Assembly: GCA_030037495.1 (NCBI GenBank)
Contig: JASHRG010000030.1
Location: 1 to 64,000, forward strand
Length of the DNA stretch: 64,000 nucleotides
Direction of reading: 5' to 3'
DNA from: Microcaldota archaeon
GTDB lineage: Archaea; Micrarchaeota; Micrarchaeia; Micrarchaeales; Micrarchaeaceae
The notes under the pieces are model-generated. The model did not search any database, was not told the DNA's origin, and worked only from the letters and a program-made list of their open reading frames with translations. Below, piece after piece: positions 1 through 64,000 of this stretch. Position numbers and translations under genes: made by a program. Positions within the stretch are counted from its first letter, which is position 1. The number at the start of each line of letters is the position of its first letter.

Positions 1-40
1 TGGGCTTGGAGGTATTTTAAGTTTATGCTGTTTTATTTAA

Positions 41-361
41 TTGAATATAATGGAAACGACTTGTAAATATTGTGGTCGGAAGGTTCGTGCAATATACCTA
101 AAGACACTTGCGAAGTTTACAAAAAGAACATTTAGCCCAGCGGACGATGGCGATGGACCAGGGGAGATTACCGTAGACCATTATTACAATGTTAAAACTA
201 CTGTAAATTTATACAAAATAAAGAGCCATAAAACGCGTATCATTTTAGGAAAACCATGCTTAGGTTCAGGCACTACATTTAAAGAAACATTTAAGCATTC
301 TGGTAGGCCATACATAATCAAGAAAGTTCGGTATAGACATAGCCGCAGAAGACACATATAA
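41..361 (+). CDS. Hypothetical small basic protein with N-terminal CxxC motif
   Basis: ORF 106 aa; CKYCGRK near N-terminus, basic C-terminus; no family recognised. Confidence 0.5.
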   Translation: MNIMETTCKYCGRKVRAIYLKTLAKFTKRTFSPADDGDGPGEITVDHYYNVKTTVNLYKIKSHKTRIILGKPCLGSGTTFKETFKHSGRPYIIKKVRYRHSRRRHI

Positions 362-412
362 TTTTAATTGCCACCTACTACCGCAACCCGCTAAAATTCT
401 ATATACCGTTCG

Positions 413-456
413 TTTCATAAAATTGCCCACTTGCCAGTAGAGGCAATTTTATGGAA
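413..456 (+). promoter_or_regulatory. Hairpin overlapping the start codon of the 451..630 small ORF
   Basis: CATAAAATTGCC (416-427) / GGCAATTTTATG (442-453), perfect 12-bp inverted repeat, extends to 15 bp with one G-U; 14-nt loop. Confidence 0.5.
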
Positions 457-630
457 ACTCACATGATATATAGATGCGCGGGTTGCGGACTTGGGAGCAG
501 GTGGCAGATACCTTTAGAAGAGGTAAAGGATTGTGAGAGGATGGAGCGTGGGAGGCGTAGGCGTAATATGAAGTTGATAATAGGCATAGGTTTGGTTATT
601 TTAGGGTGTATTATGTTAATTGTGCATTAG
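451..630 (+). CDS. 59-aa small protein: CxxC motif plus C-terminal TM helix (repeat copy 1)
   Basis: ATG to TAG in frame: METHMIYRCAGCGLGSRWQIPLEEVKDCERMERGRRRRNMKLIIGIGLVILGCIMLIVH*; below ORF-track cutoff. Confidence 0.55.
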   Translation: METHMIYRCAGCGLGSRWQIPLEEVKDCERMERGRRRRNMKLIIGIGLVILGCIMLIVH

Positions 631-635
631 CGTGT

Positions 636-872
636 TTATTTTTTAGCTTTCTTTTGTATTCCCAATTCCTCTGGCAGATAGAGGTATTTTAAGTCTGGGC
701 GTTTATCAAGGCGCACGTTTACAAGAGTCTTAAAACCTATGATACGGCCCGTCATGCCTTTAGTAAGCTTGACTGAAAATTTAGGGTCTTTAACATATTT
801 AGGCGGTGTGGAACCATGAAGCACTCTCTTCACAACTACAGGCATATTTTTACGAAACTTTGCCATAATCAC
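636..872 (-). CDS. Hypothetical small basic protein
   Basis: ORF 78 aa; MAKFRKNMPVVVKRVLHG...; no family recognised. Confidence 0.5.
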   Translation of the reverse strand: MIMAKFRKNMPVVVKRVLHGSTPPKYVKDPKFSVKLTKGMTGRIIGFKTLVNVRLDKRPDLKYLYLPEELGIQKKAKK

Positions 873-916
873 TTTTCACTAACAAAGACTTTAAGATTAT
901 AGGTTTTTACAGGATT

Positions 917-1021
917 AAGGATTGTGAGAAGCTTGAGCGTGGAAGAAGGGTGAGAAAGGTTAATATGATAATAAGCTTGGGGTTGGTGGTTTTAGGGTGT
1001 ATAATGCTCTTGATGCGTTAG
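917..1021 (+). pseudogene. Fragment copy 2 of the 59-aa small membrane protein tail
   Basis: KDCEKLERGRRVRKVNMIISLGLVVLGCIMLLMR* aligns to copy 1 tail; no obvious start codon. Confidence 0.55.
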
Positions 1022-1052
1022 CGTTAAATATGTGAAAAGGGCATTTCACAAT

Positions 1053-1709
1053 ATGATAAAAGCAATAATATTTGACTATGATGGAACGCTTGCGTACACT
1101 TTAGACGCGCAAGTGGGTTACTATCAGAGAGTGCTTCCTCTTTTTGGCTGGAGAAAGCCCTCTGCCCAAGAGATAAGAGATACCTACCATATGACAAACA
1201 TCGAGAGGGTAAAGTTGCTTACTGGAGAAACTTCTGAAGATAAAATCAGGGAAGCGTTTGCAACAAAAGAGGCAAAGGATTTTCCGTACGATATGATAAG
1301 AGTCGCAGATGGCGCTGAGCGGGTGCTGAAAGAGCTTCAGAGTGGTTTTAAATTCGCTATAGCCACAAGCGCGTCTGCCCTTTATGTGAATACATTTCTA
1401 GCGCTTTCTGGATTGAAGGGGTTCTTTGCTGCAATGGCGTGCATTGGCGAATACAAGAATCCAAAACCATCCCCAGACTGCCTGTTTCTTGCTGCTGAAA
1501 GGCTCGGACTAAAACCAGAAGAGTGCATCTACGTTGGAGACCAGGAAATAGATGTTGCAACTGGCAGAGCTGCTGGAATGAAAGTGATTCTTGTAGCAAA
1601 GCAAAGTAGAGGCAACGAAGATGTACGTATAAATGCGCTTTCAGAACTGCCTTTTGCAATTGCAAAACTCCAAGCTAGTACAAAGACCAGAACAAAAGGC
1701 TCAAGTTAA
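1053..1709 (+). CDS. HAD-superfamily hydrolase (phosphoglycolate phosphatase-like)
   Basis: IIFDYDGTL motif I, ATSAS motif II, NPKPSPDCL motif III, YVGDQEIDVATGRAAGM motif IV. Confidence 0.85.
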   Translation: MIKAIIFDYDGTLAYTLDAQVGYYQRVLPLFGWRKPSAQEIRDTYHMTNIERVKLLTGETSEDKIREAFATKEAKDFPYDMIRVADGAERVLKELQSGFKFAIATSASALYVNTFLALSGLKGFFAAMACIGEYKNPKPSPDCLFLAAERLGLKPEECIYVGDQEIDVATGRAAGMKVILVAKQSRGNEDVRINALSELPFAIAKLQASTKTRTKGSS

Positions 1710-1737
1710 AGCACTGAGCCAAGCTCCATGTATGGAA

Positions 1738-1830
1738 GAGGTTAAGGATTGTTGCAAGCTTGAGCATAGAAAGCGTAAGAATCACTTGGGCTTGGTTATT
1801 GGCGTGGGGTTGGTGATGGTGGTGAGGTAG
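1738..1830 (+). pseudogene. Fragment copy 3 of the small membrane protein tail
   Basis: EVKDCCKLEHRKRKNHLGLVIGVGLVMVVR* aligns to copy 1 tail EVKDCERMERGRRRRN...; followed by TAGCGTTAAATAT as after copy 2. Confidence 0.55.
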
Positions 1831-1860
1831 CGTTAAATATTTGGAAGAGTAAATACGTTC

Positions 1861-2625
1861 ATGGATACAACAAGAGTACTCCTAGATAACGAAATTTATC
1901 ATACAGAATTCAAGGTTAAAGCAAAGCATCGTTTTTTAAACTCGGTTGAAGGTTTAGATAGAGCGAAATTTGCAGACAAGCTGATTAAAGACTGGTGGAA
2001 TAGAACTGGACGTTGGAAGTCACTTATATCAACTTTGTTATTTGACCCTTTTATTTACTTTTGCGAAGCAACCGAATGTTATAGATCTGGACTATTTTTA
2101 GGTTGCGCTGTTTTGTGCAGAGCGTCGATTGACAGCGCCATGTATGCAACAATTCAGCAAAAGGCCTGGTTTAAAGTTATGCATGATCAGCATAAGCAAG
2201 GAGACCCTAATAAAGTTATATTTTATGATATAGATAATCCTCAGATTGTAAGAATGGTGAATAAAGAAATTGGTAAAAAAGGCAATCTATCTCGGAAGGA
2301 ACTTTTTGCAGCTGGTGAAAAGCTAGGGGTACTAGATCACACTATTACAAAGAAGATTGAAGCTGCTATGGAAACGGGTGATATAATAATGCACTATGAT
2401 GAAAGCTTTCATAAGATGCTATCCACTGCAAAACAAGAACTTAGAGCCACAGGTAAATCTTCAGCTAAATCAGTTGAAAGGTTCTATAAACATGTGAGAC
2501 CATTACTTGACAATAAAAAGACTAAAAATTTATTGTCACAAACCGCTGATATTTTGGAGTATCTCGCTACTAAGGCAGATAAATACACTAACTTTGATCA
2601 GCTACAGGCAGCTTCAAGCACTTAA
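1861..2625 (+). CDS. Hypothetical protein, helical (DUF4145-like possibility)
   Basis: ORF 254 aa; ATECYRSGLFLGCAVLCRASIDSAMY segment; family call tentative. Confidence 0.5.
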   Translation: MDTTRVLLDNEIYHTEFKVKAKHRFLNSVEGLDRAKFADKLIKDWWNRTGRWKSLISTLLFDPFIYFCEATECYRSGLFLGCAVLCRASIDSAMYATIQQKAWFKVMHDQHKQGDPNKVIFYDIDNPQIVRMVNKEIGKKGNLSRKELFAAGEKLGVLDHTITKKIEAAMETGDIIMHYDESFHKMLSTAKQELRATGKSSAKSVERFYKHVRPLLDNKKTKNLLSQTADILEYLATKADKYTNFDQLQAASST

Positions 2626-2744
2626 ACTCGTTATTCGTCAATCTCTCAATCTCCTCCTTATTCTTGCTTCCATTAGTAACAAACACCAGCTCCGTCTCCT
2701 GCTCCCTTGCCTTCTCCATGCGCCTTTCAATCTCTATGCAAAAC

Positions 2745-4439
2745 TCAGAGCATTAGCTCGTTCTTCCTCTCGTACTTCTCTTCCTTTAGCGCAGCAACGA
2801 ACTCATCAAGAGTGATGCCAAGCTTCTGCTTCGTAGACCTGCTCCTTACTGATATCTTGTTTCCTTCCACTTCCTTCTTTCCAAGTATTATCATGTATGG
2901 TATCTTGAGGTTTTGCGCCTCCCTTATCTTGTACTCAAGCGTCTTGTCAGAGGCATCGGCCTCCACCCTTATCCCGTTCTTCTTGAGCTCGTTGTAGACC
3001 TTATACGCGTACTCATTAGCCTGCTCTGATATGGTTATCACCCTCACCTGCACTGGCGCCATCCATGTGGGGAATTTCCCCTGTATGTGCTCTATGTACA
3101 CAGCAAGGAACCTTTCAAGGGTTCCGAGTATGGTTCTGTGTATGACTATCGGCATGTGCTCTTTCCCGTCCTCTCCGGTGTACCTGAGGCCGAACCTTTC
3201 CGGTAGCTGATAATCAAGCTGTATTGTTCCGCACTGCCACTCCCTACCCGCAGAATCCTTCAATTCTATGTCGATCTTTGGCCCGTAGAACGCACCCTCC
3301 TTCTCTTTTATGTCATACTTTACCTTGTTTGCCTTCAGCGCGCTGATCAGCTTGCCTGTTGCTATTTTCCATTGTTCTTCGGTGCCGAGGTGGCTGTCTG
3401 GCATAGTTGATAAATGGAGCGCGCACTGCAAGCCAAATGTCTTATACAATTCCAGTGTCAGTTTTATCAACGATGTTATCTCGTCTTCTATCTGCTCCTC
3501 TGTCACAAACAAGTGCGCGTCATCCTGGGTAAACTCCCTCACCCTGAAAAGGCCGCTCAATGCGCCGCTTATCTCATTTCTGTAAAGTTTGTCGAAATCA
3601 GAGAGCCTCATGGGAAGCTCGCGGTAGCTACGTGCCCTTGACTTGAATATAAGCATTGAGAACGGGCACGCCATTGGCTTCATGCCAAGCTCATGTCCCC
3701 CTGCTTCAAAGATGAACATGTTCTCCCTATAATGGTCTATGTGGCCGCTCAAGTGCCACAGTGCGGTATCCGCCATTACCGGGGCAGCTATCTCCATGTA
3801 TCCATACTCCCGGAGTTTTTCCCTTATGAACCACTGCAGCTCCAGATACGGTATGTAGCCGTTTGGGTGCCAGTACACCATGCCAGGAGAGACCTCCTGG
3901 AAGCTGAACAGATCAAGCCTCTCGGCTATTGTCCTGTGGTCTGTTTCTGGCAGGCCAGACCAGTCGCTCTTTCTCACTATTGAGGTGTCGGCCTTCCTTG
4001 CGCTCTTGGTTACTTTTGCTATCTTAGCGTTTGCGCTGTAACTCCTTGATAGTTCTGCAAGGGGGTGTCCCTTTATATCCATTGATAGAGCCTTTGTCCA
4101 TCCGAACGGGGCTGCAACGACCTTTAACTTTGATTTCTGCGCCTCCTTCACCATGTACTGGAAAATGTTCATTGACCTTTGGGGCTCCTCAAGGTTGCTG
4201 CTAAGATGCGCCCACGGGTAAACAACAATGGTGTTTATCTTGTTCTTGCCGGCAAACTCTACAGCATCCTTTATCGCTTTGCTTGCCAGGGCTTCGCTGT
4301 CCCCCCTTTCTATCGATGTTAACAAAACAAGCGCATCCTTCACGCTGACCCTTTTCTTGTCTGATGCCTCGTGGACCTTTATCTCCGGCTCTGTTGGCTC
4401 GAACTCCAGGCTGTTCACGTCCATCTGCATGATTCTCAT
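2745..4439 (-). CDS. thrS: Threonyl-tRNA synthetase, archaeal type
   Basis: class II motifs (MKPMACPFSMLIFK, FRVREFTQDDAHLF, IVIHRTILGTLERFLAVYIEH); archaeal N-terminal domain; C-terminal anticodon-binding domain. Confidence 0.92.
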   Translation of the reverse strand: MRIMQMDVNSLEFEPTEPEIKVHEASDKKRVSVKDALVLLTSIERGDSEALASKAIKDAVEFAGKNKINTIVVYPWAHLSSNLEEPQRSMNIFQYMVKEAQKSKLKVVAAPFGWTKALSMDIKGHPLAELSRSYSANAKIAKVTKSARKADTSIVRKSDWSGLPETDHRTIAERLDLFSFQEVSPGMVYWHPNGYIPYLELQWFIREKLREYGYMEIAAPVMADTALWHLSGHIDHYRENMFIFEAGGHELGMKPMACPFSMLIFKSRARSYRELPMRLSDFDKLYRNEISGALSGLFRVREFTQDDAHLFVTEEQIEDEITSLIKLTLELYKTFGLQCALHLSTMPDSHLGTEEQWKIATGKLISALKANKVKYDIKEKEGAFYGPKIDIELKDSAGREWQCGTIQLDYQLPERFGLRYTGEDGKEHMPIVIHRTILGTLERFLAVYIEHIQGKFPTWMAPVQVRVITISEQANEYAYKVYNELKKNGIRVEADASDKTLEYKIREAQNLKIPYMIILGKKEVEGNKISVRSRSTKQKLGITLDEFVAALKEEKYERKNELML

Positions 4440-4580
4440 TACAGCACCGAGTAAGCGTTGGCAATAGGATTAGAAAAGAAGAGTTTAATAAGCATGTATG
4501 CTATCGCAGAAAAAGACTTTATCCTGTTTGGAAGTGACCACGCTCCACACAATCACACGAGCACTTTTTTCTTATGGTAT

Positions 4581-5711
4581 TTATTGCTTCTGTGCTAATT
4601 TGCCGCTCATCTGCGCCTCCCTGAGCTCCTTAAGGCTTGGAATGCCCCTCTTCTTCAGCTCTGCCGCAAGCAGGGCCTTGGCGTCATGGACATACGTCGG
4701 CCCATAGAATATGAACGGAGTGAGAACCTGCACAGTGTCTGCCTGTCCGCCTATCATGACTTCAGGGACGTTCTCGGGGAAGATTCCCCCAACAGCATTT
4801 ATTATGGGCTCCCTGCCGAACCTGTTTCTGTAGTCCTTGAGGTTCTTCAGCATTGCCGGATACAGCTCTGCGCCGCTCAGCCCTCCAGCGCCCATTGACA
4901 ACCTGTTGTCATCCATTCTTAGCGTGTTTATCACGGTTATCCCGTTTCCGTTGGCGTCAAGCCACCTCTGCGCTATCCCAAGATTCTTCTCCTTCCCTGG
5001 GTCGTCTATGTGCGGAGGCAGCTTCAGGAAAAGGAGCTTCTGCCTTATCCCTACCTCTGCCCTTATCATTCCTAGGAGGTGCTCTAGAACCCCCTCATCA
5101 AAGAAGACTGCCAATCCCTTTGTGTTTGGCGATGCGAAATTCGCCTCTATCATGCTTATCTTGGACGCCTCTCCTGCCAGGACGTGCAGCATGCTCCTGA
5201 ATTGTTCATATACGTCATCAAGGCTCTGGCCTTCTGCAGGAGGCCTCACGGCTATGCTCACGCTTACCGGGACTTTCCCATTGTACCGCCCCAGCCTTCC
5301 AACAGCTTCGCCAAGGCCCATGAACGGGAAACCCAGGCAGTTTAGCATCGACCTCTTTGCGTCAAGCCTGACTATTCTCCTTGTTCCAGGAGCACCGCTC
5401 CTCGGGTTCCCCTCCCATTTATACGGCAGCATTGTCCCTACAGTAACATAATCGAAAATGTTTGCAAGCCCTGGAAGCATCTCTGCATCCTTGTCAAATC
5501 CAGCAGCAATGCCTACTGGCCCGTCCATCTGGACCTTCCCCGCAAGGTCTACGGAAAGCACATCACTGTGTATGTCAGATGACCGTGCATAAATGCTTGA
5601 TGGAAATGACGAGCTGAGGAACCTGACCGTCTCGCTGTGCGAATCCTCCGGGTCCCTGTGCCTGAAGAAGTACGGCCTTAGCGCGAAGTTGTAGAATGCG
5701 GATCCGCCCAT
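4581..5711 (-). CDS. pyrD: Dihydroorotate dehydrogenase, class 2-like
   Basis: FFRHRDPEDSHSE N-terminus, GIAAGFDKDAEMLPGL, NFASPNTKGL, GGLSGAELYPAMLKNL. Confidence 0.85.
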   Translation of the reverse strand: MGGSAFYNFALRPYFFRHRDPEDSHSETVRFLSSSFPSSIYARSSDIHSDVLSVDLAGKVQMDGPVGIAAGFDKDAEMLPGLANIFDYVTVGTMLPYKWEGNPRSGAPGTRRIVRLDAKRSMLNCLGFPFMGLGEAVGRLGRYNGKVPVSVSIAVRPPAEGQSLDDVYEQFRSMLHVLAGEASKISMIEANFASPNTKGLAVFFDEGVLEHLLGMIRAEVGIRQKLLFLKLPPHIDDPGKEKNLGIAQRWLDANGNGITVINTLRMDDNRLSMGAGGLSGAELYPAMLKNLKDYRNRFGREPIINAVGGIFPENVPEVMIGGQADTVQVLTPFIFYGPTYVHDAKALLAAELKKRGIPSLKELREAQMSGKLAQKQ

Positions 5712-5717
5712 ACGGCA

Positions 5718-6542
5718 TCAGCCGGTGCCGAACACAACAGTTATGCTCTCGGTTATGCTGCTTGTGCCGCTGTAGAAAAGCGAGTTCACCGCCTGGCTGG
5801 AAGCTGCAGCCTGCGCAGCAACAGGGGTCCCGCCAAAGCTGTACGGCAACGGGTAAACGTAGTAGTTGTTGACCGTTATGTTCAATGGTGACACCTTGCC
5901 TGAGGGCGCCAGGGCGGTTGCCTGAACTGTGGCGTTTGACATGGCTGATGCGAGCGCCTCCCCTCTCAGCGCCGCAGTCTGCTGGTCTGTGAGCTTTGCC
6001 TGTATGCTGCTAACGTATACGTTTGGTATTCCAGACAAGGCGACCAACACCCCGGTTGCGTTCTTTGCATTTGGTATGTCAACAGAGACGCTCTCATATG
6101 CCTGGTAGCTTGTCTTGTTGTAGTTACCGCTGCACCAAGCAGGAAGCGCAACATATGGGTATGGGACGCATAGCGTTACCTTTCCAACGTTGAAGTATTG
6201 TGTGGTTATCAGGCTCAGGTTGCCGTTGAGATAACCAGACAAGCTGCTGTTCACTGTAGAAAGTGTCCTTGAAAGGTTTGCCACTGCAGACTGTGTTGTA
6301 TTCCCTGTTCCATTCACGTAAAGGTAAAGCTCTGCTCCGCCTCCAGGCATGGAGGCCGAGCCTGTAGCCGTTATTGTAATGGTGCTTCCTCCCACCTGGC
6401 CGGCTCCTTCCCCGGCGTAATAGAAGCTAAGCGCAATGAGCACGCCAGACACAAGTATTGATGCTGAGAGCAGCACTATCGCTGCCGGGAACAGGTGCCT
6501 TCCGGGGTGCGGATGTAGCCTTACCATACCAATACAGCTCAT
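5718..6542 (-). CDS. Secreted/membrane-anchored SIMPL (DUF541) domain protein
   Basis: N-terminal TM, ITITATGSASMPGGGAELYLYVNGTG, LTDQQTAALRGEALASAMSNATVQATALA. Confidence 0.75.
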   Translation of the reverse strand: MSCIGMVRLHPHPGRHLFPAAIVLLSASILVSGVLIALSFYYAGEGAGQVGGSTITITATGSASMPGGGAELYLYVNGTGNTTQSAVANLSRTLSTVNSSLSGYLNGNLSLITTQYFNVGKVTLCVPYPYVALPAWCSGNYNKTSYQAYESVSVDIPNAKNATGVLVALSGIPNVYVSSIQAKLTDQQTAALRGEALASAMSNATVQATALAPSGKVSPLNITVNNYYVYPLPYSFGGTPVAAQAAASSQAVNSLFYSGTSSITESITVVFGTG

Positions 6543-6618
6543 TCTGTTTATTTATAGCTTGTCAATTCCTGCTTTTAGGGCACAGAATGTATTTATAGAT
6601 GGCATCAAATTAGGTATT

Positions 6619-8076
6619 ATGCTAAAGCTCTACAACAGCCTTACTCGCAGAAAGCAGGTTTTCAGGCCAATACATGACAAGAAGATCGGAATGTACACCT
6701 GCGGAATCACCGCTTATTACTCGCCCCATATAGGCAATATGAGGAAGTATCTTGAGGACGATGTACTAAAGAGAATGCTGGTTCATAAAGGCTTCAGCGT
6801 AACCCATGTGGAGAACGTGACAGACGTGGGGCACCTCGCCAGCGACGCGGACACCGGTGACGACAAACTCAGGCTTGCGGCCGAGAAGGAGCACAGGAGC
6901 ATGAAGGATGTAGCTGGCTTCTACACAAAGATGTTCTTTGATGACTGCAAGATGCTTAACATAATACCTCCGGACATAGTATGCAAGGCAACAGAGCACG
7001 TGCATGACATGATAAAGCTCCTGGAGGTGCTTGACTCAAAAGGCTATCTCTACAAGGCAGAGAACGGGATGTATTTTGACACGTCAAAGTTCAAGGGCTA
7101 CGGCAAGCTCACCGGATTGTCGTTCAAGAGGCTGAACGCCGAATTGAAGGAAGGGGCAAGGATTGGAAAAGTAGAGGGCAAGCGCCACGCAACCGACTTC
7201 GCGGTGTGGAGGTTCTCTACACCCGACCAAAAAGAAATGGTCTGGGACACAAGGTGGGGAAGAGGCTTCCCAGGCTGGCACCTTGAGTGCAGCGCCATGA
7301 GCATGAAGTACCTTGGCAACCATTTTGACATTCATACAGGGGGAATAGACCACCTCCAGATACACCACCCGAATGAGATCGCGCAGTCCGAGGCAGCTAC
7401 TGGCGAAAAGTTCGTCAACTTCTGGCTGCACAGCAATTTCCTTACAGTAGATGGAGGCAAGATGTCAAAATCTATGGGCAACATCTACACCGTGCAGCAG
7501 GTAATAGAGAAGGGATACTCCCCCATGGCGCTCAGGATGTTCATGATATCAGGGCAGTACAGGCAGACCCTTAACTTCACCTTTGACGCTTTGTCAAACG
7601 CAGAGTTTGGGGTAAAGAGACTTTACTCGTTTATTGAGCGCCTCCAGGAGAACAGGAACAAGGCGCGCAATGTAGACACAAAGGAGTTCAGGAAGAAGGT
7701 ACGCGAACTGAAGAGCGGATTCTTCAGGGAGCTTGATGACGACATAAACATGCCTGAGGCTCTCGCAAGGCTCTATGCATTGATCAACGAGACCAATTCA
7801 AGAAGTGAATCAACGAAACTGAACAGAAGCGAAGCCAGGACTGTGATAAAGGCTATGCTTGAAATTGACCAGATACTTGGGCTGGGCTTCAGCGGAAGGA
7901 TTACTGCAAAGCCAGCCAAACTCGACAAGGAGATACAGGTGCTTGTAGACGAGAGGGAGGAAGCAAGGAGGAAGAAGGACTTTGATAGGGCAGATGAGAT
8001 AAGGGCGATGCTGAAGGAGAGATATCAGGTAACACTTGAAGATACAAAGGAGGGGGTCCGTTGGCGCAAGGAATAG
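6619..8076 (+). CDS. cysS: Cysteinyl-tRNA synthetase
   Basis: MLKLYNSLTRRKQVF start; MYTCGITAYYSPHIGN, HLECSAM, GGKMSKSMGN; upstream ORF extension is spurious. Confidence 0.93.
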   Translation: MLKLYNSLTRRKQVFRPIHDKKIGMYTCGITAYYSPHIGNMRKYLEDDVLKRMLVHKGFSVTHVENVTDVGHLASDADTGDDKLRLAAEKEHRSMKDVAGFYTKMFFDDCKMLNIIPPDIVCKATEHVHDMIKLLEVLDSKGYLYKAENGMYFDTSKFKGYGKLTGLSFKRLNAELKEGARIGKVEGKRHATDFAVWRFSTPDQKEMVWDTRWGRGFPGWHLECSAMSMKYLGNHFDIHTGGIDHLQIHHPNEIAQSEAATGEKFVNFWLHSNFLTVDGGKMSKSMGNIYTVQQVIEKGYSPMALRMFMISGQYRQTLNFTFDALSNAEFGVKRLYSFIERLQENRNKARNVDTKEFRKKVRELKSGFFRELDDDINMPEALARLYALINETNSRSESTKLNRSEARTVIKAMLEIDQILGLGFSGRITAKPAKLDKEIQVLVDEREEARRKKDFDRADEIRAMLKERYQVTLEDTKEGVRWRKE

Positions 8077-8292
8077 CTACTTATCATTCCTCCTGTTCTT
8101 CTGCTTCTGCACAGATGCAATGAGCTCTGCTTTTATCATTGTGTAGCAGTTGGTGCAGAGCTTGTACTCTGTATACGATCTAGGGTCGCTCATAACTCCC
8201 TGTTGAAGCCTTCCAGCAGAAATATAATAATAATTCTCCATGCTGAGCTCATCGCCGCATATGTCGCACTTCGCCTCCTCTATCCCAGGCAT
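8077..8292 (-). CDS. Small zinc-ribbon protein
   Basis: CDICGDE...CTNC; 71 aa. Confidence 0.6.
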   Translation of the reverse strand: MPGIEEAKCDICGDELSMENYYYISAGRLQQGVMSDPRSYTEYKLCTNCYTMIKAELIASVQKQKNRRNDK

Positions 8293-8299
8293 TGCACCA

Positions 8300-8371
8300 C
8301 TAGCGCATCATCCTGCGCATCTTCCTCCTTCTCCTTGCCCTTACGGCCCTTGATTTCGAGAGATGTGCCAT
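8300..8371 (-). CDS. 23-aa very basic peptide (eL41-like possibility)
   Basis: ATG..TAG translates MAHLSKSRAVRARRRRKMRRMMR*; immediately upstream of the zinc-ribbon gene, same strand. Confidence 0.35.
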   Translation of the reverse strand: MAHLSKSRAVRARRRRKMRRMMR

Positions 8372-8452
8372 TGGAACCACATTTACTTCCTGTTGTATGT
8401 ATCCGCAGAATAGGTTTAAATATCTGAACAAATAGCCTTTTACCTGATTAAT

Positions 8453-8821
8453 ATGGGTATGCCACGCTCAGTACATAGTCCATCCAGCGATACAGCGCAC
8501 AACGTAGCGCACGCTGCCAGGGAGGCAAGCGAGCTATCGCAAAGGAGGAAACAATTCTCAGTCCTCAATATAAAAGGCCGTGAAGTGGAAATATGGCTGC
8601 ATGATGACAAGGGTATGATACCACCTATTTCCCAGGCCGAAAATGCAGCCTTTTTTAGGCGAGGCTTGTCATTTTATGATTGGCAACCTGCTTCATCAGA
8701 GATGGAGCCTGATGGTGAAGGAAAACCAGCAACAGGGGTGATACTGAAATTAAGACTGGTTCCTATAGAGCAGCTTAGAAGGGGCACAAGCCAGCCTTCT
8801 TCTGGAAGGGGGCAGAGGTAG
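8453..8821 (+). CDS. Hypothetical protein
   Basis: ORF 122 aa with TATA-like GGTTTAAATAT upstream. Confidence 0.5.
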   Translation: MGMPRSVHSPSSDTAHNVAHAAREASELSQRRKQFSVLNIKGREVEIWLHDDKGMIPPISQAENAAFFRRGLSFYDWQPASSEMEPDGEGKPATGVILKLRLVPIEQLRRGTSQPSSGRGQR

Positions 8822-8839
8822 ACGCTACAGTCTAGGCTG

Positions 8840-10147
8840 TTAGTCCGCCCTGAGAAGCCTGAAATTTCTTCCTGAATATAGTGCATGGGTTTCAAGCTCT
8901 ATCTCCGCCAGTCTATTGTACTTTGCGGTTCTCTCAGACCTGCTTGAGCCTGCCTTTAGATGCCCCAGCCTTGCTCCTACTGCGAAATCGGCGAGGAAGG
9001 TGTCCTCGGTTTCCCCGCTCCTGTGGCTTCCGAATACGCCCCAGCCAGCGCTTCCTGCAATGCCAACCGTTTCAAGGGTTTCTGAAACAGTACCTATCTG
9101 GTTCAGTTTTATCAGGACGGCATTGCCCGCCTTCTTCCTTATTCCCATGCGCAGTCTTCTTGGGTTTGTGACATATATGTCATCACCTACAACCTCAACC
9201 TTCTTCCCGATCCTTGATGTCAGTCCTGCAAACAGCTTAAATCCGGATTCATGGTGTGGGTCCTCCAACAATACCACAGGATAGCTATCAACGTACTCAA
9301 GATACAGCTTATCAAGCTGGGCTGGCGTGAGTATTCTTGACTTCTGCGCCTCTTCTGCCTTTAGCTTGAAGTCAAGGTTATATCTACCGCCCTTGTAGAA
9401 CTCCGACGCGGCTGCGTCTATGGCTATGGCTACCAGCCCACCATGACCGGCCCTTCTTATGGCTTCTGCCAAAAGTTCCAGCGCCTCAACCCCGTCCTTG
9501 ATGTTTGGCGCGAAGCCGCCCTCGTTGCCGACATTTGTGGCTCCAATTCCGTATTTCTCCTTTATGACCTGCTGTAGCTGCTGGAAAACCTCGGCAGCAA
9601 TCATCATGCCTTCAGCAAAACTCTTGGCCCCTACCGGCGCAATCATGAATTCCTGCATAGCCAGTCCGTTCCCCGCGTGGATTCCCCCGTTTATAACATT
9701 CAGAAAGGGAACCGGAATCACGAGTTTGCTTGCTCCTCTCAAATCAGCTATGTGCGTGTAAAGCTGCACTCCTTTTGCAGCTGCACCTGCCCTGCACACC
9801 GCCATGGATACGGCAAGCGTTGCGTTTGCGCCAAGCCTGCTCTTATTGGGAGTGCCATCCAACTCCACGAGAGCCGTATCTATAAGCTCCTGGTTTGCGA
9901 CATCAAGGCCTGTAATCGCGTCAGCAATCGGGCCCTCTACGTTTGCCACCGCTTTTAGCACGCCCTTGCCATTGGCTCTTGACCTGTCGCCGTCCCTGAG
10001 CTCAAACGCCTCATGGCTTCCTGTCGATGCGCCGCTGGGCACCATTGCCCTGAACTTGCCGTCATAAGTCCGCACTGTTGCCTCCACAGTCGGGGTCAGC
10101 CTAGAATCAAACACCTCTCTCGCCTTCACGCTTATTACTTTTGCCAT
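8840..10147 (-). CDS. eno: Enolase
   Basis: VFDSRLTPTVEATV, GASTGSHEAFELRDGD, VGDDIYVTNPRRL, LIKLNQIGTVSET, SHRSGETEDTFLADFAV. Confidence 0.95.
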   Translation of the reverse strand: MAKVISVKAREVFDSRLTPTVEATVRTYDGKFRAMVPSGASTGSHEAFELRDGDRSRANGKGVLKAVANVEGPIADAITGLDVANQELIDTALVELDGTPNKSRLGANATLAVSMAVCRAGAAAKGVQLYTHIADLRGASKLVIPVPFLNVINGGIHAGNGLAMQEFMIAPVGAKSFAEGMMIAAEVFQQLQQVIKEKYGIGATNVGNEGGFAPNIKDGVEALELLAEAIRRAGHGGLVAIAIDAAASEFYKGGRYNLDFKLKAEEAQKSRILTPAQLDKLYLEYVDSYPVVLLEDPHHESGFKLFAGLTSRIGKKVEVVGDDIYVTNPRRLRMGIRKKAGNAVLIKLNQIGTVSETLETVGIAGSAGWGVFGSHRSGETEDTFLADFAVGARLGHLKAGSSRSERTAKYNRLAEIELETHALYSGRNFRLLRAD

Positions 10148-10268
10148 TTACCCACGATGCCCTTTAGGTCAATCAGGTATATAAACATTGCATAGCGAGG
10201 CAAAGCGCTGAGAAATCTAAAAAGACAATGTAAAGGGGCCCCATATAAAGCTTATATATCTGAACAAG

Positions 10269-10475
10269 GTGAGTCACTTTGATCAAATGCCTGGCAAGGA
10301 AGTTGAAGTAATGACTGCAAAGTTTGCAATGGACGGCAGGATTCGCTTGCCTGCCAAGGCAAGGGAAGCTTTAGGAGTGGTGCCCGGGGACGTGCTGGTG
10401 TTCTTCCTTAGGAGGGATTCCAAAGGAATCGGATACCTGGAGGTCAAGGCGCTGAAGCACATCGCAAGAATGTAA
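10269..10475 (+). CDS. AbrB/SpoVT-type DNA-binding protein
   Basis: AKFAMDGRIRLPAKAREALGVVPGDVLVFFL. Confidence 0.75.
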   Translation: MSHFDQMPGKEVEVMTAKFAMDGRIRLPAKAREALGVVPGDVLVFFLRRDSKGIGYLEVKALKHIARM

Positions 10476-10477
10476 TA

Positions 10478-10549
10478 AGCCCGGAGAGGGAATTGAACCC
10501 TCAACCTTTAGTTTACAAGACTAACGCTCTGCCATTGAGCTACCCGGGC
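10478..10549 (-). tRNA. tRNA-Thr (anticodon UGU)
   Basis: GCCCGGG/TCCGGGC acceptor; TTAGT-CTTGTAA-ACTAA anticodon arm; GGTTCAATTCC T arm; no encoded CCA. Confidence 0.93.
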
Positions 10550-10581
10550 ACGAGTTTAATTATCGTGTAAATATTATATAA

Positions 10582-11628
10582 ATGCCTTCTCTTTCTGCCT
10601 TAAACACTAGTTCTATAAACTTTAATAAACAAGACTACTTGATGAACGACAATATGGTAGCTAATGCAATAGAAATCAGGGATGTGCGCAAGACATTCAT
10701 TACATACGAGGGCGAATCCCTCGGATTGCTAGCCATGCTTATGAAGAAAAAGACAGAGAAGAGGGCGCTGAAGGGAGTCTCTTTCAATGTCAAAAAGGGC
10801 AGCATAACAGCTCTGCTTGGCAAGAACGGCTCCGGAAAGTCCACTATGATAAAGCTTCTTGTAGGGATCATGCCTCCTGATAAGGGCACAGTGAGGGTAC
10901 TTGGAATGGATCCATGGAGGGACAGGATAAAACTGGCTAGGCATACTGGGGTTGTGCTTGGCGCGCATCCATCCATGTTTGTTGACCTTCCAGCAATACA
11001 GAGCTTCGACTACATGAGAAGGATATACAAGGTGCCAAAGAGGGAATTTGAGGAAAGACAAGAGCACTTCATAAGAATGCTAGAGTTAGAAGAAGTGGCA
11101 AAGCGAAGGCAGGTTCGTGAACTTTCCCTAGGGGAAAAGATGAAGTGCAACTTTGTTGCTGCAGTGCTACACAACCCTGAATTGATAATACTGGATGAGC
11201 CTACAATCGGAGTTGACCTTCCATCAACTCTTAAGATAAGAAAGGCTGCGCTAGAGCTGCAGAAAAAGTACGGGGCAACATTCCTTATAGCAACGCACAT
11301 ACTTGAAGACGTGAAGGTGCTTGCTGAAAATGTTGTGATAATGGACCAGGGAAACATTGTTTTCAACGACTCGAAGAGCAGGCTTGGCAGACTATTCGGC
11401 AATTACAAGATGGTAGAGATATACTTCACAAAAGGGGCAAAGATGAATTTCAGTGAACTTGGAACTATTGTGGATAAGCGTGAGGCCTATGTAAAGCTTA
11501 GGATAAAGGGCGGCAAGGGCAAGGATAAGCTCCTAACCCAGTTTCTAACAAAGAAGGAGGTAATAGACTACAATGTATCTACTCCAGAAATAGGCGACGT
11601 GATGGGCAAGTTCTATTCAGAGAGGTGA
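10582..11628 (+). CDS. ABC transporter ATP-binding protein (ABC-2 exporter)
   Basis: GKNGSGKST Walker A, ELSLGEKMK signature, LIILDEPTIGVD Walker B. Confidence 0.9.
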   Translation: MPSLSALNTSSINFNKQDYLMNDNMVANAIEIRDVRKTFITYEGESLGLLAMLMKKKTEKRALKGVSFNVKKGSITALLGKNGSGKSTMIKLLVGIMPPDKGTVRVLGMDPWRDRIKLARHTGVVLGAHPSMFVDLPAIQSFDYMRRIYKVPKREFEERQEHFIRMLELEEVAKRRQVRELSLGEKMKCNFVAAVLHNPELIILDEPTIGVDLPSTLKIRKAALELQKKYGATFLIATHILEDVKVLAENVVIMDQGNIVFNDSKSRLGRLFGNYKMVEIYFTKGAKMNFSELGTIVDKREAYVKLRIKGGKGKDKLLTQFLTKKEVIDYNVSTPEIGDVMGKFYSER

Positions 11629-11632
11629 TGCC

Positions 11633-12448
11633 TTGGATAAAGATACAGATTTTGGCAGCGGGTATTTCGGGATTGCGCTCCTTTATTTCAAGAGCATAGT
11701 CAACTACAGAGTGGAAATAGTGGCAAGGATAGTGAGAGGACTGATTGCGCCGCTTGCAACCGTGATACTCTGGACAGTGATATACGCTGCTAGTAATACC
11801 ACAGTGATAAACGGATTCCCCAGCTCTGATATCTTCATATACTTCTTCCTTACAGCTGCGCTTGCAAGAGTTTTCCCTGTTGTAGATGTCTCACAGGATA
11901 TGCAGAGTGATATAAAGTCTGGAGATATAGCGGCTTCGCTCATGAGACCTATGAACTATCCCTTGCTGCAGTTTGCAACCTCTTTTGGCGACACTTTTGT
12001 AGATTTTATATTCATAACAATGCCAATATTCCTTTTAGTGTGCGTTATAGCAGGGTTCATACCAGCATCTGTAAACACGGCGGTATTCGCTGTTGAAATA
12101 GTGCTGGGATTCCTAATGACTTACCTGATGTTCTTCTTTGTTGGCTGCCTTGCAGCCTACTTTGTCAACATAAACGGTATAGTCAATGTTCTGCTCTGGG
12201 TATTCAACGTGCTTGGTGGCAGGCTCATCCCATTATCAGTATTTCCAACATGGATAGCATCTATACTTGCGCTGCTTCCATTCGGCACGGTGTTCTATTT
12301 ACCAGTTGTCACGCTTAGCGGGTTCGCGTCATGGAGCTACATAGAGACAGGTATCCTTGTTATGCTTGCATGGACAGCAATCTTCCTTATGATGTCTGTG
12401 ATAATGTGGAAGATATCTAGAGAAAAGATAATGGCTAGCGGTGGTTAG
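11633..12448 (+). CDS. ABC-2 family permease
   Basis: multi-TM, directly downstream of ATPase gene. Confidence 0.8.
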   Translation: MDKDTDFGSGYFGIALLYFKSIVNYRVEIVARIVRGLIAPLATVILWTVIYAASNTTVINGFPSSDIFIYFFLTAALARVFPVVDVSQDMQSDIKSGDIAASLMRPMNYPLLQFATSFGDTFVDFIFITMPIFLLVCVIAGFIPASVNTAVFAVEIVLGFLMTYLMFFFVGCLAAYFVNINGIVNVLLWVFNVLGGRLIPLSVFPTWIASILALLPFGTVFYLPVVTLSGFASWSYIETGILVMLAWTAIFLMMSVIMWKISREKIMASGG

Positions 12449-12478
12449 ATTAGCGAAATAAAAGACGATACAAACGCA

Positions 12479-13237
12479 TTGTATAATGGCCAATTGTTCA
12501 ATTGGAAGAGCTTCCTCTACTACAGGACGCAATTCTTCTTTTACTTAGTATACGCAGCGGTGAGCCCGCTTGCAAGCCTCCTTTTTGTTTACGTTGTGTA
12601 CAGTGTAAGCGCAGGCGTTCCAGGATGGAGTTTCTACCAATTACTATTCCTTAGCGGAGTTGTGGGGATGCTTTCATCGCTTGTGCCATACATATGCAAC
12701 CCATCTGGACTTGTCTATGCTCTAAGGTATGGTACGTTTGAGGTTTTCCTGACAAGGCCATACTCAGCGTTTACTGCACTAATGGCCAATTATGGAGACA
12801 CAACCAACATAGCAGGGATAATAGACGAGTTCCTTCTAGTTGTTTATGCTGCGCTTCATCTTCAGGTTACATTTATTGGCGTAGCAATGACCGCAATAGT
12901 GTTCATACTTGGCACAATAATAGTGACAATGCTGATGCAAGCCATAGTAATGCTAACTTACAGGGCGTTCAGGACTGCCAGCGTTACAATGAACTTCTTC
13001 AACACATTCATGCAGTTCGGAAGCTACCCACTGAGCATCTACGGCTTCACAGCCACAATCATATTCACTATATTAATACCGGTTGGCTTTGCGACATACT
13101 ATCCCGCAGAGCTGTTGACAGGAAAGGCTGGCACAGAGATATTTATCTTTTCGCTAATCGGATCGCTGATTATAATGGGAGTTCTTTACAGTATAATAGC
13201 AAAGAGGCTGAAAAGCTATGTCAGCGCAATGGGCTGA
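12479..13237 (+). CDS. ABC-2 family permease (second subunit)
   Basis: multi-TM, same operon. Confidence 0.78.
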   Translation: MYNGQLFNWKSFLYYRTQFFFYLVYAAVSPLASLLFVYVVYSVSAGVPGWSFYQLLFLSGVVGMLSSLVPYICNPSGLVYALRYGTFEVFLTRPYSAFTALMANYGDTTNIAGIIDEFLLVVYAALHLQVTFIGVAMTAIVFILGTIIVTMLMQAIVMLTYRAFRTASVTMNFFNTFMQFGSYPLSIYGFTATIIFTILIPVGFATYYPAELLTGKAGTEIFIFSLIGSLIIMGVLYSIIAKRLKSYVSAMG

Positions 13238-13240
13238 ACT

Positions 13241-14803
13241 CTATTTCACAAACATCTGCGTGTAGCCAACAATCCAGTCAACAATAACATGAAGTTGCCT
13301 TAGCCTTGCCCCAGCCTTCTTTATGAACTCCAAACTGGCCTCATCAACGCTTCTTGTGAGTGCTGCCAATGGCGGGAAGAGCAACAGCGCTATTATTGCG
13401 TCAATTATTATTGACCACTTGCTCTGGTGCATTAGATAGGCAACAGCATAAAGGAGAATCCCAATAATCACAGAAACAACTGTTACCTTTGCAAGCCTTT
13501 CAAACTCCTGCTTAAATCTAAACTGCTCCTCAAGCGCCCTCATGTACAATATGTTAAGGAATATCGGCGTTATCAGATACAGAGCAAGCAGCACTCCGGC
13601 AACCTGGTACAACGGAGTTAGCACAAGCAGAAGGACGATCTGTACAATCACGGCGCTAACCTGGTATCTCATGAATTTTTTCGTGTCTCCCTTGCTTATT
13701 ACAAGAGTGCCGGCATAGAGGGCTATTATGCTAAGCGCTGTTCCTATCGCTATCATAACGAAATACAATGGTGCAGTGGTATACTGCGCAGAGAACAATA
13801 GGTTTGTTATAGGCTGCGCAACAGCAACAGTGTAGGCTATTAGCGGAAACAGGAACAACGCAGTGTAATAGACGCTGCTATTGTATATCTCGCCTATCTT
13901 CACAGCAGTGACTTTCTTTGCCAAAGCCTGCGCAAAGGTACCAAGCAATATGAAGGACATTGACGACATTATTATTACGACGAATTGGGCTATCTTGAAC
14001 GCTGCGCCATAGTTGCCAACTACTACTGAAGCAGCGTAGACTCCAAGTATCAGAACAGCTAAGTTCTGCGCTCCCTGCGTTGCAACATATGACACCATTA
14101 CAGGCACTGAGAAATTCATGAGCTTTTTTATGTAATCCTTTGCAGGCTTTATCATGGAGAACCCTGTCTTCGCTATTGTATATGTGAAGCCGACAATTGA
14201 GCCGAGCACCAGCCCAAGCAAAAGCCCTGTCACTGCTCCGGTTACTCCATAACCTAGAAGCACAAGCGCAATGGATACAAAAAGGTAGGCAAAAGAGTAG
14301 ACCCCGTTTGCGTATGTGGCCTCCTTGACCATGCCAAGCCCGACAAGCGCACCCTGCGTCAGGTTGAACAGCACTGTAAAGAACTCGGCAAGCGAGGCTA
14401 TCTCCAACGGCAGGGCAAGCGTGCTGTTGCCATACATGTTTGTGGCTATGTATCCGCTAGCAATGATTCCTGCGATTGCTATGACAAGGCCAAGCGTTGT
14501 TGCGACGAAATATCCGTTGCCAAGGAGCTCGTTTATCTTCTGTTTGCTGCTGCCAAATTCAGGTATCATCTTCCTGAATGCGTTTCCTATGCCAAAGTTG
14601 CTCGCTATTCCAAGTATCATGTTGAATGCAATTGCTATGGAATAGAGCCCGAAGGCAGCAGGCTGCAGCAGCCTTGCAAGCACTATTATCATTATGAAGG
14701 TTACTACAGATGTGGCGATCTCCCCTCCGACATAGATCACGCTTTTCTTTGCTGTGCTAAGCGCAAGCTCCTGCACATCTCCGGGTTCGCTCTCATATGT
14801 CAT
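13241..14803 (-). CDS. Polysaccharide flippase (MATE/Wzx-like)
   Basis: 520 aa, ~12-14 TM; VIYVGGEIATSVVTFIMIIVLARLLQPAAFGLYSIA. Confidence 0.85.
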   Translation of the reverse strand: MTYESEPGDVQELALSTAKKSVIYVGGEIATSVVTFIMIIVLARLLQPAAFGLYSIAIAFNMILGIASNFGIGNAFRKMIPEFGSSKQKINELLGNGYFVATTLGLVIAIAGIIASGYIATNMYGNSTLALPLEIASLAEFFTVLFNLTQGALVGLGMVKEATYANGVYSFAYLFVSIALVLLGYGVTGAVTGLLLGLVLGSIVGFTYTIAKTGFSMIKPAKDYIKKLMNFSVPVMVSYVATQGAQNLAVLILGVYAASVVVGNYGAAFKIAQFVVIIMSSMSFILLGTFAQALAKKVTAVKIGEIYNSSVYYTALFLFPLIAYTVAVAQPITNLLFSAQYTTAPLYFVMIAIGTALSIIALYAGTLVISKGDTKKFMRYQVSAVIVQIVLLLVLTPLYQVAGVLLALYLITPIFLNILYMRALEEQFRFKQEFERLAKVTVVSVIIGILLYAVAYLMHQSKWSIIIDAIIALLLFPPLAALTRSVDEASLEFIKKAGARLRQLHVIVDWIVGYTQMFVK

Positions 14804-14808
14804 AAAAA

Positions 14809-15930
14809 TCAGCCCTTGAGAAGGAACTGGTCCATCTTTGACCTTGCCTGCTCCTTTTTCTTTCTGTGCTCCTCAAGGAACTTGTTGATCCTCTTAGCAA
14901 GGTCAGCCTTGTGCTCGCCGGCAAGTACGGTTCCCTTTCTTTCAGCCTCGAATATTTTTTCAAGCTTCTTGTCGTCAGGCTCGAACAGGAACTTGTAATA
15001 CTGGCAGACCATGCATTTTTCAGGGTCGCCGCCGTGCTTCTTCTGCAATTCTGCGGTTGCCTGCTGCCCTGTAAGCGCCTTGTTCACCTTCCTTGTAACA
15101 GCATCCGGAGGGTCATTCAGGTATATCGCGTCAAGGTCGCTGCTGCTTGACATCTTTGCGTCGCCCATCAGTCCTGGAAGGAACCTGCAGTGCAGTATTG
15201 CGGGTTTGTAGTAGCCAAGTTTCCCTATCACGTCCCTCGCAACCCTGAAATGGACATCCTGGTCAACAGCAAGCGGTATCAGGCATGGGACGTTGTGGCC
15301 TTCCTCAACAGACTTGAGGAATGCAGGCACAGCCTGCATGCTTGTATAGAATATCCAGCCAATGTTTGCCTCGTTTGTCAGGCCAAATGCATCCTTCACA
15401 GTTGAGAATGTAATCCTCTTTGCCACCCTGCAGGCCTGCCTGTACAAGACACCCGCATAATCAGTGTCAAGGAATATCTTTGTCTTCTTGGGGTCGAATC
15501 CAAGGGCTATTATGTCAAGCACATTGTCCTCGATTATTGGCCTGAGCTTGTCAATGTCAGTAATCTCCTTCTTCACAAGGAACTTCTCCTCGTCAGGTAT
15601 CTGGATCAGTACATCTACACCAAACTTTTCCTGCAGCCACCTGGTCATCATGAACGGAAGAAGATGGCCCAGCGTCATCCCTCCGGAGGGCGCCCTTCCG
15701 GTGTAAAGGTAAAACCTGTTTCCCTTCTCGTATTCATCAAGTATCCAGTCCAACTCCCTGTGCCCCAGAAATATCTGCCTTGTAAGGAAGAAGTGGAGCT
15801 CCTTTGTATGCTTCTTTACCCTGTTAAGCATGTGCTCGTCCAACTGCTTTATCCCGAACTGCTTCTCAAGCGCCTGGTAGTCTATCTTGCCCTCTACCTG
15901 CCACGGGGTAACCCTGAAGTCAGCCATCAT
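14809..15930 (-). CDS. trpS: Tryptophanyl-tRNA synthetase
   Basis: YTGRAPSGGMTLGHLLPF, AVDQDVHFRVARDV, LMGDAKMSSSS. Confidence 0.92.
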   Translation of the reverse strand: MMADFRVTPWQVEGKIDYQALEKQFGIKQLDEHMLNRVKKHTKELHFFLTRQIFLGHRELDWILDEYEKGNRFYLYTGRAPSGGMTLGHLLPFMMTRWLQEKFGVDVLIQIPDEEKFLVKKEITDIDKLRPIIEDNVLDIIALGFDPKKTKIFLDTDYAGVLYRQACRVAKRITFSTVKDAFGLTNEANIGWIFYTSMQAVPAFLKSVEEGHNVPCLIPLAVDQDVHFRVARDVIGKLGYYKPAILHCRFLPGLMGDAKMSSSSDLDAIYLNDPPDAVTRKVNKALTGQQATAELQKKHGGDPEKCMVCQYYKFLFEPDDKKLEKIFEAERKGTVLAGEHKADLAKRINKFLEEHRKKKEQARSKMDQFLLKG

Positions 15931-16078
15931 AATCAGCTTATCTTCATAATAAAGGCTTTTATTGGTTTTGTGGTGCCTGATATAGCAACCTTTATTAATC
16001 TTGATAAGCATATAGAATCAAGGCTTTTTACAGAGAGGAAAAATGACTCTTTAGCCGTGATTCTGGAATGGTGTTTTA

Positions 16079-16231
16079 GTGGGAAAGTTTCCTATAGCAG
16101 ATGCTGAGCTTTCAAAGGTATGGATATGCAAGAGGTGCAAGGCGAGGAACAAGGCGGGTGCGGAGAAGTGCAGGAAGTGCGGCTACCGGGCGCTGAGGCC
16201 TAAGAACAAGGAGACAAAACAGAAGAAATAA
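16079..16231 (+). CDS. rpl40e: Ribosomal protein eL40
   Basis: GTG start; (M)GKFPIADAELSKVWICKRCKARNKAGAEKCRKCGYRALRPKNKETKQKK*; 50 aa, below ORF-track cutoff. Confidence 0.85.
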   Translation: MGKFPIADAELSKVWICKRCKARNKAGAEKCRKCGYRALRPKNKETKQKK

Positions 16232-16248
16232 CGTTAAGAAGTGAGTAA

Positions 16249-16470
16249 ATGGTAGAAATGAATCCAATAGAGCAGCTCGTGGTTAACGCGATGAAGGAGC
16301 TCGGCGCAACAAAGGACACGTCAATCAAGACAGCAGACGACATAATGAAGAAGTGCAACAGGCCCAAAGGAATGGTCAACAACGCGCTAGTATCGCTTGT
16401 GCAGAAGAATGTCATAAAGAGGATTGCAAGGGAAAAGGCATCAGGCTACTATATAATAGGTCAGGTGTGA
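16249..16470 (+). CDS. Small winged-helix-like protein
   Basis: 73 aa; TADDIMKKCNRPKGMVNNALVSLVQKNVIKRIAREKASGYYII. Confidence 0.5.
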   Translation: MVEMNPIEQLVVNAMKELGATKDTSIKTADDIMKKCNRPKGMVNNALVSLVQKNVIKRIAREKASGYYIIGQV

Positions 16471-16934
16471 TGGAGGAACCAGAGGAATACGTAGACTTCA
16501 TGATCAAGTACAAGGACTGGATCTCTATAAAGAGACTCGGCATAAGGCCGAACACAACTCCTCAAGAGGTTGTATTCCATTTGGCTGGGATAAGGAACCT
16601 GATAGACAGCAGGGCGTGCAAGCTTCTTGGAATAAAGACAGAAACGCTTGACTCATTTGCGTCCAGCGTCACCTCTGGAATGAAAAAGAGCGAGCTTTCC
16701 ATTGCAGTGGCAAAGCTTGACTCAAAGGAGAGCAAGGCCGCAATAGACTCATCATGCGAAAACAAGGACCTTATTCCATTGGCAAAGGCTTACCTGCTAA
16801 ACAAGATAATAACAGAACTTGGACTAGTCACTGGAGTTGACCAATTGGCAATGTCCAAGATATGGAAGGAGCTAAAGCCCCCGAAGTTCCCCGGAATGGG
16901 CAGGAAGAAGAAGGCTAGCCAAACAGACGCTTAA
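16470..16934 (+). CDS. Hypothetical protein
   Basis: MEEPEEYVDFMIKYKDWISIK...; ATG overlaps upstream stop (TGATG). Confidence 0.55.
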   Translation: MEEPEEYVDFMIKYKDWISIKRLGIRPNTTPQEVVFHLAGIRNLIDSRACKLLGIKTETLDSFASSVTSGMKKSELSIAVAKLDSKESKAAIDSSCENKDLIPLAKAYLLNKIITELGLVTGVDQLAMSKIWKELKPPKFPGMGRKKKASQTDA

Positions 16935-17277
16935 GCCCTTCCCGGATTCTTTCTTCTCTTCTAGCAGCGACTCGTTGTCTGCCTATTGCCATTACATCTG
17001 CTCCTGGGAATAGAGGCTGTCCCGGCAGTCCATCTTTGTCGAGCTCATCATCTATGCTGCCCGCGCGCCTCCGCAATTCTGAGACATGAGTAAACACAGG
17101 CACATCTGCAAGCCGTTGCACTTTCCTGCCCAAAGCTTCTGTCCTATCTATTGCTGGTTCAGTGGCAGTGCTTCGCGCAAGCCCCGGCTGAGCAGTCGGT
17201 ACTGCTGACATCGAAGCCGAATTTGGCATGCGTCCCTCTATGCCTGCTAGTGGTGCTATCCTAATGGTACCTGCCAT
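16915..17277 (-). CDS. Hypothetical protein
   Basis: ORF 120 aa, convergent overlap with upstream gene. Confidence 0.4.
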   Translation of the reverse strand: MAGTIRIAPLAGIEGRMPNSASMSAVPTAQPGLARSTATEPAIDRTEALGRKVQRLADVPVFTHVSELRRRAGSIDDELDKDGLPGQPLFPGADVMAIGRQRVAARREERIREGLKRLFG

Positions 17278-17443
17278 ATAATCGCCACAAAGAGCCTCTC
17301 GGAGTGTATTTAAATATGTCGTTGCCTATTACGCAGATTGACGTAGTTTATTAATGGTACAAATCCGCAAAAAACTGCTATAAAATGTAAAGGAAAAAGC
17401 AGGTTTAAATATCAAGGGATTCACGAGAATATAAGGAGCTAAC

Positions 17444-18061
17444 ATGGAAACCGCATCCGTAAATGTAAGGCCGCCGCAGCCGTCAATACCCAAGCAACTA
17501 AGGGTTGACAGCTCGACCCCTGATCTTGTGGTACAGAGAGCCCGCGAATACGCACGCCTTTTCGTCAGGTACTATACCCAAAGGGACGGCGACGCGATGA
17601 GGGCAGCAGAGCTTATAAGGGCAGATGGAAAGGGAGTGCCTCCAGAGGCACTCTTCAAGGCGATTGCCAATGAGGCGGGATGCACAGATGTGCAGGCAGA
17701 GGCGCTGTTCAGTCGGATAAGCCAGAAGCTTCACGGTGCCCGCATACAGTACAGTAGGGAATTTGCAAGCGGAGACTATGTAAGAAGCGCAACAATAGCG
17801 CAGAATGCAGGGTTGCCGCAAGAGAATATAGACCTATCAATAAACATGGCGATCAGCGAGGCTGTTGCCGCTGCGACAAGAGCGGAAACGTCCATAGCAG
17901 GTGTACTCAAGCTGCTTGATCTGAAGCAGATGTTCAAGATACCTGACTTAGTAATAAGTGGCATTATTGAGAGGCATAAGCTGCACAGGCCATATGAGCT
18001 TCTTGTGCAACAGGGTTACCCAAGAGTATCAGGAGTAGGAATTAGAGAAGCGTCAGCTTAG
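17444..18061 (+). CDS. Hypothetical protein
   Basis: ORF 205 aa, SD AAGGAG and TATA-like GTTTAAATATC upstream. Confidence 0.55.
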   Translation: METASVNVRPPQPSIPKQLRVDSSTPDLVVQRAREYARLFVRYYTQRDGDAMRAAELIRADGKGVPPEALFKAIANEAGCTDVQAEALFSRISQKLHGARIQYSREFASGDYVRSATIAQNAGLPQENIDLSINMAISEAVAAATRAETSIAGVLKLLDLKQMFKIPDLVISGIIERHKLHRPYELLVQQGYPRVSGVGIREASA

Positions 18062-18358
18062 GCTTATCTCTATCTGCACAGTGTCAGGGACAACTATCCT
18101 CATTACCTGCCTTAGCGCCTGTTCACTGCCATCTATCTGGATTAGTCTTTTGTGTATTCTCAATTCCCACTTCTCATAGGTGTGGCTTCCGTCAGCTGCA
18201 GGTGTCTTCCTTGTTGTCTGGGAAATCCTCCTTGTTGGAAGAGGTACAGGGCCACGGCTCTTCACGTTCAAAGATTGGGCAATGCTCTTTATCTGCTTGG
18301 CAATACTGTCAACATCCTTCCTGTTGATGCTGACCAGCTTGATTATTGCAATGCTCAT
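18053..18358 (-). CDS. rps10: Ribosomal protein uS10
   Basis: GPVPLPTRRISQTTRKTPAADGSHTYEKWELRIHKRLI; downstream of EF-1A as in archaeal str operon. Confidence 0.92.
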   Translation of the reverse strand: MSIAIIKLVSINRKDVDSIAKQIKSIAQSLNVKSRGPVPLPTRRISQTTRKTPAADGSHTYEKWELRIHKRLIQIDGSEQALRQVMRIVVPDTVQIEISLS

Positions 18359-18363
18359 TGAAT

Positions 18364-19635
18364 CTAGGCCCTTGGAGTCACTTCAAGTATTACCCCAGCG
18401 CCTATTGTTTCTCCCATGTCCCTTATGGCAAACCTTCCCAAAGGAGGGAAGTCGCTGAATTTCTCGCAAGAAATCGGCTTTGTGGGCTTTATCTTGACTA
18501 TTGCAATGTCCCCTGTCTTCAATGTCTGAGGATTCTTCTCTGCGGTTTGGCCTGTCTTAGGATCCTTCTTTTCAAGGAAATCCACGAAGGTGCACGCCAC
18601 CTGGGCAGTGTGTATGTGGAATACAGGAGTGTAACCTCTTGCAATCACGTTCTGGTGGTGGAGTATCACTACCTGGGCAGTAAACTCCTGCGCAACTGTT
18701 GGCGGGTGAGAGCTTGGCCCTATCACGTCTCCTCTCTTAAGATCCTTCTTCTCAAGGCCCTTTACAGCAAATCCTATGTTGTCGCCAGGCTCTGCCTTCT
18801 GCAATTGCTGGTGGTGCATCTCAATGCTCTTGACCTCTGCCTTTGCTCCGCCAGGCATCACGACTATAAGGTCTCCAGGCTTCAACACCCCTGTTTCTAC
18901 CCTTCCTACAGGTATTGTGCCGAATCCCTGCACAGTGTGCACGTCCTGGACAGGAAGCCTTAGCGGCTTGTCTGTTGGCTTTGCAGGAAGCTTGAGCATG
19001 TCAAGCGCCTCCAGAAGAGTTGGCCCATTGTACCATGGCATCTTGTCGCTCTTTTTTCCGGCGTTGCTGCCTTCTAGAGCAGAGTATGGAACATAAGCTA
19101 TTACAGTATCTGGCTTGTAGCCAAGTGTCTTGAGCAGTTCTGACACTGACTTCTTTGTCTCCTCGTACTTCTCTTGTGAGAAGTTTACAGCGTCCATCTT
19201 GTTTATACCGACTATCATCTGCTTTACTCCAAGAACGTTTGCAAGTATTGCATGCTCCCTTGTCTGCGCCTGAAGGCCCTCCTTTGCGCTGCATACCAGT
19301 ACGGCTGCATCAGACTGGCTTGCCCCTGTTATCATGTTCTTTACGAAGTCCCTGTGCCCAGGAGCGTCTATTATAGTGAAGTAGTACTTCTGCGTCTGGA
19401 ACTCCCTGTGAGCTATGTCTATTGTGATTCCTCTTTCACGCTCTTCCTTAAGTGAGTCCATGACAAAAGCGAACTCGAATGTAGGCTTATTGAACGTTTG
19501 AGTAAGCTCCTTCATTCTTGCCATATCTCTGTCAGAAATAGCTCCTGTCTCAAAAAGCAGTCTTCCGACTGTGGTTGACTTTCCGTGGTCAACGTGCCCT
19601 ATGAATATTAGGTTCATGTGTGGTTTGTCTGCCAT
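18364..19635 (-). CDS. tuf: Elongation factor 1-alpha
   Basis: NLIFIGHVDHGKSTTVGRLLFETG, DAPGHRDFVKNMITGASQSDAAVLV. Confidence 0.96.
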   Translation of the reverse strand: MADKPHMNLIFIGHVDHGKSTTVGRLLFETGAISDRDMARMKELTQTFNKPTFEFAFVMDSLKEERERGITIDIAHREFQTQKYYFTIIDAPGHRDFVKNMITGASQSDAAVLVCSAKEGLQAQTREHAILANVLGVKQMIVGINKMDAVNFSQEKYEETKKSVSELLKTLGYKPDTVIAYVPYSALEGSNAGKKSDKMPWYNGPTLLEALDMLKLPAKPTDKPLRLPVQDVHTVQGFGTIPVGRVETGVLKPGDLIVVMPGGAKAEVKSIEMHHQQLQKAEPGDNIGFAVKGLEKKDLKRGDVIGPSSHPPTVAQEFTAQVVILHHQNVIARGYTPVFHIHTAQVACTFVDFLEKKDPKTGQTAEKNPQTLKTGDIAIVKIKPTKPISCEKFSDFPPLGRFAIRDMGETIGAGVILEVTPRA

Positions 19636-19777
19636 GTTATCACTTACTAATCGTTAATGTGAATTTATGAAAAGCGAACCGAGGCTGTTTTGCCAGTTTC
19701 CGTCAGTAGAAAGCGCTTTCCTCCGTTGTATTATATAGTGGTTAGATATTTATACTTTATGCTTTTTTGGATCTGTT

Positions 19778-20341
19778 TTAATCTTCTTCAAGGTCAAAGT
19801 CCCAAGCCCTTAGCCCCATAGCTTTCATGGCTCTTGAAAATATGTCATCTCCAAGTATGTTTATTCTTGAATCTGGATTGCCTTCGCGGCGGTGCACAAT
19901 GCGGGTTGGTAATTTAACATAAATGAATAAAACAGCAGTAGCTATGGTTGCTGGAGCAATCACGTCAGTGAAAACATGTGGTGGTTGCCTTAAAAACTCT
20001 ATCAGTTCTGCAAGCATTACACCGGCTAAGCCCACTCTGCAAAGGTTTTCAATAGTATGTACGGTGCCGTCTAGGTGTGACTCCCTGTCATAGAGCCCAC
20101 CAAATTCCCTAAGCTCAGGGGCCAACCTTGCAAGAACCTCAGTTCCAGAGTAGTTGTCAAAACTGCGCACAAGTTTTTCTATCTTGAGCGCACACTCACA
20201 TCCTTCTCTGCATCTGTCAGCCCCGTACCTGCGCTGCACCACTTCTCTTAGGAGATCAAGGCTACTTCTTGGCTGCATAATCTCAGTTTTCACAGGTGTT
20301 GAAACCCTAGTTGTGTCTACTCCCATGCCTATACCTCTCAC
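19778..20341 (-). CDS. Hypothetical protein
   Basis: ORF 187 aa, two hydrophobic segments. Confidence 0.5.
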   Translation of the reverse strand: MRGIGMGVDTTRVSTPVKTEIMQPRSSLDLLREVVQRRYGADRCREGCECALKIEKLVRSFDNYSGTEVLARLAPELREFGGLYDRESHLDGTVHTIENLCRVGLAGVMLAELIEFLRQPPHVFTDVIAPATIATAVLFIYVKLPTRIVHRREGNPDSRINILGDDIFSRAMKAMGLRAWDFDLEED

Positions 20342-20462
20342 GTCATTATATTTATGTTTTTAGTATCGCAAGGACAATGTTGCAACCGTGTAACATCCAT
20401 ACCTATCTGCTAACCAAAAACAAAGGTATTTATAAGGTCGTATTTATAACAAAAAGAGGTGA

Positions 20463-20489
20463 ATGGCCTTCACAAAGACGGTGATCTAG
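20463..20489 (+). CDS. 8-aa leader mini-ORF (MAFTKTVI)
   Basis: ATGGCCTTCACAAAGACGGTGATCTAG abuts the next ATG and contains its GGTGATC Shine-Dalgarno. Confidence 0.3.
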   Translation: MAFTKTVI

Positions 20490-20612
20490 ATGAAATATGA
20501 CATTATGCTGGAAGCAGCGGCAAAGGAGTCTGAAGACGAGGACGACGAAGACGACATGGATGAAGACGACTTCGATGAGGACGACGATGACATGGACGAC
20601 GAAGACATGTAA
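20490..20612 (+). CDS. 40-aa hyperacidic protein
   Basis: MKYDIMLEAAAKESEDEDDEDDMDEDDFDEDDDDMDDEDM*; 25 of 40 residues D/E; SD GGTGATC upstream; below ORF-track cutoff. Confidence 0.6.
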   Translation: MKYDIMLEAAAKESEDEDDEDDMDEDDFDEDDDDMDDEDM

Positions 20613-20780
20613 TCAAATCCAGTTAATTCTTGCTATATGTCTCTTTTCCTTTTATTTTCGAAAGGTATAAAAGGAACAATACCAAAATATATGTGAGGAC
20701 AGTCGGATTCTCTATCTAGCCTAAGCATAGGCAAGGGTATTATAAATACCGTTTATAAATAATCAAATAGTTGGTCAGGA

Positions 20781-22937
20781 ATGGCAGATGGCGTAGAGCT
20801 AACAGTCGCAGGTGCGCTTGTTACTGATGATGGCAGGGGCATTGCTAGGATAGACTCAAAGGCAAGAAAGATGCTCAACGTGATCTCCGGCGACATAATA
20901 GAGATCAAGGGCAAGAAGAGGTCAACTGCAGCAATAGTATGGCAGGCCCACCAGCAGGACGAGGGCCTAGACTTCATAAGGATTGACGGTTTCATAAGGC
21001 AGAACCTTGGCATAGGCATAGGGGACAAGGTGTTTGTGAAGAAGGCAGAGGTGCAGGACGCAGAAAGGGTTATCCTTGCTCCTCCTCCAAACCAGAAGAA
21101 TCCAATTTCTCCTGACTTCTCTGAATATGCAAAGAACAGATTGGAGGACAAGCCTCTTGTAAAGGGAGACGTTGTCCCGATAGCGATGTTCGGCTATGTC
21201 TTTGCTTTTGTTGTGGCGCAGGTCACCCCTCATGGAGTGGTCAGGGTCGGAAGGAACACAGAAGTAATAGTCAGGACTGAGCCTGTTTCTGACTCTATGG
21301 TTAGGATCGGAGAGGTGCACTACGAGGACATTGGAGGACTAAAGAACGAAATCCAGAAGGTAAGGGAGATGGTGGAGCTTCCGATACGTTACCCGGAATT
21401 GTTCGAAAGGCTGGGGATAGAGCCTCCAAAGGGAGTGCTTCTTTACGGGGCGCCTGGAACTGGGAAGACGCTTCTGGCAAAAGCTGTAGCAAACGAGAGC
21501 GATGCGCACTTCATAGACATATCAGGGCCAGAGCTGGTCAGCAAGTTCGTGGGAGAGAGCGAAGAGAAACTTAGAGAGATATTCAACGAGGCAAAGGAAA
21601 AGGCGCCCACAATAATATTCATGGATGAGATAGATGCAATTGCACCAAAAAGGGAGGAAGCGACAAACGAGGTTGAGAGGCGAATGGTCTCACAGCTTCT
21701 TACGCTTATGGACGGAATGGCTTCAAGAGGCCAGGTAATAGTTATCGGCGCAACTAACAGGCCAAACGCAATCGACCCTGCGCTAAGAAGGCCTGGAAGA
21801 TTCGACAGGGAAATTGAAATAGGAGTACCTGACAGAAACTCAAGAAAGGAGATTCTGCAGATACACACAAGGAATATGCCGCTTGCAAAAGATGTAAACA
21901 TAGATGAACTGGCAGACATGACGCACGGATACACCGGAGCAGACATATCTGCTCTTGTGAGGGAAGCTGCCATGGCGACGCTAAGGACAATACTGCCAAA
22001 GATACTTGACAAGAAAAGCGTGCCAAACGAGCTGCTCATGAGCCTAAATGTGAAGAGGAACGACTTCGTTGAGGCAATAGGCAGCGTCCAGCCAAGCGCG
22101 CTCAGAGAGGTCTTCGTTGAAAGGCCAAACGTGCACTGGAGCGATGTTGGCGGCCTCTCAGAGATAAAGAACCAGCTCAAGGAGGCATGTGAAATGCCGA
22201 TAAAGAACCCAGCAGCGTTCGAGAAGATGGGCATAAGGCCTGTAAGGGGAATACTGATAGTGGGTGCCCCAGGAACTGGAAAGACGCTCCTGGCAAAGGC
22301 TGTTGCAACAGAGCGCGAATCGAACTTCATACTGATAAAAGGTCCAGAAGTGCTCAGCAAGTACGTTGGGGAAAGCGAGAAAGCTGTTAGAGAGGTGTTC
22401 AGGAAGGCAAAGATGGCCGCGCCATGCATAATATTCATAGACGAAATAGATGCAATAACAACGGTAAGGGACTCTGAATCAAGCGACTCCATGGTAACAG
22501 AGAGGGTTGTAGACACCCTGCTCACTGAAATGGACGGGCTCCAGGAAATGAAGAACATAATAGTTCTTGCTGCCACAAACAGGCCAGACATGATTGACCC
22601 AGCGCTGCTGAGGCCAGGACGATTCGACAAGATAATAGAGATACCGCTTCCTGATGAAACCACAAGAGCTGCCATATTCAAGGTGCACACAAAGAGAATG
22701 CCTCTTGGAAAGGACGTGAATCTTGAAGAGCTTGCAAAGATGACAGAGAACTATACTGGCGCAGAGCTGGAAAACATAGTCAGGGAAGCGGGAATGAACG
22801 CGATAAGGGCCGGCAGGCCAATGGTTTCAAAGGCGGACTTCACCACCGCGCTCAAGGAGGTGAGGCCAGCAGTGCCAAAGGATGTTGCTGACAGGATCAG
22901 AAGGTTTAAGGAGGAACCAGAAATGATGTACAGATAA
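20781..22937 (+). CDS. Cdc48/VAT-type AAA+ ATPase
   Basis: two AAA domains ([40 protein letters not shown]), N-domain. Confidence 0.95.
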
Positions 22938-22949
22938 AAAGGTGTTCTT

Positions 22950-23411
22950 TTGAAGATAGTGTTCTCTGATAGGAAACTGGGAAGAAGCGCTCAGATGGAG
23001 CTGCAGGTTGACAAGGCGGCAGTGCTTCTCAACAAGAAGATAGGAGAAACGGTTGACGGAACGTTCCTTGGCCTCACGGGATACACGCTCCAGATAACAG
23101 GAGGGAGCGACAAGTCAGGGTTCCCAATGGAGAGGAGCATGGACGGCACCGGGAAGGTCAAGGTGCTTAAGCTCATATCGAAATCAGGAAAGAGCAGCGG
23201 CCAGTACAGAAGGGAAAGCAAGAGGGGCAACATGGTAAGCCCTGACACGGAGCAGGTAAACCTTGTAATCCTGGAGTATGGGGACAGATCGCCAGAAGAG
23301 CTCTTCCCCAAAAAGGAGAAAGCTGCGGAGGCGCCCAAGGAGGCAAAGAAGGAAGAGAAAAAGGAAGAGAAAAAGGAGGAGAAGAAGGAGCAGAAGGAAG
23401 CAAAGGCATAA
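22950..23411 (+). CDS. rps6e: Ribosomal protein eS6 with Lys/Glu-rich C-terminal tail
   Basis: MKIVFSDRKLGRSAQMEL, GGSDKSGFPM. Confidence 0.88.
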   Translation: MKIVFSDRKLGRSAQMELQVDKAAVLLNKKIGETVDGTFLGLTGYTLQITGGSDKSGFPMERSMDGTGKVKVLKLISKSGKSSGQYRRESKRGNMVSPDTEQVNLVILEYGDRSPEELFPKKEKAAEAPKEAKKEEKKEEKKEEKKEQKEAKA

Positions 23412-23448
23412 TATACTCATTCTCTAATATTTCTACAGAGCTTAGATA

Positions 23449-24675
23449 GTGATACAATTGGATCCATTGAAACAAAGCGTAATGAATATAGGGACCCTTG
23501 GCCACATAGACCATGGGAAAACCTCGCTAACGAAGGCGATAACAAATGTCTGGACAGACAGGCACAGCGAGAGCATAAAGAGGAACATGACTATAAAGCT
23601 GGGCTACGCTGACGTAGTGATAAGGAAGTGCCCAAGCTGCAAGGGAGCCGAGGCATACACAACAAAGGAAAAATGCGACCACTGCAAGTCAAAGACAGAA
23701 CCCCTTGTAAGGGTTTCGCTGATTGATGCACCTGGCCACGAGACCCTCATGGCAACGGCAATAGCAGGATCAAGCGTAATAGATGGAATACTTTTCGTCA
23801 TAGCTGCAAATGAACCATGCCCCATGCCGCAGACAAAGGAGCACCTGATGATAATCAACGTTCTTGGAATCAAGAACGTGATAATAGTGCAGAGCAAGAT
23901 AGACATAGTTGGCAGGGAGGGAGCGATCAAGCACTACAAACAGATAAAGGAGTTCATAAAGGGCAGCGCCATAGAGAACGCGCCGATAGTGCCTGTGATG
24001 ACCAACCAGGGCATAAACATAGATGTGCTTCTTGAAATGGTAGCAAACATGAAAAAGCCTGAACGCGAAATTGACGCAGACCCTTTGATGTATGTGGTGA
24101 GGTCTTTTGATGTCAACAAGCCAGGCATAGACGCATCAGAGGTTACCGGAGGGGTGATAGGAGGCGCGATAATTAGAGGAAGGTTCAGGCTCGGTGAAGA
24201 GATAGAGATAAGGCCTGGCATGAAGGCTCCTGGCAAGGCGGGAAAGCGCGAGGCATACACCCCTATAGTCACAGTGATAGACAGGATGAACACAGGGTCA
24301 AGCGAGATAGCAGAGGCATTGCCAGGCGGCCTGATCGGCATCTCTACAGAGCTGGACCCATCTTTCACCAAGGCGGACGGCCTTGTCGGGGATGTCGTCG
24401 GCCACGTGGGCAAGCTCCCTGATGTGGTATCAGACCTTACATTCAAATACCACAGGCTCAACAGGAGCGACATACCAGAACAGTCGCTCAAGGAGGACGA
24501 GCCACTTGTGATAGGCATAGGAACAGCAACAGCAATAGGCTACGTGAAAAAGGTGAAGAAGGACACTGTGGAGGTGGAGCTCAAGAGGCCTGTAGTCCCG
24601 GCAAAGAACACAAAGATGGCAGTCATGAGGAACATAGGCCAGAGATGGAGGCTCACAGGTTACGGGACTATCTGA
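23449..24675 (+). CDS. Translation initiation factor aIF2 gamma
   Basis: NIGTLGHIDHGKTSLTKAIT, zinc knuckle CPSC..CDHC, SLIDAPGHETLMATAIAGSSVIDG. Confidence 0.93.
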   Translation: MIQLDPLKQSVMNIGTLGHIDHGKTSLTKAITNVWTDRHSESIKRNMTIKLGYADVVIRKCPSCKGAEAYTTKEKCDHCKSKTEPLVRVSLIDAPGHETLMATAIAGSSVIDGILFVIAANEPCPMPQTKEHLMIINVLGIKNVIIVQSKIDIVGREGAIKHYKQIKEFIKGSAIENAPIVPVMTNQGINIDVLLEMVANMKKPEREIDADPLMYVVRSFDVNKPGIDASEVTGGVIGGAIIRGRFRLGEEIEIRPGMKAPGKAGKREAYTPIVTVIDRMNTGSSEIAEALPGGLIGISTELDPSFTKADGLVGDVVGHVGKLPDVVSDLTFKYHRLNRSDIPEQSLKEDEPLVIGIGTATAIGYVKKVKKDTVEVELKRPVVPAKNTKMAVMRNIGQRWRLTGYGTI

Positions 24676-25717
24676 CAATCGTCTTCCTTTTTGTTGTCCT
24701 TTGATTATAGTACATTATCCTTTTACCGTATAAGCCCTCGCACATGCCTCTTATAGTTTCAGTTACCTTCTGCCTCTGCCCCTTCTCTTCAAGGTCATAT
24801 CCCTTGCCGTAGAGCGAGAACCCCGATGCCAAGGGATGCCCTCCTCCGCCAAACTTCATTGATATCTGCATGCTCTCTATTCCCCAGCCCGCAGAGTCCC
24901 TCCTGCTTCTTATGCTAGAGTTTCCATTGTCCTTGTTTACGTATATTGAAATGTCGCAATCAAGCTTCTCCATCATCGCCATGCACGCCTCCTGGTGCGA
25001 CAACTTTATGCCAAAGCCCACGGCTATCCTTATGCCGTTGATCGTAAGTATCTCAGCAGCGTCAAGGAGCTCCCTCATGTACGGAGCAGTCTCCTTCTTG
25101 TAGACTGAATAAGCCCGGTTCACGAGCTTTGACTCCATCTTGCCAGCTGAGAGCTCAAGCACCAGTTCCCTGAGCTTTGGGTTGTCTATGGCGCCTTCTG
25201 CGCCAAGGTACTTTATGGAGTAGCTTAGTTTGTCCACCAGCCTGTTCATTTTTTCCGACCTGGACTTCAGCGCAAAATCGGCCAGGTGCGTTATCTCTGC
25301 AAGCTTGTCCCCGAAGGCGCTCTTCCCGCAGAGCAGCCTGTACACGAGCTCCGCGCCGCAGAAATCCTTGTTCTCGCCCACAACCATCACATCGCAGAGT
25401 TTTGACATCTTCAAGACTGAGCTGTTGCTCCATGGATGATGATCCACCCATATTATCCTGTTGCCCTTTCTCCTGAACGAGCTAAGGCTTCTGGCAATCG
25501 AGCCTATTGCAGGCTCAGATGCGCCGAAGTCTGATATCACAAGGATGTGACCGCTGCCGCTTATCCGCTCTACGAAGCGCAGCGCCTCGCCAAAAAGCTC
25601 GCCGCCGTAGTTTATGAATATCACGTTCTCTATCGGCAGTTTGAAGTAGTGCACAAGCATCGCTGCGCTGGCCATTCCATCAAGATCAGATGAATGCGTC
25701 AGGTTGTACATCGCCAA
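24668..25717 (-). CDS. DHH-family phosphoesterase
   Basis: THSSDLDGMASAAMLV, WVDHHPW, FGGGGHPLASGFSL. Confidence 0.85.
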   Translation of the reverse strand: MAMYNLTHSSDLDGMASAAMLVHYFKLPIENVIFINYGGELFGEALRFVERISGSGHILVISDFGASEPAIGSIARSLSSFRRKGNRIIWVDHHPWSNSSVLKMSKLCDVMVVGENKDFCGAELVYRLLCGKSAFGDKLAEITHLADFALKSRSEKMNRLVDKLSYSIKYLGAEGAIDNPKLRELVLELSAGKMESKLVNRAYSVYKKETAPYMRELLDAAEILTINGIRIAVGFGIKLSHQEACMAMMEKLDCDISIYVNKDNGNSSIRSRRDSAGWGIESMQISMKFGGGGHPLASGFSLYGKGYDLEEKGQRQKVTETIRGMCEGLYGKRIMYYNQRTTKRKTIVR

Positions 25718-25810
25718 GCGAACACCAAGATATAAGATTGGGCACCTGCCTTAAATAATGCTACGATTACTGTTACATATTAATACCTTTGCGGCAACTA
25801 ACTATAGCGG

Positions 25811-26200
25811 GTGGTAGCGGTGAAGAGAATATCCGACATAATGGACAGGAAGCTCGTAGCCGTTGCTCCAAGCGCAACAGTGAAGTCTGCGTTAAAGCTC
25901 GCAGAGAATTCTGGTGTGGACCTTATCCTCATAGTCGATAACGAAAGGCTTGTTGGCGTAATACTCCAGGAGGAACTCCAGGATTACCTCACGGCCAATC
26001 CAAACAGCGCAAACCAGGTGGCAAACATAGCCAAGAGGCCGATATTCGTTGCAGCCAGCGACACTGTTTCATCGGCTGTGGGGAAGGCCATGGAAAACAA
26101 CATAAGCAGGTTGCCAGTAGTGGATTCGCTTGCCACGATGAAGTGCGTCGGGGTGGTAACTGCAACAGAGCTGCTCAAGGCAGCAGCCGAGAAGAAGTAG
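25811..26200 (+). CDS. CBS-domain protein
   Basis: two CBS repeats; 129 aa. Confidence 0.85.
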   Translation: MVAVKRISDIMDRKLVAVAPSATVKSALKLAENSGVDLILIVDNERLVGVILQEELQDYLTANPNSANQVANIAKRPIFVAASDTVSSAVGKAMENNISRLPVVDSLATMKCVGVVTATELLKAAAEKK

Positions 26201-26201
26201 C

Positions 26202-26510
26202 CTACTTTACAAGCACAATGTGTATGGCGCTTACCTTAGAGTGTGTCCCGTCTTCGTTTGCAAGGTCTTCCGAAGATGTACGTATGCTCTTCTCCTTCAG
26301 TGTGGGAAGGAACCTGTTTACAACTATCTCCTTGACATCCACTGCTTTAGAAATGGAATTCCCCCTTGCCTTTATCGCAACCTCCTGCACGCCGCTGTTG
26401 AACTGGGTGACAACAGCCAAGACATAATTCATCGTTGGCTTTTTTCCTATGTAAATTACGTTCTCTCCATCTGCGCCTATCTGCTGCCCGGGTTCGTTCA
26501 TGGTTATCAC
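26202..26510 (-). CDS. albA: Alba DNA/RNA-binding protein
   Basis: [42 protein letters not shown]. Confidence 0.9.
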
Positions 26511-26566
26511 TCAACTCCATTTATTGTAATGAGCTGAGAACATATTTAATCATATCTTAAGCTGTT

Positions 26567-27454
26567 CTAACTCAATTTGCTTAAGCGAGACATTCTCTTT
26601 ACTGTTGCAATCTCTTTTTCTATATCAAGATTAACTCCAAGCTCTTCAAGCCTGTGCAAAGGATAAGCTATTGATATGTCTCTTAGCAAAACAGCCTCTC
26701 TTTCTATGCCAGCTTTCTTCGCATTTTTCATTTCTGCGTCTACAGCTTTTGCTATTCTTGCAAGCACGTTCTCTGTTATATAGATAAGACGCTCGCGGCT
26801 TATCTCATCTTGTTCTATTATCCTGCAGGCCTCTTCCTCGCCAGCCATTTCTTCCGGTTGCTTTGTGTTGAATGCTGTTCCGAATGATCTCATGAATTCT
26901 GGTGAGACTGGATAGAATATCCTGTAAAAGACATAGCCAAATGGCATTGCGAATGAGTTGTATAGCAGTATCTTCTTTGTTATCATTATATCTTCCCAGC
27001 TGTGCAGCCTTTCCACATAGTCAAAAAGCTCAACCAGCTCCCTTGTTGGCGCAACTGGTCTGTTTCCAAGTCCTTGAATTAGGCTCTTTATAGCCCTAGC
27101 CCTCTTCGCCTCTATCGCAGCCATGCTTATAAAATGGGTCTTGTGCCCGCTTGTAAGCCCTGGCACCGCAGACGCCCACATTTTTGACATTTCGCTCATG
27201 CGCTCTTCTCCATAGAAGAATAAGCTTGCAAGGTGCAGAACCTGCTCCCTCTTGAACGTTGTGCCATTTGGCAGCACAACCTCTGTCTTTGTTATTGTAC
27301 CCTTTCTTCTTCCTATGTCTATGAAGCTTGCTGCGTGCTTTATTGCTCCAAGGCTGTTTGCTCCCTTTAGGTAGCTGAGAGCGTATGGCTTTAGCCATAT
27401 TGGCAATCTGTACCTCTCAAGCGCAGCGTCTACAAGCTTCTCCTTTATCACCAT
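26567..27454 (-). CDS. Hypothetical mostly helical protein
   Basis: ORF 295 aa, no family recognised. Confidence 0.55.
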   Translation of the reverse strand: MVIKEKLVDAALERYRLPIWLKPYALSYLKGANSLGAIKHAASFIDIGRRKGTITKTEVVLPNGTTFKREQVLHLASLFFYGEERMSEMSKMWASAVPGLTSGHKTHFISMAAIEAKRARAIKSLIQGLGNRPVAPTRELVELFDYVERLHSWEDIMITKKILLYNSFAMPFGYVFYRIFYPVSPEFMRSFGTAFNTKQPEEMAGEEEACRIIEQDEISRERLIYITENVLARIAKAVDAEMKNAKKAGIEREAVLLRDISIAYPLHRLEELGVNLDIEKEIATVKRMSRLSKLS

Positions 27455-27476
27455 CGCTTACACTTTCTCCTCTTTT

Positions 27477-28739
27477 CTACTTCTTTTCAGTTTTCTTCCT
27501 GGTTTTTGCAGCAAACCTTCTGTATGCAAAAATCCCTATTGCAATTACAACAATTACGACTATCGCATCAGTTGTGAGCGAACCCGTTGTCAAGCCTGCC
27601 TGGCCAACTCCTATATAATAGCTGTCAGACCCGGCAAACTGCTGATTCACAGCTCCGCTTGGTTGTCTCCACTGCTCATACAGCGTAACCGGATAGTTTC
27701 CAGATACGCCGCTGCTATCCACGTTAATGAAGAAGGTAACATTTGTAGAGGTTCCAGGCGGCAAGTCATTTACATATGCTGTGCTAGCAGCCGGGCTTAT
27801 CGGATACGTAGTCTGTAGACTGAGTTGCAGCTGATTCGCTGTGCTGGTTCCTGTGTTTGTTATGCTGAAAGATATCGGCACATCAGATGCTCCAATTGCA
27901 GGGCTTGGCCCTTCTGAATTTATTGTGAACTGTGCTGATGGTGCAACTGAAAGATTTATGCGTTGAGTGCTGCTAAAACGCTGTTGGAACGTTGAGGAGT
28001 AGTATGTAGCATTTACTAGTATGTATGGGTTACTTATGCTATGTGCAGAGACCAAAAGCGGCTCCCTTACAGAAGAACCTCTTGTCAGGTTTGACACAAA
28101 GAAGGTTGTAACAGAGCTCAAAATGTTAAGTCCTGGCCCACCGCTTACTGTTAAGCTAACATTCCTTGCTGTTCCATAGCCTGTGTCGTTTATCACAAGG
28201 TTCAGCGTCTGGTTGTACCCGGTATAGAGCGCAGATGGTGTAGGGCTTGATGCGGAAACAGTTATTGCGGGTTTGTTTTGCACGTAGAAGCTGACAGGCA
28301 TATATGAACTAGCAGTCTCTGTTCCAACTCCAGCATAGAGGAAATAGGTTGACACAAATGTAATGGTGTAAGTGCCTGATGGCGTTGTGCTTGGTATTCT
28401 GAAGCTGAAGTTGTAGTACGTAGGGCTCAATGTAACATTCGAATACCTAGGGTTCTGTCCGCTGTTTATTACACCCAATATGTAGGTATTCAACGGGGAA
28501 ACGTTTAGAAGCGGATAGCTTCCAGTAGGTTGTAAAGTGCCGCCATAAAGCCAGCTGTCATAAGAGTTGTAGAGCTGAAACTTTATCGTAACATTGCCTC
28601 CAGCTATGACTGGATTTGGCGAAACCGATAGATTAACCAGTGACAAAGAATCGCTTTGTGCGCTGATCACACCGCTAACTATTGCCATAATGGCAAGTGC
28701 CAAAAAGACTGTTTTTGTTTTCATTTTTACACCATTCAA
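27477..28739 (-). CDS. Secreted, C-terminally anchored protein with repeated CARDB/Ig-like domains
   Basis: signal peptide, SLVNLSVSPNPVIAGGNVTIKFQLYN repeats, C-terminal TM and KTRKKTEKK tail. Confidence 0.7.
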   Translation of the reverse strand: MNGVKMKTKTVFLALAIMAIVSGVISAQSDSLSLVNLSVSPNPVIAGGNVTIKFQLYNSYDSWLYGGTLQPTGSYPLLNVSPLNTYILGVINSGQNPRYSNVTLSPTYYNFSFRIPSTTPSGTYTITFVSTYFLYAGVGTETASSYMPVSFYVQNKPAITVSASSPTPSALYTGYNQTLNLVINDTGYGTARNVSLTVSGGPGLNILSSVTTFFVSNLTRGSSVREPLLVSAHSISNPYILVNATYYSSTFQQRFSSTQRINLSVAPSAQFTINSEGPSPAIGASDVPISFSITNTGTSTANQLQLSLQTTYPISPAASTAYVNDLPPGTSTNVTFFINVDSSGVSGNYPVTLYEQWRQPSGAVNQQFAGSDSYYIGVGQAGLTTGSLTTDAIVVIVVIAIGIFAYRRFAAKTRKKTEKK

Positions 28740-28755
28740 ATACTAACCTAAACTA

Positions 28756-29889
28756 TTAATCTATTGTGCTCTTGAACAGCGCTATTGCTACCGCTGTTGT
28801 AACAGCCGCAAAGATGCACAGGACACCCACGTCCGTTATTATGCTTGCAAGTGGAAATACGCCCTCAAGGACAACAAACCTGAAGCCATTAAGCGCATAT
28901 GTCATCGGGTCAACAACGCTAATCGCTTGAAGGATTGGCGGAAAACTGGTTACTGGGAATATTCCTCCAGAGATGAACCACAAAGGCAAGCCAATAGTTT
29001 GCCCGAATATCTGGAATGCTTGCATGTTCTTCATTCTCGATGCCACGATTATTGATATTCCTGTCATGCACACTGCTAGCAGCATGCCAAGGAACAGTAT
29101 CCAAACTATTCCAAGAACTCCCATTTCAATAGAGTTCCCAAGAAGTATGCCTATTATTATCACAATGAACACTGAGAAGATAGATTGCACGGCGCTGAAA
29201 AGCGTCTTGCCAAGAATTATTGCTGATTTGTTTATAGGTGTTATAAGAAATGCTTTTATGTTCCCGCCCTGCCTGTCTGTTAGGGTTCCTATTCCTGCTC
29301 CAAACAAAGAGCTGAACACTATTATCATGCCTATAACTCCAGAGAAAAGAAAGTCGTCGTAGCCCCCACTCGCACTTGTAATAGGCGTAGACACAGAGGG
29401 ATCAGATACAGGTGCACTTGGAAGGTATTCTTCGCTCTGGAAGTTGCTTTTTGGTCCAAACAATGCAACATCGCCTTGTATTGCTGGCAGAACCTCAGCA
29501 GTTGTGCTGTATTCGATGTTATTATAATACACCTGCACAGAGGGGCTCCCATTGTTAGATGGGAAAGTTGGCAATATCACTATTACAAAGTTTACCTGCC
29601 CTGCGGAGAGCATGCTTAGCGCCTGGTTCTGGTTTGTTACAGCCTTCACCTGCATGAGGTTTTGGGCGCTCAGCGTACTTATAAGCTGCGTTGACTGCTG
29701 GTTGTTCGCGTAGTTAACTACGGCTACTGGCACGTTTGAGATCGCCGCCCCAAGGAAACTGAAGAAAATCAGGATGACAAGCGGGAACATCGCAGTCCTG
29801 ATAACGTTTGTCCTAAGGTTGGCCATGAATATTGCCATTTCCCTCTTGTATATTGATATGGAATCCTCGAGAAGGCTCATCATCTCCAC
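28756..29889 (-). CDS. ABC-2 type permease
   Basis: N-terminal TM, large extracytoplasmic loop, ~5 C-terminal TMs; overlaps ATPase gene. Confidence 0.88.
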   Translation of the reverse strand: MEMMSLLEDSISIYKREMAIFMANLRTNVIRTAMFPLVILIFFSFLGAAISNVPVAVVNYANNQQSTQLISTLSAQNLMQVKAVTNQNQALSMLSAGQVNFVIVILPTFPSNNGSPSVQVYYNNIEYSTTAEVLPAIQGDVALFGPKSNFQSEEYLPSAPVSDPSVSTPITSASGGYDDFLFSGVIGMIIVFSSLFGAGIGTLTDRQGGNIKAFLITPINKSAIILGKTLFSAVQSIFSVFIVIIIGILLGNSIEMGVLGIVWILFLGMLLAVCMTGISIIVASRMKNMQAFQIFGQTIGLPLWFISGGIFPVTSFPPILQAISVVDPMTYALNGFRFVVLEGVFPLASIITDVGVLCIFAAVTTAVAIALFKSTID

Positions 29890-30878
29890 CTTATGTTTGT
29901 CCTGCCCCCCTGCATCTCTCCAGATGCATCCCTCATCCCTGCGCCCGTGAGCTTTATGAAAACATCATCAAGCGTCGGCAGGTGCAGCCCTATGGAAAGC
30001 ACAGGTATTTTCTGCCTTTCCAGCATCGCAGAAATGCTTGCGAATTCATCCTCTTTATCTTTTTCCAACACTGCGGTTATCTTTTCTGTCCTTGCTGTTG
30101 CATTAAGCCCGAATTTGGTTTTTAATAGCGACACTACCTTTTGCACATCCTGCAAATTCACAGTAATCTCGAGCACCTTGCCGCTCCCGGCTATCCTCTT
30201 TACTTCAGAGGGCGTGCCGAGCGCAATCAATTTACCGTGGTCTATTATGCCAAGCCTGTCACAAAGCTCATCCGCCTCTTCAAGGTACTGTGTTGTAAGC
30301 AGTATTGTTGTCCCCTTCTTGTTAAGTTCTCTTATTCTTGTCCACATCGTGCTCCTGTTCTGCACATCAAGGCCTGTGGTCGGCTCGTCAAGCAGCAAGA
30401 TCTTCGGTTCCTGAAGCATGGCCCTTACAAGGCCCAGCCTTCTTTGCATACCGCCAGAAAATGTGCCGGCCTTCTTGTCTCTGAAATTCGTGAGATCCGC
30501 CTCTTGCAAGGCTTCATATATCCTTTTTGCCTGTTCTTTTTCCGGTATGTGGTAAAGGTGGGCAAAAAGGTCGAGGTTCTGCCAGGCCGTGAGGTCAGCT
30601 TCAACAACTGTTTCTTGGGTCATAAGACCCATAAGCTGCTTCGCCCTTTCATGGTTTTCCGCCAGCTCAAATCCATCTATGTATATTTTGCCTGATGTCG
30701 GGATCAGCAGCGTCAGCAGCATGTTTATCGTGGTCGTCTTTCCGGCGCCGTTGGGCCCCAGAAGCCCAAATATCTCCCCCTCCTTTATCGAGAGTGAAAT
30801 GTTGTTCACCGCTGTGAAGTCCCCGAACTTCCTTGTCAGGTTTTCAATCTTTATTATGTCAGCCAAAGTATCACCCAA
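29880..30878 (-). CDS. ABC transporter ATP-binding protein (daunorubicin-resistance type)
   Basis: GPNGAGKTTTINML, FSGGMQRRLGLVRAM, ILLLDEPTTGLD. Confidence 0.92.
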   Translation of the reverse strand: MGDTLADIIKIENLTRKFGDFTAVNNISLSIKEGEIFGLLGPNGAGKTTTINMLLTLLIPTSGKIYIDGFELAENHERAKQLMGLMTQETVVEADLTAWQNLDLFAHLYHIPEKEQAKRIYEALQEADLTNFRDKKAGTFSGGMQRRLGLVRAMLQEPKILLLDEPTTGLDVQNRSTMWTRIRELNKKGTTILLTTQYLEEADELCDRLGIIDHGKLIALGTPSEVKRIAGSGKVLEITVNLQDVQKVVSLLKTKFGLNATARTEKITAVLEKDKEDEFASISAMLERQKIPVLSIGLHLPTLDDVFIKLTGAGMRDASGEMQGGRTNIRWR

Positions 30879-31212
30879 ACTGCTTGTTTGCCTCTTTCGC
30901 CGAGCTTATCATTATCCTTATCACCTGCTTGAAGGTCTTCTCGCCCTTCTTCGTTACCGTGTAATAGTCTTTCGCCTTTCCGCTCTCGAGCCTTGTCTCG
31001 ACCTTTATGTATCCGCCTCTCTCAAGCGATTTCAGAGTATTGTAAACGTCGTTCTTGAGAGTAGATCCCATCACTGCTGCAAATCCTGTTTTCTCAAGCT
31101 GCTTTAGCAGTGCATACGGGTAAGTTTTCCCATGCTTGATCATGACAAGAAGGCGCAGCCTAAGCACCATGCGCTTTATCCCAAGCGGCATCTCCTCAAA
31201 CTGCCTCTCCAT
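30871..31212 (-). CDS. PadR-family-like winged-helix regulator
   Basis: YPYALLKQLEKTGF...LKNDVYNTLKSLERGGYIKVE...KDYYTVTKKGEKTF. Confidence 0.75.
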   Translation of the reverse strand: MERQFEEMPLGIKRMVLRLRLLVMIKHGKTYPYALLKQLEKTGFAAVMGSTLKNDVYNTLKSLERGGYIKVETRLESGKAKDYYTVTKKGEKTFKQVIRIMISSAKEANKQFG

Positions 31213-31236
31213 ATCCGTCCCAATTGGTTTAAACTC

Positions 31237-31262
31237 AATATAGTTTAAATTTAAACTATATT
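31237..31262. promoter_or_regulatory. 26-bp perfect palindrome, candidate operator of PadR/ABC operon
   Basis: AATATAGTTTAAATTTAAACTATATT, 25 bp upstream of the regulator start codon. Confidence 0.6.
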
Positions 31263-31324
31263 ATAAGACAGGATCAGATATTTAAACCTTGCTGGGTTTT
31301 TGAAGAAGGGAAGCGCAAGAATAA

Positions 31325-32794
31325 TCAGACCTTTCCGTGCTCCTTGGTGTAGAGCAGCATGCCCTCATAAGTCCTAGTGACCTGGCTTGCCCTTATCCCA
31401 TAGACCTCTTTGACTCCGAGCTTGTAGGCGAGCTCTATCAGTCTCTGGGTTATTATCCCATCAAATACCACTGCTCTGACGTTCTTCGTGTCCTGTATTG
31501 CCTGTATGAGCTCCCTTATCGGCACTTCTGAGATTACCTCGCCATTCTCGTTGTAGAGCCTGCCTCTGAGTGTGTTGTGCAGCTCATCTAGTGCAGCCAC
31601 GTATTGCTGCCCCCCTGCGCCAGCCGCTGCCTGTGCAGTCTGCCTCTGCGGCATCATGCTAGGTATTCCCCTAATTGGATTTGATGTCGCGGCCTCCTCT
31701 TCAATTATGCTCTTTATGCCTAGCCCCTCATCAGGTTCAGCCTCTCGCTCCGCCGGTTGCGCGGCCATGGGTCTGGGCCTCCTGTTAAGCAGATTGTTTG
31801 ATATCTCTGTGGGGCTGAGTGCTGCGCTCTGGGTCTGGGCCTGCGCCGGGGCTGGTCTGCCGTACCCCTGGCTTCTCTGCTGTGGCCTTGAGTCCCTTAT
31901 AGGAGAACCCCTTTGCTGATAGCCCACGTTACCTCCGTCCCTTTCCCTTTCACGTCCCTTCATGTTCGGGAAAAGCTGCTCCATCGGCACCCTTGACCTC
32001 AGTGACTTGATTATCTCCTTCCTTGTGAGCTCCTCCACCTCCTTTCCGTCGGGAGCCCTTGCAACAAAGTCTATTTCACCCGCATTCATTATGCCCTTTA
32101 GTATTATGTCCCCGCCGCGGTCGCCGTCAAGGAACAGCGTGGTCTCCTTTGTGTTGATCAGGGTGACTATCGTCTTTGGTATGGTGCCTGTTGCTCCGCC
32201 TATCGCAACGCAGTTGGTTATGTCGCTCTTGAGCAGCGCTATCACATCAGCCCTGCCCTCTACAAGGATCACGTCTTCGCTGCTGTCGACATCAGGCCCA
32301 GCCGCGAGTTTCTCAGGTCCGTACTCTGTGACAACGCTGGATTTGATGTCCACTTCTACCATTTCGCTGATTTCCCTGCTGTCAGGTATCTCTGTGCTGA
32401 GCATTATCTTCATGAGCTCCTTTGCCCTGTCCACTATCTTCTTGCGCTTCTCGCTTCTTGTATCCTCTATCTTGTCTATCTTGAAATGGGTTTCAAAAGG
32501 GCCGACCCTGTCAACGGACTCTATTGCAGCTGCGAGAATGCAGGTCTCGACCCTTCCAAGCGAGCTTGGGAGGTGCAGCCTTCCCAGTGTCCTGCTCCCT
32601 TGCGGTTGTGTGTCTATCTCTATCCTTCCTATCTTCCCATTCTTCTGCAGCTCCCTGAGGTCAAGGTCGCTTCCAAGAAGGCCCTCTGTCTGGCCGAATA
32701 CTGCTCCTATTATGTCCGGCTTCTCAACGCTTCCAGATATCTCGAACCTTGCCTCTACCATGTACTTTACTATGTCAATGTAAGTCTTTGCCAT
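31325..32794 (-). CDS. dnaG: DnaG-type primase (archaeal)
   Basis: Toprim VILVEGRADVIALLKSDI, LFLDGDRGGDIILKGI; Gln-rich linker. Confidence 0.9.
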   Translation of the reverse strand: MAKTYIDIVKYMVEARFEISGSVEKPDIIGAVFGQTEGLLGSDLDLRELQKNGKIGRIEIDTQPQGSRTLGRLHLPSSLGRVETCILAAAIESVDRVGPFETHFKIDKIEDTRSEKRKKIVDRAKELMKIMLSTEIPDSREISEMVEVDIKSSVVTEYGPEKLAAGPDVDSSEDVILVEGRADVIALLKSDITNCVAIGGATGTIPKTIVTLINTKETTLFLDGDRGGDIILKGIMNAGEIDFVARAPDGKEVEELTRKEIIKSLRSRVPMEQLFPNMKGRERERDGGNVGYQQRGSPIRDSRPQQRSQGYGRPAPAQAQTQSAALSPTEISNNLLNRRPRPMAAQPAEREAEPDEGLGIKSIIEEEAATSNPIRGIPSMMPQRQTAQAAAGAGGQQYVAALDELHNTLRGRLYNENGEVISEVPIRELIQAIQDTKNVRAVVFDGIITQRLIELAYKLGVKEVYGIRASQVTRTYEGMLLYTKEHGKV

Positions 32795-33069
32795 GTTATC
32801 ACGTGTGCCGAGAATTAGCCAGGGTTTGCACACTTGGTGTTGTACTTATTCCTTCCTCGCGGTAGGTGCCTTATCTGTTCTTTTTGCACTTGCAACAAGA
32901 ATAGCATCATTTGCTTCGTAGCGTGAGAAGTTCATTTATAACACTCAGTATGTACTCGGACTTTTTCTCTATGTATAGACTATGCTAAACAGATATATAA
33001 AGATATTGTGCCAGCTTGGCATGTGGCGTTAAAGCAAGCTATTTAAGAGTTAATGCCAAATCACTAAAC

Positions 33070-33606
33070 ATGGCCGAGAAGATAATAGGCACAATACTGC
33101 TGGCTGCAAGGCACAGGAACTATTATTCCGTGTACCATCTTATTTTCACAGACACAAGGGTCTTGGCCATAGATGCTAATACTGGGCAGCAGCAGGGCAA
33201 CAAATCCCCATTTATGGGAGGTGCAGGGGGCTGGCTGGGCCAGGCTGTGATGATGGGGGCCATGGGCGGCGGCATGTCCGGCATGGCCATGATGAACCAG
33301 GGCATTAAGACGCAGCAGGCCATGTCGCGATGGAACCAGGTGAAGTCGGGTGCCCAGGGAAAGCCTGTAGTCGACTACAAGCAGACCGAGGTTACCGATG
33401 CGATGCTGCAGCTTGGCAATGTGAGTTTTCCATACGATAAAATAAGAAGTGTCCAGGTGAAGAAGGACATCCTCTCACAGAGCTATACGCTGACACTAGA
33501 CATGGGTGCGCTCAACAAGGAGGGCTTCTCGCTTGTAGATGATGCGCAATCGCAGGTGCTAGATCTGTTACAGAAGACGTCCCTCGCGCAGAAGCTGAAG
33601 CAGTAA
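33070..33606 (+). CDS. Hypothetical protein with Met/Gly-rich segment
   Basis: MGGAGGWLGQAVMMGAMGGGMSGMAMMNQG; ATG at 33070. Confidence 0.6.
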   Translation: MAEKIIGTILLAARHRNYYSVYHLIFTDTRVLAIDANTGQQQGNKSPFMGGAGGWLGQAVMMGAMGGGMSGMAMMNQGIKTQQAMSRWNQVKSGAQGKPVVDYKQTEVTDAMLQLGNVSFPYDKIRSVQVKKDILSQSYTLTLDMGALNKEGFSLVDDAQSQVLDLLQKTSLAQKLKQ

Positions 33607-33618
33607 CGGTATGATACA

Positions 33619-34758
33619 ATGGGCATATTTGACTCTATAGGCAACTTCTTTGGCAACATACAGCAGGGCTTCCTCGCAGCCAACGAAGTAAGGAAGATAG
33701 TCTTCAGCGACCCGCAGCTGTTCGTTTACCCAGTGCTCGCGCTTGTCATTGCGGCGATAGCCTTTGCAGTGATAGCGACTATCATAATAATCGCCAGCGT
33801 AGGCGTGGGCGCAGCATCCGCATCTGTGCATGTGGGCTTCGTTACGCTTGTTGTGGGCCTGTTTATAGCCTATGTGGTCGCCTTCTATATTGTAGTATAC
33901 TTCACTACCGCTATGCTAATAGCGTTCAAGTCATATGTCAAGGGCAAGAAGCTCAGCGTCGGACAGGCGCTTGCCGCAACGAATCCATACACGACGCTGC
34001 TCCTTGAATGGTCCATCTTCTATTCAGTGATATCGGTGCTTCTGCAGATAGTTGAGATACTGATAGAAATGGCGCTGAGAAGGTTCGGCATAATCGGCAA
34101 CATAATATCCAGCATAATAGTCAGCGTGGCGAATATATCCCTCTGGCTTGCAGTCCTTTTTGCGCTCCCTGTGATTATAGAAGAGAAAACTGGGCCCATA
34201 CAGACAATAAAGAAGAGCGCAACGTTCATATTCCACAATTTTGGGAACACTTTCGGTGGGCTTATCTACGCAGACATTCTGCAGTATGTGGTAGCCGCTG
34301 TTGGCGTAATTCTGATGTTCCTCGGAGGGCTTGCCGTGCTCTCAACAATTCCATTGGCATTGAGCAGCATAACCCTTGTAGAGGTTGTGATGTTCATAAT
34401 ACTTCTTGTGCTCATGTTCTTCCTGGCTCTCAATCCTGTAGGATCCGTAATACTGCTGATATTATTCCTGATAGCTTACGCCGTGGCGCCTACCCACATG
34501 ACGCTGCTAGCGCTGTCCCTTCTTTCTATCGGCATAGTTGTAATATGGCTTGGACACCTTCTCCAGTACGTGCTCTTCAATGTGTATAGACTGGTGATCT
34601 ACCAGTACAAGACGGAGGGCTTCCTTCCAAAGGGTTTTGACAAGAGCGTTATAAGCAAAAACATAAAGTACAAGTCAGGACAGCAGTCGCAGCCCTCTTC
34701 AGGAGGCGGCGGATCAGGCTCTGGCAAAAGCAGCGACCCATTCGCTAATGACAATTAA
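33619..34758 (+). CDS. Multi-TM membrane protein (DUF6159-like)
   Basis: hydrophobic, FLAANEVRKIVFSDPQLFVYPVLALVIAAIAF; Gly/Ser tail. Confidence 0.6.
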   Translation: MGIFDSIGNFFGNIQQGFLAANEVRKIVFSDPQLFVYPVLALVIAAIAFAVIATIIIIASVGVGAASASVHVGFVTLVVGLFIAYVVAFYIVVYFTTAMLIAFKSYVKGKKLSVGQALAATNPYTTLLLEWSIFYSVISVLLQIVEILIEMALRRFGIIGNIISSIIVSVANISLWLAVLFALPVIIEEKTGPIQTIKKSATFIFHNFGNTFGGLIYADILQYVVAAVGVILMFLGGLAVLSTIPLALSSITLVEVVMFIILLVLMFFLALNPVGSVILLILFLIAYAVAPTHMTLLALSLLSIGIVVIWLGHLLQYVLFNVYRLVIYQYKTEGFLPKGFDKSVISKNIKYKSGQQSQPSSGGGGSGSGKSSDPFANDN

Positions 34759-35144
34759 CCTACTATGTGCTCGAGTCTTCTCCCAATCTTTATCGCAGTT
34801 TTCCTTGTTACCGTGTAGTTCTTCTCAGTCCTTGTCATCTCATCTAATTTTATGAAGTACCAGCCCTGCCCGTTCATTCTCCAGGCCATGTATGTTTCCA
34901 TGAGTGCATTGTCCCTCCACAACCTTAGCGACTCAAATTTCTCATGGTCTATGGAAAGGCTTCCGCGATCCCAGGCCTTGCACTCAAAGACGAGCCCTTT
35001 TCCAGCCCTGACGGCCAAAATGTCAGGCGCAATCCCATTCACTCCGCTTCCGGCCGCCCTTACGACAGAGAACCCCTTCTCAAAAAGGGTGTTCAGGAGC
35101 TCCCTCTCGCCTCGCGCTCCCTTGGAGTATCTCTGAATCGCCAT
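34755..35144 (-). CDS. hjc: Holliday junction resolvase
   Basis: YSKGARGERELLNTLFEKGFSVVRAAGSG, PDILAVRAGKGLVFECKAW. Confidence 0.9.
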   Translation of the reverse strand: MAIQRYSKGARGERELLNTLFEKGFSVVRAAGSGVNGIAPDILAVRAGKGLVFECKAWDRGSLSIDHEKFESLRLWRDNALMETYMAWRMNGQGWYFIKLDEMTRTEKNYTVTRKTAIKIGRRLEHIVG

Positions 35145-35179
35145 GCATCCTTATCTCTGCAAAGAAATAAAACACTTGT

Positions 35180-35731
35180 TTGCTATGTAGACTTATGCAG
35201 TCCCCTGATTATGCTCCCGTGGAACAAAAGCTTTTTGAAAATATGAGAAGGCTCGCCAAAAAGCTGCCGCGATTCAAAGACGGAAGGATTAACTACAGAA
35301 GCTCAAAGATCGCGCCTGTGGTAACCGTGTTTGTTTCGTACAGAGGGAAAATCCTACTGCTGAAAAGGAGCAGTAAGGTGCTAAACTACAAAGGAAAATG
35401 GAACACGGTTGCGGGTTACATAGACGAGTACGTCCATGTAAGGGACAAGATGCTTGCAGAACTGGGCGAGGAACTAGGTTTGAGCCTAAATAACATAACG
35501 CTGCTAAAGATAGGCAATACATTTGTACTTGATGACAGGAAAATAGGTAAGAAATTTGTCACCCACCCCGGGATGGCATTCGTGAGGAAAAAACCAAAGG
35601 TAAAGCTGGACGTGGAGCACACGGAATACAGATGGATATATCCCCAGGCGCTGAAGAATTTTGATACAGTGCCAAAGCTGTCGGTCAGCCTTAGAAATGC
35701 TAAAAATGGAAAATACCTGTTTAGGTACTAG
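35180..35731 (+). CDS. NUDIX hydrolase
   Basis: GKWNTVAGYIDEYVHVRDKMLAELGEELGL Nudix box. Confidence 0.85.
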   Translation: MLCRLMQSPDYAPVEQKLFENMRRLAKKLPRFKDGRINYRSSKIAPVVTVFVSYRGKILLLKRSSKVLNYKGKWNTVAGYIDEYVHVRDKMLAELGEELGLSLNNITLLKIGNTFVLDDRKIGKKFVTHPGMAFVRKKPKVKLDVEHTEYRWIYPQALKNFDTVPKLSVSLRNAKNGKYLFRY

Positions 35732-37074
35732 GGCACAAGCCTGTCCGGGGTTCTTGGGAAGAGCGTTGCCTCCCTTATGTTTGATATTCCAAGGAGCTTC
35801 ATGGTGAATCTCTCTATTCCAAGGCTGAATCCCCCGTGTGGCGGAGCCCCGTACCTAAAGAACTCTGTAAACCATTTAAGGTTCTCAATGTTGTAGCCCT
35901 TGAGCTTCACCTGCTCAACTATCTTTTCATATCTGTGCTCCCTCTGGCCCCCGCTGCTAAGCTCAACTCCCTTGTAAAGAAGGTCCGTGCTCCTTGCGTA
36001 TGTCGGGTCTTCATCAACCCTCATCACGTAGAAGGGCTTTACAGCGAACGGAAACCTATTGATGAATACAAAATCGGACTTGTATTTCTCTCTTGCATAT
36101 TCGCCCAGCGCTATCTCTCCTTTCTTGTCATAGTCCTCCTGGCCCCTTTTCGGGTGCAAGCCTTTCTTTTCCAAAATGTCATACACTTCAGGGAATTCCA
36201 GCACTGGGAACGGCGTCTTCGGGGCCTTAAAATCAGCATCAAAGAGCTTCAGCTCCTCCCCGCATTCTGCTACAACTCCCTTTATTGCGCTCGCAACCAT
36301 CTCCTCCTCAATCTTCATCACATCTCTTTCATCATCTATGAAGGACATTTCAGCAGCACATGTCCTGTGCTCTGTCATGTGGAATGGCGTATTGCTCTGC
36401 TCCGCCCTCCAGCTAGGCCCTATCTCGTAGATCTTCTCGAACCCTGCCAGCATGAGCAATTGCCTATGCAACTGCGGATCCTGCCTTAGAAATGCGTCCT
36501 TTCCGAAATGCTTGAGCTTGAATACCTCGCTTCCTCCCTCTGCAGAGACTCCCATGAGGCTTGGCGTGAACGTCTGCATGAACTTTTGCGAGTAGAGGTA
36601 CCTTTGGAAACCCTCCATAAGCTTTGACTGTATCACAAAGATCGCTGCCTGCTTTGGGTTCCTCAGATCAAGCGCCCTCCAGTCTAGCCTCTTGTCAACG
36701 TTTGTCTCAATGCTGCCCTCTATGTCGATCGGAGAAGCTCCCATGGGCCTGCTCACCACGGTTATCTTGCTTGGTATTATCTCTGCGCCCAGGGCGCTCT
36801 GGATCTTTTCAGGGACGGTTCCATCAACAATCACAAAGTAATTCGGCGCAAGCTCCTCGGTAGCCTTTACTAGCTTCTTGTCTATCTTCTCATTCAGCGC
36901 TGTTATCTGGATAACCCCTGTTATGTCCCTCACCCAGATGAACCTGCCGGTCTTGAGCTCCTTTACCCTGCTTACCCTGCCTGCTATCCTTATCTTGCTT
37001 CCAGGCGTCTTCGCAGAATCCTTAATGTAGTCTACTCTCATCATCGTGTTCACAATTCTATTTATCTGCTCCAA
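35728..37074 (-). CDS. aspS: Aspartyl-tRNA synthetase (archaeal type)
   Basis: GGSEVFKLKHFGKDAFLRQDPQLHRQLLMLAGFEKIYEIGPSWRAE, GGFSLGIERFTMKLLGISNIREATLFPR. Confidence 0.92.
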   Translation of the reverse strand: MEQINRIVNTMMRVDYIKDSAKTPGSKIRIAGRVSRVKELKTGRFIWVRDITGVIQITALNEKIDKKLVKATEELAPNYFVIVDGTVPEKIQSALGAEIIPSKITVVSRPMGASPIDIEGSIETNVDKRLDWRALDLRNPKQAAIFVIQSKLMEGFQRYLYSQKFMQTFTPSLMGVSAEGGSEVFKLKHFGKDAFLRQDPQLHRQLLMLAGFEKIYEIGPSWRAEQSNTPFHMTEHRTCAAEMSFIDDERDVMKIEEEMVASAIKGVVAECGEELKLFDADFKAPKTPFPVLEFPEVYDILEKKGLHPKRGQEDYDKKGEIALGEYAREKYKSDFVFINRFPFAVKPFYVMRVDEDPTYARSTDLLYKGVELSSGGQREHRYEKIVEQVKLKGYNIENLKWFTEFFRYGAPPHGGFSLGIERFTMKLLGISNIREATLFPRTPDRLVP

Positions 37075-37098
37075 CTAAGTTTATAAACACGACGCTAG

Positions 37099-38670
37099 TC
37101 ATGCGCCAAGCATTTTCTGTCTTGTTACTATATAAGTACCTGTTTCAAGCTGGTCCTTTATCCTCATCACGAGTTCGCGCATTTTTCTTTCTTTCATCTT
37201 TGCAATTAGATGGTAAGCCTCGTCCTTTGTTCCCTTTGTTATCAAAATCACGACCTCGCCGAACCTGAACCTTCCTGTTCTTCCCTTCCTCTGTATGTTC
37301 CTTATCTCGCTCGCCACAGGTTCATAGAATATCACAGCATCAACAGAAGGTATGTCAAGGCCCTCTTCGCCGATTGATGTTGCGACAAGCACGTCAAACT
37401 CCCTCTCACGGAAAGCTGCAATGGTGCTGGCCTGGTCCGCGTTTGTAACCCCGTCCTTCTTGCCCACAAATGCTCTTGCCTTTATCCCATTGAGCTGCAT
37501 CAGCTCAACAAGCTTCTTTATCGTTGACCTGTACTGGACGAACACCATGACGCTCCTTCCCTCGTATTTCTCCTTTATTATCTGTATTGTCTTGAACATC
37601 TTCGGGTGTTCTATTCCTTTTGCAAGCGCGTCCCTTGCAGCAAGCTCTGCTCCAATCACTGCAGCATTCTTCAGTATGCTCTGTACGGCCCTGCCCTTCT
37701 GCTCCCTCTCCCTGAGTCCTTTTATGTAGCTCAGGAATGGATGAAGTCCCTCTGTGGAGGCAAGCTCATAGGCATGAAGAAGGTCAAGCACGTAGACATA
37801 GTCAAACATCGCGGCAAACCTATAGTTCGTTGCCTGTATCTTCTTTATGTTGCTGCCCAGCTCAATCAATCTTCCCTTTGGCAGCCTCTCTATGTACCTG
37901 AACGGACTTAGCCCCTTGTCATAGAGCTTCCCAAGGTGCTCCTCTATTACCGGCTTGAGCAGCCTGAGTATCTCATCAATCTCTGGGGTTTTCTCAACGT
38001 GCACGTCAATCGTCTCCTTGCCCATCACGTAGCTCGCAACGTCAGGGTCGGATGACACCCTGATCTCTATGTTCCTTATGCCCATTGTGTCAATGAGCGC
38101 ATCAACCTTGTCCTTCTTGCTTCCTGGCGAGGCTGTGAGCCCAACCAGCTGTATCCCCTGCTCTTTGCACTCATCTGCGATGTATGTGTATGCGTACCTT
38201 CCCACCGCTCTGTGGCATTCATCGAATATCACTATGCCGAAGTTTTCCAGCGAAAGCCTTCCAGACTTTAGGTCATTCGCTATCGTCTGCGGCGTTGCGG
38301 CTATCACCTTTGCGCTTTCTTCAAGTTTCTTTCTTTTCGAGGCCCCAGTGCTTCCTGTGGAAAGCAGCAGCTTGTCAGGTTCTATTTTCAGGAATGCGGC
38401 AAGCGACTTGTAGTGCTGTTCGCTTAGCGGCTTTGTCGGCGCAAGGATTATCGCTTTTTTGCCGCTGTATACGGCATTCGCTATAGCAAAAACGCCAATA
38501 AGTGTTTTCCCCAAGCCTGTGGGCAGTATTACAAGCGAATTCTTTCCTGAAAAAATGCTCTTTGCTATGTTTATCTGGTAATCCCTTGGTTCAACCAGCT
38601 TTGTGTCGACCAATTTACCGCAATCGCCAAGCTCCTTCCAGTCCATAATAATTGGTCTTATTCTCAGCAA
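37099..38670 (-). CDS. Hef/FANCM-like DEAD/H helicase without C-terminal nuclease
   Basis: RDYQINIAKSIF, LPTGLGKTLIGVF, DECHR, helicase C domain; 523 aa ends after helicase. Confidence 0.85.
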   Translation of the reverse strand: MLRIRPIIMDWKELGDCGKLVDTKLVEPRDYQINIAKSIFSGKNSLVILPTGLGKTLIGVFAIANAVYSGKKAIILAPTKPLSEQHYKSLAAFLKIEPDKLLLSTGSTGASKRKKLEESAKVIAATPQTIANDLKSGRLSLENFGIVIFDECHRAVGRYAYTYIADECKEQGIQLVGLTASPGSKKDKVDALIDTMGIRNIEIRVSSDPDVASYVMGKETIDVHVEKTPEIDEILRLLKPVIEEHLGKLYDKGLSPFRYIERLPKGRLIELGSNIKKIQATNYRFAAMFDYVYVLDLLHAYELASTEGLHPFLSYIKGLREREQKGRAVQSILKNAAVIGAELAARDALAKGIEHPKMFKTIQIIKEKYEGRSVMVFVQYRSTIKKLVELMQLNGIKARAFVGKKDGVTNADQASTIAAFREREFDVLVATSIGEEGLDIPSVDAVIFYEPVASEIRNIQRKGRTGRFRFGEVVILITKGTKDEAYHLIAKMKERKMRELVMRIKDQLETGTYIVTRQKMLGA

Positions 38671-38701
38671 TAAATAGCTTTCTTTCTATATTCTAGTAGA
38701 G

Positions 38702-39433
38702 TTGGGTTGTTTCTTGAAAGACAACGAGGTAGTGTTCCTTAACTCAGTTTTCTTTGTCATAGGCTTCACGCTAGTCTTTTCCATTGTTGGCATACTCTTC
38801 CAGACCCTGCTTCTTCACATATCATACCAGGCAATGGAAGTGGTAAGGGTAATCGGTGGCCTGATAATACTTGCATTTGGGCTGTTGCTGATGGCTTCAG
38901 CATGGTATGTCATACCCTTCTTCGCAACAGAGCACAAGATCCGCTTCAAGAGGCTTGAGAACAGCTATGTATCATCGCTGTTGTTCGGGGTTGGCTTTGC
39001 GCTCGGCTGGACCCCCTGCGTTGGCGCAATACTTGGCGCGATATACACCCTGGCGGCAACACAGCCAGGGCTTGGCTTCCTTCTTTTGATGGCTTACTCG
39101 CTTGGCCTTGGCATCCCGTTCCTGATATTCGGGGCCTTCATGTCAAGGCTCACAGACTTCATGAAGAGGATACGCCTGTTCCTAAAGTACTTCAATGTGA
39201 TAGGGGGACTGTTCCTTGTTGCAATGGGGATCCTAGTGATTACAGGGTACATAGGTGAATTAGCCGTATTCCTTGTAGGCACAAGCGGTTCAATGTCGTT
39301 CAGCGAACAGCTAAATTTCCTCTTTGCCATATTTGCCGGTGTGTTGACATTCCTGTCACCGTGCATACTTCCGCTGCTCCCTGCCTACATATCGTACATG
39401 GCGGGCACAACCGCCCAAAAGGCAAGTAGATGA
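38702..39433 (+). CDS. CcdA/DsbD-type thiol-disulfide membrane protein, apparently circularly permuted
   Basis: GVGFALGWTPCVGAILGAIYTLAA (TM4-like) internal; FAGVLTFLSPCILPLLPAYISYMAG (canonical TM1) at C-terminus; 6 TM. Confidence 0.82.
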   Translation: MGCFLKDNEVVFLNSVFFVIGFTLVFSIVGILFQTLLLHISYQAMEVVRVIGGLIILAFGLLLMASAWYVIPFFATEHKIRFKRLENSYVSSLLFGVGFALGWTPCVGAILGAIYTLAATQPGLGFLLLMAYSLGLGIPFLIFGAFMSRLTDFMKRIRLFLKYFNVIGGLFLVAMGILVITGYIGELAVFLVGTSGSMSFSEQLNFLFAIFAGVLTFLSPCILPLLPAYISYMAGTTAQKASR

Positions 39434-40533
39434 AGAAACAAAACAACGTGTATATTGCAGTGTTCGGGGTCATAGCGCTGATAATAATAGCAGCAGCAGT
39501 ATCTACGCTGTTCTTCAACCAGAGCGCGGCTCCAAGCACGGCTTCGCTCTCGCTTGCAAACCTCACGAACTACGGCCCAGCGCCAAACATTGTTGGTATA
39601 AGCGCATGGATAAACTCGCAGCCATTGAACATTACACAGCTAAGAGGAAAGGTAGTCCTTGTAGACTTCTGGACCTATTCATGCATCAACTGCATAAGGA
39701 CCATACCGTATCTAGAGGCGTTGCAGAAGGAATACGGCAACTACGGCCTTGTAATAATAGGCGTGCACACTCCTGAGTTCCAGTTCGAGCACAATCTAAG
39801 CAACGTGGAAGCGGCCGTAAAGAGGTTCAACATAACATACCCGGTTGCACTGGACAACAACTACTCAACATGGGATGCGTATGGCAATGAGTACTGGCCA
39901 GCGGATTACCTTATAGACAAGAACGGTGACGTGAGGTACATCTCATTCGGCGAGAGCCCCACCAGCTTCAACCAGACGCAGCAGGTTATAAGGGAGCTGC
40001 TTGAGAACGCGAGCTACACGCCACCATCAAGCCTTGTTGATGTGAAAGACATATTGAACTTCACGCAGCAGATAAGCCCTGAGATGTATCTGGGTAGCCA
40101 GGAAATTGCCCAGGGCCGGATCAACTACTTCTCAAGCGAAGACAACATAGCTCCTGGGCAGAACACAACCTACCAGGCGCTGAACATAAGCATGAACGAC
40201 ACGATATACTTAGCTGGAACCTGGTACAGCGCACCAGACAGTATGATAGCAGTGAACAATTCAAGGCTGTTCCTGATATACAGGGCCAGCAGGGTGAACG
40301 TAGTAGCTGGCGTGTCGGGGGCAAACTACAGCACCATAAGAATAACCCTTGATGGAAACAGTGTCCCATCACAAGAGCTTGGTGGCGATGCAAGCATTGT
40401 AGACGGAAACGCGATTGTCAATGTAAGCTCATACAGACTGTATAACATCGTGTCAACGCAGTCATACGGATGGCACACGCTTGAGATAAACGCCAGCAGG
40501 GGCTTCAGGATATACACGTTTACATTCGGCTGA
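39430..40533 (+). CDS. Thioredoxin-like protein related to DipZ C-terminal region
   Basis: LRGKVVLVDFWTYSCINCIRTIPYLEAL, GVHTPEFQFEHNLSNVEAAVKRFNITYPVALDNNYSTWDAYGNEYWPADYLID; terminal IYTFTFG. Confidence 0.85.
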   Translation: MKKQNNVYIAVFGVIALIIIAAAVSTLFFNQSAAPSTASLSLANLTNYGPAPNIVGISAWINSQPLNITQLRGKVVLVDFWTYSCINCIRTIPYLEALQKEYGNYGLVIIGVHTPEFQFEHNLSNVEAAVKRFNITYPVALDNNYSTWDAYGNEYWPADYLIDKNGDVRYISFGESPTSFNQTQQVIRELLENASYTPPSSLVDVKDILNFTQQISPEMYLGSQEIAQGRINYFSSEDNIAPGQNTTYQALNISMNDTIYLAGTWYSAPDSMIAVNNSRLFLIYRASRVNVVAGVSGANYSTIRITLDGNSVPSQELGGDASIVDGNAIVNVSSYRLYNIVSTQSYGWHTLEINASRGFRIYTFTFG

Positions 40534-40578
40534 TCCAAAGCCTCAGTATTAAATAATTTCTTTCTATAACCTATTCAA

Positions 40579-40650
40579 GCCGCAATAGCTTAGTGGGAAA
40601 GCGTCCCGCTGAAGACGGGAAGACCGCAGGTTCAAATCCTGCTTGCGGCA
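40579..40650 (+). tRNA. tRNA-Phe (anticodon GAA)
   Basis: GCCGCAA/TTGCGGC acceptor; TCCCG-CTGAAGA-CGGGA; GGTTCAAATCC. Confidence 0.95.
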
Positions 40651-40654
40651 TCCT

Positions 40655-41380
40655 CTATATTATTGAAGTGAGCACGAAGATCAGCACCACTGCTGCTACC
40701 ATCGGTATCATCATCTTCCAGTAGGTGTGCTCAAAGGTTTCCCTGAGTATGCTGGATGCGCCCAGGTAGATGAACTCGCCAACGAATACGGCGAGTATGA
40801 AGGCGAGGTAGGTCTCTGGTATGCTCACGGCAAAAGTTGCCAGCACTCCTATTATTGGCGCAATCGCGTCAAGCAGCAGGAATATTGATGCGTTCCTGTC
40901 CTTGTGCCTGTTCCTGAACATCACGGTAACGGTGTTTATGCCGTCGTTGAAGTCATGGAATATCACTGCCAGGGCAACGATGATACCAAGCGCAGGGTTT
41001 GCCTGGAAAGAGACACCTATTGCAACGCCATCAAGGAAACTGTGTATGACAAGGCTTGATGCAGCTATCGGGCCCATGATATGGCCCTTTTCCTCCTGCC
41101 CGTGCTCGTGGAAGTGGTGCGTGAGGAAGAACCTCTCAAGCAGGTTGTAGAAAAGATACGATGCAACAAGCGCAACAAGAAGGTCCCTTATCGGTATGTT
41201 GAGCGTAGCCGAGATGCTAAGCACTTCTGGGAACAGGTCGAAGAAAGCCACGGCAACAAGGCTGCCTGCTGCAAACGCAAAGAAATAGGGAAGATACCTC
41301 TTCAGCTTTATGGCAAAGGTTCCCCCTATAAGCGTTGAGAGGAAAGTCAGGAATGCCAGAAGAACGACAATGTAGTCCAT
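40655..41380 (-). CDS. ZIP-family metal transporter
   Basis: AASSLVIHSFLDGVAIGVSF, AVIFHDFNDGINTVTVM. Confidence 0.85.
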   Translation of the reverse strand: MDYIVVLLAFLTFLSTLIGGTFAIKLKRYLPYFFAFAAGSLVAVAFFDLFPEVLSISATLNIPIRDLLVALVASYLFYNLLERFFLTHHFHEHGQEEKGHIMGPIAASSLVIHSFLDGVAIGVSFQANPALGIIVALAVIFHDFNDGINTVTVMFRNRHKDRNASIFLLLDAIAPIIGVLATFAVSIPETYLAFILAVFVGEFIYLGASSILRETFEHTYWKMMIPMVAAVVLIFVLTSII

Positions 41381-41426
41381 TTCAATACCTGCGCGAACTG
41401 ATTATTTTGACCGAGGTATTATTAAG

Positions 41427-42782
41427 CTATGGCTCCAGCCTGTTCATTGTTCTTGGGAAAGGAATAGCATCCCTTATTGTCTCAAGCTTGAGCATCCACC
41501 TGCAGAGCCTCTCTGAACCCATGCCAAACCCTGAATGGGGAACGCTTCCATACTTTCTTAATTCAAGATACCATCTGTAGTCCTTCTCCTTGAGCTTTTG
41601 CTCCTTGAGCCTTCTTACCAGTTCATCATAGCTCTCAACCCTTTCGCTCCCTCCAAGTATCTCGCCTATCCCCTCAGGAGCAAGCAGGTCAGAGTCAAGC
41701 ACTGTTCTTGGGTCCTTTTGGTTTATCTTCATGTAAAATGCCCTCATCTCCTTTGGCTGGTTTACCAAGAATGTCGGCTGCTTCCTCTCTTTCATCAGCG
41801 TCTTCTCCTCGTCAAGGCCTATGCTGTCCCCCCACTTCAGACCAAGCTCCTTGAGCGCCTTCTCGTATGTCATCTTCTCAAAAGGCCCCTTTATCGCAAG
41901 CAGGTCTTTTGGGTCCCTGTTGTACTTTTTCAATAGCTCGGGATGCTTCTTTGCCATCTGGTGGCATAGGTGCTCAACCAAATCCCCCATGAGCCTCATG
42001 TTCATCTCAAAGTCAAAGAATGCCTCCTCAGGCTCAAGCTGCCAGAATTCTGTTAAGTGCCTTGGCGTCCTGCTAGGCTCTGCCCTGAAAGATGGGGCAA
42101 ACGCATAAACAAGAGGGTATCCCTCTATCATCGCCTCGCTGTAGAGCTGCGCTGTCTGTGAGAGATAGGCCTTCTTGTCAAAGTATTTTACCTCAAAGAC
42201 CGTGGATCCGCCTTCAGCAGCAGATGATGTGAACATAGGAGGCTGCACCTCAAGGAATCCCATGCCATCAAGGAAGCTCCTTGCCTCCTGCATCAGATAG
42301 GCCTTGAACCTCAGCACATTCACTATGTGCTGTGATCTCACCCACAAATGCCTCACATCAAGAAGGAACTCTGTGCTCTGGTCCTTCCCTATAGGGAACG
42401 CGTCTCCCCTGAAATAGGTAACAAGCTCTTTTGCCCTTATCTCGTAGCCATCAGGGGCCCTTTCGTCCTTGGCAACCGTGCCATGAGCATAAACCACTGA
42501 TTCAAGGAACACGTCGTTCGCGTCCTTCCAGGTCTTTTCCGTGACATCGTCCTTTTTCACAGCGCACTGCACTATCCCCGTGCCGTCTCTTATTATGACA
42601 AAGGCGAGGTTTGTGCTCGCCCTTTGTCTATGCACCCATCCCCTTACAAAGACCTCTTTTCCAACATGGTCCCTAAGGTCTGAGATCTTAGTTATTCTGC
42701 TCTCGCTCCTGGAAAGCGTGTCCTTGAGCAGTTCATCGAGCTTTAACATCAGATTACCAAAAAGCCATGGGTTAATCGGCAA
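41427..42782 (-). CDS. asnS: Asparaginyl-tRNA synthetase
   Basis: OB fold VRGWVHRQRAS, GLGxSERLCRWM-type motif 3 (GFGMGSERLCRWML), APEGIGEILGGSERVESYDEL. Confidence 0.9.
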   Translation of the reverse strand: MPINPWLFGNLMLKLDELLKDTLSRSESRITKISDLRDHVGKEVFVRGWVHRQRASTNLAFVIIRDGTGIVQCAVKKDDVTEKTWKDANDVFLESVVYAHGTVAKDERAPDGYEIRAKELVTYFRGDAFPIGKDQSTEFLLDVRHLWVRSQHIVNVLRFKAYLMQEARSFLDGMGFLEVQPPMFTSSAAEGGSTVFEVKYFDKKAYLSQTAQLYSEAMIEGYPLVYAFAPSFRAEPSRTPRHLTEFWQLEPEEAFFDFEMNMRLMGDLVEHLCHQMAKKHPELLKKYNRDPKDLLAIKGPFEKMTYEKALKELGLKWGDSIGLDEEKTLMKERKQPTFLVNQPKEMRAFYMKINQKDPRTVLDSDLLAPEGIGEILGGSERVESYDELVRRLKEQKLKEKDYRWYLELRKYGSVPHSGFGMGSERLCRWMLKLETIRDAIPFPRTMNRLEP

Positions 42783-42859
42783 GCAGCCTATTAAACATTC
42801 TGTATAAAGGAAAAGCCAAGCTTTAATACTTTTTACACAAGATATATTTTACTTGTTTT

Positions 42860-42932
42860 GCGATCGTAGTCTAGCCTGGTAGGACGTTGCCTTGCCAAGG
42901 CAGCAGCCCGGGTTCAAATCCCGGCGGTCGCA
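42860..42932 (+). tRNA. tRNA-Gly (anticodon GCC)
   Basis: GCGATCG/CGGTCGC acceptor; TTGCC-TTGCCAA-GGCAG; GGTTCAAATCC. Confidence 0.95.
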
Positions 42933-42996
42933 TATTTGGTTTTACCAGAGTAATCCCGACTGCAACACAATTTTCAAAATACTTTTTGTCGCCAAA

Positions 42997-43009
42997 GGTT
43001 CAAATCCCG
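42997..43009 (+). repeat. Exact 13-bp copy of tRNA-Gly T-arm sequence (GGTTCAAATCCCG)
   Basis: identical to 42911-42923. Confidence 0.55.
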
Positions 43010-43227
43010 CACATTTCGCTTTTATGGAAATTTCGCTTTTCGATAACAATAAGATCGAAACCGAGGGTTCAAAATCTAGAACTCATCCTTGCGCTTAAAA
43101 CGTATTCTCCTCAGGATATACATCCGCATCGCTAGAAAATGTTCATATGCTGTGAGCATCTCTTCATAACATTTAGATATGATAACTATAGAAATCATTA
43201 AATATCTTTACGAATAACATAGTTAAT

Positions 43228-44511
43228 ATGGAATATATTTATAGGATTCTATTAGACGATATAAAGAGATGGGTCGATCGCAGAGAGATAATGGCGATTA
43301 GAGGCCCTAGGCAAAGCGGCAAAACTACACTCCTGCGAATGCTGATCGAATGGCTACAAAATGAACACGATGTAAGTAAGGATCGCATAATCTATGTAAC
43401 ATTTGAGGACAGAGAACTCCTTGACAGCTTTACCATAGATCCAATCGGGTTCATAGAGAGATACGCTCCTGAAGATGGTAAGTATTACTTCATCATCGAT
43501 GAGGCACAATACTGCAACAAGTTAGGGGAGAATCTCAAGCTGATATACGATACGAAGGAAAACATAAAACTGATAGTAACAGGCTCGTCATCGCTAGAGC
43601 TTACCGCACAGACTGGCAAATTCCTAGTAGGCCGCCTTTTTGAATTCGAATTGATGCCGCTAAACTTTTATGAGTTCCTAATAGTAAAAGATAAAGGATT
43701 GGCGTCGATTTTCCAGAGGGAACAGCTAAAATTGCTAAACCTACTTTCAGGTACTAAAACTCCCGCCACTAAAAGTAAAGGCGCGTTCATCGGTGAAATG
43801 CTCGAGTATCTAGACGAATTCGTATCTTTTGGCGGTTACCCTGAGGTTGTGAAGAGTCGAAGCGATAAAGAGAAGAACATTGTGCTCAAAGGAATAGTGA
43901 ACACCTATATCGAGAAGGATGTTCTCTCGTACCTGCACATAACCGATACGATAAAATTCAGAAAACTGATCACTCTCCTTGCCGCTTCAAATGGCACCAT
44001 GCTAAAAATAGGCGATATTGCAAGCCAGATAAGCAGCTATTTCAAGGAAGTAGAAAAATTACTTAATATACTGGAGCAGACATACGTTCTGAGCTTGGTG
44101 AGGCCCTATCATAAAAACTTAGTAACAGAGTTGAGGAAGAATCCAAAAATCTACTTTATGGACACTGGTCTACGAAACTATCTCGTCAGTGATATGAACT
44201 CGCTAGGGAAAAGGCAAGATGCAGGAATCCTGGCCGAAAATTTTGTCTTAAATGAGCTCAGACAGAAAGTTAAGCTGAATTATTGGCGCACAACGTCAAA
44301 AACAGAGGTCGACTTTGTAACAAACAGAACGGATCCGATTCCGATTGAAGTCAAGCTCAGCCACTTTCAGAAGGAAGTCGTAACAAAAAGCATGCATGGA
44401 TTTCTTGGTCCATACAAGTCGAGGTATGGAATAATCGTAACAAAAGATTTCTGGGGCCAGAAGAAGATTGGCAAATCAGAAATAAAGTTCGTACCGATTT
44501 GCTACATATAA
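43228..44511 (+). CDS. AAA ATPase with DUF4143 C-terminal domain
   Basis: IRGPRQSGKTTLLRMLIEWL Walker A, YYFIIDEAQYC, C-terminal KTEVDFVTNRTDPIPIEVK. Confidence 0.88.
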   Translation: MEYIYRILLDDIKRWVDRREIMAIRGPRQSGKTTLLRMLIEWLQNEHDVSKDRIIYVTFEDRELLDSFTIDPIGFIERYAPEDGKYYFIIDEAQYCNKLGENLKLIYDTKENIKLIVTGSSSLELTAQTGKFLVGRLFEFELMPLNFYEFLIVKDKGLASIFQREQLKLLNLLSGTKTPATKSKGAFIGEMLEYLDEFVSFGGYPEVVKSRSDKEKNIVLKGIVNTYIEKDVLSYLHITDTIKFRKLITLLAASNGTMLKIGDIASQISSYFKEVEKLLNILEQTYVLSLVRPYHKNLVTELRKNPKIYFMDTGLRNYLVSDMNSLGKRQDAGILAENFVLNELRQKVKLNYWRTTSKTEVDFVTNRTDPIPIEVKLSHFQKEVVTKSMHGFLGPYKSRYGIIVTKDFWGQKKIGKSEIKFVPICYI

Positions 44512-44645
44512 CAAGTGAGGATAAAATGCAAGCTGGCAGATACAAGTTGATATAGCTCAATGCCGCAGACGAATGCCGTTTCAAACAACAATATCGGCGA
44601 TCGCGCTTTAGAAAGGTATTTATTATCTAGTTTTTAGGCATTATC

Positions 44646-45263
44646 ATGGTGTTCATAGACGACCTCGCTTATGGCCTGTTCTCAATAAGCTTTGCAGGGT
44701 TCATACTGCTCTACACAATATCATCAATGTACCTTGTCTACAGGAGCGGGAAGAAGGACTACATAGACCATCTCGAGGCTGCGAGCGTGCCAATGCTTCT
44801 TGTGGGGGGCTACCTCGCAATATTGGGAATCTGGGGCCAATTTGCGTGGCCGCTTCCTGGAAGCTACAACATACTCTTCTTCGACCCCATGATAGCATTC
44901 GGGCTTGTCGTACTCGCGTTTGCAATAGCAATAATGAGGAAGGTGAACCTTGAATATGCAGGGTTCTTTGGCCTTCTTGTCGGCATAATGACGCTGATAT
45001 ACGGCTGGCAGGGCTATAACATAGGGCTGACTCTTGAGCCTTTCGCATTGCTTCTTCTTTACGCGTTCTATGGGATAGCCGGCATATTCGCTTACCCGGT
45101 TTCGATGATTGCGGACAGGCTGCCAGGGCACCAGAAGGGCAACACCTGGATTGGCTGGCACATAACTCTTATAATATTCTGGCTTGCGCTCTTTGCTGCC
45201 AGTATGACCTCTGCTTACATAGGAATGAGCGCGATAGGCGGCCACCTAGTGTCAGCCCCATGA
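44646..45263 (+). CDS. Multi-TM membrane protein (DUF981-like)
   Basis: ~6 TM, GQFAWPLPGSYNILFFDPMIAFGLV. Confidence 0.7.
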   Translation: MVFIDDLAYGLFSISFAGFILLYTISSMYLVYRSGKKDYIDHLEAASVPMLLVGGYLAILGIWGQFAWPLPGSYNILFFDPMIAFGLVVLAFAIAIMRKVNLEYAGFFGLLVGIMTLIYGWQGYNIGLTLEPFALLLLYAFYGIAGIFAYPVSMIADRLPGHQKGNTWIGWHITLIIFWLALFAASMTSAYIGMSAIGGHLVSAP

Positions 45264-45296
45264 TTGATTGTTATAAATGCACGCCGTGTTCTAATG

Positions 45297-45851
45297 AGTG
45301 CAGCTGAAGACACAGGGGAAAAGCCTCTCGACCTTGAGTCCATCAAGGTGCACGCCAAGAAGGCCCAGTCACAAAGATACCCGATTATGCTCATAGGCGT
45401 CGTGATAGTTGTGCTTGCCGTTGCCGCGTCGTTCCTTATATGGGGAAACAACACGCTGCAGACCGCAACAAGAGGCACAACGATTGCATCATCTACAACC
45501 GTATTGGTGACGCAGCCCTCAAGCGTCGGCACATCATCTGCTACAACCATAACCCAAAACAGCACCAACACGTGCGGTGGCGTTGTTACCGTTTACGTTG
45601 GCCAGAACATGACATGCTCGCTGTTCAGGGTGCAGCTCCAGGGCCTGGGCGAGCCCAACGCAAATGACATAAGCCCTGCACAGATAGGGGTTTACTTTGA
45701 GGGCACGCTCGTAGACACAACGCAGGTTTTCCCCGGCTCGTATGGGAATTTCAGCTACTCATCGCACCGCCTTACGGTTTATGTCAACCAGACAAACCAG
45801 GGAGTCTACGCATATGAAAGATGGGCAAGGGTGTCGCTAAGCGCCACTTAG
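45297..45851 (+). CDS. Hypothetical membrane-anchored secreted protein
   Basis: single N-terminal TM, Ser/Thr-rich stretch. Confidence 0.6.
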   Translation, partial: SAAEDTGEKPLDLESIKVHAKKAQSQRYPIMLIGVVIVVLAVAASFLIWGNNTLQTATRGTTIASSTTVLVTQPSSVGTSSATTITQNSTNTCGGVVTVYVGQNMTCSLFRVQLQGLGEPNANDISPAQIGVYFEGTLVDTTQVFPGSYGNFSYSSHRLTVYVNQTNQGVYAYERWARVSLSAT

Positions 45852-45892
45852 CCCAGACGCTATAATTAAAAATCTGCGCACAAAAACCTTCT

Positions 45893-46729
45893 TTGATGAC
45901 AACTCTAAAGCCAGTGCTAGACCTGGGCTCGATAGGCTCCCTCCCAACCGCATACTTCAAAGGCAAGAAAATCATAGTTTTTGACCTGGACATGACGCTC
46001 ACGGAGAGCAAGACACCAATGGACAATGAAACTACAAAGCTAATGGAGGAGCTGCTAAGGCATAGGGACGTCGCCGTAATAGGCGGCGGCCTCTACGCAA
46101 AATTCCAGGAGCAGCTGATAAATCAATTGAAGATAGACAAGAAGCTTCTTGCAAGACTCTACGTTTTCCCCACATGCGCAACAGCATTCTACAGGTTTAT
46201 CGGCAATGAGTGGAAACAAATCTACGCGAACAACCTCAGCGAATCTCAGAAGCGAAAGATAGTCGATGCATTCCAGACAGCTTTCAGGGAGTGCAGGTAC
46301 AGCGATCCCAAGACCATCTACGGGCCAACTATAGAAGACAGGGGAACACAGATTTCCTTTTCGCCGCTTGGCCAGCAGGCGCCTGCCCAGATAAAGAGGG
46401 ACTTCGCAACTGATCCAAAAATAGGCTATCAGGAAACAAGGATGAAGCTAAAGGCAGCGCTTGAGAGGCTGCTCCCGGAATTCCAGGTTGCTGTTGGGGG
46501 TTACACGACAATAGACATTACCCAGAAGGGCATAGACAAGGCATACGGTATAAAGAAGATATCCGAGATACTCAAATACAAGATAGAGGAGATGCTTTAT
46601 ATCGGGGATGCGCTGTTTGAAGGAGGCAACGACTATCCCGCAAGATTGACAGGAGTTGACTGCATACAGGTGAAGGATTACCAGGAAACAAAGCTGGTGA
46701 TAAAGCGCATAATAGAATCGTTCAGGTAA
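45893..46729 (+). CDS. HAD-family phosphatase/phosphomannomutase (eukaryotic PMM-like)
   Basis: IIVFDLDMTLTESKTPM, VGGYTTIDITQKGIDKAYGI, YIGDALFEGGNDYP. Confidence 0.75.
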   Translation: MMTTLKPVLDLGSIGSLPTAYFKGKKIIVFDLDMTLTESKTPMDNETTKLMEELLRHRDVAVIGGGLYAKFQEQLINQLKIDKKLLARLYVFPTCATAFYRFIGNEWKQIYANNLSESQKRKIVDAFQTAFRECRYSDPKTIYGPTIEDRGTQISFSPLGQQAPAQIKRDFATDPKIGYQETRMKLKAALERLLPEFQVAVGGYTTIDITQKGIDKAYGIKKISEILKYKIEEMLYIGDALFEGGNDYPARLTGVDCIQVKDYQETKLVIKRIIESFR

Positions 46730-46743
46730 GAAGTGGCGTTTGC

Positions 46744-47754
46744 ATGAAAAGCGAAAGCGAAACAAACCTTGGCTGGGACACTGTAAAAGAGAACCTCTCA
46801 GGCTTCGACAAACTACGGCTGATACTAGGGTCACCGGTGATAATTGTTGCGTACGCGCTGAGCTTTGTCAACGACTTCGGGATCCAGACAATGAGCGCAA
46901 CGCGGAACTGGTGGGACGTCTTCCTTGTAATGACAGGGATTGAAAACGAGAGCATGATATTCCTGAATGACGGCACAGAATTCATGCTCTCAAAACCGCT
47001 CTTCGGCAAGCTGCGCTCAAAGATAGAGCTTGCAAACTTCAAGAGGTACAGGCCAAACATAAGGATAAGCGCAAGGAACGGCAAGGTGCTGATACCAATT
47101 GGTAGCAAGACGATAACGGTTGATCAGGACTACGCTGCGCAGATAGCAACGGAATTCCACACCAGCCATTATGACGGGCTTGAGGTGAGGAGACGCACCG
47201 TTGTCGATATAGGGGGCTATGTTGGCGACACCGCGATGTTCTTCGTTGCCAAGCAGGGCGCATCGCACGTGTATTCATATGAGCCATTCACCACCATATA
47301 CGAAGTTGCAAAGAGGGAGGTCAGCGCCAACGGGCTTTCAAGCAGGATAACCATGCTGAACGCCGCGGTTGCGGGCGCGCGTGGCCAAACCACAGTTAAC
47401 GACAAGACGACAAACTTCAGCGCTGTCAGGACCCCTGGAAAGCGGGGCTCCGGCAAAAACATCCCGATATTCACACTTGATGATGTGGTCAGGAAGCTGA
47501 AGATAAAGGGAGGCGCGCTCAAGGTTGACTGCGAGGGCGCCGAGTACGGCATATTCAGGAACGCGTCCTCAGAGGCTATACGCAGCTTTGACACCATCTA
47601 CGTGGAGTACCACTACGGCTACAAGACTGTTGTTGACAGGCTTGAGAAAGAGGGCTACAGGGTTACGCACACAACTCCCGTATATCAGTTCCACCCGTTC
47701 TCAGGCAAGAGCATCATGGCGATGGGAAGCATAACAGCAAGAAAAAAGAGGTAA
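46744..47754 (+). CDS. FkbM-family methyltransferase
   Basis: VDIGGYVGDTAMFFVAKQGASHVYSYEP, LKVDCEGAEYGIF. Confidence 0.85.
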   Translation: MKSESETNLGWDTVKENLSGFDKLRLILGSPVIIVAYALSFVNDFGIQTMSATRNWWDVFLVMTGIENESMIFLNDGTEFMLSKPLFGKLRSKIELANFKRYRPNIRISARNGKVLIPIGSKTITVDQDYAAQIATEFHTSHYDGLEVRRRTVVDIGGYVGDTAMFFVAKQGASHVYSYEPFTTIYEVAKREVSANGLSSRITMLNAAVAGARGQTTVNDKTTNFSAVRTPGKRGSGKNIPIFTLDDVVRKLKIKGGALKVDCEGAEYGIFRNASSEAIRSFDTIYVEYHYGYKTVVDRLEKEGYRVTHTTPVYQFHPFSGKSIMAMGSITARKKR

Positions 47755-48456
47755 TCAGCTTATGCTGATTATTCCCTGGCCGTTCGCGCTCACTCCTAGT
47801 ATCGTGCCTATGCCTGCTCTGGCGCTTGCTGTAACGCTCCTGTTTGCTATGAGGGCAAGCCTGGACTGGACGGCTGTCAGCGTATAGTTGGAAGTTCCGT
47901 TTACAGAATAGCCAGAAACTGTTGGCATCATGCTGAGCAAAATGCTTGTTATGCTTGTGACGTTGTAGCTGCCGTTGGTGCTGCCAGTGATCTCAGCCGT
48001 TACGTTGCTTGCGTTTACAGGTATCGTTACCGGATAGGTGTCGCCATAGACGTTTATCTCAACAGAGTCTATCTGGTACCTCATCGCGCTTATGGTTGCA
48101 TTGAGCGTCAGGTTGGCGTAGCCTATTACAACGCTCTGGTTCTGGAATATCAGGAGGTTGTTCAGCCCCCTGCCCGTTGCATTCACCCACCTTGGGCTCC
48201 CCTTTCCTGAGATATAAACGCTGAGGTTCGAGTAGGAAACTACAAGAGAGGTTGTTCCGACAGGCAGCGATGGCGGGTCAGTGAGAAGTATTGGCGCTAT
48301 TGCAGTCTTGTTCGGCGGCACGATCGTGGTGCTGGGCGTGCTGTTCAAGAGCTGCGCATATCCGCTGTTGTTGGTTTCTGCAACGTAGGCTATCGCCCCA
48401 AAGAAGAAGAGCGCCACCACCAGCCCAAGCGCGACTATCCAAGCATTGCTTGCCAT
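47755..48456 (-). CDS. Hypothetical secreted/membrane-anchored protein
   Basis: N-terminal TM, many N-x-S/T sequons. Confidence 0.6.
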   Translation of the reverse strand: MASNAWIVALGLVVALFFFGAIAYVAETNNSGYAQLLNSTPSTTIVPPNKTAIAPILLTDPPSLPVGTTSLVVSYSNLSVYISGKGSPRWVNATGRGLNNLLIFQNQSVVIGYANLTLNATISAMRYQIDSVEINVYGDTYPVTIPVNASNVTAEITGSTNGSYNVTSITSILLSMMPTVSGYSVNGTSNYTLTAVQSRLALIANRSVTASARAGIGTILGVSANGQGIISIS

Positions 48457-48496
48457 AAACTCTTTTTGAATTCGCTACTAAGATATTTATGCCTTA

Positions 48497-48784
48497 TCAG
48501 AGGCCGAGCGCCCCGGCATCATAGTCCTGCGCAGAGGCTTTTACCCTTTTCACGATGTTGCACTTGAGGCACCTGTATTCAATGGTCGCGTTTGTCCTGC
48601 CTCCAATGGTTCTGATAGGCTTCATCATTCCATGGCACTCTGATGCCCTATCGCCAGGATTCACGTCAACGTGCATGCTCCAGAGGCATTTTGGGCAATG
48701 GTCGGTGTAACCTGTGCCGTTTACAAAAAAGCCGCATTTCCCGCAAACAAAGCCCTCTATCCTTCTCGTGAACCTGCCAGGCAT
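48497..48784 (-). CDS. RNHCP-type zinc-binding protein
   Basis: FVCGKCGFFVNGTGYTDHCPKCLWSMHVDVNPGDR. Confidence 0.75.
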   Translation of the reverse strand: MPGRFTRRIEGFVCGKCGFFVNGTGYTDHCPKCLWSMHVDVNPGDRASECHGMMKPIRTIGGRTNATIEYRCLKCNIVKRVKASAQDYDAGALGL

Positions 48785-50548
48785 TCAGACTCCTTTCTTT
48801 GAGAGTTTCTTTATCCCGATTATCCTCTTGAGCAGCTCCTTTTCCTCGTTATCGAGTAAATTGGAGAAATCGCCGCTTAGCAGCTTCTCGTCAGCGTCCG
48901 TAACCCTTGTGTAAAGAACCTGGTCCTCCTTTATCTGCCTTCCAAAGGTGGGCCCATCAACAGATATTGCAACATTGTCTCCCTTCTTTGCGACCTGAAG
49001 CTTTGTCTTCTCTGTCTGTATCTCCTTTATCTTCCCTATCACAACCCCGCTTTCGTTCATCAAAGCGTAATTTGGCTTTATCTTTCCTGCCACAATCTCT
49101 ACTCCAAATACCGCAGGGTTTGATACCCTGAACATAGAGTTTGGCAATATCCTTATCATTCCCGGGAAGGTGGTGTTGCTCTCCACTTTCCCCACAATGT
49201 TCTTCTTCTTCTCTTCTACAAACATCTTGTAATCGTCAAGCAGCTTGTAGATGATGTTGCTTTCAATAACTTTTACATTGCTTGATTGCTCCGCCTCTTT
49301 CGCGTCCTCATCAAGATGGACATTGAAAGCGAGCACAACTGCGTTCAGGGGCTCAGTTGCGTTTAGCGTGAACGCGTCTAGTATGTCCCTCTTAGTCACG
49401 TTGCCTATTCCCTTCTTGCTCACGCCAAATCCAGCCCCTTTCAGCAGCCTCGATATCGCCTCAAGGCTTCCAATCGAATCAGCCTTGAGCACAACCCCCC
49501 TCTTGTCTGTTTCAAACAGCTCCCCTATTTCTTTTGTAATCTCCTTTTCGTATTCCGGGCCTGTCACCTGAACAATTGGGCTACCTGGCATCGCGTCTTC
49601 CAATCCGTTTCCACTTATCTTTACTCCTGACGCTGCGCTGACCTCGCTTACGGAATTGAAAACAGCATTCTCCCTTATCTCCTTTAGCGGTTTCGGCTTT
49701 AGCAACGCCTTGATCTTTGCTGTCGTAATTCCATTTGGGGTTGCAAATGCTATGCTGTCGTTCACGCGGAGCGTACCGTCATAGAGTATCACATCAATCG
49801 TTATGCCGAGGCCCTTTACCTCCTTCTTTTCAAGTATGCTTCCCTTCCCGAGCCCAGCCACCTCTGTCTTGAGCTCTGATTCAAGGTATTTCTGCGCAAG
49901 CCCAGTGACCACCATGAGCAGTTCTGCTATCCCTTCTCCGGTCTTTGCGCTCAACGGAACGATGGCAAGCTCTGTCTTGAAGTCCTTTACGTTGTTGAAC
50001 ACCTCGCTTGAAAATCCGAGCTCGCTAAGCCTCCCCTCCATCTGGTACATTCTGTTCTGGAACTCGTTCTTTACGTAATCGCTCTGCTTCGCCAATGACT
50101 CCATCACAGAGCCTGTCTTCTGCGGTATCCACCCGGTTATGAGGTCGATCTTGTTGGCTGCGACTATGAACGGTGTCTTGTACTCCTTTAGTATTTCAAT
50201 GGCCTCTATCGTCTGTGGCTCAAAACCCTTGCTTATGTCAACAACAAGTATAGCTATGTCTGCTACGCTTCCGCCCCTCTTCCTGAGATTAGTAAACGCC
50301 TCGTGGCCAGGGGTATCTATGAAAAGAAGCCCAGGCAGTGTTATCTTTGAACCAGTGGCTTTGAGCATGGGTCCACAGATTTTATTTATCACATCTATGG
50401 GAACTTCGCTTGCGCCTATGTGCTGGGTTATGCCTCCGGCTTCCTTTGCAGCGATGGTGCTGCTCCTTATCCTATCCAGTAACGAAGTTTTTCCGTGGTC
50501 AACGTGGCCCATTACTACTATTATAGGTTGCCTTATCATGTCCATCAC
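48785..50548 (-). CDS. infB: Translation initiation factor aIF5B
   Basis: RQPIIVVMGHVDHGKTSLLDRIRSS, FIDTPGHEAF. Confidence 0.95.
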   Translation of the reverse strand: MMDMIRQPIIVVMGHVDHGKTSLLDRIRSSTIAAKEAGGITQHIGASEVPIDVINKICGPMLKATGSKITLPGLLFIDTPGHEAFTNLRKRGGSVADIAILVVDISKGFEPQTIEAIEILKEYKTPFIVAANKIDLITGWIPQKTGSVMESLAKQSDYVKNEFQNRMYQMEGRLSELGFSSEVFNNVKDFKTELAIVPLSAKTGEGIAELLMVVTGLAQKYLESELKTEVAGLGKGSILEKKEVKGLGITIDVILYDGTLRVNDSIAFATPNGITTAKIKALLKPKPLKEIRENAVFNSVSEVSAASGVKISGNGLEDAMPGSPIVQVTGPEYEKEITKEIGELFETDKRGVVLKADSIGSLEAISRLLKGAGFGVSKKGIGNVTKRDILDAFTLNATEPLNAVVLAFNVHLDEDAKEAEQSSNVKVIESNIIYKLLDDYKMFVEEKKKNIVGKVESNTTFPGMIRILPNSMFRVSNPAVFGVEIVAGKIKPNYALMNESGVVIGKIKEIQTEKTKLQVAKKGDNVAISVDGPTFGRQIKEDQVLYTRVTDADEKLLSGDFSNLLDNEEKELLKRIIGIKKLSKKGV

Positions 50549-50604
50549 GAGAAGAATAAGAAGCTATAAATATATTCCAACATATCAAATATAAAAACTT
50601 AGGT

Positions 50605-51195
50605 GTGGAATTGGAGAGGACTCTTGTGCTTGTCAAGCCTGACGGCGTTCAAAGGAACCTCATAGGCAAGGTTATCTCAAGGTTTGAGCACGCAGGACTA
50701 AAAATAGTTGCGCTGAAGATGCTGAAGCCGTCAAAGGAGCTTGCGGCAAAGAACTATCCTGACAGCAATGAGTGGTACACAAAGGTTGGAGAGAGGAGCA
50801 TAGGCACTTTCAAGAGCATGGGCATAGATGTAAAGAAGAAGTTCGGCACAGACGAGCCTGTACAGATAGGCAAGACCATAAAGGGCTGGCTTGTAAGATT
50901 TCTTTCTTCTGGAAACGTAGTTGCGATGGTACTAGAAGGGAACAATGCAGCGGCACATGTGAGAAGGCTTGTTGGCGAGACAGATCCGCTCAAGGCAAGC
51001 ACAGGAAGCATAAGAGGAGATTTCTCCATTGATGATGTAATATTAGGAAACACGCTAAACCGGCCAATAGTGAACGTTGTGCATGCGTCAGGAAACTCAC
51101 AGGAAGCAGTAGGAGAAATAAAAATATGGTTCACAGAAAAGGAAATGCTCAGCTACGTGGTTGACACAGACAAGGTGTACTACAAGGAGTGGTGA
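50605..51195 (+). CDS. ndk: Nucleoside diphosphate kinase paralog 1 (C-terminally extended)
   Basis: TLVLVKPDGVQRNLIGKVISRFE, GSIRGDF, NVVHASG. Confidence 0.9.
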   Translation: MELERTLVLVKPDGVQRNLIGKVISRFEHAGLKIVALKMLKPSKELAAKNYPDSNEWYTKVGERSIGTFKSMGIDVKKKFGTDEPVQIGKTIKGWLVRFLSSGNVVAMVLEGNNAAAHVRRLVGETDPLKASTGSIRGDFSIDDVILGNTLNRPIVNVVHASGNSQEAVGEIKIWFTEKEMLSYVVDTDKVYYKEW

Positions 51196-51196
51196 G

Positions 51197-51709
51197 ATGG
51201 AACAGAGCTTCATATTTCTGAAACCTGACGCAGTGAGAAGGGGCTTATGCGGAGAAATAATAGAGAGGTTTGAAAGGGCTGGCCTTGTAGTTACTGCAAT
51301 GAGGTTGATGCAGCTTACAGAAGAGCAGGCTGACAAGTTCTATCCTAATGACAAGGAATGGTTAACGATGCTTACAAAGAAGGTGAAGGAGGCCTTCGCT
51401 GCAAGAGGGGAAAGCTTTGACAAGGATGAACTAGCACATGGAAAGCAGGTGAAGGCATATCTTGTAAAGTATGTAACATCAGGACCTGTGCTTGCCGTAA
51501 TGCTTGAAGGAAACGACGCAATAAAGATAACAAGAAAGCTTATCGGCAGCACTGATGCCGCCGCATCCGCTCCTGGAACAATAAGAGGGGATTATGGCAA
51601 TGATTCTGTTTACATGGCGACAAAGGAGAAGAGGGCCAACATGAATCTTATACATGCAGCTGGGGACGAAAAGGAGGCGAAGGCCCAAATCAAGATGATA
51701 TTTGGCTAA
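51197..51709 (+). CDS. ndk: Nucleoside diphosphate kinase paralog 2
   Basis: FIFLKPDAVRRGLCGEIIERFE, APGTIRGDY, NLIHAAG. Confidence 0.9.
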   Translation: MEQSFIFLKPDAVRRGLCGEIIERFERAGLVVTAMRLMQLTEEQADKFYPNDKEWLTMLTKKVKEAFAARGESFDKDELAHGKQVKAYLVKYVTSGPVLAVMLEGNDAIKITRKLIGSTDAAASAPGTIRGDYGNDSVYMATKEKRANMNLIHAAGDEKEAKAQIKMIFG

Positions 51710-52245
51710 ACCTGCCTCTCTTTCTTTTCTGTAGAGACCCTACCTCCCTTCCACTGTCCTCTATACACATTTGCTTTCCCGTCAACCTTGAAGAAGAAAA
51801 GCTTTGCAATCCTTGCTCCCATCTCCAACTCAAATTTCTGCTTGCCAACATTCTTCATTCCAAATGTAAGCGCTCCCGTGTATCCAGGGTCAACCTGGGC
51901 GAATAGCAGCAGTATCCCTGACCTGAGAAGCGTGCTTCTAGGAGTTATGAAAACCTCTATGTCTTCAGGTACGTTTACCCTCTCTATGGACTTTAATAAA
52001 ATATACTCGTCTGGCTTAAGCACATAGCTCTTCTCCTTCCCGAACCTTGCCACGAGCTCAGACTCAGGCGTCTTCCTCTCATCAACTCCCAGGAACCCCT
52101 CCCCGTTCATCTTGTAGACCTCTTCAACCCTCACCTCTATGCCCGCGCCCTCTGGGTTGCTCAGCTCCCTTTCTGAAAGGTTCTCAACCAAAGACTTGGA
52201 TTTTATCAATTCATGTACCTTGTCAAGTCCAAGCGGCATGCTCAC
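51706..52245 (-). CDS. dCTP deaminase/dUTPase family protein
   Basis: VFITPRSTLLRSGILLLFAQVDPGYTGALTFGMKN. Confidence 0.8.
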   Translation of the reverse strand: MSMPLGLDKVHELIKSKSLVENLSERELSNPEGAGIEVRVEEVYKMNGEGFLGVDERKTPESELVARFGKEKSYVLKPDEYILLKSIERVNVPEDIEVFITPRSTLLRSGILLLFAQVDPGYTGALTFGMKNVGKQKFELEMGARIAKLFFFKVDGKANVYRGQWKGGRVSTEKKERQV

Positions 52246-52538
52246 ACCCTCGCGTACTTCAGGTCATCGCTCATCATTTCAGGATTCCAGAGCGGGTCCC
52301 ACACAAGTTCAATGTCAACCTTGCCAACGCTTGGCAGGGACTCAAGCCTCAGCTGCACATCAGCAAGTATTATGCTGATCACAGGGCACATCGGGCTAGT
52401 CATTGTAAGCGTTACCTTCACATTGTCCTGCTGGTCTATCCTAATGTTGTATATCAGACCAAGGTTGACTATGTCTGAGCCCATCTCGGGGTCAACGCAC
52501 TTTGTCAGCACCTGCACTGCTTCCTGTGTCCTTATCAT
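52242..52538 (-). CDS. DUF59/MIP18-family metal-sulfur cluster assembly protein
   Basis: CVDPEMGSDIVNLGLIYNIRID, TLTMTSPMCPV. Confidence 0.88.
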   Translation of the reverse strand: MIRTQEAVQVLTKCVDPEMGSDIVNLGLIYNIRIDQQDNVKVTLTMTSPMCPVISIILADVQLRLESLPSVGKVDIELVWDPLWNPEMMSDDLKYARV

Positions 52539-52637
52539 TGAATCAAGAGTATTTGCTGATTAAGTTATTTAAACTCATTTCATGCTTTTGCGCCATCAAG
52601 CTATAGCTTTTTAATTACGCTCTAACATTATTGCTTG

Positions 52638-53519
52638 ATGAAGCCCAGAAAGCGCGCTAGCAGGGACCTTCCAAGCAAGGTGGCCCAGGCGGTCATGGAG
52701 TTTGTGCTGACCTACGTGTGGCTCTTCCTCATCATAGGGATCATGATAGTTGCGCTGTATCTTATACTAAGCTACGCGCCGATACAGCCCCCGTTCCAGC
52801 TTTCCGGGGCATGCTCTGTCTACAGGCCGTATGGCCCATACACAACGCAGTTCATAACATTGCAGGGACTCTGCAACAACGAACTCCCGAAATACGTGAG
52901 CCAGCTCACGCAGAGCAGCAGCGACCACATAATAATACCAATAACAGCTGCGTCATCAGACAAGTTCACAGTCTCGTTCTGGGTGGATCCCAAGGACGAC
53001 GGCAACTCCCCGCAAAACCTCTTCTTCTTAAATGCAACCCAGGGCAATTCATTTGGCGTTGTCTGGGAGAACAACCCGGGAGACCCGGCAGTTCCGTGGC
53101 AGATGGTTACCATAGTGATAAACCAGACATCGCCAACATCAAGCACATTCACGCTATACGTGAACGCCACCGTGGTCCAGACCGGCACGGGGCTTACAAA
53201 CGGTTCGATAGTGCACTCCATTGACATAGGCGGGCCGCTACAGAATGTCCACCTGTATGGCGACGGGACAACAGATGCTTATGGGCTCAACGCCTACATA
53301 TCAAACCTGCAGCTCTACAACACATCGTTGACACAGACGCAGCTTACAACACTGTATCTTGAGGGCGTTGGCGGCGCCCCGATTGACCTTACATACCTGC
53401 TTGGGTGGTGGCCGCTCAACGGCAACACATACGACTATTCAGGAAATGGAAAGAATGCGGCTTCTGAACTTGGGATAAGCTTCGGAGGACTGCTAACAGC
53501 AAACTATACCATTCCATAG
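52638..53519 (+). CDS. LamG-like secreted protein with archaeal pilin-like N-terminal helix
   Basis: SKVAQAVMEFVLTYVWLFLIIGIMIVALYL; FTVSFWVDP, LLGWWPLNGNTYDYSGNGKNA. Confidence 0.75.
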   Translation: MKPRKRASRDLPSKVAQAVMEFVLTYVWLFLIIGIMIVALYLILSYAPIQPPFQLSGACSVYRPYGPYTTQFITLQGLCNNELPKYVSQLTQSSSDHIIIPITAASSDKFTVSFWVDPKDDGNSPQNLFFLNATQGNSFGVVWENNPGDPAVPWQMVTIVINQTSPTSSTFTLYVNATVVQTGTGLTNGSIVHSIDIGGPLQNVHLYGDGTTDAYGLNAYISNLQLYNTSLTQTQLTTLYLEGVGGAPIDLTYLLGWWPLNGNTYDYSGNGKNAASELGISFGGLLTANYTIP

Positions 53520-53542
53520 TGCTTTACAAGTGCAGATGGATG

Positions 53543-53614
53543 AGCCCCGGGAGGGATTCGCACCCTCGACTCCCAGTTTACGAAACTGGTACTCTGCTGC
53601 TGAGTTACCGAGGC
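53543..53614 (-). tRNA. tRNA-Thr (anticodon CGU)
   Basis: GCCTCGG/CCGGGGC acceptor; CCAGT-TTCGTAA-ACTGG; T arm GGGTGCGAATCCC. Confidence 0.92.
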
Positions 53615-53690
53615 ACATAATTAGTTTAATGTGCAAGGGTTTTAAATATTCGTTAATATAGAGTATTGTGGGTTTCTATTAGGTTTATTT

Positions 53691-56600
53691 ATGGCAGACC
53701 AAGACGAGGGAACTGGCAACCAGGGTGGAATTCCAAACAATCAGGGGCAACCACAGCAGGGCCAGGGAATGCAGGTGAACGTGACGCCGCAGAGCCCGGC
53801 TGCGCCAGGCGCATACAAGCCAACGCCTCCTGGGGATCTGGGAAAGAAGAAACAGTTTGATTTTCCGCACAGCAAGCGCCTGATTCTTATAGGCTGCGCC
53901 ATTGTGATTGTACTAGTGCTGATAGGCAGCATATTCCTGTTCGTGCTTCCAGGATATTCAATAACTACAACTACCACATCAATTGCGACAACAACAGTGC
54001 AGACGATAAGCGCAAGCTACCTTAGCTCCTGCGGCGTTATAAATACTCCAGGAATGTACTACCTTTCAAATAGCATACTCTACACCCAAACATCAGGAGC
54101 ATGCATAAACGTGACGGCAAGCGGAGTCCTGATAACCTGCAACGGCCTTGCAATAACAGGATCAGGGCCATTCACTGGCACTGGCCCATTCAGTTACGGC
54201 ATAGTTGCATATAACAATGCAAACTTCACGGTGACAGGGTGCACAATCTCGAACTTCTCCTATGGCGTCTATTCCCACAACGTCAACGGCTTTGCGATAA
54301 AGGACAACAATGTGGCCCGCAACTATGTTACCTCAATATACATAAACGGTTCATCAAACGGTCAGGTGCAGGACAACCTGATTTCTAATTCAACTGGACC
54401 GGGTGGGGCAATAGGGTTGTACAACGGCTCAACAAACATCAATGTCACAAACAACACGCTTCAAAATAACATCTTCAGGGGCATAATCGTCAACTCCTCT
54501 GGAAACTTATTCAGGAACAACACCATAATAGGCTCCCAGTACTCATTTGCATGCAGCGCGCTTGATGGATTCCCAAAGAGCAACATCGCGCTTGGGAACA
54601 CATGCTACAACGAAACTGGATGCGACTTCGTTACCTGCAACGGGATCAATGCCCCGGCAAACGTTACGCAGATACTGCTAACCTCTGCAATAGCCAGCTG
54701 CGGATCCATAAGGTTCCCTGGGAGCTACTCCATATCAAGCAACATAAACATGGAAGACTATTCCAACCTGCCGCCAAAGGCCCTAGCAGCATATGAAATA
54801 CCCTGCATAACAATAGCCAGCAGCAACGTTAACCTTAACTGCAACAACCACGCAATAACAAATGCCTACATAGGGATAGTGGTCCAGGGCCAGAACGTAA
54901 ATCTTGAGAACTGCACTGTTGATGATTCCGACACAGGAGTGCTGTTCAATGGGGCAAACACCACAACACTTTCGAGGTCATCTTTCACAAACGACACAAC
55001 AGGAATACAGCTTTCAAACAGCAGCGCAGGCGCCATATCAAACATAACAGAGCAGGGTGGCATCTATGGTATGTATTTCCAGAACACCGGCACAACAAGC
55101 ATCTCTAACTTCAGCATTGACCTAAATACATATGGCATATACATGATAGACTCTCTTGGAAACCTGTTCTCAAAGGGCTCTGCAATAGGGAACTCAAAGT
55201 TTGACGTTTTCGGCGACCCGTTATCTGCAAATAACAGCGCGAACCTGATGAGCGGCTCTACGTGCAACATAACCAATACGCAGTGGGCGACCTGCAAGAT
55301 ATACATACAGAACGTTTCATTTATCACATACCCGTTGAGCGCGTGCACCAACATAAAGAGATCCGGCCTCTACAATATGACGCATGACATACTCAATGCA
55401 CAGAATGACTGCATGAATGTGCAGGCAAACAACGTCACCCTTAACTGCGAGGGCTACAACATAACAGGGCCTAGCATCGCGCAGAGCGGGCCTGCAATAC
55501 TTGTCTCTGGAAGGAAGAACGTCACAGTAGACAACTGCGGCACATATCTGTTTGATGATGGCGCAATAGTCCTGAATTCGACAAACATCCATCTGGACAA
55601 GATTAAGCCGCAGCTAAGCGGCAGCTACGGCATACTGCTCAATAACGTGACAAACGCGGAGATAAACGACAGCTATGTTCTGTATCCTGACATGGCGGGG
55701 ATTGAGCTGAACAGTTCAAGGAATGTATTGCTCTACAACAACACGATGGACCAGGGACGTGCCAGCGATTACGGAATCTATATACTAAACACATCGAACA
55801 GCAGGATACTGAACAACAGCGGCTCACAAAACTATGTAGGGCTGCAGATGAGCGGCCAGAGAAGCGTCAATGACACAGTGCTCTACAATAATTTCGGGAC
55901 AAGCGGAGAATACGACTACAGCTGCGACCAGTACAGCAGCTCGTTGTTCAGCAATGAGAATGGGGGCATAAACACGGGGGCAACTAAGAATGGCTGCGAC
56001 TGGATGGCTGTCATACCTGTGGGGTCTTCTCCGCTTGATTGCCCGCTTGTCACAGCGCCAGGATTCTACCTGCTGCATCAGGATTACCAGTACGGATTTG
56101 GGGCAACATGCTACAGCATAAAGGCCAACGACACCACGATAGACTGCAACGGGCACACCATACTCGCAACAAGCGGCGGCGCCTTCGTCGCGTTCAACAA
56201 CATAGGGACGTCATCCTCGCTCGTAGGCTGCAACCTCAAGGGGTTCACAACGCCAGTAGTTGCCATAAACTCATCGATATCGCTTGTCAACGACACCATA
56301 TACGAGAACCACACCAACCTCACCGCTTTGACGCCAGCTGTCAATGTCACCTTCGGCCAGGAATTTGGCATGAAAGACACTGCAATAAAGACTGATGATG
56401 TCGGGCTGCTGCTCTACAATGTCACCTATGGCGACATCGAGAACAACAACGTCACAGGCGGGATAGCATACTACCTTGACAAATCGGATTCAATACAGTT
56501 AACTGACACAACATCGTCTCCAGGCTCAGGAATAGGCGTCTATGCGGTAAATTCGGTAAACAACGTGTTCATGAACAACATCTTTGACGGTATATCATAC

Positions 56601-56720
56601 GGATTGTTCTGCGCGGGCTCGGCAAAATCATCCATAAACAACAGCGACACTGGAGGGAACTACTGCTCTGCAAACAATGGATGCGCCTGGATCGACTCCT
56701 CGCTTCTCACTTGTCATTAA
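53691..56720 (+). CDS. 1009-aa membrane-anchored right-handed beta-helix surface protein with four internal modules
   Basis: N-terminal Pro/Gln-rich cytoplasmic part, TM, NosD/PbH1-like repeats, very many N-x-S/T sequons. Confidence 0.8.
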   Translation: MADQDEGTGNQGGIPNNQGQPQQGQGMQVNVTPQSPAAPGAYKPTPPGDLGKKKQFDFPHSKRLILIGCAIVIVLVLIGSIFLFVLPGYSITTTTTSIATTTVQTISASYLSSCGVINTPGMYYLSNSILYTQTSGACINVTASGVLITCNGLAITGSGPFTGTGPFSYGIVAYNNANFTVTGCTISNFSYGVYSHNVNGFAIKDNNVARNYVTSIYINGSSNGQVQDNLISNSTGPGGAIGLYNGSTNINVTNNTLQNNIFRGIIVNSSGNLFRNNTIIGSQYSFACSALDGFPKSNIALGNTCYNETGCDFVTCNGINAPANVTQILLTSAIASCGSIRFPGSYSISSNINMEDYSNLPPKALAAYEIPCITIASSNVNLNCNNHAITNAYIGIVVQGQNVNLENCTVDDSDTGVLFNGANTTTLSRSSFTNDTTGIQLSNSSAGAISNITEQGGIYGMYFQNTGTTSISNFSIDLNTYGIYMIDSLGNLFSKGSAIGNSKFDVFGDPLSANNSANLMSGSTCNITNTQWATCKIYIQNVSFITYPLSACTNIKRSGLYNMTHDILNAQNDCMNVQANNVTLNCEGYNITGPSIAQSGPAILVSGRKNVTVDNCGTYLFDDGAIVLNSTNIHLDKIKPQLSGSYGILLNNVTNAEINDSYVLYPDMAGIELNSSRNVLLYNNTMDQGRASDYGIYILNTSNSRILNNSGSQNYVGLQMSGQRSVNDTVLYNNFGTSGEYDYSCDQYSSSLFSNENGGINTGATKNGCDWMAVIPVGSSPLDCPLVTAPGFYLLHQDYQYGFGATCYSIKANDTTIDCNGHTILATSGGAFVAFNNIGTSSSLVGCNLKGFTTPVVAINSSISLVNDTIYENHTNLTALTPAVNVTFGQEFGMKDTAIKTDDVGLLLYNVTYGDIENNNVTGGIAYYLDKSDSIQLTDTTSSPGSGIGVYAVNSVNNVFMNNIFDGISYGLFCAGSAKSSINNSDTGGNYCSANNGCAWIDSSLLTCH

Positions 56721-56758
56721 GGCTTTTAATCCTTGTTCCTAATTAGTCTTGTGAGCGC

Positions 56759-58531
56759 ATGCTTTTCAAGGAGCTTGCATCTTATTATGAGCAGCTTGAT
56801 TCGGTATCGTCAAGGCTGAAGATGATAGAGATACTGACAGAGCTCTTCAAGAGGGCAAAACCAGATGAGGTATCAAACATAGTGTACATAACGCAGGGAG
56901 TCCTGGCCCCTCCATTTGAGGGTATAGAGTTCGGCATGGCAGAGAAAATGGTTGAAGAGGCAATAGCGATAGCCACTGGGTTCACAAAAGGGGACATAGA
57001 AAAGGAGTACAAGAAGCAGGGGGACATGGGCAAGGCAGCTCAGCTGATAAAGGAGAAATCAAAGCTCAAGAGGCTCTCCAGCAAGGAATTCGCCGTAAAT
57101 GAAGTGTACGAAACGATGAGGAAGATCGCCGCAACGTCAGGCGAGGGCAGCAAGGACACGAAGATAAAAATGCTGGCCAACCTTGTGGCAGCATCGACTC
57201 CGCTTGAGGCAAAGTATGTAGTGAAGTACCCGCTAAACGAGCTGAGGATGGGAGTTGGTGATGCAACAGTACTCGAGGCGCTTTCGGTCATAGGCACAGG
57301 TGACAGGAAGTTCAAGAGCGAGCTTGAGAATGCATATAACCTGTGCAGCGACCTCGGCCTTGTCGCAGAATCGATAGCAAAAGGCGGGGAGAAAGCCATC
57401 AGGAATTTCAAGATAACGCTGTTCAAGCCGATAAGGCCATCGCTTGCAGAGAGGCTTCCGACCGCGGAGGAAATACTTGAGAAGATGCATGGAAAGTGCG
57501 AGGTGGAGCAGAAATACGATGGCTTTAGGTGCCAGATACACAAGCAGGGACATAGGGTCAAGATATTCTCAAGAAGGCTTGAGGACACCACACATATGTA
57601 CCCTGACCTTGTAGAGGCCGTGCAGAAGGAAGTAAAAGCTGAATCAGTGATACTTGACGGCGAAGCAATAGCATACAATGAGAAGACACAGGAGTTCCTC
57701 CCATTCCAGGAAACCATACAAAGGAAGAGAAAGCATGGCATAGAGGAGAAGATAGAGGAGATGCCTCTGAAACTATTTGCCTTTGACGTGATGTACCTTA
57801 ATGGGGAAAACTACATGGTAAGGCCCTATCACGAACGCAGGGAGACGCTAAGGAAGATTCTCAAGGGTTACACGCTACTTGTTTCAGGATCGATAACGGC
57901 AACCACGCCAAAGCAGCTTGAGAATTACTTTGAAGAGTCTATCGAGAACGGCCTTGAGGGCATAATCGCAAAGGAGCTTAACGCGCAGTACATTGCAGGG
58001 GCAAGGAAATTCTCATGGATAAAGCTGAAGAGAAGCTACAAGGGGGCCCTATCGGATACGCTTGACCTTGTGATAGTCGGGTACTTCCTTGGCAGAGGCA
58101 CCAGAGCCGAGTTCAAGTTCGGTGGCCTGCTCTGCGCCACCTACAACAAGAAAAGGGACATGTTCGAGACTATATCAAGGATAGGAAGCGGCTTCACAGA
58201 GAAGCAGATGGTTGAGCTCAAGGAGGCGCTTGACAAGATAAAGGTAAAGGCAAAGCCCCCAAGGGTCGATTCACTGGTAGAGCCTGACTTCTGGGTCTCG
58301 CCAAGGTATGTTGTTACAATAAAAGCTGACGAGATAACAAAGAGCCCGATGCACACATGCGGCAGGGACGGGGGCGAGTTCGGATACGCGCTCAGGTTCC
58401 CAAGGCTTGTTGGGGAAGAGGAGGCGATAAGGAAGGACAAGAGCGTCGAGGAGGCGACGACGACAAAGGAGGTCATAGAAATGTACTCGCAGCAAAAGAG
58501 GGTAAGCGTAGGCAGCCAGGAGGAGAATTAA
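56759..58531 (+). CDS. lig: ATP-dependent DNA ligase
   Basis: EQKYDGFRCQIHK (KxDG), ILDGEAIAYN, EGIIAKELNAQY, SWIKLKRSY. Confidence 0.95.
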   Translation: MLFKELASYYEQLDSVSSRLKMIEILTELFKRAKPDEVSNIVYITQGVLAPPFEGIEFGMAEKMVEEAIAIATGFTKGDIEKEYKKQGDMGKAAQLIKEKSKLKRLSSKEFAVNEVYETMRKIAATSGEGSKDTKIKMLANLVAASTPLEAKYVVKYPLNELRMGVGDATVLEALSVIGTGDRKFKSELENAYNLCSDLGLVAESIAKGGEKAIRNFKITLFKPIRPSLAERLPTAEEILEKMHGKCEVEQKYDGFRCQIHKQGHRVKIFSRRLEDTTHMYPDLVEAVQKEVKAESVILDGEAIAYNEKTQEFLPFQETIQRKRKHGIEEKIEEMPLKLFAFDVMYLNGENYMVRPYHERRETLRKILKGYTLLVSGSITATTPKQLENYFEESIENGLEGIIAKELNAQYIAGARKFSWIKLKRSYKGALSDTLDLVIVGYFLGRGTRAEFKFGGLLCATYNKKRDMFETISRIGSGFTEKQMVELKEALDKIKVKAKPPRVDSLVEPDFWVSPRYVVTIKADEITKSPMHTCGRDGGEFGYALRFPRLVGEEEAIRKDKSVEEATTTKEVIEMYSQQKRVSVGSQEEN

Positions 58532-58857
58532 TGAAGATCAGGGTCAAACTGAGAAAAGACAAGTTCAGCGCCAGGCGGGGCGGAGGGTCAAAGGTGCTTG
58601 ACATCTACTGCAAGAGGTGCAACAACATGATAATGATATACCAGAAGGACGGGCACGGAAGGCTGGAAAGGTGCTACATGGACAGGATAATATACCCGTC
58701 AGGATATCAGTCCCTTGAGGAGTTGATCTGCAATGACTGCGAAGCCGTGGTAGGCGAGCCCATGGTGTTCAAGAAGCACGGGGAGAACAGGCCAGCGTTC
58801 AACATGATACAAAACGCGTTCAGGAAAAAGGCCAGCACACACGTTGAGATAAGATAG
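58531..58857 (+). CDS. Zinc-binding conserved hypothetical protein
   Basis: MKIRVKLRKDKFSARRGGGSKVLDIYCKRCNNMIM...CNDCEAVVGEPM; ATG overlaps ligase stop (TAATG). Confidence 0.65.
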   Translation: MKIRVKLRKDKFSARRGGGSKVLDIYCKRCNNMIMIYQKDGHGRLERCYMDRIIYPSGYQSLEELICNDCEAVVGEPMVFKKHGENRPAFNMIQNAFRKKASTHVEIR

Positions 58858-59223
58858 CTAAACGTTCCTTATCCCGTCAAGGATCCTTGCGAACTTCTGT
58901 ACACCCTTTATCACAGGCTTTATCTTTGGGTTGAGCCTGTATCCCAGCCCGTAGCCCTTCTCAGTCCTTATATGGGTCGGCTGTATTATGTTAAGATCCA
59001 GGGAAAGCTCCCTCAGCGTTATGATGAGCGTCTTCCTCGTGAACTTCTTTTCAAGAATCGAATAGAGCTCCCTGGTGGTCCTTGGGGATTTCTGTAAAAG
59101 AAGGAGCATGACAGCGTAGTTTGGCCTGCTGAGCGCCTTCCTCAGCAGCCAGATCTCGTCTTTTGGCTTGTCTTTTTCCACCATGCTTCTATATTGCAGA
59201 TAAAGCTTTAAAAGCTTTATCAT
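58858..59223 (-). CDS. Winged-helix-like hypothetical protein
   Basis: RPNYAVMLLLLQKSPRTTRELYSILEKKFTRKTLIITLREL. Confidence 0.6.
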   Translation of the reverse strand: MIKLLKLYLQYRSMVEKDKPKDEIWLLRKALSRPNYAVMLLLLQKSPRTTRELYSILEKKFTRKTLIITLRELSLDLNIIQPTHIRTEKGYGLGYRLNPKIKPVIKGVQKFARILDGIRNV

Positions 59224-59302
59224 ATCCTTTTTCCCGGGTGTCCTGTCAGCTATTTCTCCTTGTATAAGGCTATAAATATTTTACTTTACTAAAACTAGTG
59301 TA

Positions 59303-60166
59303 GTGAAGTATACATTGGTGGGGCATATGGGAATAGGCAATTTGGGCAACTTCAGCAGGACTTTGGAAAGCGAGCTGGTAAAGCGGAAGGTTGTAGCGCA
59401 CAGTAAAAGCGCAAACAGTGATACAAGCATTGAAATAGGCCAATTGATGGACATAAAGACGATAGACCACGAAACCTTCTCGTATCTTTGGATGGCGATT
59501 GAGGCAAAGCTAAATTTGCTCATAGTGGGCAAAGAGCACACTGGGAAAAAGCAGCTTATGTTCGCGCTGTCGCACTTTATACCAAGGAACGAGAAGGTTC
59601 TCATATATGGAGATGGAACAAGAGCTGTTCATCACAATGATAACTTTATAAGTTTTGTTTCAGGGAGCGCCGACACAGAATCAGCGCTATCGAACAGCGC
59701 AGACAGGATTTTGATGTCAGCGAGTGGGCCCGAGCATCTAAGGGTTCTGTTTGACTGCGCAAACCACGGGATCCCGTTTATTGCAACGTTGGATTTTGCG
59801 TCCAACGGCAAGGGCCTATTGGAAAAACTGGAATCAAAGCAGGTACATGTGCCCAGGCACAATGTAAACATGCTTGACCTGTGCATCCTGATGGACCATG
59901 GCGAAAATTCGATATGGAAGCTGCAGAACATAATCGAATACAGCTGGCTCAGCAGGGCAGAATACTTCCTTGATGACGCAAAGAACACGCCAGACTTTCA
60001 GTTTAGGATAACCACAACGGTGCAGAATGGCTTGTTAAACAAGGAAACGCTCAATGAATCAAAGGTTTTCAGGGCATTCGGCACGTACAATATAATGAGC
60101 AGGAAGGAGGTTATGGAAGAATTCGAAATTAGGGTAAGGGGCGGCAAAAGAAGTCCAGGGGCTTAG
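59303..60166 (+). CDS. Degenerate GspE/FlaI/VirB11-family secretion ATPase
   Basis: NLLIVGKEHTGKKQLMFALSHFIPRNEKVLIYGDG; ESKQVHVPRHNVNMLDLCILM resembles family C-terminal region; Walker B region changed. Confidence 0.6.
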   Translation: MKYTLVGHMGIGNLGNFSRTLESELVKRKVVAHSKSANSDTSIEIGQLMDIKTIDHETFSYLWMAIEAKLNLLIVGKEHTGKKQLMFALSHFIPRNEKVLIYGDGTRAVHHNDNFISFVSGSADTESALSNSADRILMSASGPEHLRVLFDCANHGIPFIATLDFASNGKGLLEKLESKQVHVPRHNVNMLDLCILMDHGENSIWKLQNIIEYSWLSRAEYFLDDAKNTPDFQFRITTTVQNGLLNKETLNESKVFRAFGTYNIMSRKEVMEEFEIRVRGGKRSPGA

Positions 60167-60217
60167 ACGGCAAGGTTTTTATATTTTAATGGTTAAATGT
60201 TTATATGGTGAAATGGT

Positions 60218-60469
60218 ATGGTAAAGACAACGATAAACCTGAATACCGAAATCTATAGGGACCTGGTTAACGAGGCTGTCGAAAAGTACGGGTCAACAAA
60301 AACCCTTTCGAAGCTTATAAATGAGAAGCTGAAGAAAAGGAGGGGAGCAAGCCAGGATATAGTAAAGAAGAGCGCTGGTATCTGGAAGATAAAAGAAACA
60401 GGATACGAGTACACAAGGGGCATCAGGCAAGGCTCAGAAGCGAGGTTGAAAAGGGTTTATCATGGATGA
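60218..60469 (+). CDS. VapB-like antitoxin (copy 1)
   Basis: VKTTINLNTEIYRDLVNEAVEKYGSTKTLSKLINEKLKKRR; overlaps PIN gene. Confidence 0.7.
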   Translation: MVKTTINLNTEIYRDLVNEAVEKYGSTKTLSKLINEKLKKRRGASQDIVKKSAGIWKIKETGYEYTRGIRQGSEARLKRVYHG

Positions 60470-60845
60470 GCTGGTTTTTGATACCGATATAATAGTAGAC
60501 CATTTAAGAGGAGCCGACAAGGCAACCGCCCTGATAGAGCAAGTGAAGACGGGTGACATAATCGGCAGGATATCAACCTTGACGGAGGCGGAACTCTTTG
60601 CAGGTAAAGACTCTGAAGATTCGGAAAAACGTGCCATACTATCAGAACTTTTGACTTTGTTCAATAAGAGCGATGTCGATGGTGTTGTCGCAAGGATAGG
60701 TGGAGAATTTAAGAGGAAATATGGCATAGGGTCAGCCGATGCGCTAATAGCAGCCACGGCATTTACTACCCGCAGCAAGCTCCTAACGCGAAACCTGAGG
60801 GACTTCAAAAAGGTGAAGGAGATCATTGTAGATGCCCCGTACTAG
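60462..60845 (+). CDS. vapC: PIN-domain VapC-like toxin (copy 1)
   Basis: LVFDTDIIVDHLRG, TEAELFAG, GSADALIAATAF, LLTRNLRDFK. Confidence 0.88.
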   Translation: MDELVFDTDIIVDHLRGADKATALIEQVKTGDIIGRISTLTEAELFAGKDSEDSEKRAILSELLTLFNKSDVDGVVARIGGEFKRKYGIGSADALIAATAFTTRSKLLTRNLRDFKKVKEIIVDAPY

Positions 60846-60917
60846 TAACCACAAGTAATAAAGACCAGTCAATACATAACTAAAGCGTAGTCACAGCTAC
60901 GTTGGCTATTTCTACGT

Positions 60918-60989
60918 GGCCTTAGTGGTGTAAAGGCAGCACGGAAGGCTGTGGACCTTCAGGACCGGGTCCGATTCCCGGCTTAGGCC
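60918..60989 (+). tRNA. tRNA-His (anticodon GUG)
   Basis: encoded G-1 opposite C73; GAAGG-CTGTGGA-CCTTC; T arm CCGGG-TCCGATT-CCCGG; one T-T mismatch in acceptor stem. Confidence 0.92.
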
Positions 60990-60990
60990 C
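60978..60990 (+). repeat. Direct repeat, left copy (tRNA-His 3' end)
   Basis: CCGGCTTAGGCCC identical at 62568-62580. Confidence 0.75.
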
Positions 60991-61011
60991 TTTGCATTCA
61001 GGTTCGGTTCC

Positions 61012-61788
61012 CTAATCTTGTTCTAGAATGCGGAGTATCTTTTGTGTACTCTCCATCCGGTCTTGACCATTCATCTCTGCCATTGCCGCTTTAAGCAATG
61101 TCGCAGGAATGTATTTTTGAGGTGTGCCTGCAATTCCAACAAATGGAACGTCGGCAACTTTATTCTGATCATAATAAGCTACAACGCTTTGCATAAATTT
61201 GCTATACTGATAACCATAAAGGAACACTGGCCGTACTCCATCGCCATCGACCCTGAATAATGTAGCTCTTTGCTCATCAGTTAGAAAAGGGAGCGACTCA
61301 GCTGATAAGTCCACAACCAGTCCGGTTTCTGTATTTATTTTTCCTGGCGCTCTTGCCCTCTCGGGAAAGCCCTCATGAATTTTAACAGCCCCTGGCATCG
61401 CCCTTATTAACACCCGTTCTGTTGATGCTATGATTTCGCATTTCTGCAAATCTACGGAAAGCGCAACGTCGGAGCGTCTGCCAAGCAGCTCCCCCATTAT
61501 CTCTGTAGATAAGCTAGAAACTTCAAACTCCCAAGTTCTACCAAAACTATCTTTTTGATCATCGACCACATTTCTACCGTCCCAGGTTCTACCAGGAGCA
61601 AGATACACTGCTAATGTCCTTGTAAGATAAAAGCCTGTCAACTCAACTTGCCTACCTGATCCGATCAATGATAAGCGAAGCTCGGTACTACTTGGTATGA
61701 CGCGACCCTGTTCTTTTGCAGCCTTAACGGCATCTAGTACAGTGGCAGTATACCTCTCAGAAGAAAGCACTATATTCTGTGCCCTCAT
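61012..61788 (-). CDS. Hypothetical protein
   Basis: ORF 258 aa, within tRNA-His islet, no family recognised. Confidence 0.55.
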   Translation of the reverse strand: MRAQNIVLSSERYTATVLDAVKAAKEQGRVIPSSTELRLSLIGSGRQVELTGFYLTRTLAVYLAPGRTWDGRNVVDDQKDSFGRTWEFEVSSLSTEIMGELLGRRSDVALSVDLQKCEIIASTERVLIRAMPGAVKIHEGFPERARAPGKINTETGLVVDLSAESLPFLTDEQRATLFRVDGDGVRPVFLYGYQYSKFMQSVVAYYDQNKVADVPFVGIAGTPQKYIPATLLKAAMAEMNGQDRMESTQKILRILEQD

Positions 61789-61975
61789 ATGCGCTACAGA
61801 TATGATCTCACAACGTAGTAGTTAATTTCATAATATTTATACTTTATTTTTACTTACAAAATACTAGCAAAACCTTGCGTTTTTGCACCTACGCTGACCA
61901 GTGTCAGTCTCGTAGGAAGGGCTTGGGCTGGGAAGCTTTATATAATTAAAGCCCCACTTATTAACAGGCGATACC

Positions 61976-62134
61976 ATGGAAATGAAGAAAGTAGTCGTGG
62001 AAGTACCTAAGAAAACAAAACCAAAAGAAGTCAGGGCGATTGTGAAAAGGCTCTTCTCCTTCAACGTAAGCAAGTACTACGCCAAATCGAAAAATTTTCC
62101 AATGGTACGTGTTAAATGGCAGCTATCTGCTTAG
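61976..62134 (+). CDS. 52-aa VapB-like antitoxin (copy 2)
   Basis: MEMKKVVVEVPKKTKPKEVRAIVKRLFSFNVSKYYAKSKNFPMVRVKWQLSA*; overlaps PIN gene; TATA-like TTTATATAA upstream. Confidence 0.5.
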   Translation: MEMKKVVVEVPKKTKPKEVRAIVKRLFSFNVSKYYAKSKNFPMVRVKWQLSA

Positions 62135-62511
62135 ATACAGACATTGTTGTTGACATAATACGCGGAAAGGGTATACTATCCGATTACATATCAGCCACTT
62201 CTGGAGGCACATGCACGACCTCTATAACTATGCTCGAGCTCTATTACGGAGCATATAAATCAAGTAGACAGGGCGACGTAGCCCTGGTCGATGCGCTAAG
62301 TGCTGACTTGGCGATTATCGATATAGGGTATCAGGACATGAAGCTGGCTGGAAGGATTATGGCAGAACTCGAGAAACAGGGTAAAAAGCTCGAATTCAGA
62401 GATGTTCTTATAGGTACGATTTGCATTAACAGAAGGATCTCTATCCTAACAAGAAACAGGAAGCATTTTAGAAGACTAAAAGAGTATGGCCTTGTTATCG
62501 AAAGTATATAG
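62116..62511 (+). CDS. vapC: PIN-domain VapC-like toxin (copy 2)
   Basis: ICLDTDIVVDIIRG, TMLELYYGAY, FRDVLIGTICINRRISILTRNRKHFRRL. Confidence 0.88.
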   Translation: MAAICLDTDIVVDIIRGKGILSDYISATSGGTCTTSITMLELYYGAYKSSRQGDVALVDALSADLAIIDIGYQDMKLAGRIMAELEKQGKKLEFRDVLIGTICINRRISILTRNRKHFRRLKEYGLVIESI

Positions 62512-62567
62512 CATCACAAAACATATATAATGTATATCTTTTAGGAATCGGAATCATTTTCCTATTG

Positions 62568-62580
62568 CCGGCTTAGGCCC
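62568..62580 (+). repeat. Direct repeat, right copy of tRNA-His 3' end
   Basis: CCGGCTTAGGCCC. Confidence 0.75.
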
Positions 62581-62614
62581 CTATGAGTCGACAAGACGAT
62601 GTAATTCCAGGCCA

Positions 62615-64000
62615 TCACTGGGAGCACTGCACAGACCTGCAGACAGCAACAGTATTTGGCCCGGTGGGCGTAATCGCACCATACCCTATCCTGTAAATAA
62701 TGTAGCCGTGCTCATCATAAACTTGGTTCAGTGAAATGTTTTCTGATATCACAGAATAGGGCGCGCTCTCGAGCAACGCCAGGTTTGAGTTGTAGAAGGA
62801 GTAGTAGGGTGAGGATATCATCCATGTAGTGTTTATCAGCAGGTAGTCTGGTTTTGGGCTTATGTAATCAAGGTAGCTGAAATTGCCTGCAGGAAGCGCG
62901 AGGAAGAGCAGGAACTCCTGCTGTATGCTGTTGTTGTACACTATGTTAGTATCAAACAGGCTTGTCCTATCCGCGTAGTACTCTATTGGTGTGCCATATG
63001 AGGGATAGGTGACAAAAACAGAGTTAGCTGCTGTGTTGCCGGCTATCCAGGATACAACATAAAGGTATGGATAGTTTATTGCAGGTAGTATCTCGGTGAA
63101 TGTTGGGGTCAGCTGCACAATGCCAAGGGTTATATATACCATGGCAAGCAGCACGTATGCTCCCTTGACCTTAACGCTGCCGTTTTCCCAAACATGCTTT
63201 GCGCCAATCCCGGCCAGCACAGAAATGGGCAGGTATATCAAGACATTCCAGTCCTGCTGTGCAAGTGCAAAAGGAATGCCCAACAGGAACACAGCATAGA
63301 TGATTATAAACGCAAGCGAGGCAGCGCTGTATGTTACTGTTAGCCTTGAAGTATAGATCGCGTAAAGCGCAAGCCCCAGATACAATACGATACCCACAAT
63401 AAGCTGCACATAATAGTAGGGGCTTGTTACCCATGCTTGCTGTGACTGGAAAAGGTTCACCTGCGTCTGGCTAATCATTGATATAATGTTCTGGCCAAGG
63501 TTTGAGAGCTGCGGGGTCGGCACAACTACGTGTGCATACGCCAGCAGTGGGGTGTATATGACAAGGAGCATGGGCACAAGCACAACCACGGCTATCACTG
63601 CCAGCGCCCTCCTTTTGTCCTCAACTACCATGTAGATGCACGTTGCGAGCACGACGAAGGCAACCGCAACTATCGAGTATGTGCCGCCGCTCCAGACCAG
63701 AACCGAAAACACTAGTGACACGATGCAAATGAGCGATATTAGGCCAAGCCACAGGCTGCTCTTCTTTGATTTCAGGCCATCTCCCAGGTGCAGCAGCAAG
63801 AGAAGGGCAAGCATAAGGGCTATCACTGAAAATGCCTCTCCCTTCCAGGAGTTGAGCGCTTCGTTGAATATACCTACCTGTGATATGGCATACACAAACA
63901 GCGCAAAGAAGCCCGCTTTCCTGTCCATCGCCTTCTCCGCAAATTTGTAGACCAGGATTCCTGCCAACACAGTGAAAAGTATCCTTACGCCATAGAGGGT
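62615..64000 (-). CDS. STT3/AglB-like multi-TM protein (N-terminus beyond window)
   Basis: many TMs; C-terminal VSWIAGNTAANSVFVTYPSYGTPIEYYADRTSLFDTNIVY resembles STT3 region; frame open to window end. Confidence 0.65.
   Translation of the reverse strand, partial: TLYGVRILFTVLAGILVYKFAEKAMDRKAGFFALFVYAISQVGIFNEALNSWKGEAFSVIALMLALLLLLHLGDGLKSKKSSLWLGLISLICIVSLVFSVLVWSGGTYSIVAVAFVVLATCIYMVVEDKRRALAVIAVVVLVPMLLVIYTPLLAYAHVVVPTPQLSNLGQNIISMISQTQVNLFQSQQAWVTSPYYYVQLIVGIVLYLGLALYAIYTSRLTVTYSAASLAFIIIYAVFLLGIPFALAQQDWNVLIYLPISVLAGIGAKHVWENGSVKVKGAYVLLAMVYITLGIVQLTPTFTEILPAINYPYLYVVSWIAGNTAANSVFVTYPSYGTPIEYYADRTSLFDTNIVYNNSIQQEFLLFLALPAGNFSYLDYISPKPDYLLINTTWMISSPYYSFYNSNLALLESAPYSVISENISLNQVYDEHGYIIYRIGYGAITPTGPNTVAVCRSVQCSQ

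Follow-up and report, generated by a model that had tools for sequence, protein, structure and literature searches.

A CcdA-type membrane protein with helix order 2-3-4-5-6-1 in Micrarchaeota and other lineages

The window, a stretch of 64,000 nucleotides from a Micrarchaeota archaeon, encodes a six-helix membrane protein of the CcdA/DsbD type whose helices follow the order 2-3-4-5-6-1, the canonical first helix (TM1) standing at the C-terminus. Judged by its sequence, the window protein is a permuted CcdA variant, since the canonical 1-2-3-4-5-6 order with an N-terminal TM1 is absent; we consider it highly likely that it is a genuine permuted CcdA, most likely CcdA-folded, which passes reducing equivalents to a DipZ-type thioredoxin. 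Permuted CcdA would then be one of the few cases in which a multi-helix membrane protein has been circularly permuted in nature, and it is conserved in archaeal groups.

Helix order and limits of the gene

The features of the locus, with helices in canonical numbering, are these:

38675-38677, + strand: in-frame TAG upstream of the permuted ccdA, which excludes an N-terminal TM1
38714-39433, + strand: circularly permuted CcdA, order 2-3-4-5-6-1 (PF02683, 5vkv alignment, near relatives)
38735-38803, + strand: TM2, the first helix, limits approximate (aligned to 5vkv from chain residue 41)
38840-38905, + strand: TM3, limits approximate (model helix 38-64, hydropathy)
38963-39052, + strand: TM4 with GWTPCVG, redox Cys102 at 39017-39019 (invariant in alignments)
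39068-39136, + strand: TM5, limits approximate (model helix 118-141)
39191-39271, + strand: TM6, limits approximate (model helix 143-177, 5vkv alignment)
39272-39304, + strand: new TM6-TM1 linker, predicted extracytoplasmic, without K/R in the window protein
39305-39397, + strand: TM1 at the C-terminus, FLSPCILPLLP, redox Cys217 at 39362-39364 (PF02683 7-41, 5vkv 3-36)
39430-40533, + strand: membrane-anchored TlpA/DipZ-type thioredoxin (WTYSCINC) with a PF17991 domain (2hyx match)

Hydropathy, the helices of the model and the alignment to Thermus thermophilus CcdA (5vkv, E 4.7e-29) all give six transmembrane helices. In this alignment residues 9-188 correspond to chain residues 41-211 and residues 200-233 to chain residues 3-36, two blocks in swapped order that together cover all six helices. 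The same exchange is seen with PF02683 (DsbD_TM): residues 12-179, in the 243-aa numbering, match profile positions 45-214, and a second stretch, located by a search of the window's own genome, matches positions 7-41 downstream, at 39323-39427, at the C-terminal end. A sequence-only reading of this DNA had proposed the permuted order and named two swapped PF02683 matches as one way to check it; these were found, and together with 5vkv they bear the proposal out. The window protein scores 42.9 bits against a curated cut-off of 27.1 (other permuted members: 50.5, 64.8, 32.4 and 42.6 bits) and is the single PF02683 match of its genome at E up to 0.001. Routine annotation can hide such a permutation, Pfam giving a family name and two stretches.

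The redox cysteine motifs of canonical CcdA, SPCxLPLxP in TM1 and TPC in TM4, are present at Cys217 and Cys102, and both cysteines with their motifs are retained in all 75 of the 75 permuted ORFs, as the sequence-only reading had held for the window protein. This conservation bears on the idea that the protein is a non-redox transporter, e.g. an ArsG-like permease or a nickel/cobalt efflux protein of the same superfamily, a hint of which may be seen in weak NCBIfam hits for ArsG (37 bits versus a cut-off of 200) and for a nickel/cobalt transporter; we regard it as improbable, given that both redox cysteines are invariant, that they are the sole cysteines of the window protein and that the adjacent gene encodes a DipZ-type thioredoxin.

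The open reading frame at 38702-39433 on the + strand stands as first described, with its end at 39433, but TTG 38702 is probably not its start: the aligned starts of relatives lie just before the first helix and match a second TTG at 38714 (M-KDNEVVFLNSV), which these alignments favour as the likelier start, giving a protein of 239 rather than 243 aa. The in-frame stop at 38675-38677 is present as claimed, no TM1 is encoded at the N-terminus, and the gene upstream is a divergent DEAD-type helicase, so that there is no space for a hidden TM1. A seven-helix protein, in which the C-terminal segment is an extra copy and TM1 also lies upstream, thus deserves almost no credence: besides the upstream stop in the window, some relatives have a stop directly 5' of the ATG that precedes TM2, and a search for seven-helix homologues returned none, TM1 being at both ends in 0 of 158 ORFs. 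Two class II D/K/N-type tRNA synthetases (PF00152) flank the locus a few kb apart, at 35728-37074 and 41427-42782 of the window, both on the - strand.

Conservation and distribution of the permuted order

Of 60 genomes searched, 12 have a full-length homologue, counting that of the window itself; those of the 11 relatives are 60-70% identical and share the helix order. One relative is the Micrarchaeota MAG REEA36, by which the order of the window can be placed. A phylum-wide search recovered one contiguous full-length permuted match in each of 21 genomes of the window's Micrarchaeota order, a count that leaves out partial matches (contig ends, fragments), and so supplied the related archaeal genomes that had been suggested as a check. 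Strong matches from other families of the class consist of a core match and a separate TM1 match upstream, i.e. the canonical order, and the boundary between permuted and canonical order within the class is clean by lineage. Permuted ccdA is under purifying selection, third codon positions taking most of the substitutions in the moved TM1 as in the core.

Because the window belongs to a 44-contig draft genome, one might suspect an assembly error, a frameshift or a pseudogene, that is, a broken normal ccdA to which a TM1 fragment has been joined by chance. We give this a negligible probability: dozens of independent assemblies have the same order in uninterrupted, full-length frames, and the third-position bias in substitutions likewise speaks against it. 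Assembly error and frameshift are excluded by the independence of these assemblies, which span two domains of life and include a single-contig chromosome with the permuted order; a frameshift or a normal TM1 upstream was looked for and not found. In one genome that has a full copy, a second fragment with permuted ccdA and a thioredoxin gene lies on a 952-bp contig (L014, G044:C55), a strain variant and a duplicate both being possible.

In a scan of public genomes, with each ORF classed by separate core and TM1 profiles, the permuted order was found in Micrarchaeota, one Aenigmatarchaeota MAG, Woesearchaeota/Nanoarchaeota and Chloroflexota. Of 238 Nanobdellota/Woesearchaeota genomes, 24 encode permuted CcdA, and so do at least 24 of the 349 genomes surveyed from Chloroflexota, a phylum in which most genomes encode canonical CcdA and some encode both forms. 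All fetched loci together gave 158 distinct ORFs (78 permuted, 79 canonical, one cut by a contig end), and no TM1-core-TM1 intermediate was among them. Viral contigs yielded 15 pattern matches, none of them a relative.

Other phyla were surveyed with a junction profile (TM6-linker-TM1) at E up to 1e-15, a threshold which the weakest permuted forms could escape; on known genomes, permuted matches reached 60-114 bits and spanned nearly the whole junction, while canonical matches scored at most 65 bits, mainly over the TM1 part. No match was obtained in 240 genomes from the phylum of a Gracilibacteria MAG (L037), in 200 from that of Nitrosopumilus (L031) or in 248 from that of Amycolatopsis (L073), and of six matches in 249 genomes of Bacillota (phylum of Peribacillus L092) one was real, of Chloroflexota type. 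This last gene (L176:991-1788, genome G1699) may reflect transfer or misbinning.

Several individual loci merit description. The permuted CcdA of the Aenigmatarchaeota-labelled MAG (L015:5001-5723) groups firmly with those of Micrarchaeota, for which transfer or labelling are both possible causes. In two permuted CcdAs of Chloroflexota (L063:4524-5549 and L075:1-888), TM3 and TM4 are separated by a further hydrophobic stretch of ~90 residues, which may form more helices. In a genome of the Nanobdellota set (G844), permuted and canonical CcdA genes lie ~5 kb apart (L173:2033-2782 and L173:7327-8037), each followed by a thioredoxin-like gene of its own. Immediately upstream of their permuted gene, two Woesearchaeota have a divergent CcdA paralogue of canonical order (L020:3202-3891 and L021:3263-3946), whose TM1 motif is APLGAVCVLPLYPG rather than SPCxLPLxP.

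Kinship with canonical CcdA and repeated origin

Reordered to the canonical arrangement, the window protein reaches 50% identity with canonical CcdA, and Woesearchaeota permuted proteins reach up to 66% identity with canonical ones. The canonical TM1-TM2 loop (e.g. AGTTISDKYSNETKTKIFLNSV in L025) appears severed mid-loop in the permuted forms, its left part being similar to where the permuted protein ends and its right part to where that protein begins.

In an unrooted maximum-likelihood tree of 85 reordered sequences, permuted proteins form a Micrarchaeota-type group (support 100/100) and a Woesearchaeota-type group (95/96), both of which sit inside a mainly canonical clade of archaea and Patescibacteria. 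The permuted proteins of Chloroflexota fall outside this clade, some of them beside canonical proteins of Chloroflexota. A single clade of all permuted proteins was rejected by the AU test (delta lnL 127, p 1e-57), also for TM2-6 alone (p 9e-5), and since this constraint fails, the tree indicates that the same permutation arose at least twice; the same test rejects neither a single origin within archaea (p 0.44) nor one within Chloroflexota (p 0.19). The canonical order is presumably ancestral, since the other sampled phyla show this form, and the permuted gene may have originated by tandem duplication followed by fusion and trimming. Taken together, we think it probable that the permutation, with its break between TM1 and TM2 and its new join between TM6 and TM1, occurred independently in DPANN archaea and in Chloroflexota, with repeated events within either group conceivable, and that the protein remained functional, the TM1-TM2 link being dispensable for electron transfer. 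Permuted and unpermuted CcdA are close relatives that occupy the same operon slot and are separated by a permutation that took place at least twice.

Topology, electron transfer and relation to known systems

Mean K+R counts over 42 sequences agree with cytoplasmic positions for both termini of the permuted protein. The loops predicted to be cytoplasmic, TM3-4 and TM5-6, average 5.3 and 3.6 positive residues, the TM4-5 loop 0.02, the new TM6-TM1 linker 0.4, the TM2-3 loop 1.1 and the two tails 1.6 and 1.2. The earlier argument that moving TM1 keeps the topology consistent agrees with this concentration of K/R in predicted cytoplasmic loops and their scarcity in the TM6-TM1 linker. Permuted CcdA would thus start and end in the cytoplasm, canonical CcdA outside, and in the permuted chain the outer end of TM1 would be tethered to TM6, the inner end being free, opposite to the canonical arrangement.

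We infer that TM1 occupies its native slot of the fold. AlphaFold models reached a pTM of 0.70 and a pLDDT of 75; with two models, from 24 and 42 sequences, Foldseek gave no significant match to any PDB entry, CcdA included. That the models have no PDB match leaves TM1 packing unsupported, and this, along with a TM6-TM1 linker whose length varies between lineages, lends something to the proposition that TM1 is exchanged between two subunits in a domain-swapped dimer, the change of order then marking a new quaternary structure. We judge this unlikely, considering that the linker is short (~11 aa in the window), that the joined ends lie on the same membrane side and that canonical CcdA has been described as a monomer (PMC7329351). 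The permuted protein also bears on the model, set out in a review, of CcdA as the smallest elevator-type transporter, with an O-shaped scaffold and a moving pair proposed, on limited evidence, to be TM1 and TM4 (PMC7329351). A natural CcdA with TM1 anchored at its other end makes this model directly testable; if the reading is true, a tether on the outer side alone is enough for TM1, the proposed elevator arm, and the TM1-TM2 link would consequently be dispensable for transmembrane electron transfer.

The gene downstream overlaps ccdA, its start and the ccdA stop sharing ATGA at 39430-39433, and encodes a Redoxin + PF17991 protein that matches the C-terminal domain of Mycobacterium tuberculosis DipZ (2hyx, E 3.8e-52). 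In DPANN, the same kind of partner gene, with FWTYxCINC, lies downstream of permuted ccdA genes and of many canonical ones at comparable distances, and a permuted (L173) and a canonical (L175) locus share the gene order Trx-lipoprotein, ccdA, DipZ-type gene. The notion that the permutation caused the thioredoxin gene to be separate was rejected, canonical relatives also having a separate downstream gene. On the single-contig Anaerolineales chromosome CP070811.1 (L057), permuted ccdA belongs to a cytochrome c maturation operon, where it comes after genes for an ABC ATPase, CcmB and a cytochrome c assembly protein and ahead of a redoxin gene. In the window, the DipZ-type thioredoxin encoded next door is the likely electron acceptor of permuted CcdA. 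Reducing equivalents would, we infer, enter from cytoplasmic thioredoxin, be relayed across the membrane by the Cys102-Cys217 dithiol/disulfide of TM4 and TM1, and pass from this pair to the DipZ-type protein encoded by the overlapping gene.

Permuted and canonical CcdA are alike in their six homologous helices, in the cysteine motifs of TM1 and TM4, in size and in having a thioredoxin partner; they differ in that TM1 is N-terminal and the protein N-out/C-out in the canonical form, whereas TM1 is C-terminal and the protein predicted N-in/C-in in the permuted one. The DsbD beta domain of E. coli belongs to the same PF02683 superfamily and carries electrons from the cytoplasm to the outside, in canonical order and fused to periplasmic alpha and gamma domains. 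In M. tuberculosis DipZ, a CcdA of canonical order is fused to Redoxin + PF17991. The window locus resembles DipZ in that a CcdA module stands beside a Redoxin + PF17991 module (2hyx), but has separate overlapping genes (38714-39433 and 39430-40533) and a permuted CcdA. Circular permutation in nature is familiar from soluble proteins and, to our knowledge, very rare in polytopic membrane proteins. No earlier report of a permuted CcdA or DsbD was found in the open-access literature; the nearest precedent found is VKOR/DsbB, called the first case among alpha-helical membrane proteins (PMC4555120). Like permuted CcdA, VKOR and DsbB are membrane thiol-redox proteins related by circular permutation, a relation hypothesised from structures for two distant families (PMC4555120), whereas permuted and canonical CcdA belong to one family, are up to 66% identical once reordered and point to a repeated origin.

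Follow-up and report, generated by a model that had tools for sequence, protein, structure and literature searches.

Bacteria have cassettes that are inserted at a tRNA gene and bounded by repeats of its 3' end, termed additive flexible genomic islands (PMC4119200, PMC7771536, PMC10872708). They have been reported in Alteromonas (PMC4119200), Ca. Actinomarinales (PMC7771536), and Ca. Methylopumilus (PMC10872708). In the last of these hosts, the cassettes measure 330 bp to 42 kb, and the repeats correspond to the last 20 bp of tRNA-Lys (PMC10872708). The archaeal integrated mobile genetic elements (iMGEs) are inserted by tyrosine integrases at tRNA 3' ends and have short att sites (PMC6563490, PMC8371274). 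The median att length is 17 bp in thaumarchaeal iMGEs (PMC6563490), and the att site of SNJ2 is confined to the amino-acid attachment end of the tRNA (PMC8371274). Islander, a main catalogue of tRNA islands, requires an integrase (PMC4383910), and integrase-free units therefore escape it.

The cassettes described here, from an order of Micrarchaeota, resemble the additive islands in their tRNA target, in the direct repeats of the tRNA 3' end, in the stacking of variable cassettes, and in the very small size of some of them. They differ in belonging to an archaeal (DPANN) order and in having repeats of mostly 11 to 13 nt. Nearly all of the Micrarchaeota units span 0.5 to 1.65 kb, usually hold one gene or one toxin-antitoxin (TA) pair (VapBC, HicBA, or AbiE), and are free of an integrase. 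Moreover, additive cassettes make up one island, whereas those of Micrarchaeota are spread over at least eight tRNA species. The archaeal iMGEs encode an integrase and are larger (2.6 to 98 kb for cryptic elements), in contrast to the islet studied here, which is 1.6 kb long and has none. Integron cassettes, including those of archaeal integrons (PMC9668308), are also compact one-gene units that form tandem arrays, carry TA cargo, and have their recombinase outside the cassette. However, they recombine at attC hairpins, whereas the islet is bordered by tRNA 3' ends, and no array-borne recombinase was seen beside its target. Tycheposons, as presented in PMC10872708, are likewise tRNA-associated cargo elements with tyrosine recombinases, but they are described there as recombinase bearing and 4 to 200 kb long, as opposed to the far smaller islet without a recombinase. 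In the open-access literature searched, we did not come across any account of cassettes with one gene or a TA pair and no integrase at many tRNAs of DPANN archaea. Cassettes at tRNAs are already known from bacteria; what appears to be new is their integrase-free one-gene/TA variant in DPANN archaea.

The window, the whole 64-kb stretch of DNA that was analyzed, belongs to a draft Candidatus Micrarchaeota MAG (G000; 870 kb in 44 contigs, 93% complete). An intact tRNA-His(GTG) gene, the target and attB side, lies at 60919 to 60990 on the positive strand (ARAGORN; Rfam RF00005, E 2e-8). The exact 13-nt sequence CCGGCTTAGGCCC is found at its 3' end (60978 to 60990) and again at 62568 to 62580, as the earlier note had stated, and the window contains no third exact copy. 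In a repeat search, the direct repeat of the tRNA 3' end widened to 19 of 21 positions, giving a left copy at 60970 to 60990 (attL core) and a right copy at 62560 to 62580 (attR core), both on the positive strand; the final base of tRNA-His is the common end of the two. From the repeat positions, and by analogy with the borders of the AbiE cassettes of relatives (see below), the inserted unit runs from 60991 to 62580, or 1,590 bp with one repeat copy counted. The islet thus has the arrangement that characterizes tRNA islands, an intact tRNA with a displaced 3'-end fragment at the distal border. It stands in the window as a single unit. As had been claimed, no integrase is present: a profile search found no PF00589 match inside the islet, which would consequently be passed over by Islander. 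The sole PF00589 match of the draft genome lies on a different contig, beside tRNA-Asn.

Between the repeats lie a gene for a 258-aa protein on the negative strand (61012 to 61788) and a toxin-antitoxin module on the positive strand. About 30 nt upstream of the module, at 61937 to 61947 on the positive strand, the sequence reads TTTATATAATT, a TATA-like motif and a probable archaeal promoter. A 52-aa reading frame (61976 to 62134, positive strand) overlaps the gene for a 131-aa VapC-like toxin (62116 to 62511, positive strand), which has the PIN domain expected of a VapBC toxin (PF01850, E 1.7e-10). The best NCBIfam model for this protein is a tRNA(fMet)-specific VapC (E 8e-18, below the model cut-off), and a further VapC model, likewise under its cut-off, gave an E value of 2e-12. 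The 52-aa frame had no antitoxin family match in Pfam, PHROGs, PADLOC, or NCBIfam and is presumed to be VapB by position only. Of the gene content originally proposed, the reading frames and the PIN-domain VapC were thus borne out, with VapB assigned from its place upstream of vapC. A second VapBC-like pair is located at 60218 to 60845, upstream of tRNA-His and outside the islet; its VapC (60462 to 60845) shares 29% identity with the islet VapC.

The same build recurs at other tRNA-His loci, which were taken from relatives (Candidatus Micrarchaeota MAGs) in two families of the order. In 78 tRNA-His loci, an end-anchored direct copy of the tRNA 3' end was present in nine genomes. Besides G000 (13 nt, at +1590; the 258-aa protein and the VapBC-like pair), these encode HicBA in G007 (13 nt, +638; HicA, E 3e-17), a geranylgeranyl-reductase-like protein in G015 (12 nt, +1308), AbiEi/AbiEii in G043 (35 nt, +1319) and G107 (28 nt, +1308), an ice-binding-like protein in G119 (16 nt, +1640), and a 194-aa protein of no stated family in G131 (13 nt, +767). 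G127 has three units in tandem, with copies at +789, +1818, and +2413; between them they carry a peptidase S51, an SDR reductase, and a nucleotidyltransferase-like protein. The unit of G129 (13 nt, +8988) is the only one at these nine loci with an integrase. In block-shuffled downstream DNA of the 78 loci, 0.33 end-anchored matches of 11 nt were found and none of 12 nt or more. A U5:U68 mismatch in the acceptor stem of tRNA-His was considered as a mark of a captured 3' end and rejected: it occurs in 3 of 9 loci with a cassette and 22 of 69 without one and is common in the order. In seven genomes (L058, L062, L064, L066, L070, L071, and L074), tRNA-His has a short T-loop intron and was missed by ARAGORN.

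Over all fetched loci, we searched for end-anchored copies of the tRNA 3' end of at least 11 nt within 3 kb downstream, with upstream DNA serving as the control. The loci contain 194 distinct tRNA genes, 75 for tRNA-His and 119 for other tRNAs. A copy was present downstream of 19 of the 194 (8 of 75 and 11 of 119, respectively) and upstream of none; real upstream DNA, 491 kb in all, gave no such match. Counted by length, the downstream and upstream matches numbered, respectively, 0 and 1 at 9 nt, 1 and 0 at 10 nt, 6 and 0 at 11 nt, 4 and 0 at 12 nt, 5 and 0 at 13 nt, 1 and 0 at 15 nt, and 5 and 0 at 16 nt or more. Matches of up to 8 nt were at background level. The gap at 9 to 10 nt and the peak at 11 to 13 nt point to a core of fixed minimum length, since mutational erosion would give a smooth tail. 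The profile thus fits a recombination core rather than drift. Repeats of 28 to 44 nt also occur within the class. The repeat ends vary slightly (offset, −1 to +4), which is expected of chance extension and is no proof of one enzyme.

About 590 kb of the 870 kb of G000 were read for tRNA cassettes, and four further ones were found there. They are located at tRNA-Arg(gcg) (a 13-nt copy at +516; a DUF5518 membrane protein), tRNA-Pro(tgg) (an 11-nt copy at +1087; a 336-aa protein of no stated family), tRNA-Gln (a 12-nt copy at +1468; a VapBC pair, with VAPB_antitox at E 8e-14 and PIN at E 2e-12, plus a 156-aa protein), and tRNA-Leu(cag) (a 44-nt copy, 98% identical, 689 bp away; a VapBC-like pair, AbrB-like and PIN-like by eye). 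The VapBC-bearing islet therefore belongs to a class of units that is found at several tRNAs of G000 and across the order. In relatives, cassettes are also stacked: three in G127, two at tRNA-Ser of G113, and one behind an integrase element in L252. The EEP nuclease of a tRNA-Ser cassette in G037 is 43% identical to a protein whose gene lies immediately past the tRNA-Arg cassette of G000, a hint of a link across targets.

The genomes are mostly draft MAGs, and ARAGORN may have mislabeled tRNAs that contain introns. Two tRNA-Glu cases, with 26-nt repeats and, in one of them, a gene-free interval of 206 bp, may represent tRNA pseudogenes instead of cassettes. In single genomes, a chimeric assembly at 13-nt repeats is unlikely, and the recurrence of cassettes in many genomes guards against it. 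Within the window, a T-arm-like sequence, GGTTCAAATCCCG, lies at 42997 to 43009, 76 bp past tRNA-Gly, where no tRNA was called; the region is possibly an unrecognized, intron-containing tRNA.

The DNA following tRNA-His differs among relatives. A conserved gene on the opposite strand, encoding TPR plus an AAA ATPase, comes directly after tRNA-His in G017, G021, and G036. In other relatives it lies 0.4 to 4.8 kb away, and the intervening genes differ in nearly every genome. In G000 the distance is about 4.4 kb, the ATPase gene being found beyond the islet, an STT3-like gene, and two small genes. The variable interval, together with the direct joins between tRNA-His and the ATPase gene, identifies the site as a hot spot with a recognizable empty state. 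The earlier note had named conservation of the gene order and of the second 13-mer in distant relatives, with no empty site, as evidence against an insertion; what we found instead is an interval that changes in almost every relative.

For the islet itself, the relatives gave no alignment across an empty tRNA-His site. The closest relative, G003, has the tRNA end in one copy within 12.9 kb and lacks the islet, but its right flank is not syntenic with the window, and its STT3-like homologue ends another contig. Because the right flank differs from that of the nearest relative, we infer the insertion of the G000 islet from its repeats and its class. For the AbiE cassettes, the empty state is explicit: in G104, of the same genus as G043, tRNA-His joins the DNA that follows the second repeat in G043, with an alignment (80% over 935 bp) that begins 6 bp past the tRNA. 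Compared with each other, the G043 and G107 AbiE cassettes show 77% identity over precisely the stretch that runs from the tRNA to the repeat end, and the likeness stops at the right repeat. Site-specific insertion is thus well supported for the cassette class. It might still be argued that nothing was inserted, that the genes are ordinary residents, and that the second 13-mer either matches by chance or has a function as a tRNA-like 3' end, given that the 13-mer is short, its right flank has no syntenic relative, and the assembly is a MAG. Such an account has to contend with 19 downstream against 0 upstream copies, with shuffles that yield none of 12 nt or more, with the empty site and the precise borders of units in relatives, and with post-tRNA-His genes that differ in nearly every genome, and we find it scarcely credible.

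Tyrosine integrases of the order adjoin tRNA-His, -Glu, -Asn, -Thr, -Ser, -Pro, -Arg, -Trp, and -Val. Integrase elements of 7 to 9 kb occupy the tRNAs used by cassettes, and their repeats are equally short (11 to 15 nt). The 9-kb element at tRNA-His of G129 has its integrase at the start and the 13-nt copy at the end; at the tRNA-Ser locus L252, an 8.6-kb integrase element (11-nt copy) is followed by a 1.65-kb integrase-free cassette (12-nt copy). A Diapherotrites element has a 15-nt copy. The elements of G129, G052, and L252 are of the archaeal iMGE kind.

Integrase-bearing elements are found at tRNA-His in G126 and G052 as well as in G129, and the islet could accordingly be a remnant of such an element, eroded to its ends, VapBC, and one gene, with the TA pair having blocked the last deletion. 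Deletion is favored in small genomes, TA modules resist loss, and VapBC can ride on integrase-bearing archaeal elements (PMC6563490). The size distribution tells against erosion: among repeats of at least 12 nt, 18 are found at 0 to 3 kb, none between 3 and 8 kb, and one, integrase bearing, at 9 kb, and hence intermediates are absent. Moreover, many cassettes consist of just one gene that is not of the TA kind (ice-binding protein, SDR, peptidase S51, or DUF5518), with both ends of the reading frame near the repeats, and the three tandem one-gene units of G127 would require three independent near-total erosions. We regard the remnant explanation as unlikely, although worth keeping in view. The earlier suggestion of a minimal integrated element that lacks an integrase and has a TA pair agrees with everything tested, the decayed form of it being less favored than a discrete mini-cassette.

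Casposons are known to insert at tRNA 3' ends with target-site duplications of about 14 to 15 bp. The repeats could in principle be duplications of this sort, produced by a Cas1-type casposase or by some other transposase with a preference for tRNA 3' ends; that length is close to the 11 to 13 nt seen here, and the cassettes lack an integrase. However, no Cas1 (PF01867) was found in G000 or other genomes of its genus, the islet ends have no terminal inverted repeats, and the class includes repeats of 28 to 44 nt. Tyrosine-integrase elements at the same tRNAs yield equal repeat lengths, and a transposase origin appears very improbable. Shared targets and repeat lengths make it the simplest account that the integrases of autonomous elements act on the cassettes in trans. 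The sole integrase of G000 is at tRNA-Asn, not tRNA-His, and a tRNA-His helper, if there was one, is therefore now absent. No viral contigs encoding tRNA-His integrases were found.

The 258-aa cargo protein had been taken as being of no known kind. It had no match in Pfam, PHROGs, PADLOC, or NCBIfam, and comparison with a viral fold library gave nothing solid, but it has about 14 detectable relatives, including proteins of G007, G010, G040, and G059, and these connect it to the variable proteins of diversity-generating retroelements (DGRs). The G007 homologue is a DGR target. Its complete DGR (contig C17; L110:9158-11469) comprises a 91-bp variable repeat (VR) in the 3' part of the gene (9795 to 9885), a template repeat (TR) 498 bp further (10293 to 10383), and an adjoining reverse transcriptase (10417 to 11469; RVT_1, E 9e-19), and 18 of 19 TR/VR mismatches fall at template A. 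A structure model of the 258-aa protein (pLDDT 84) gave, as the highest-probability Foldseek match among those listed, 5ioo, a Nanoarchaeota C-type-lectin DGR protein. This match is weak (probability 0.63, TM 0.37 to 0.45, E 0.11), and a C-type-lectin-like fold is suggestive only. Judged by the homologue that carries VR, TR, and reverse transcriptase, the 258-aa protein is a divergent relative of DGR target proteins. No TR for the islet gene region at 61100 to 61300 was found in G000; we assign the cargo, by homology, to the DGR-target family and do not claim its diversification. The homologues do not generally adjoin tRNAs, and the gene family itself is thus no marker of cassettes.

Several further DGR features were observed in these genomes. 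G059 (L103-L108) has at least 10 paralogues of the DGR-target-like family scattered through its genome. On contig C15 of G000 (L256, around 42351 to 43385), a DGR with local VR/TR and its own local target directly adjoins the tRNA-Leu cassette with the VapBC-like pair, and its reverse transcriptase is 65% identical to that of G007. The reading frame of the DGR reverse transcriptase is broken near residue 136 into two neighboring frames in G005, G011, G013, G019, and L252:17335-18415, possibly by a recurrent frameshift or a programmed event.

Taken together, we consider it probable that the islet is a mini-cassette directed to a tRNA gene, that a tyrosine integrase provided in trans inserted it, and that its TA pair keeps it in place. 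Such a cassette would enter in the form of a small circle bearing a single att core of some 11 to 13 bp, made up of the 3' strand of the acceptor stem and the last T-stem bases. A tyrosine integrase from autonomous tRNA-targeting elements of the same archaea would recombine the circle into the tRNA 3' end, restoring the tRNA and leaving the former end as the distal repeat. VapBC would then retain the cassette, in that excision would lead to loss of the labile antitoxin and free the RNA-cleaving toxin; alternatively, VapBC may serve in defense. The partner gene would be the cargo, in the islet putatively a lectin-fold protein of the DGR-target family. More tentatively, and with rather less than even confidence, we propose that Micrarchaeota have an integron-like cassette economy without integrons, in which one-gene or TA cassettes with tRNA 3'-end cores of 11 to 13 bp are captured and stacked at many tRNAs through the trans action of integrases from unrelated resident elements.

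The end-anchored rule (at least 11 nt, 3 kb downstream) is a simple search tool, returning 19 downstream and 0 upstream copies in these genomes. Its results suggest that cassette traffic in Micrarchaeota is widespread and largely unnoticed. Ultra-small archaea have reduced genomes and yet varied accessory genes, and how they gain these is poorly known. If our reading is true, TA pairs would be minimal mobile units in their own right, and integrase-free cassettes bounded by tRNA ends would provide a concrete route of gene gain, one hidden from island finders that require an integrase.
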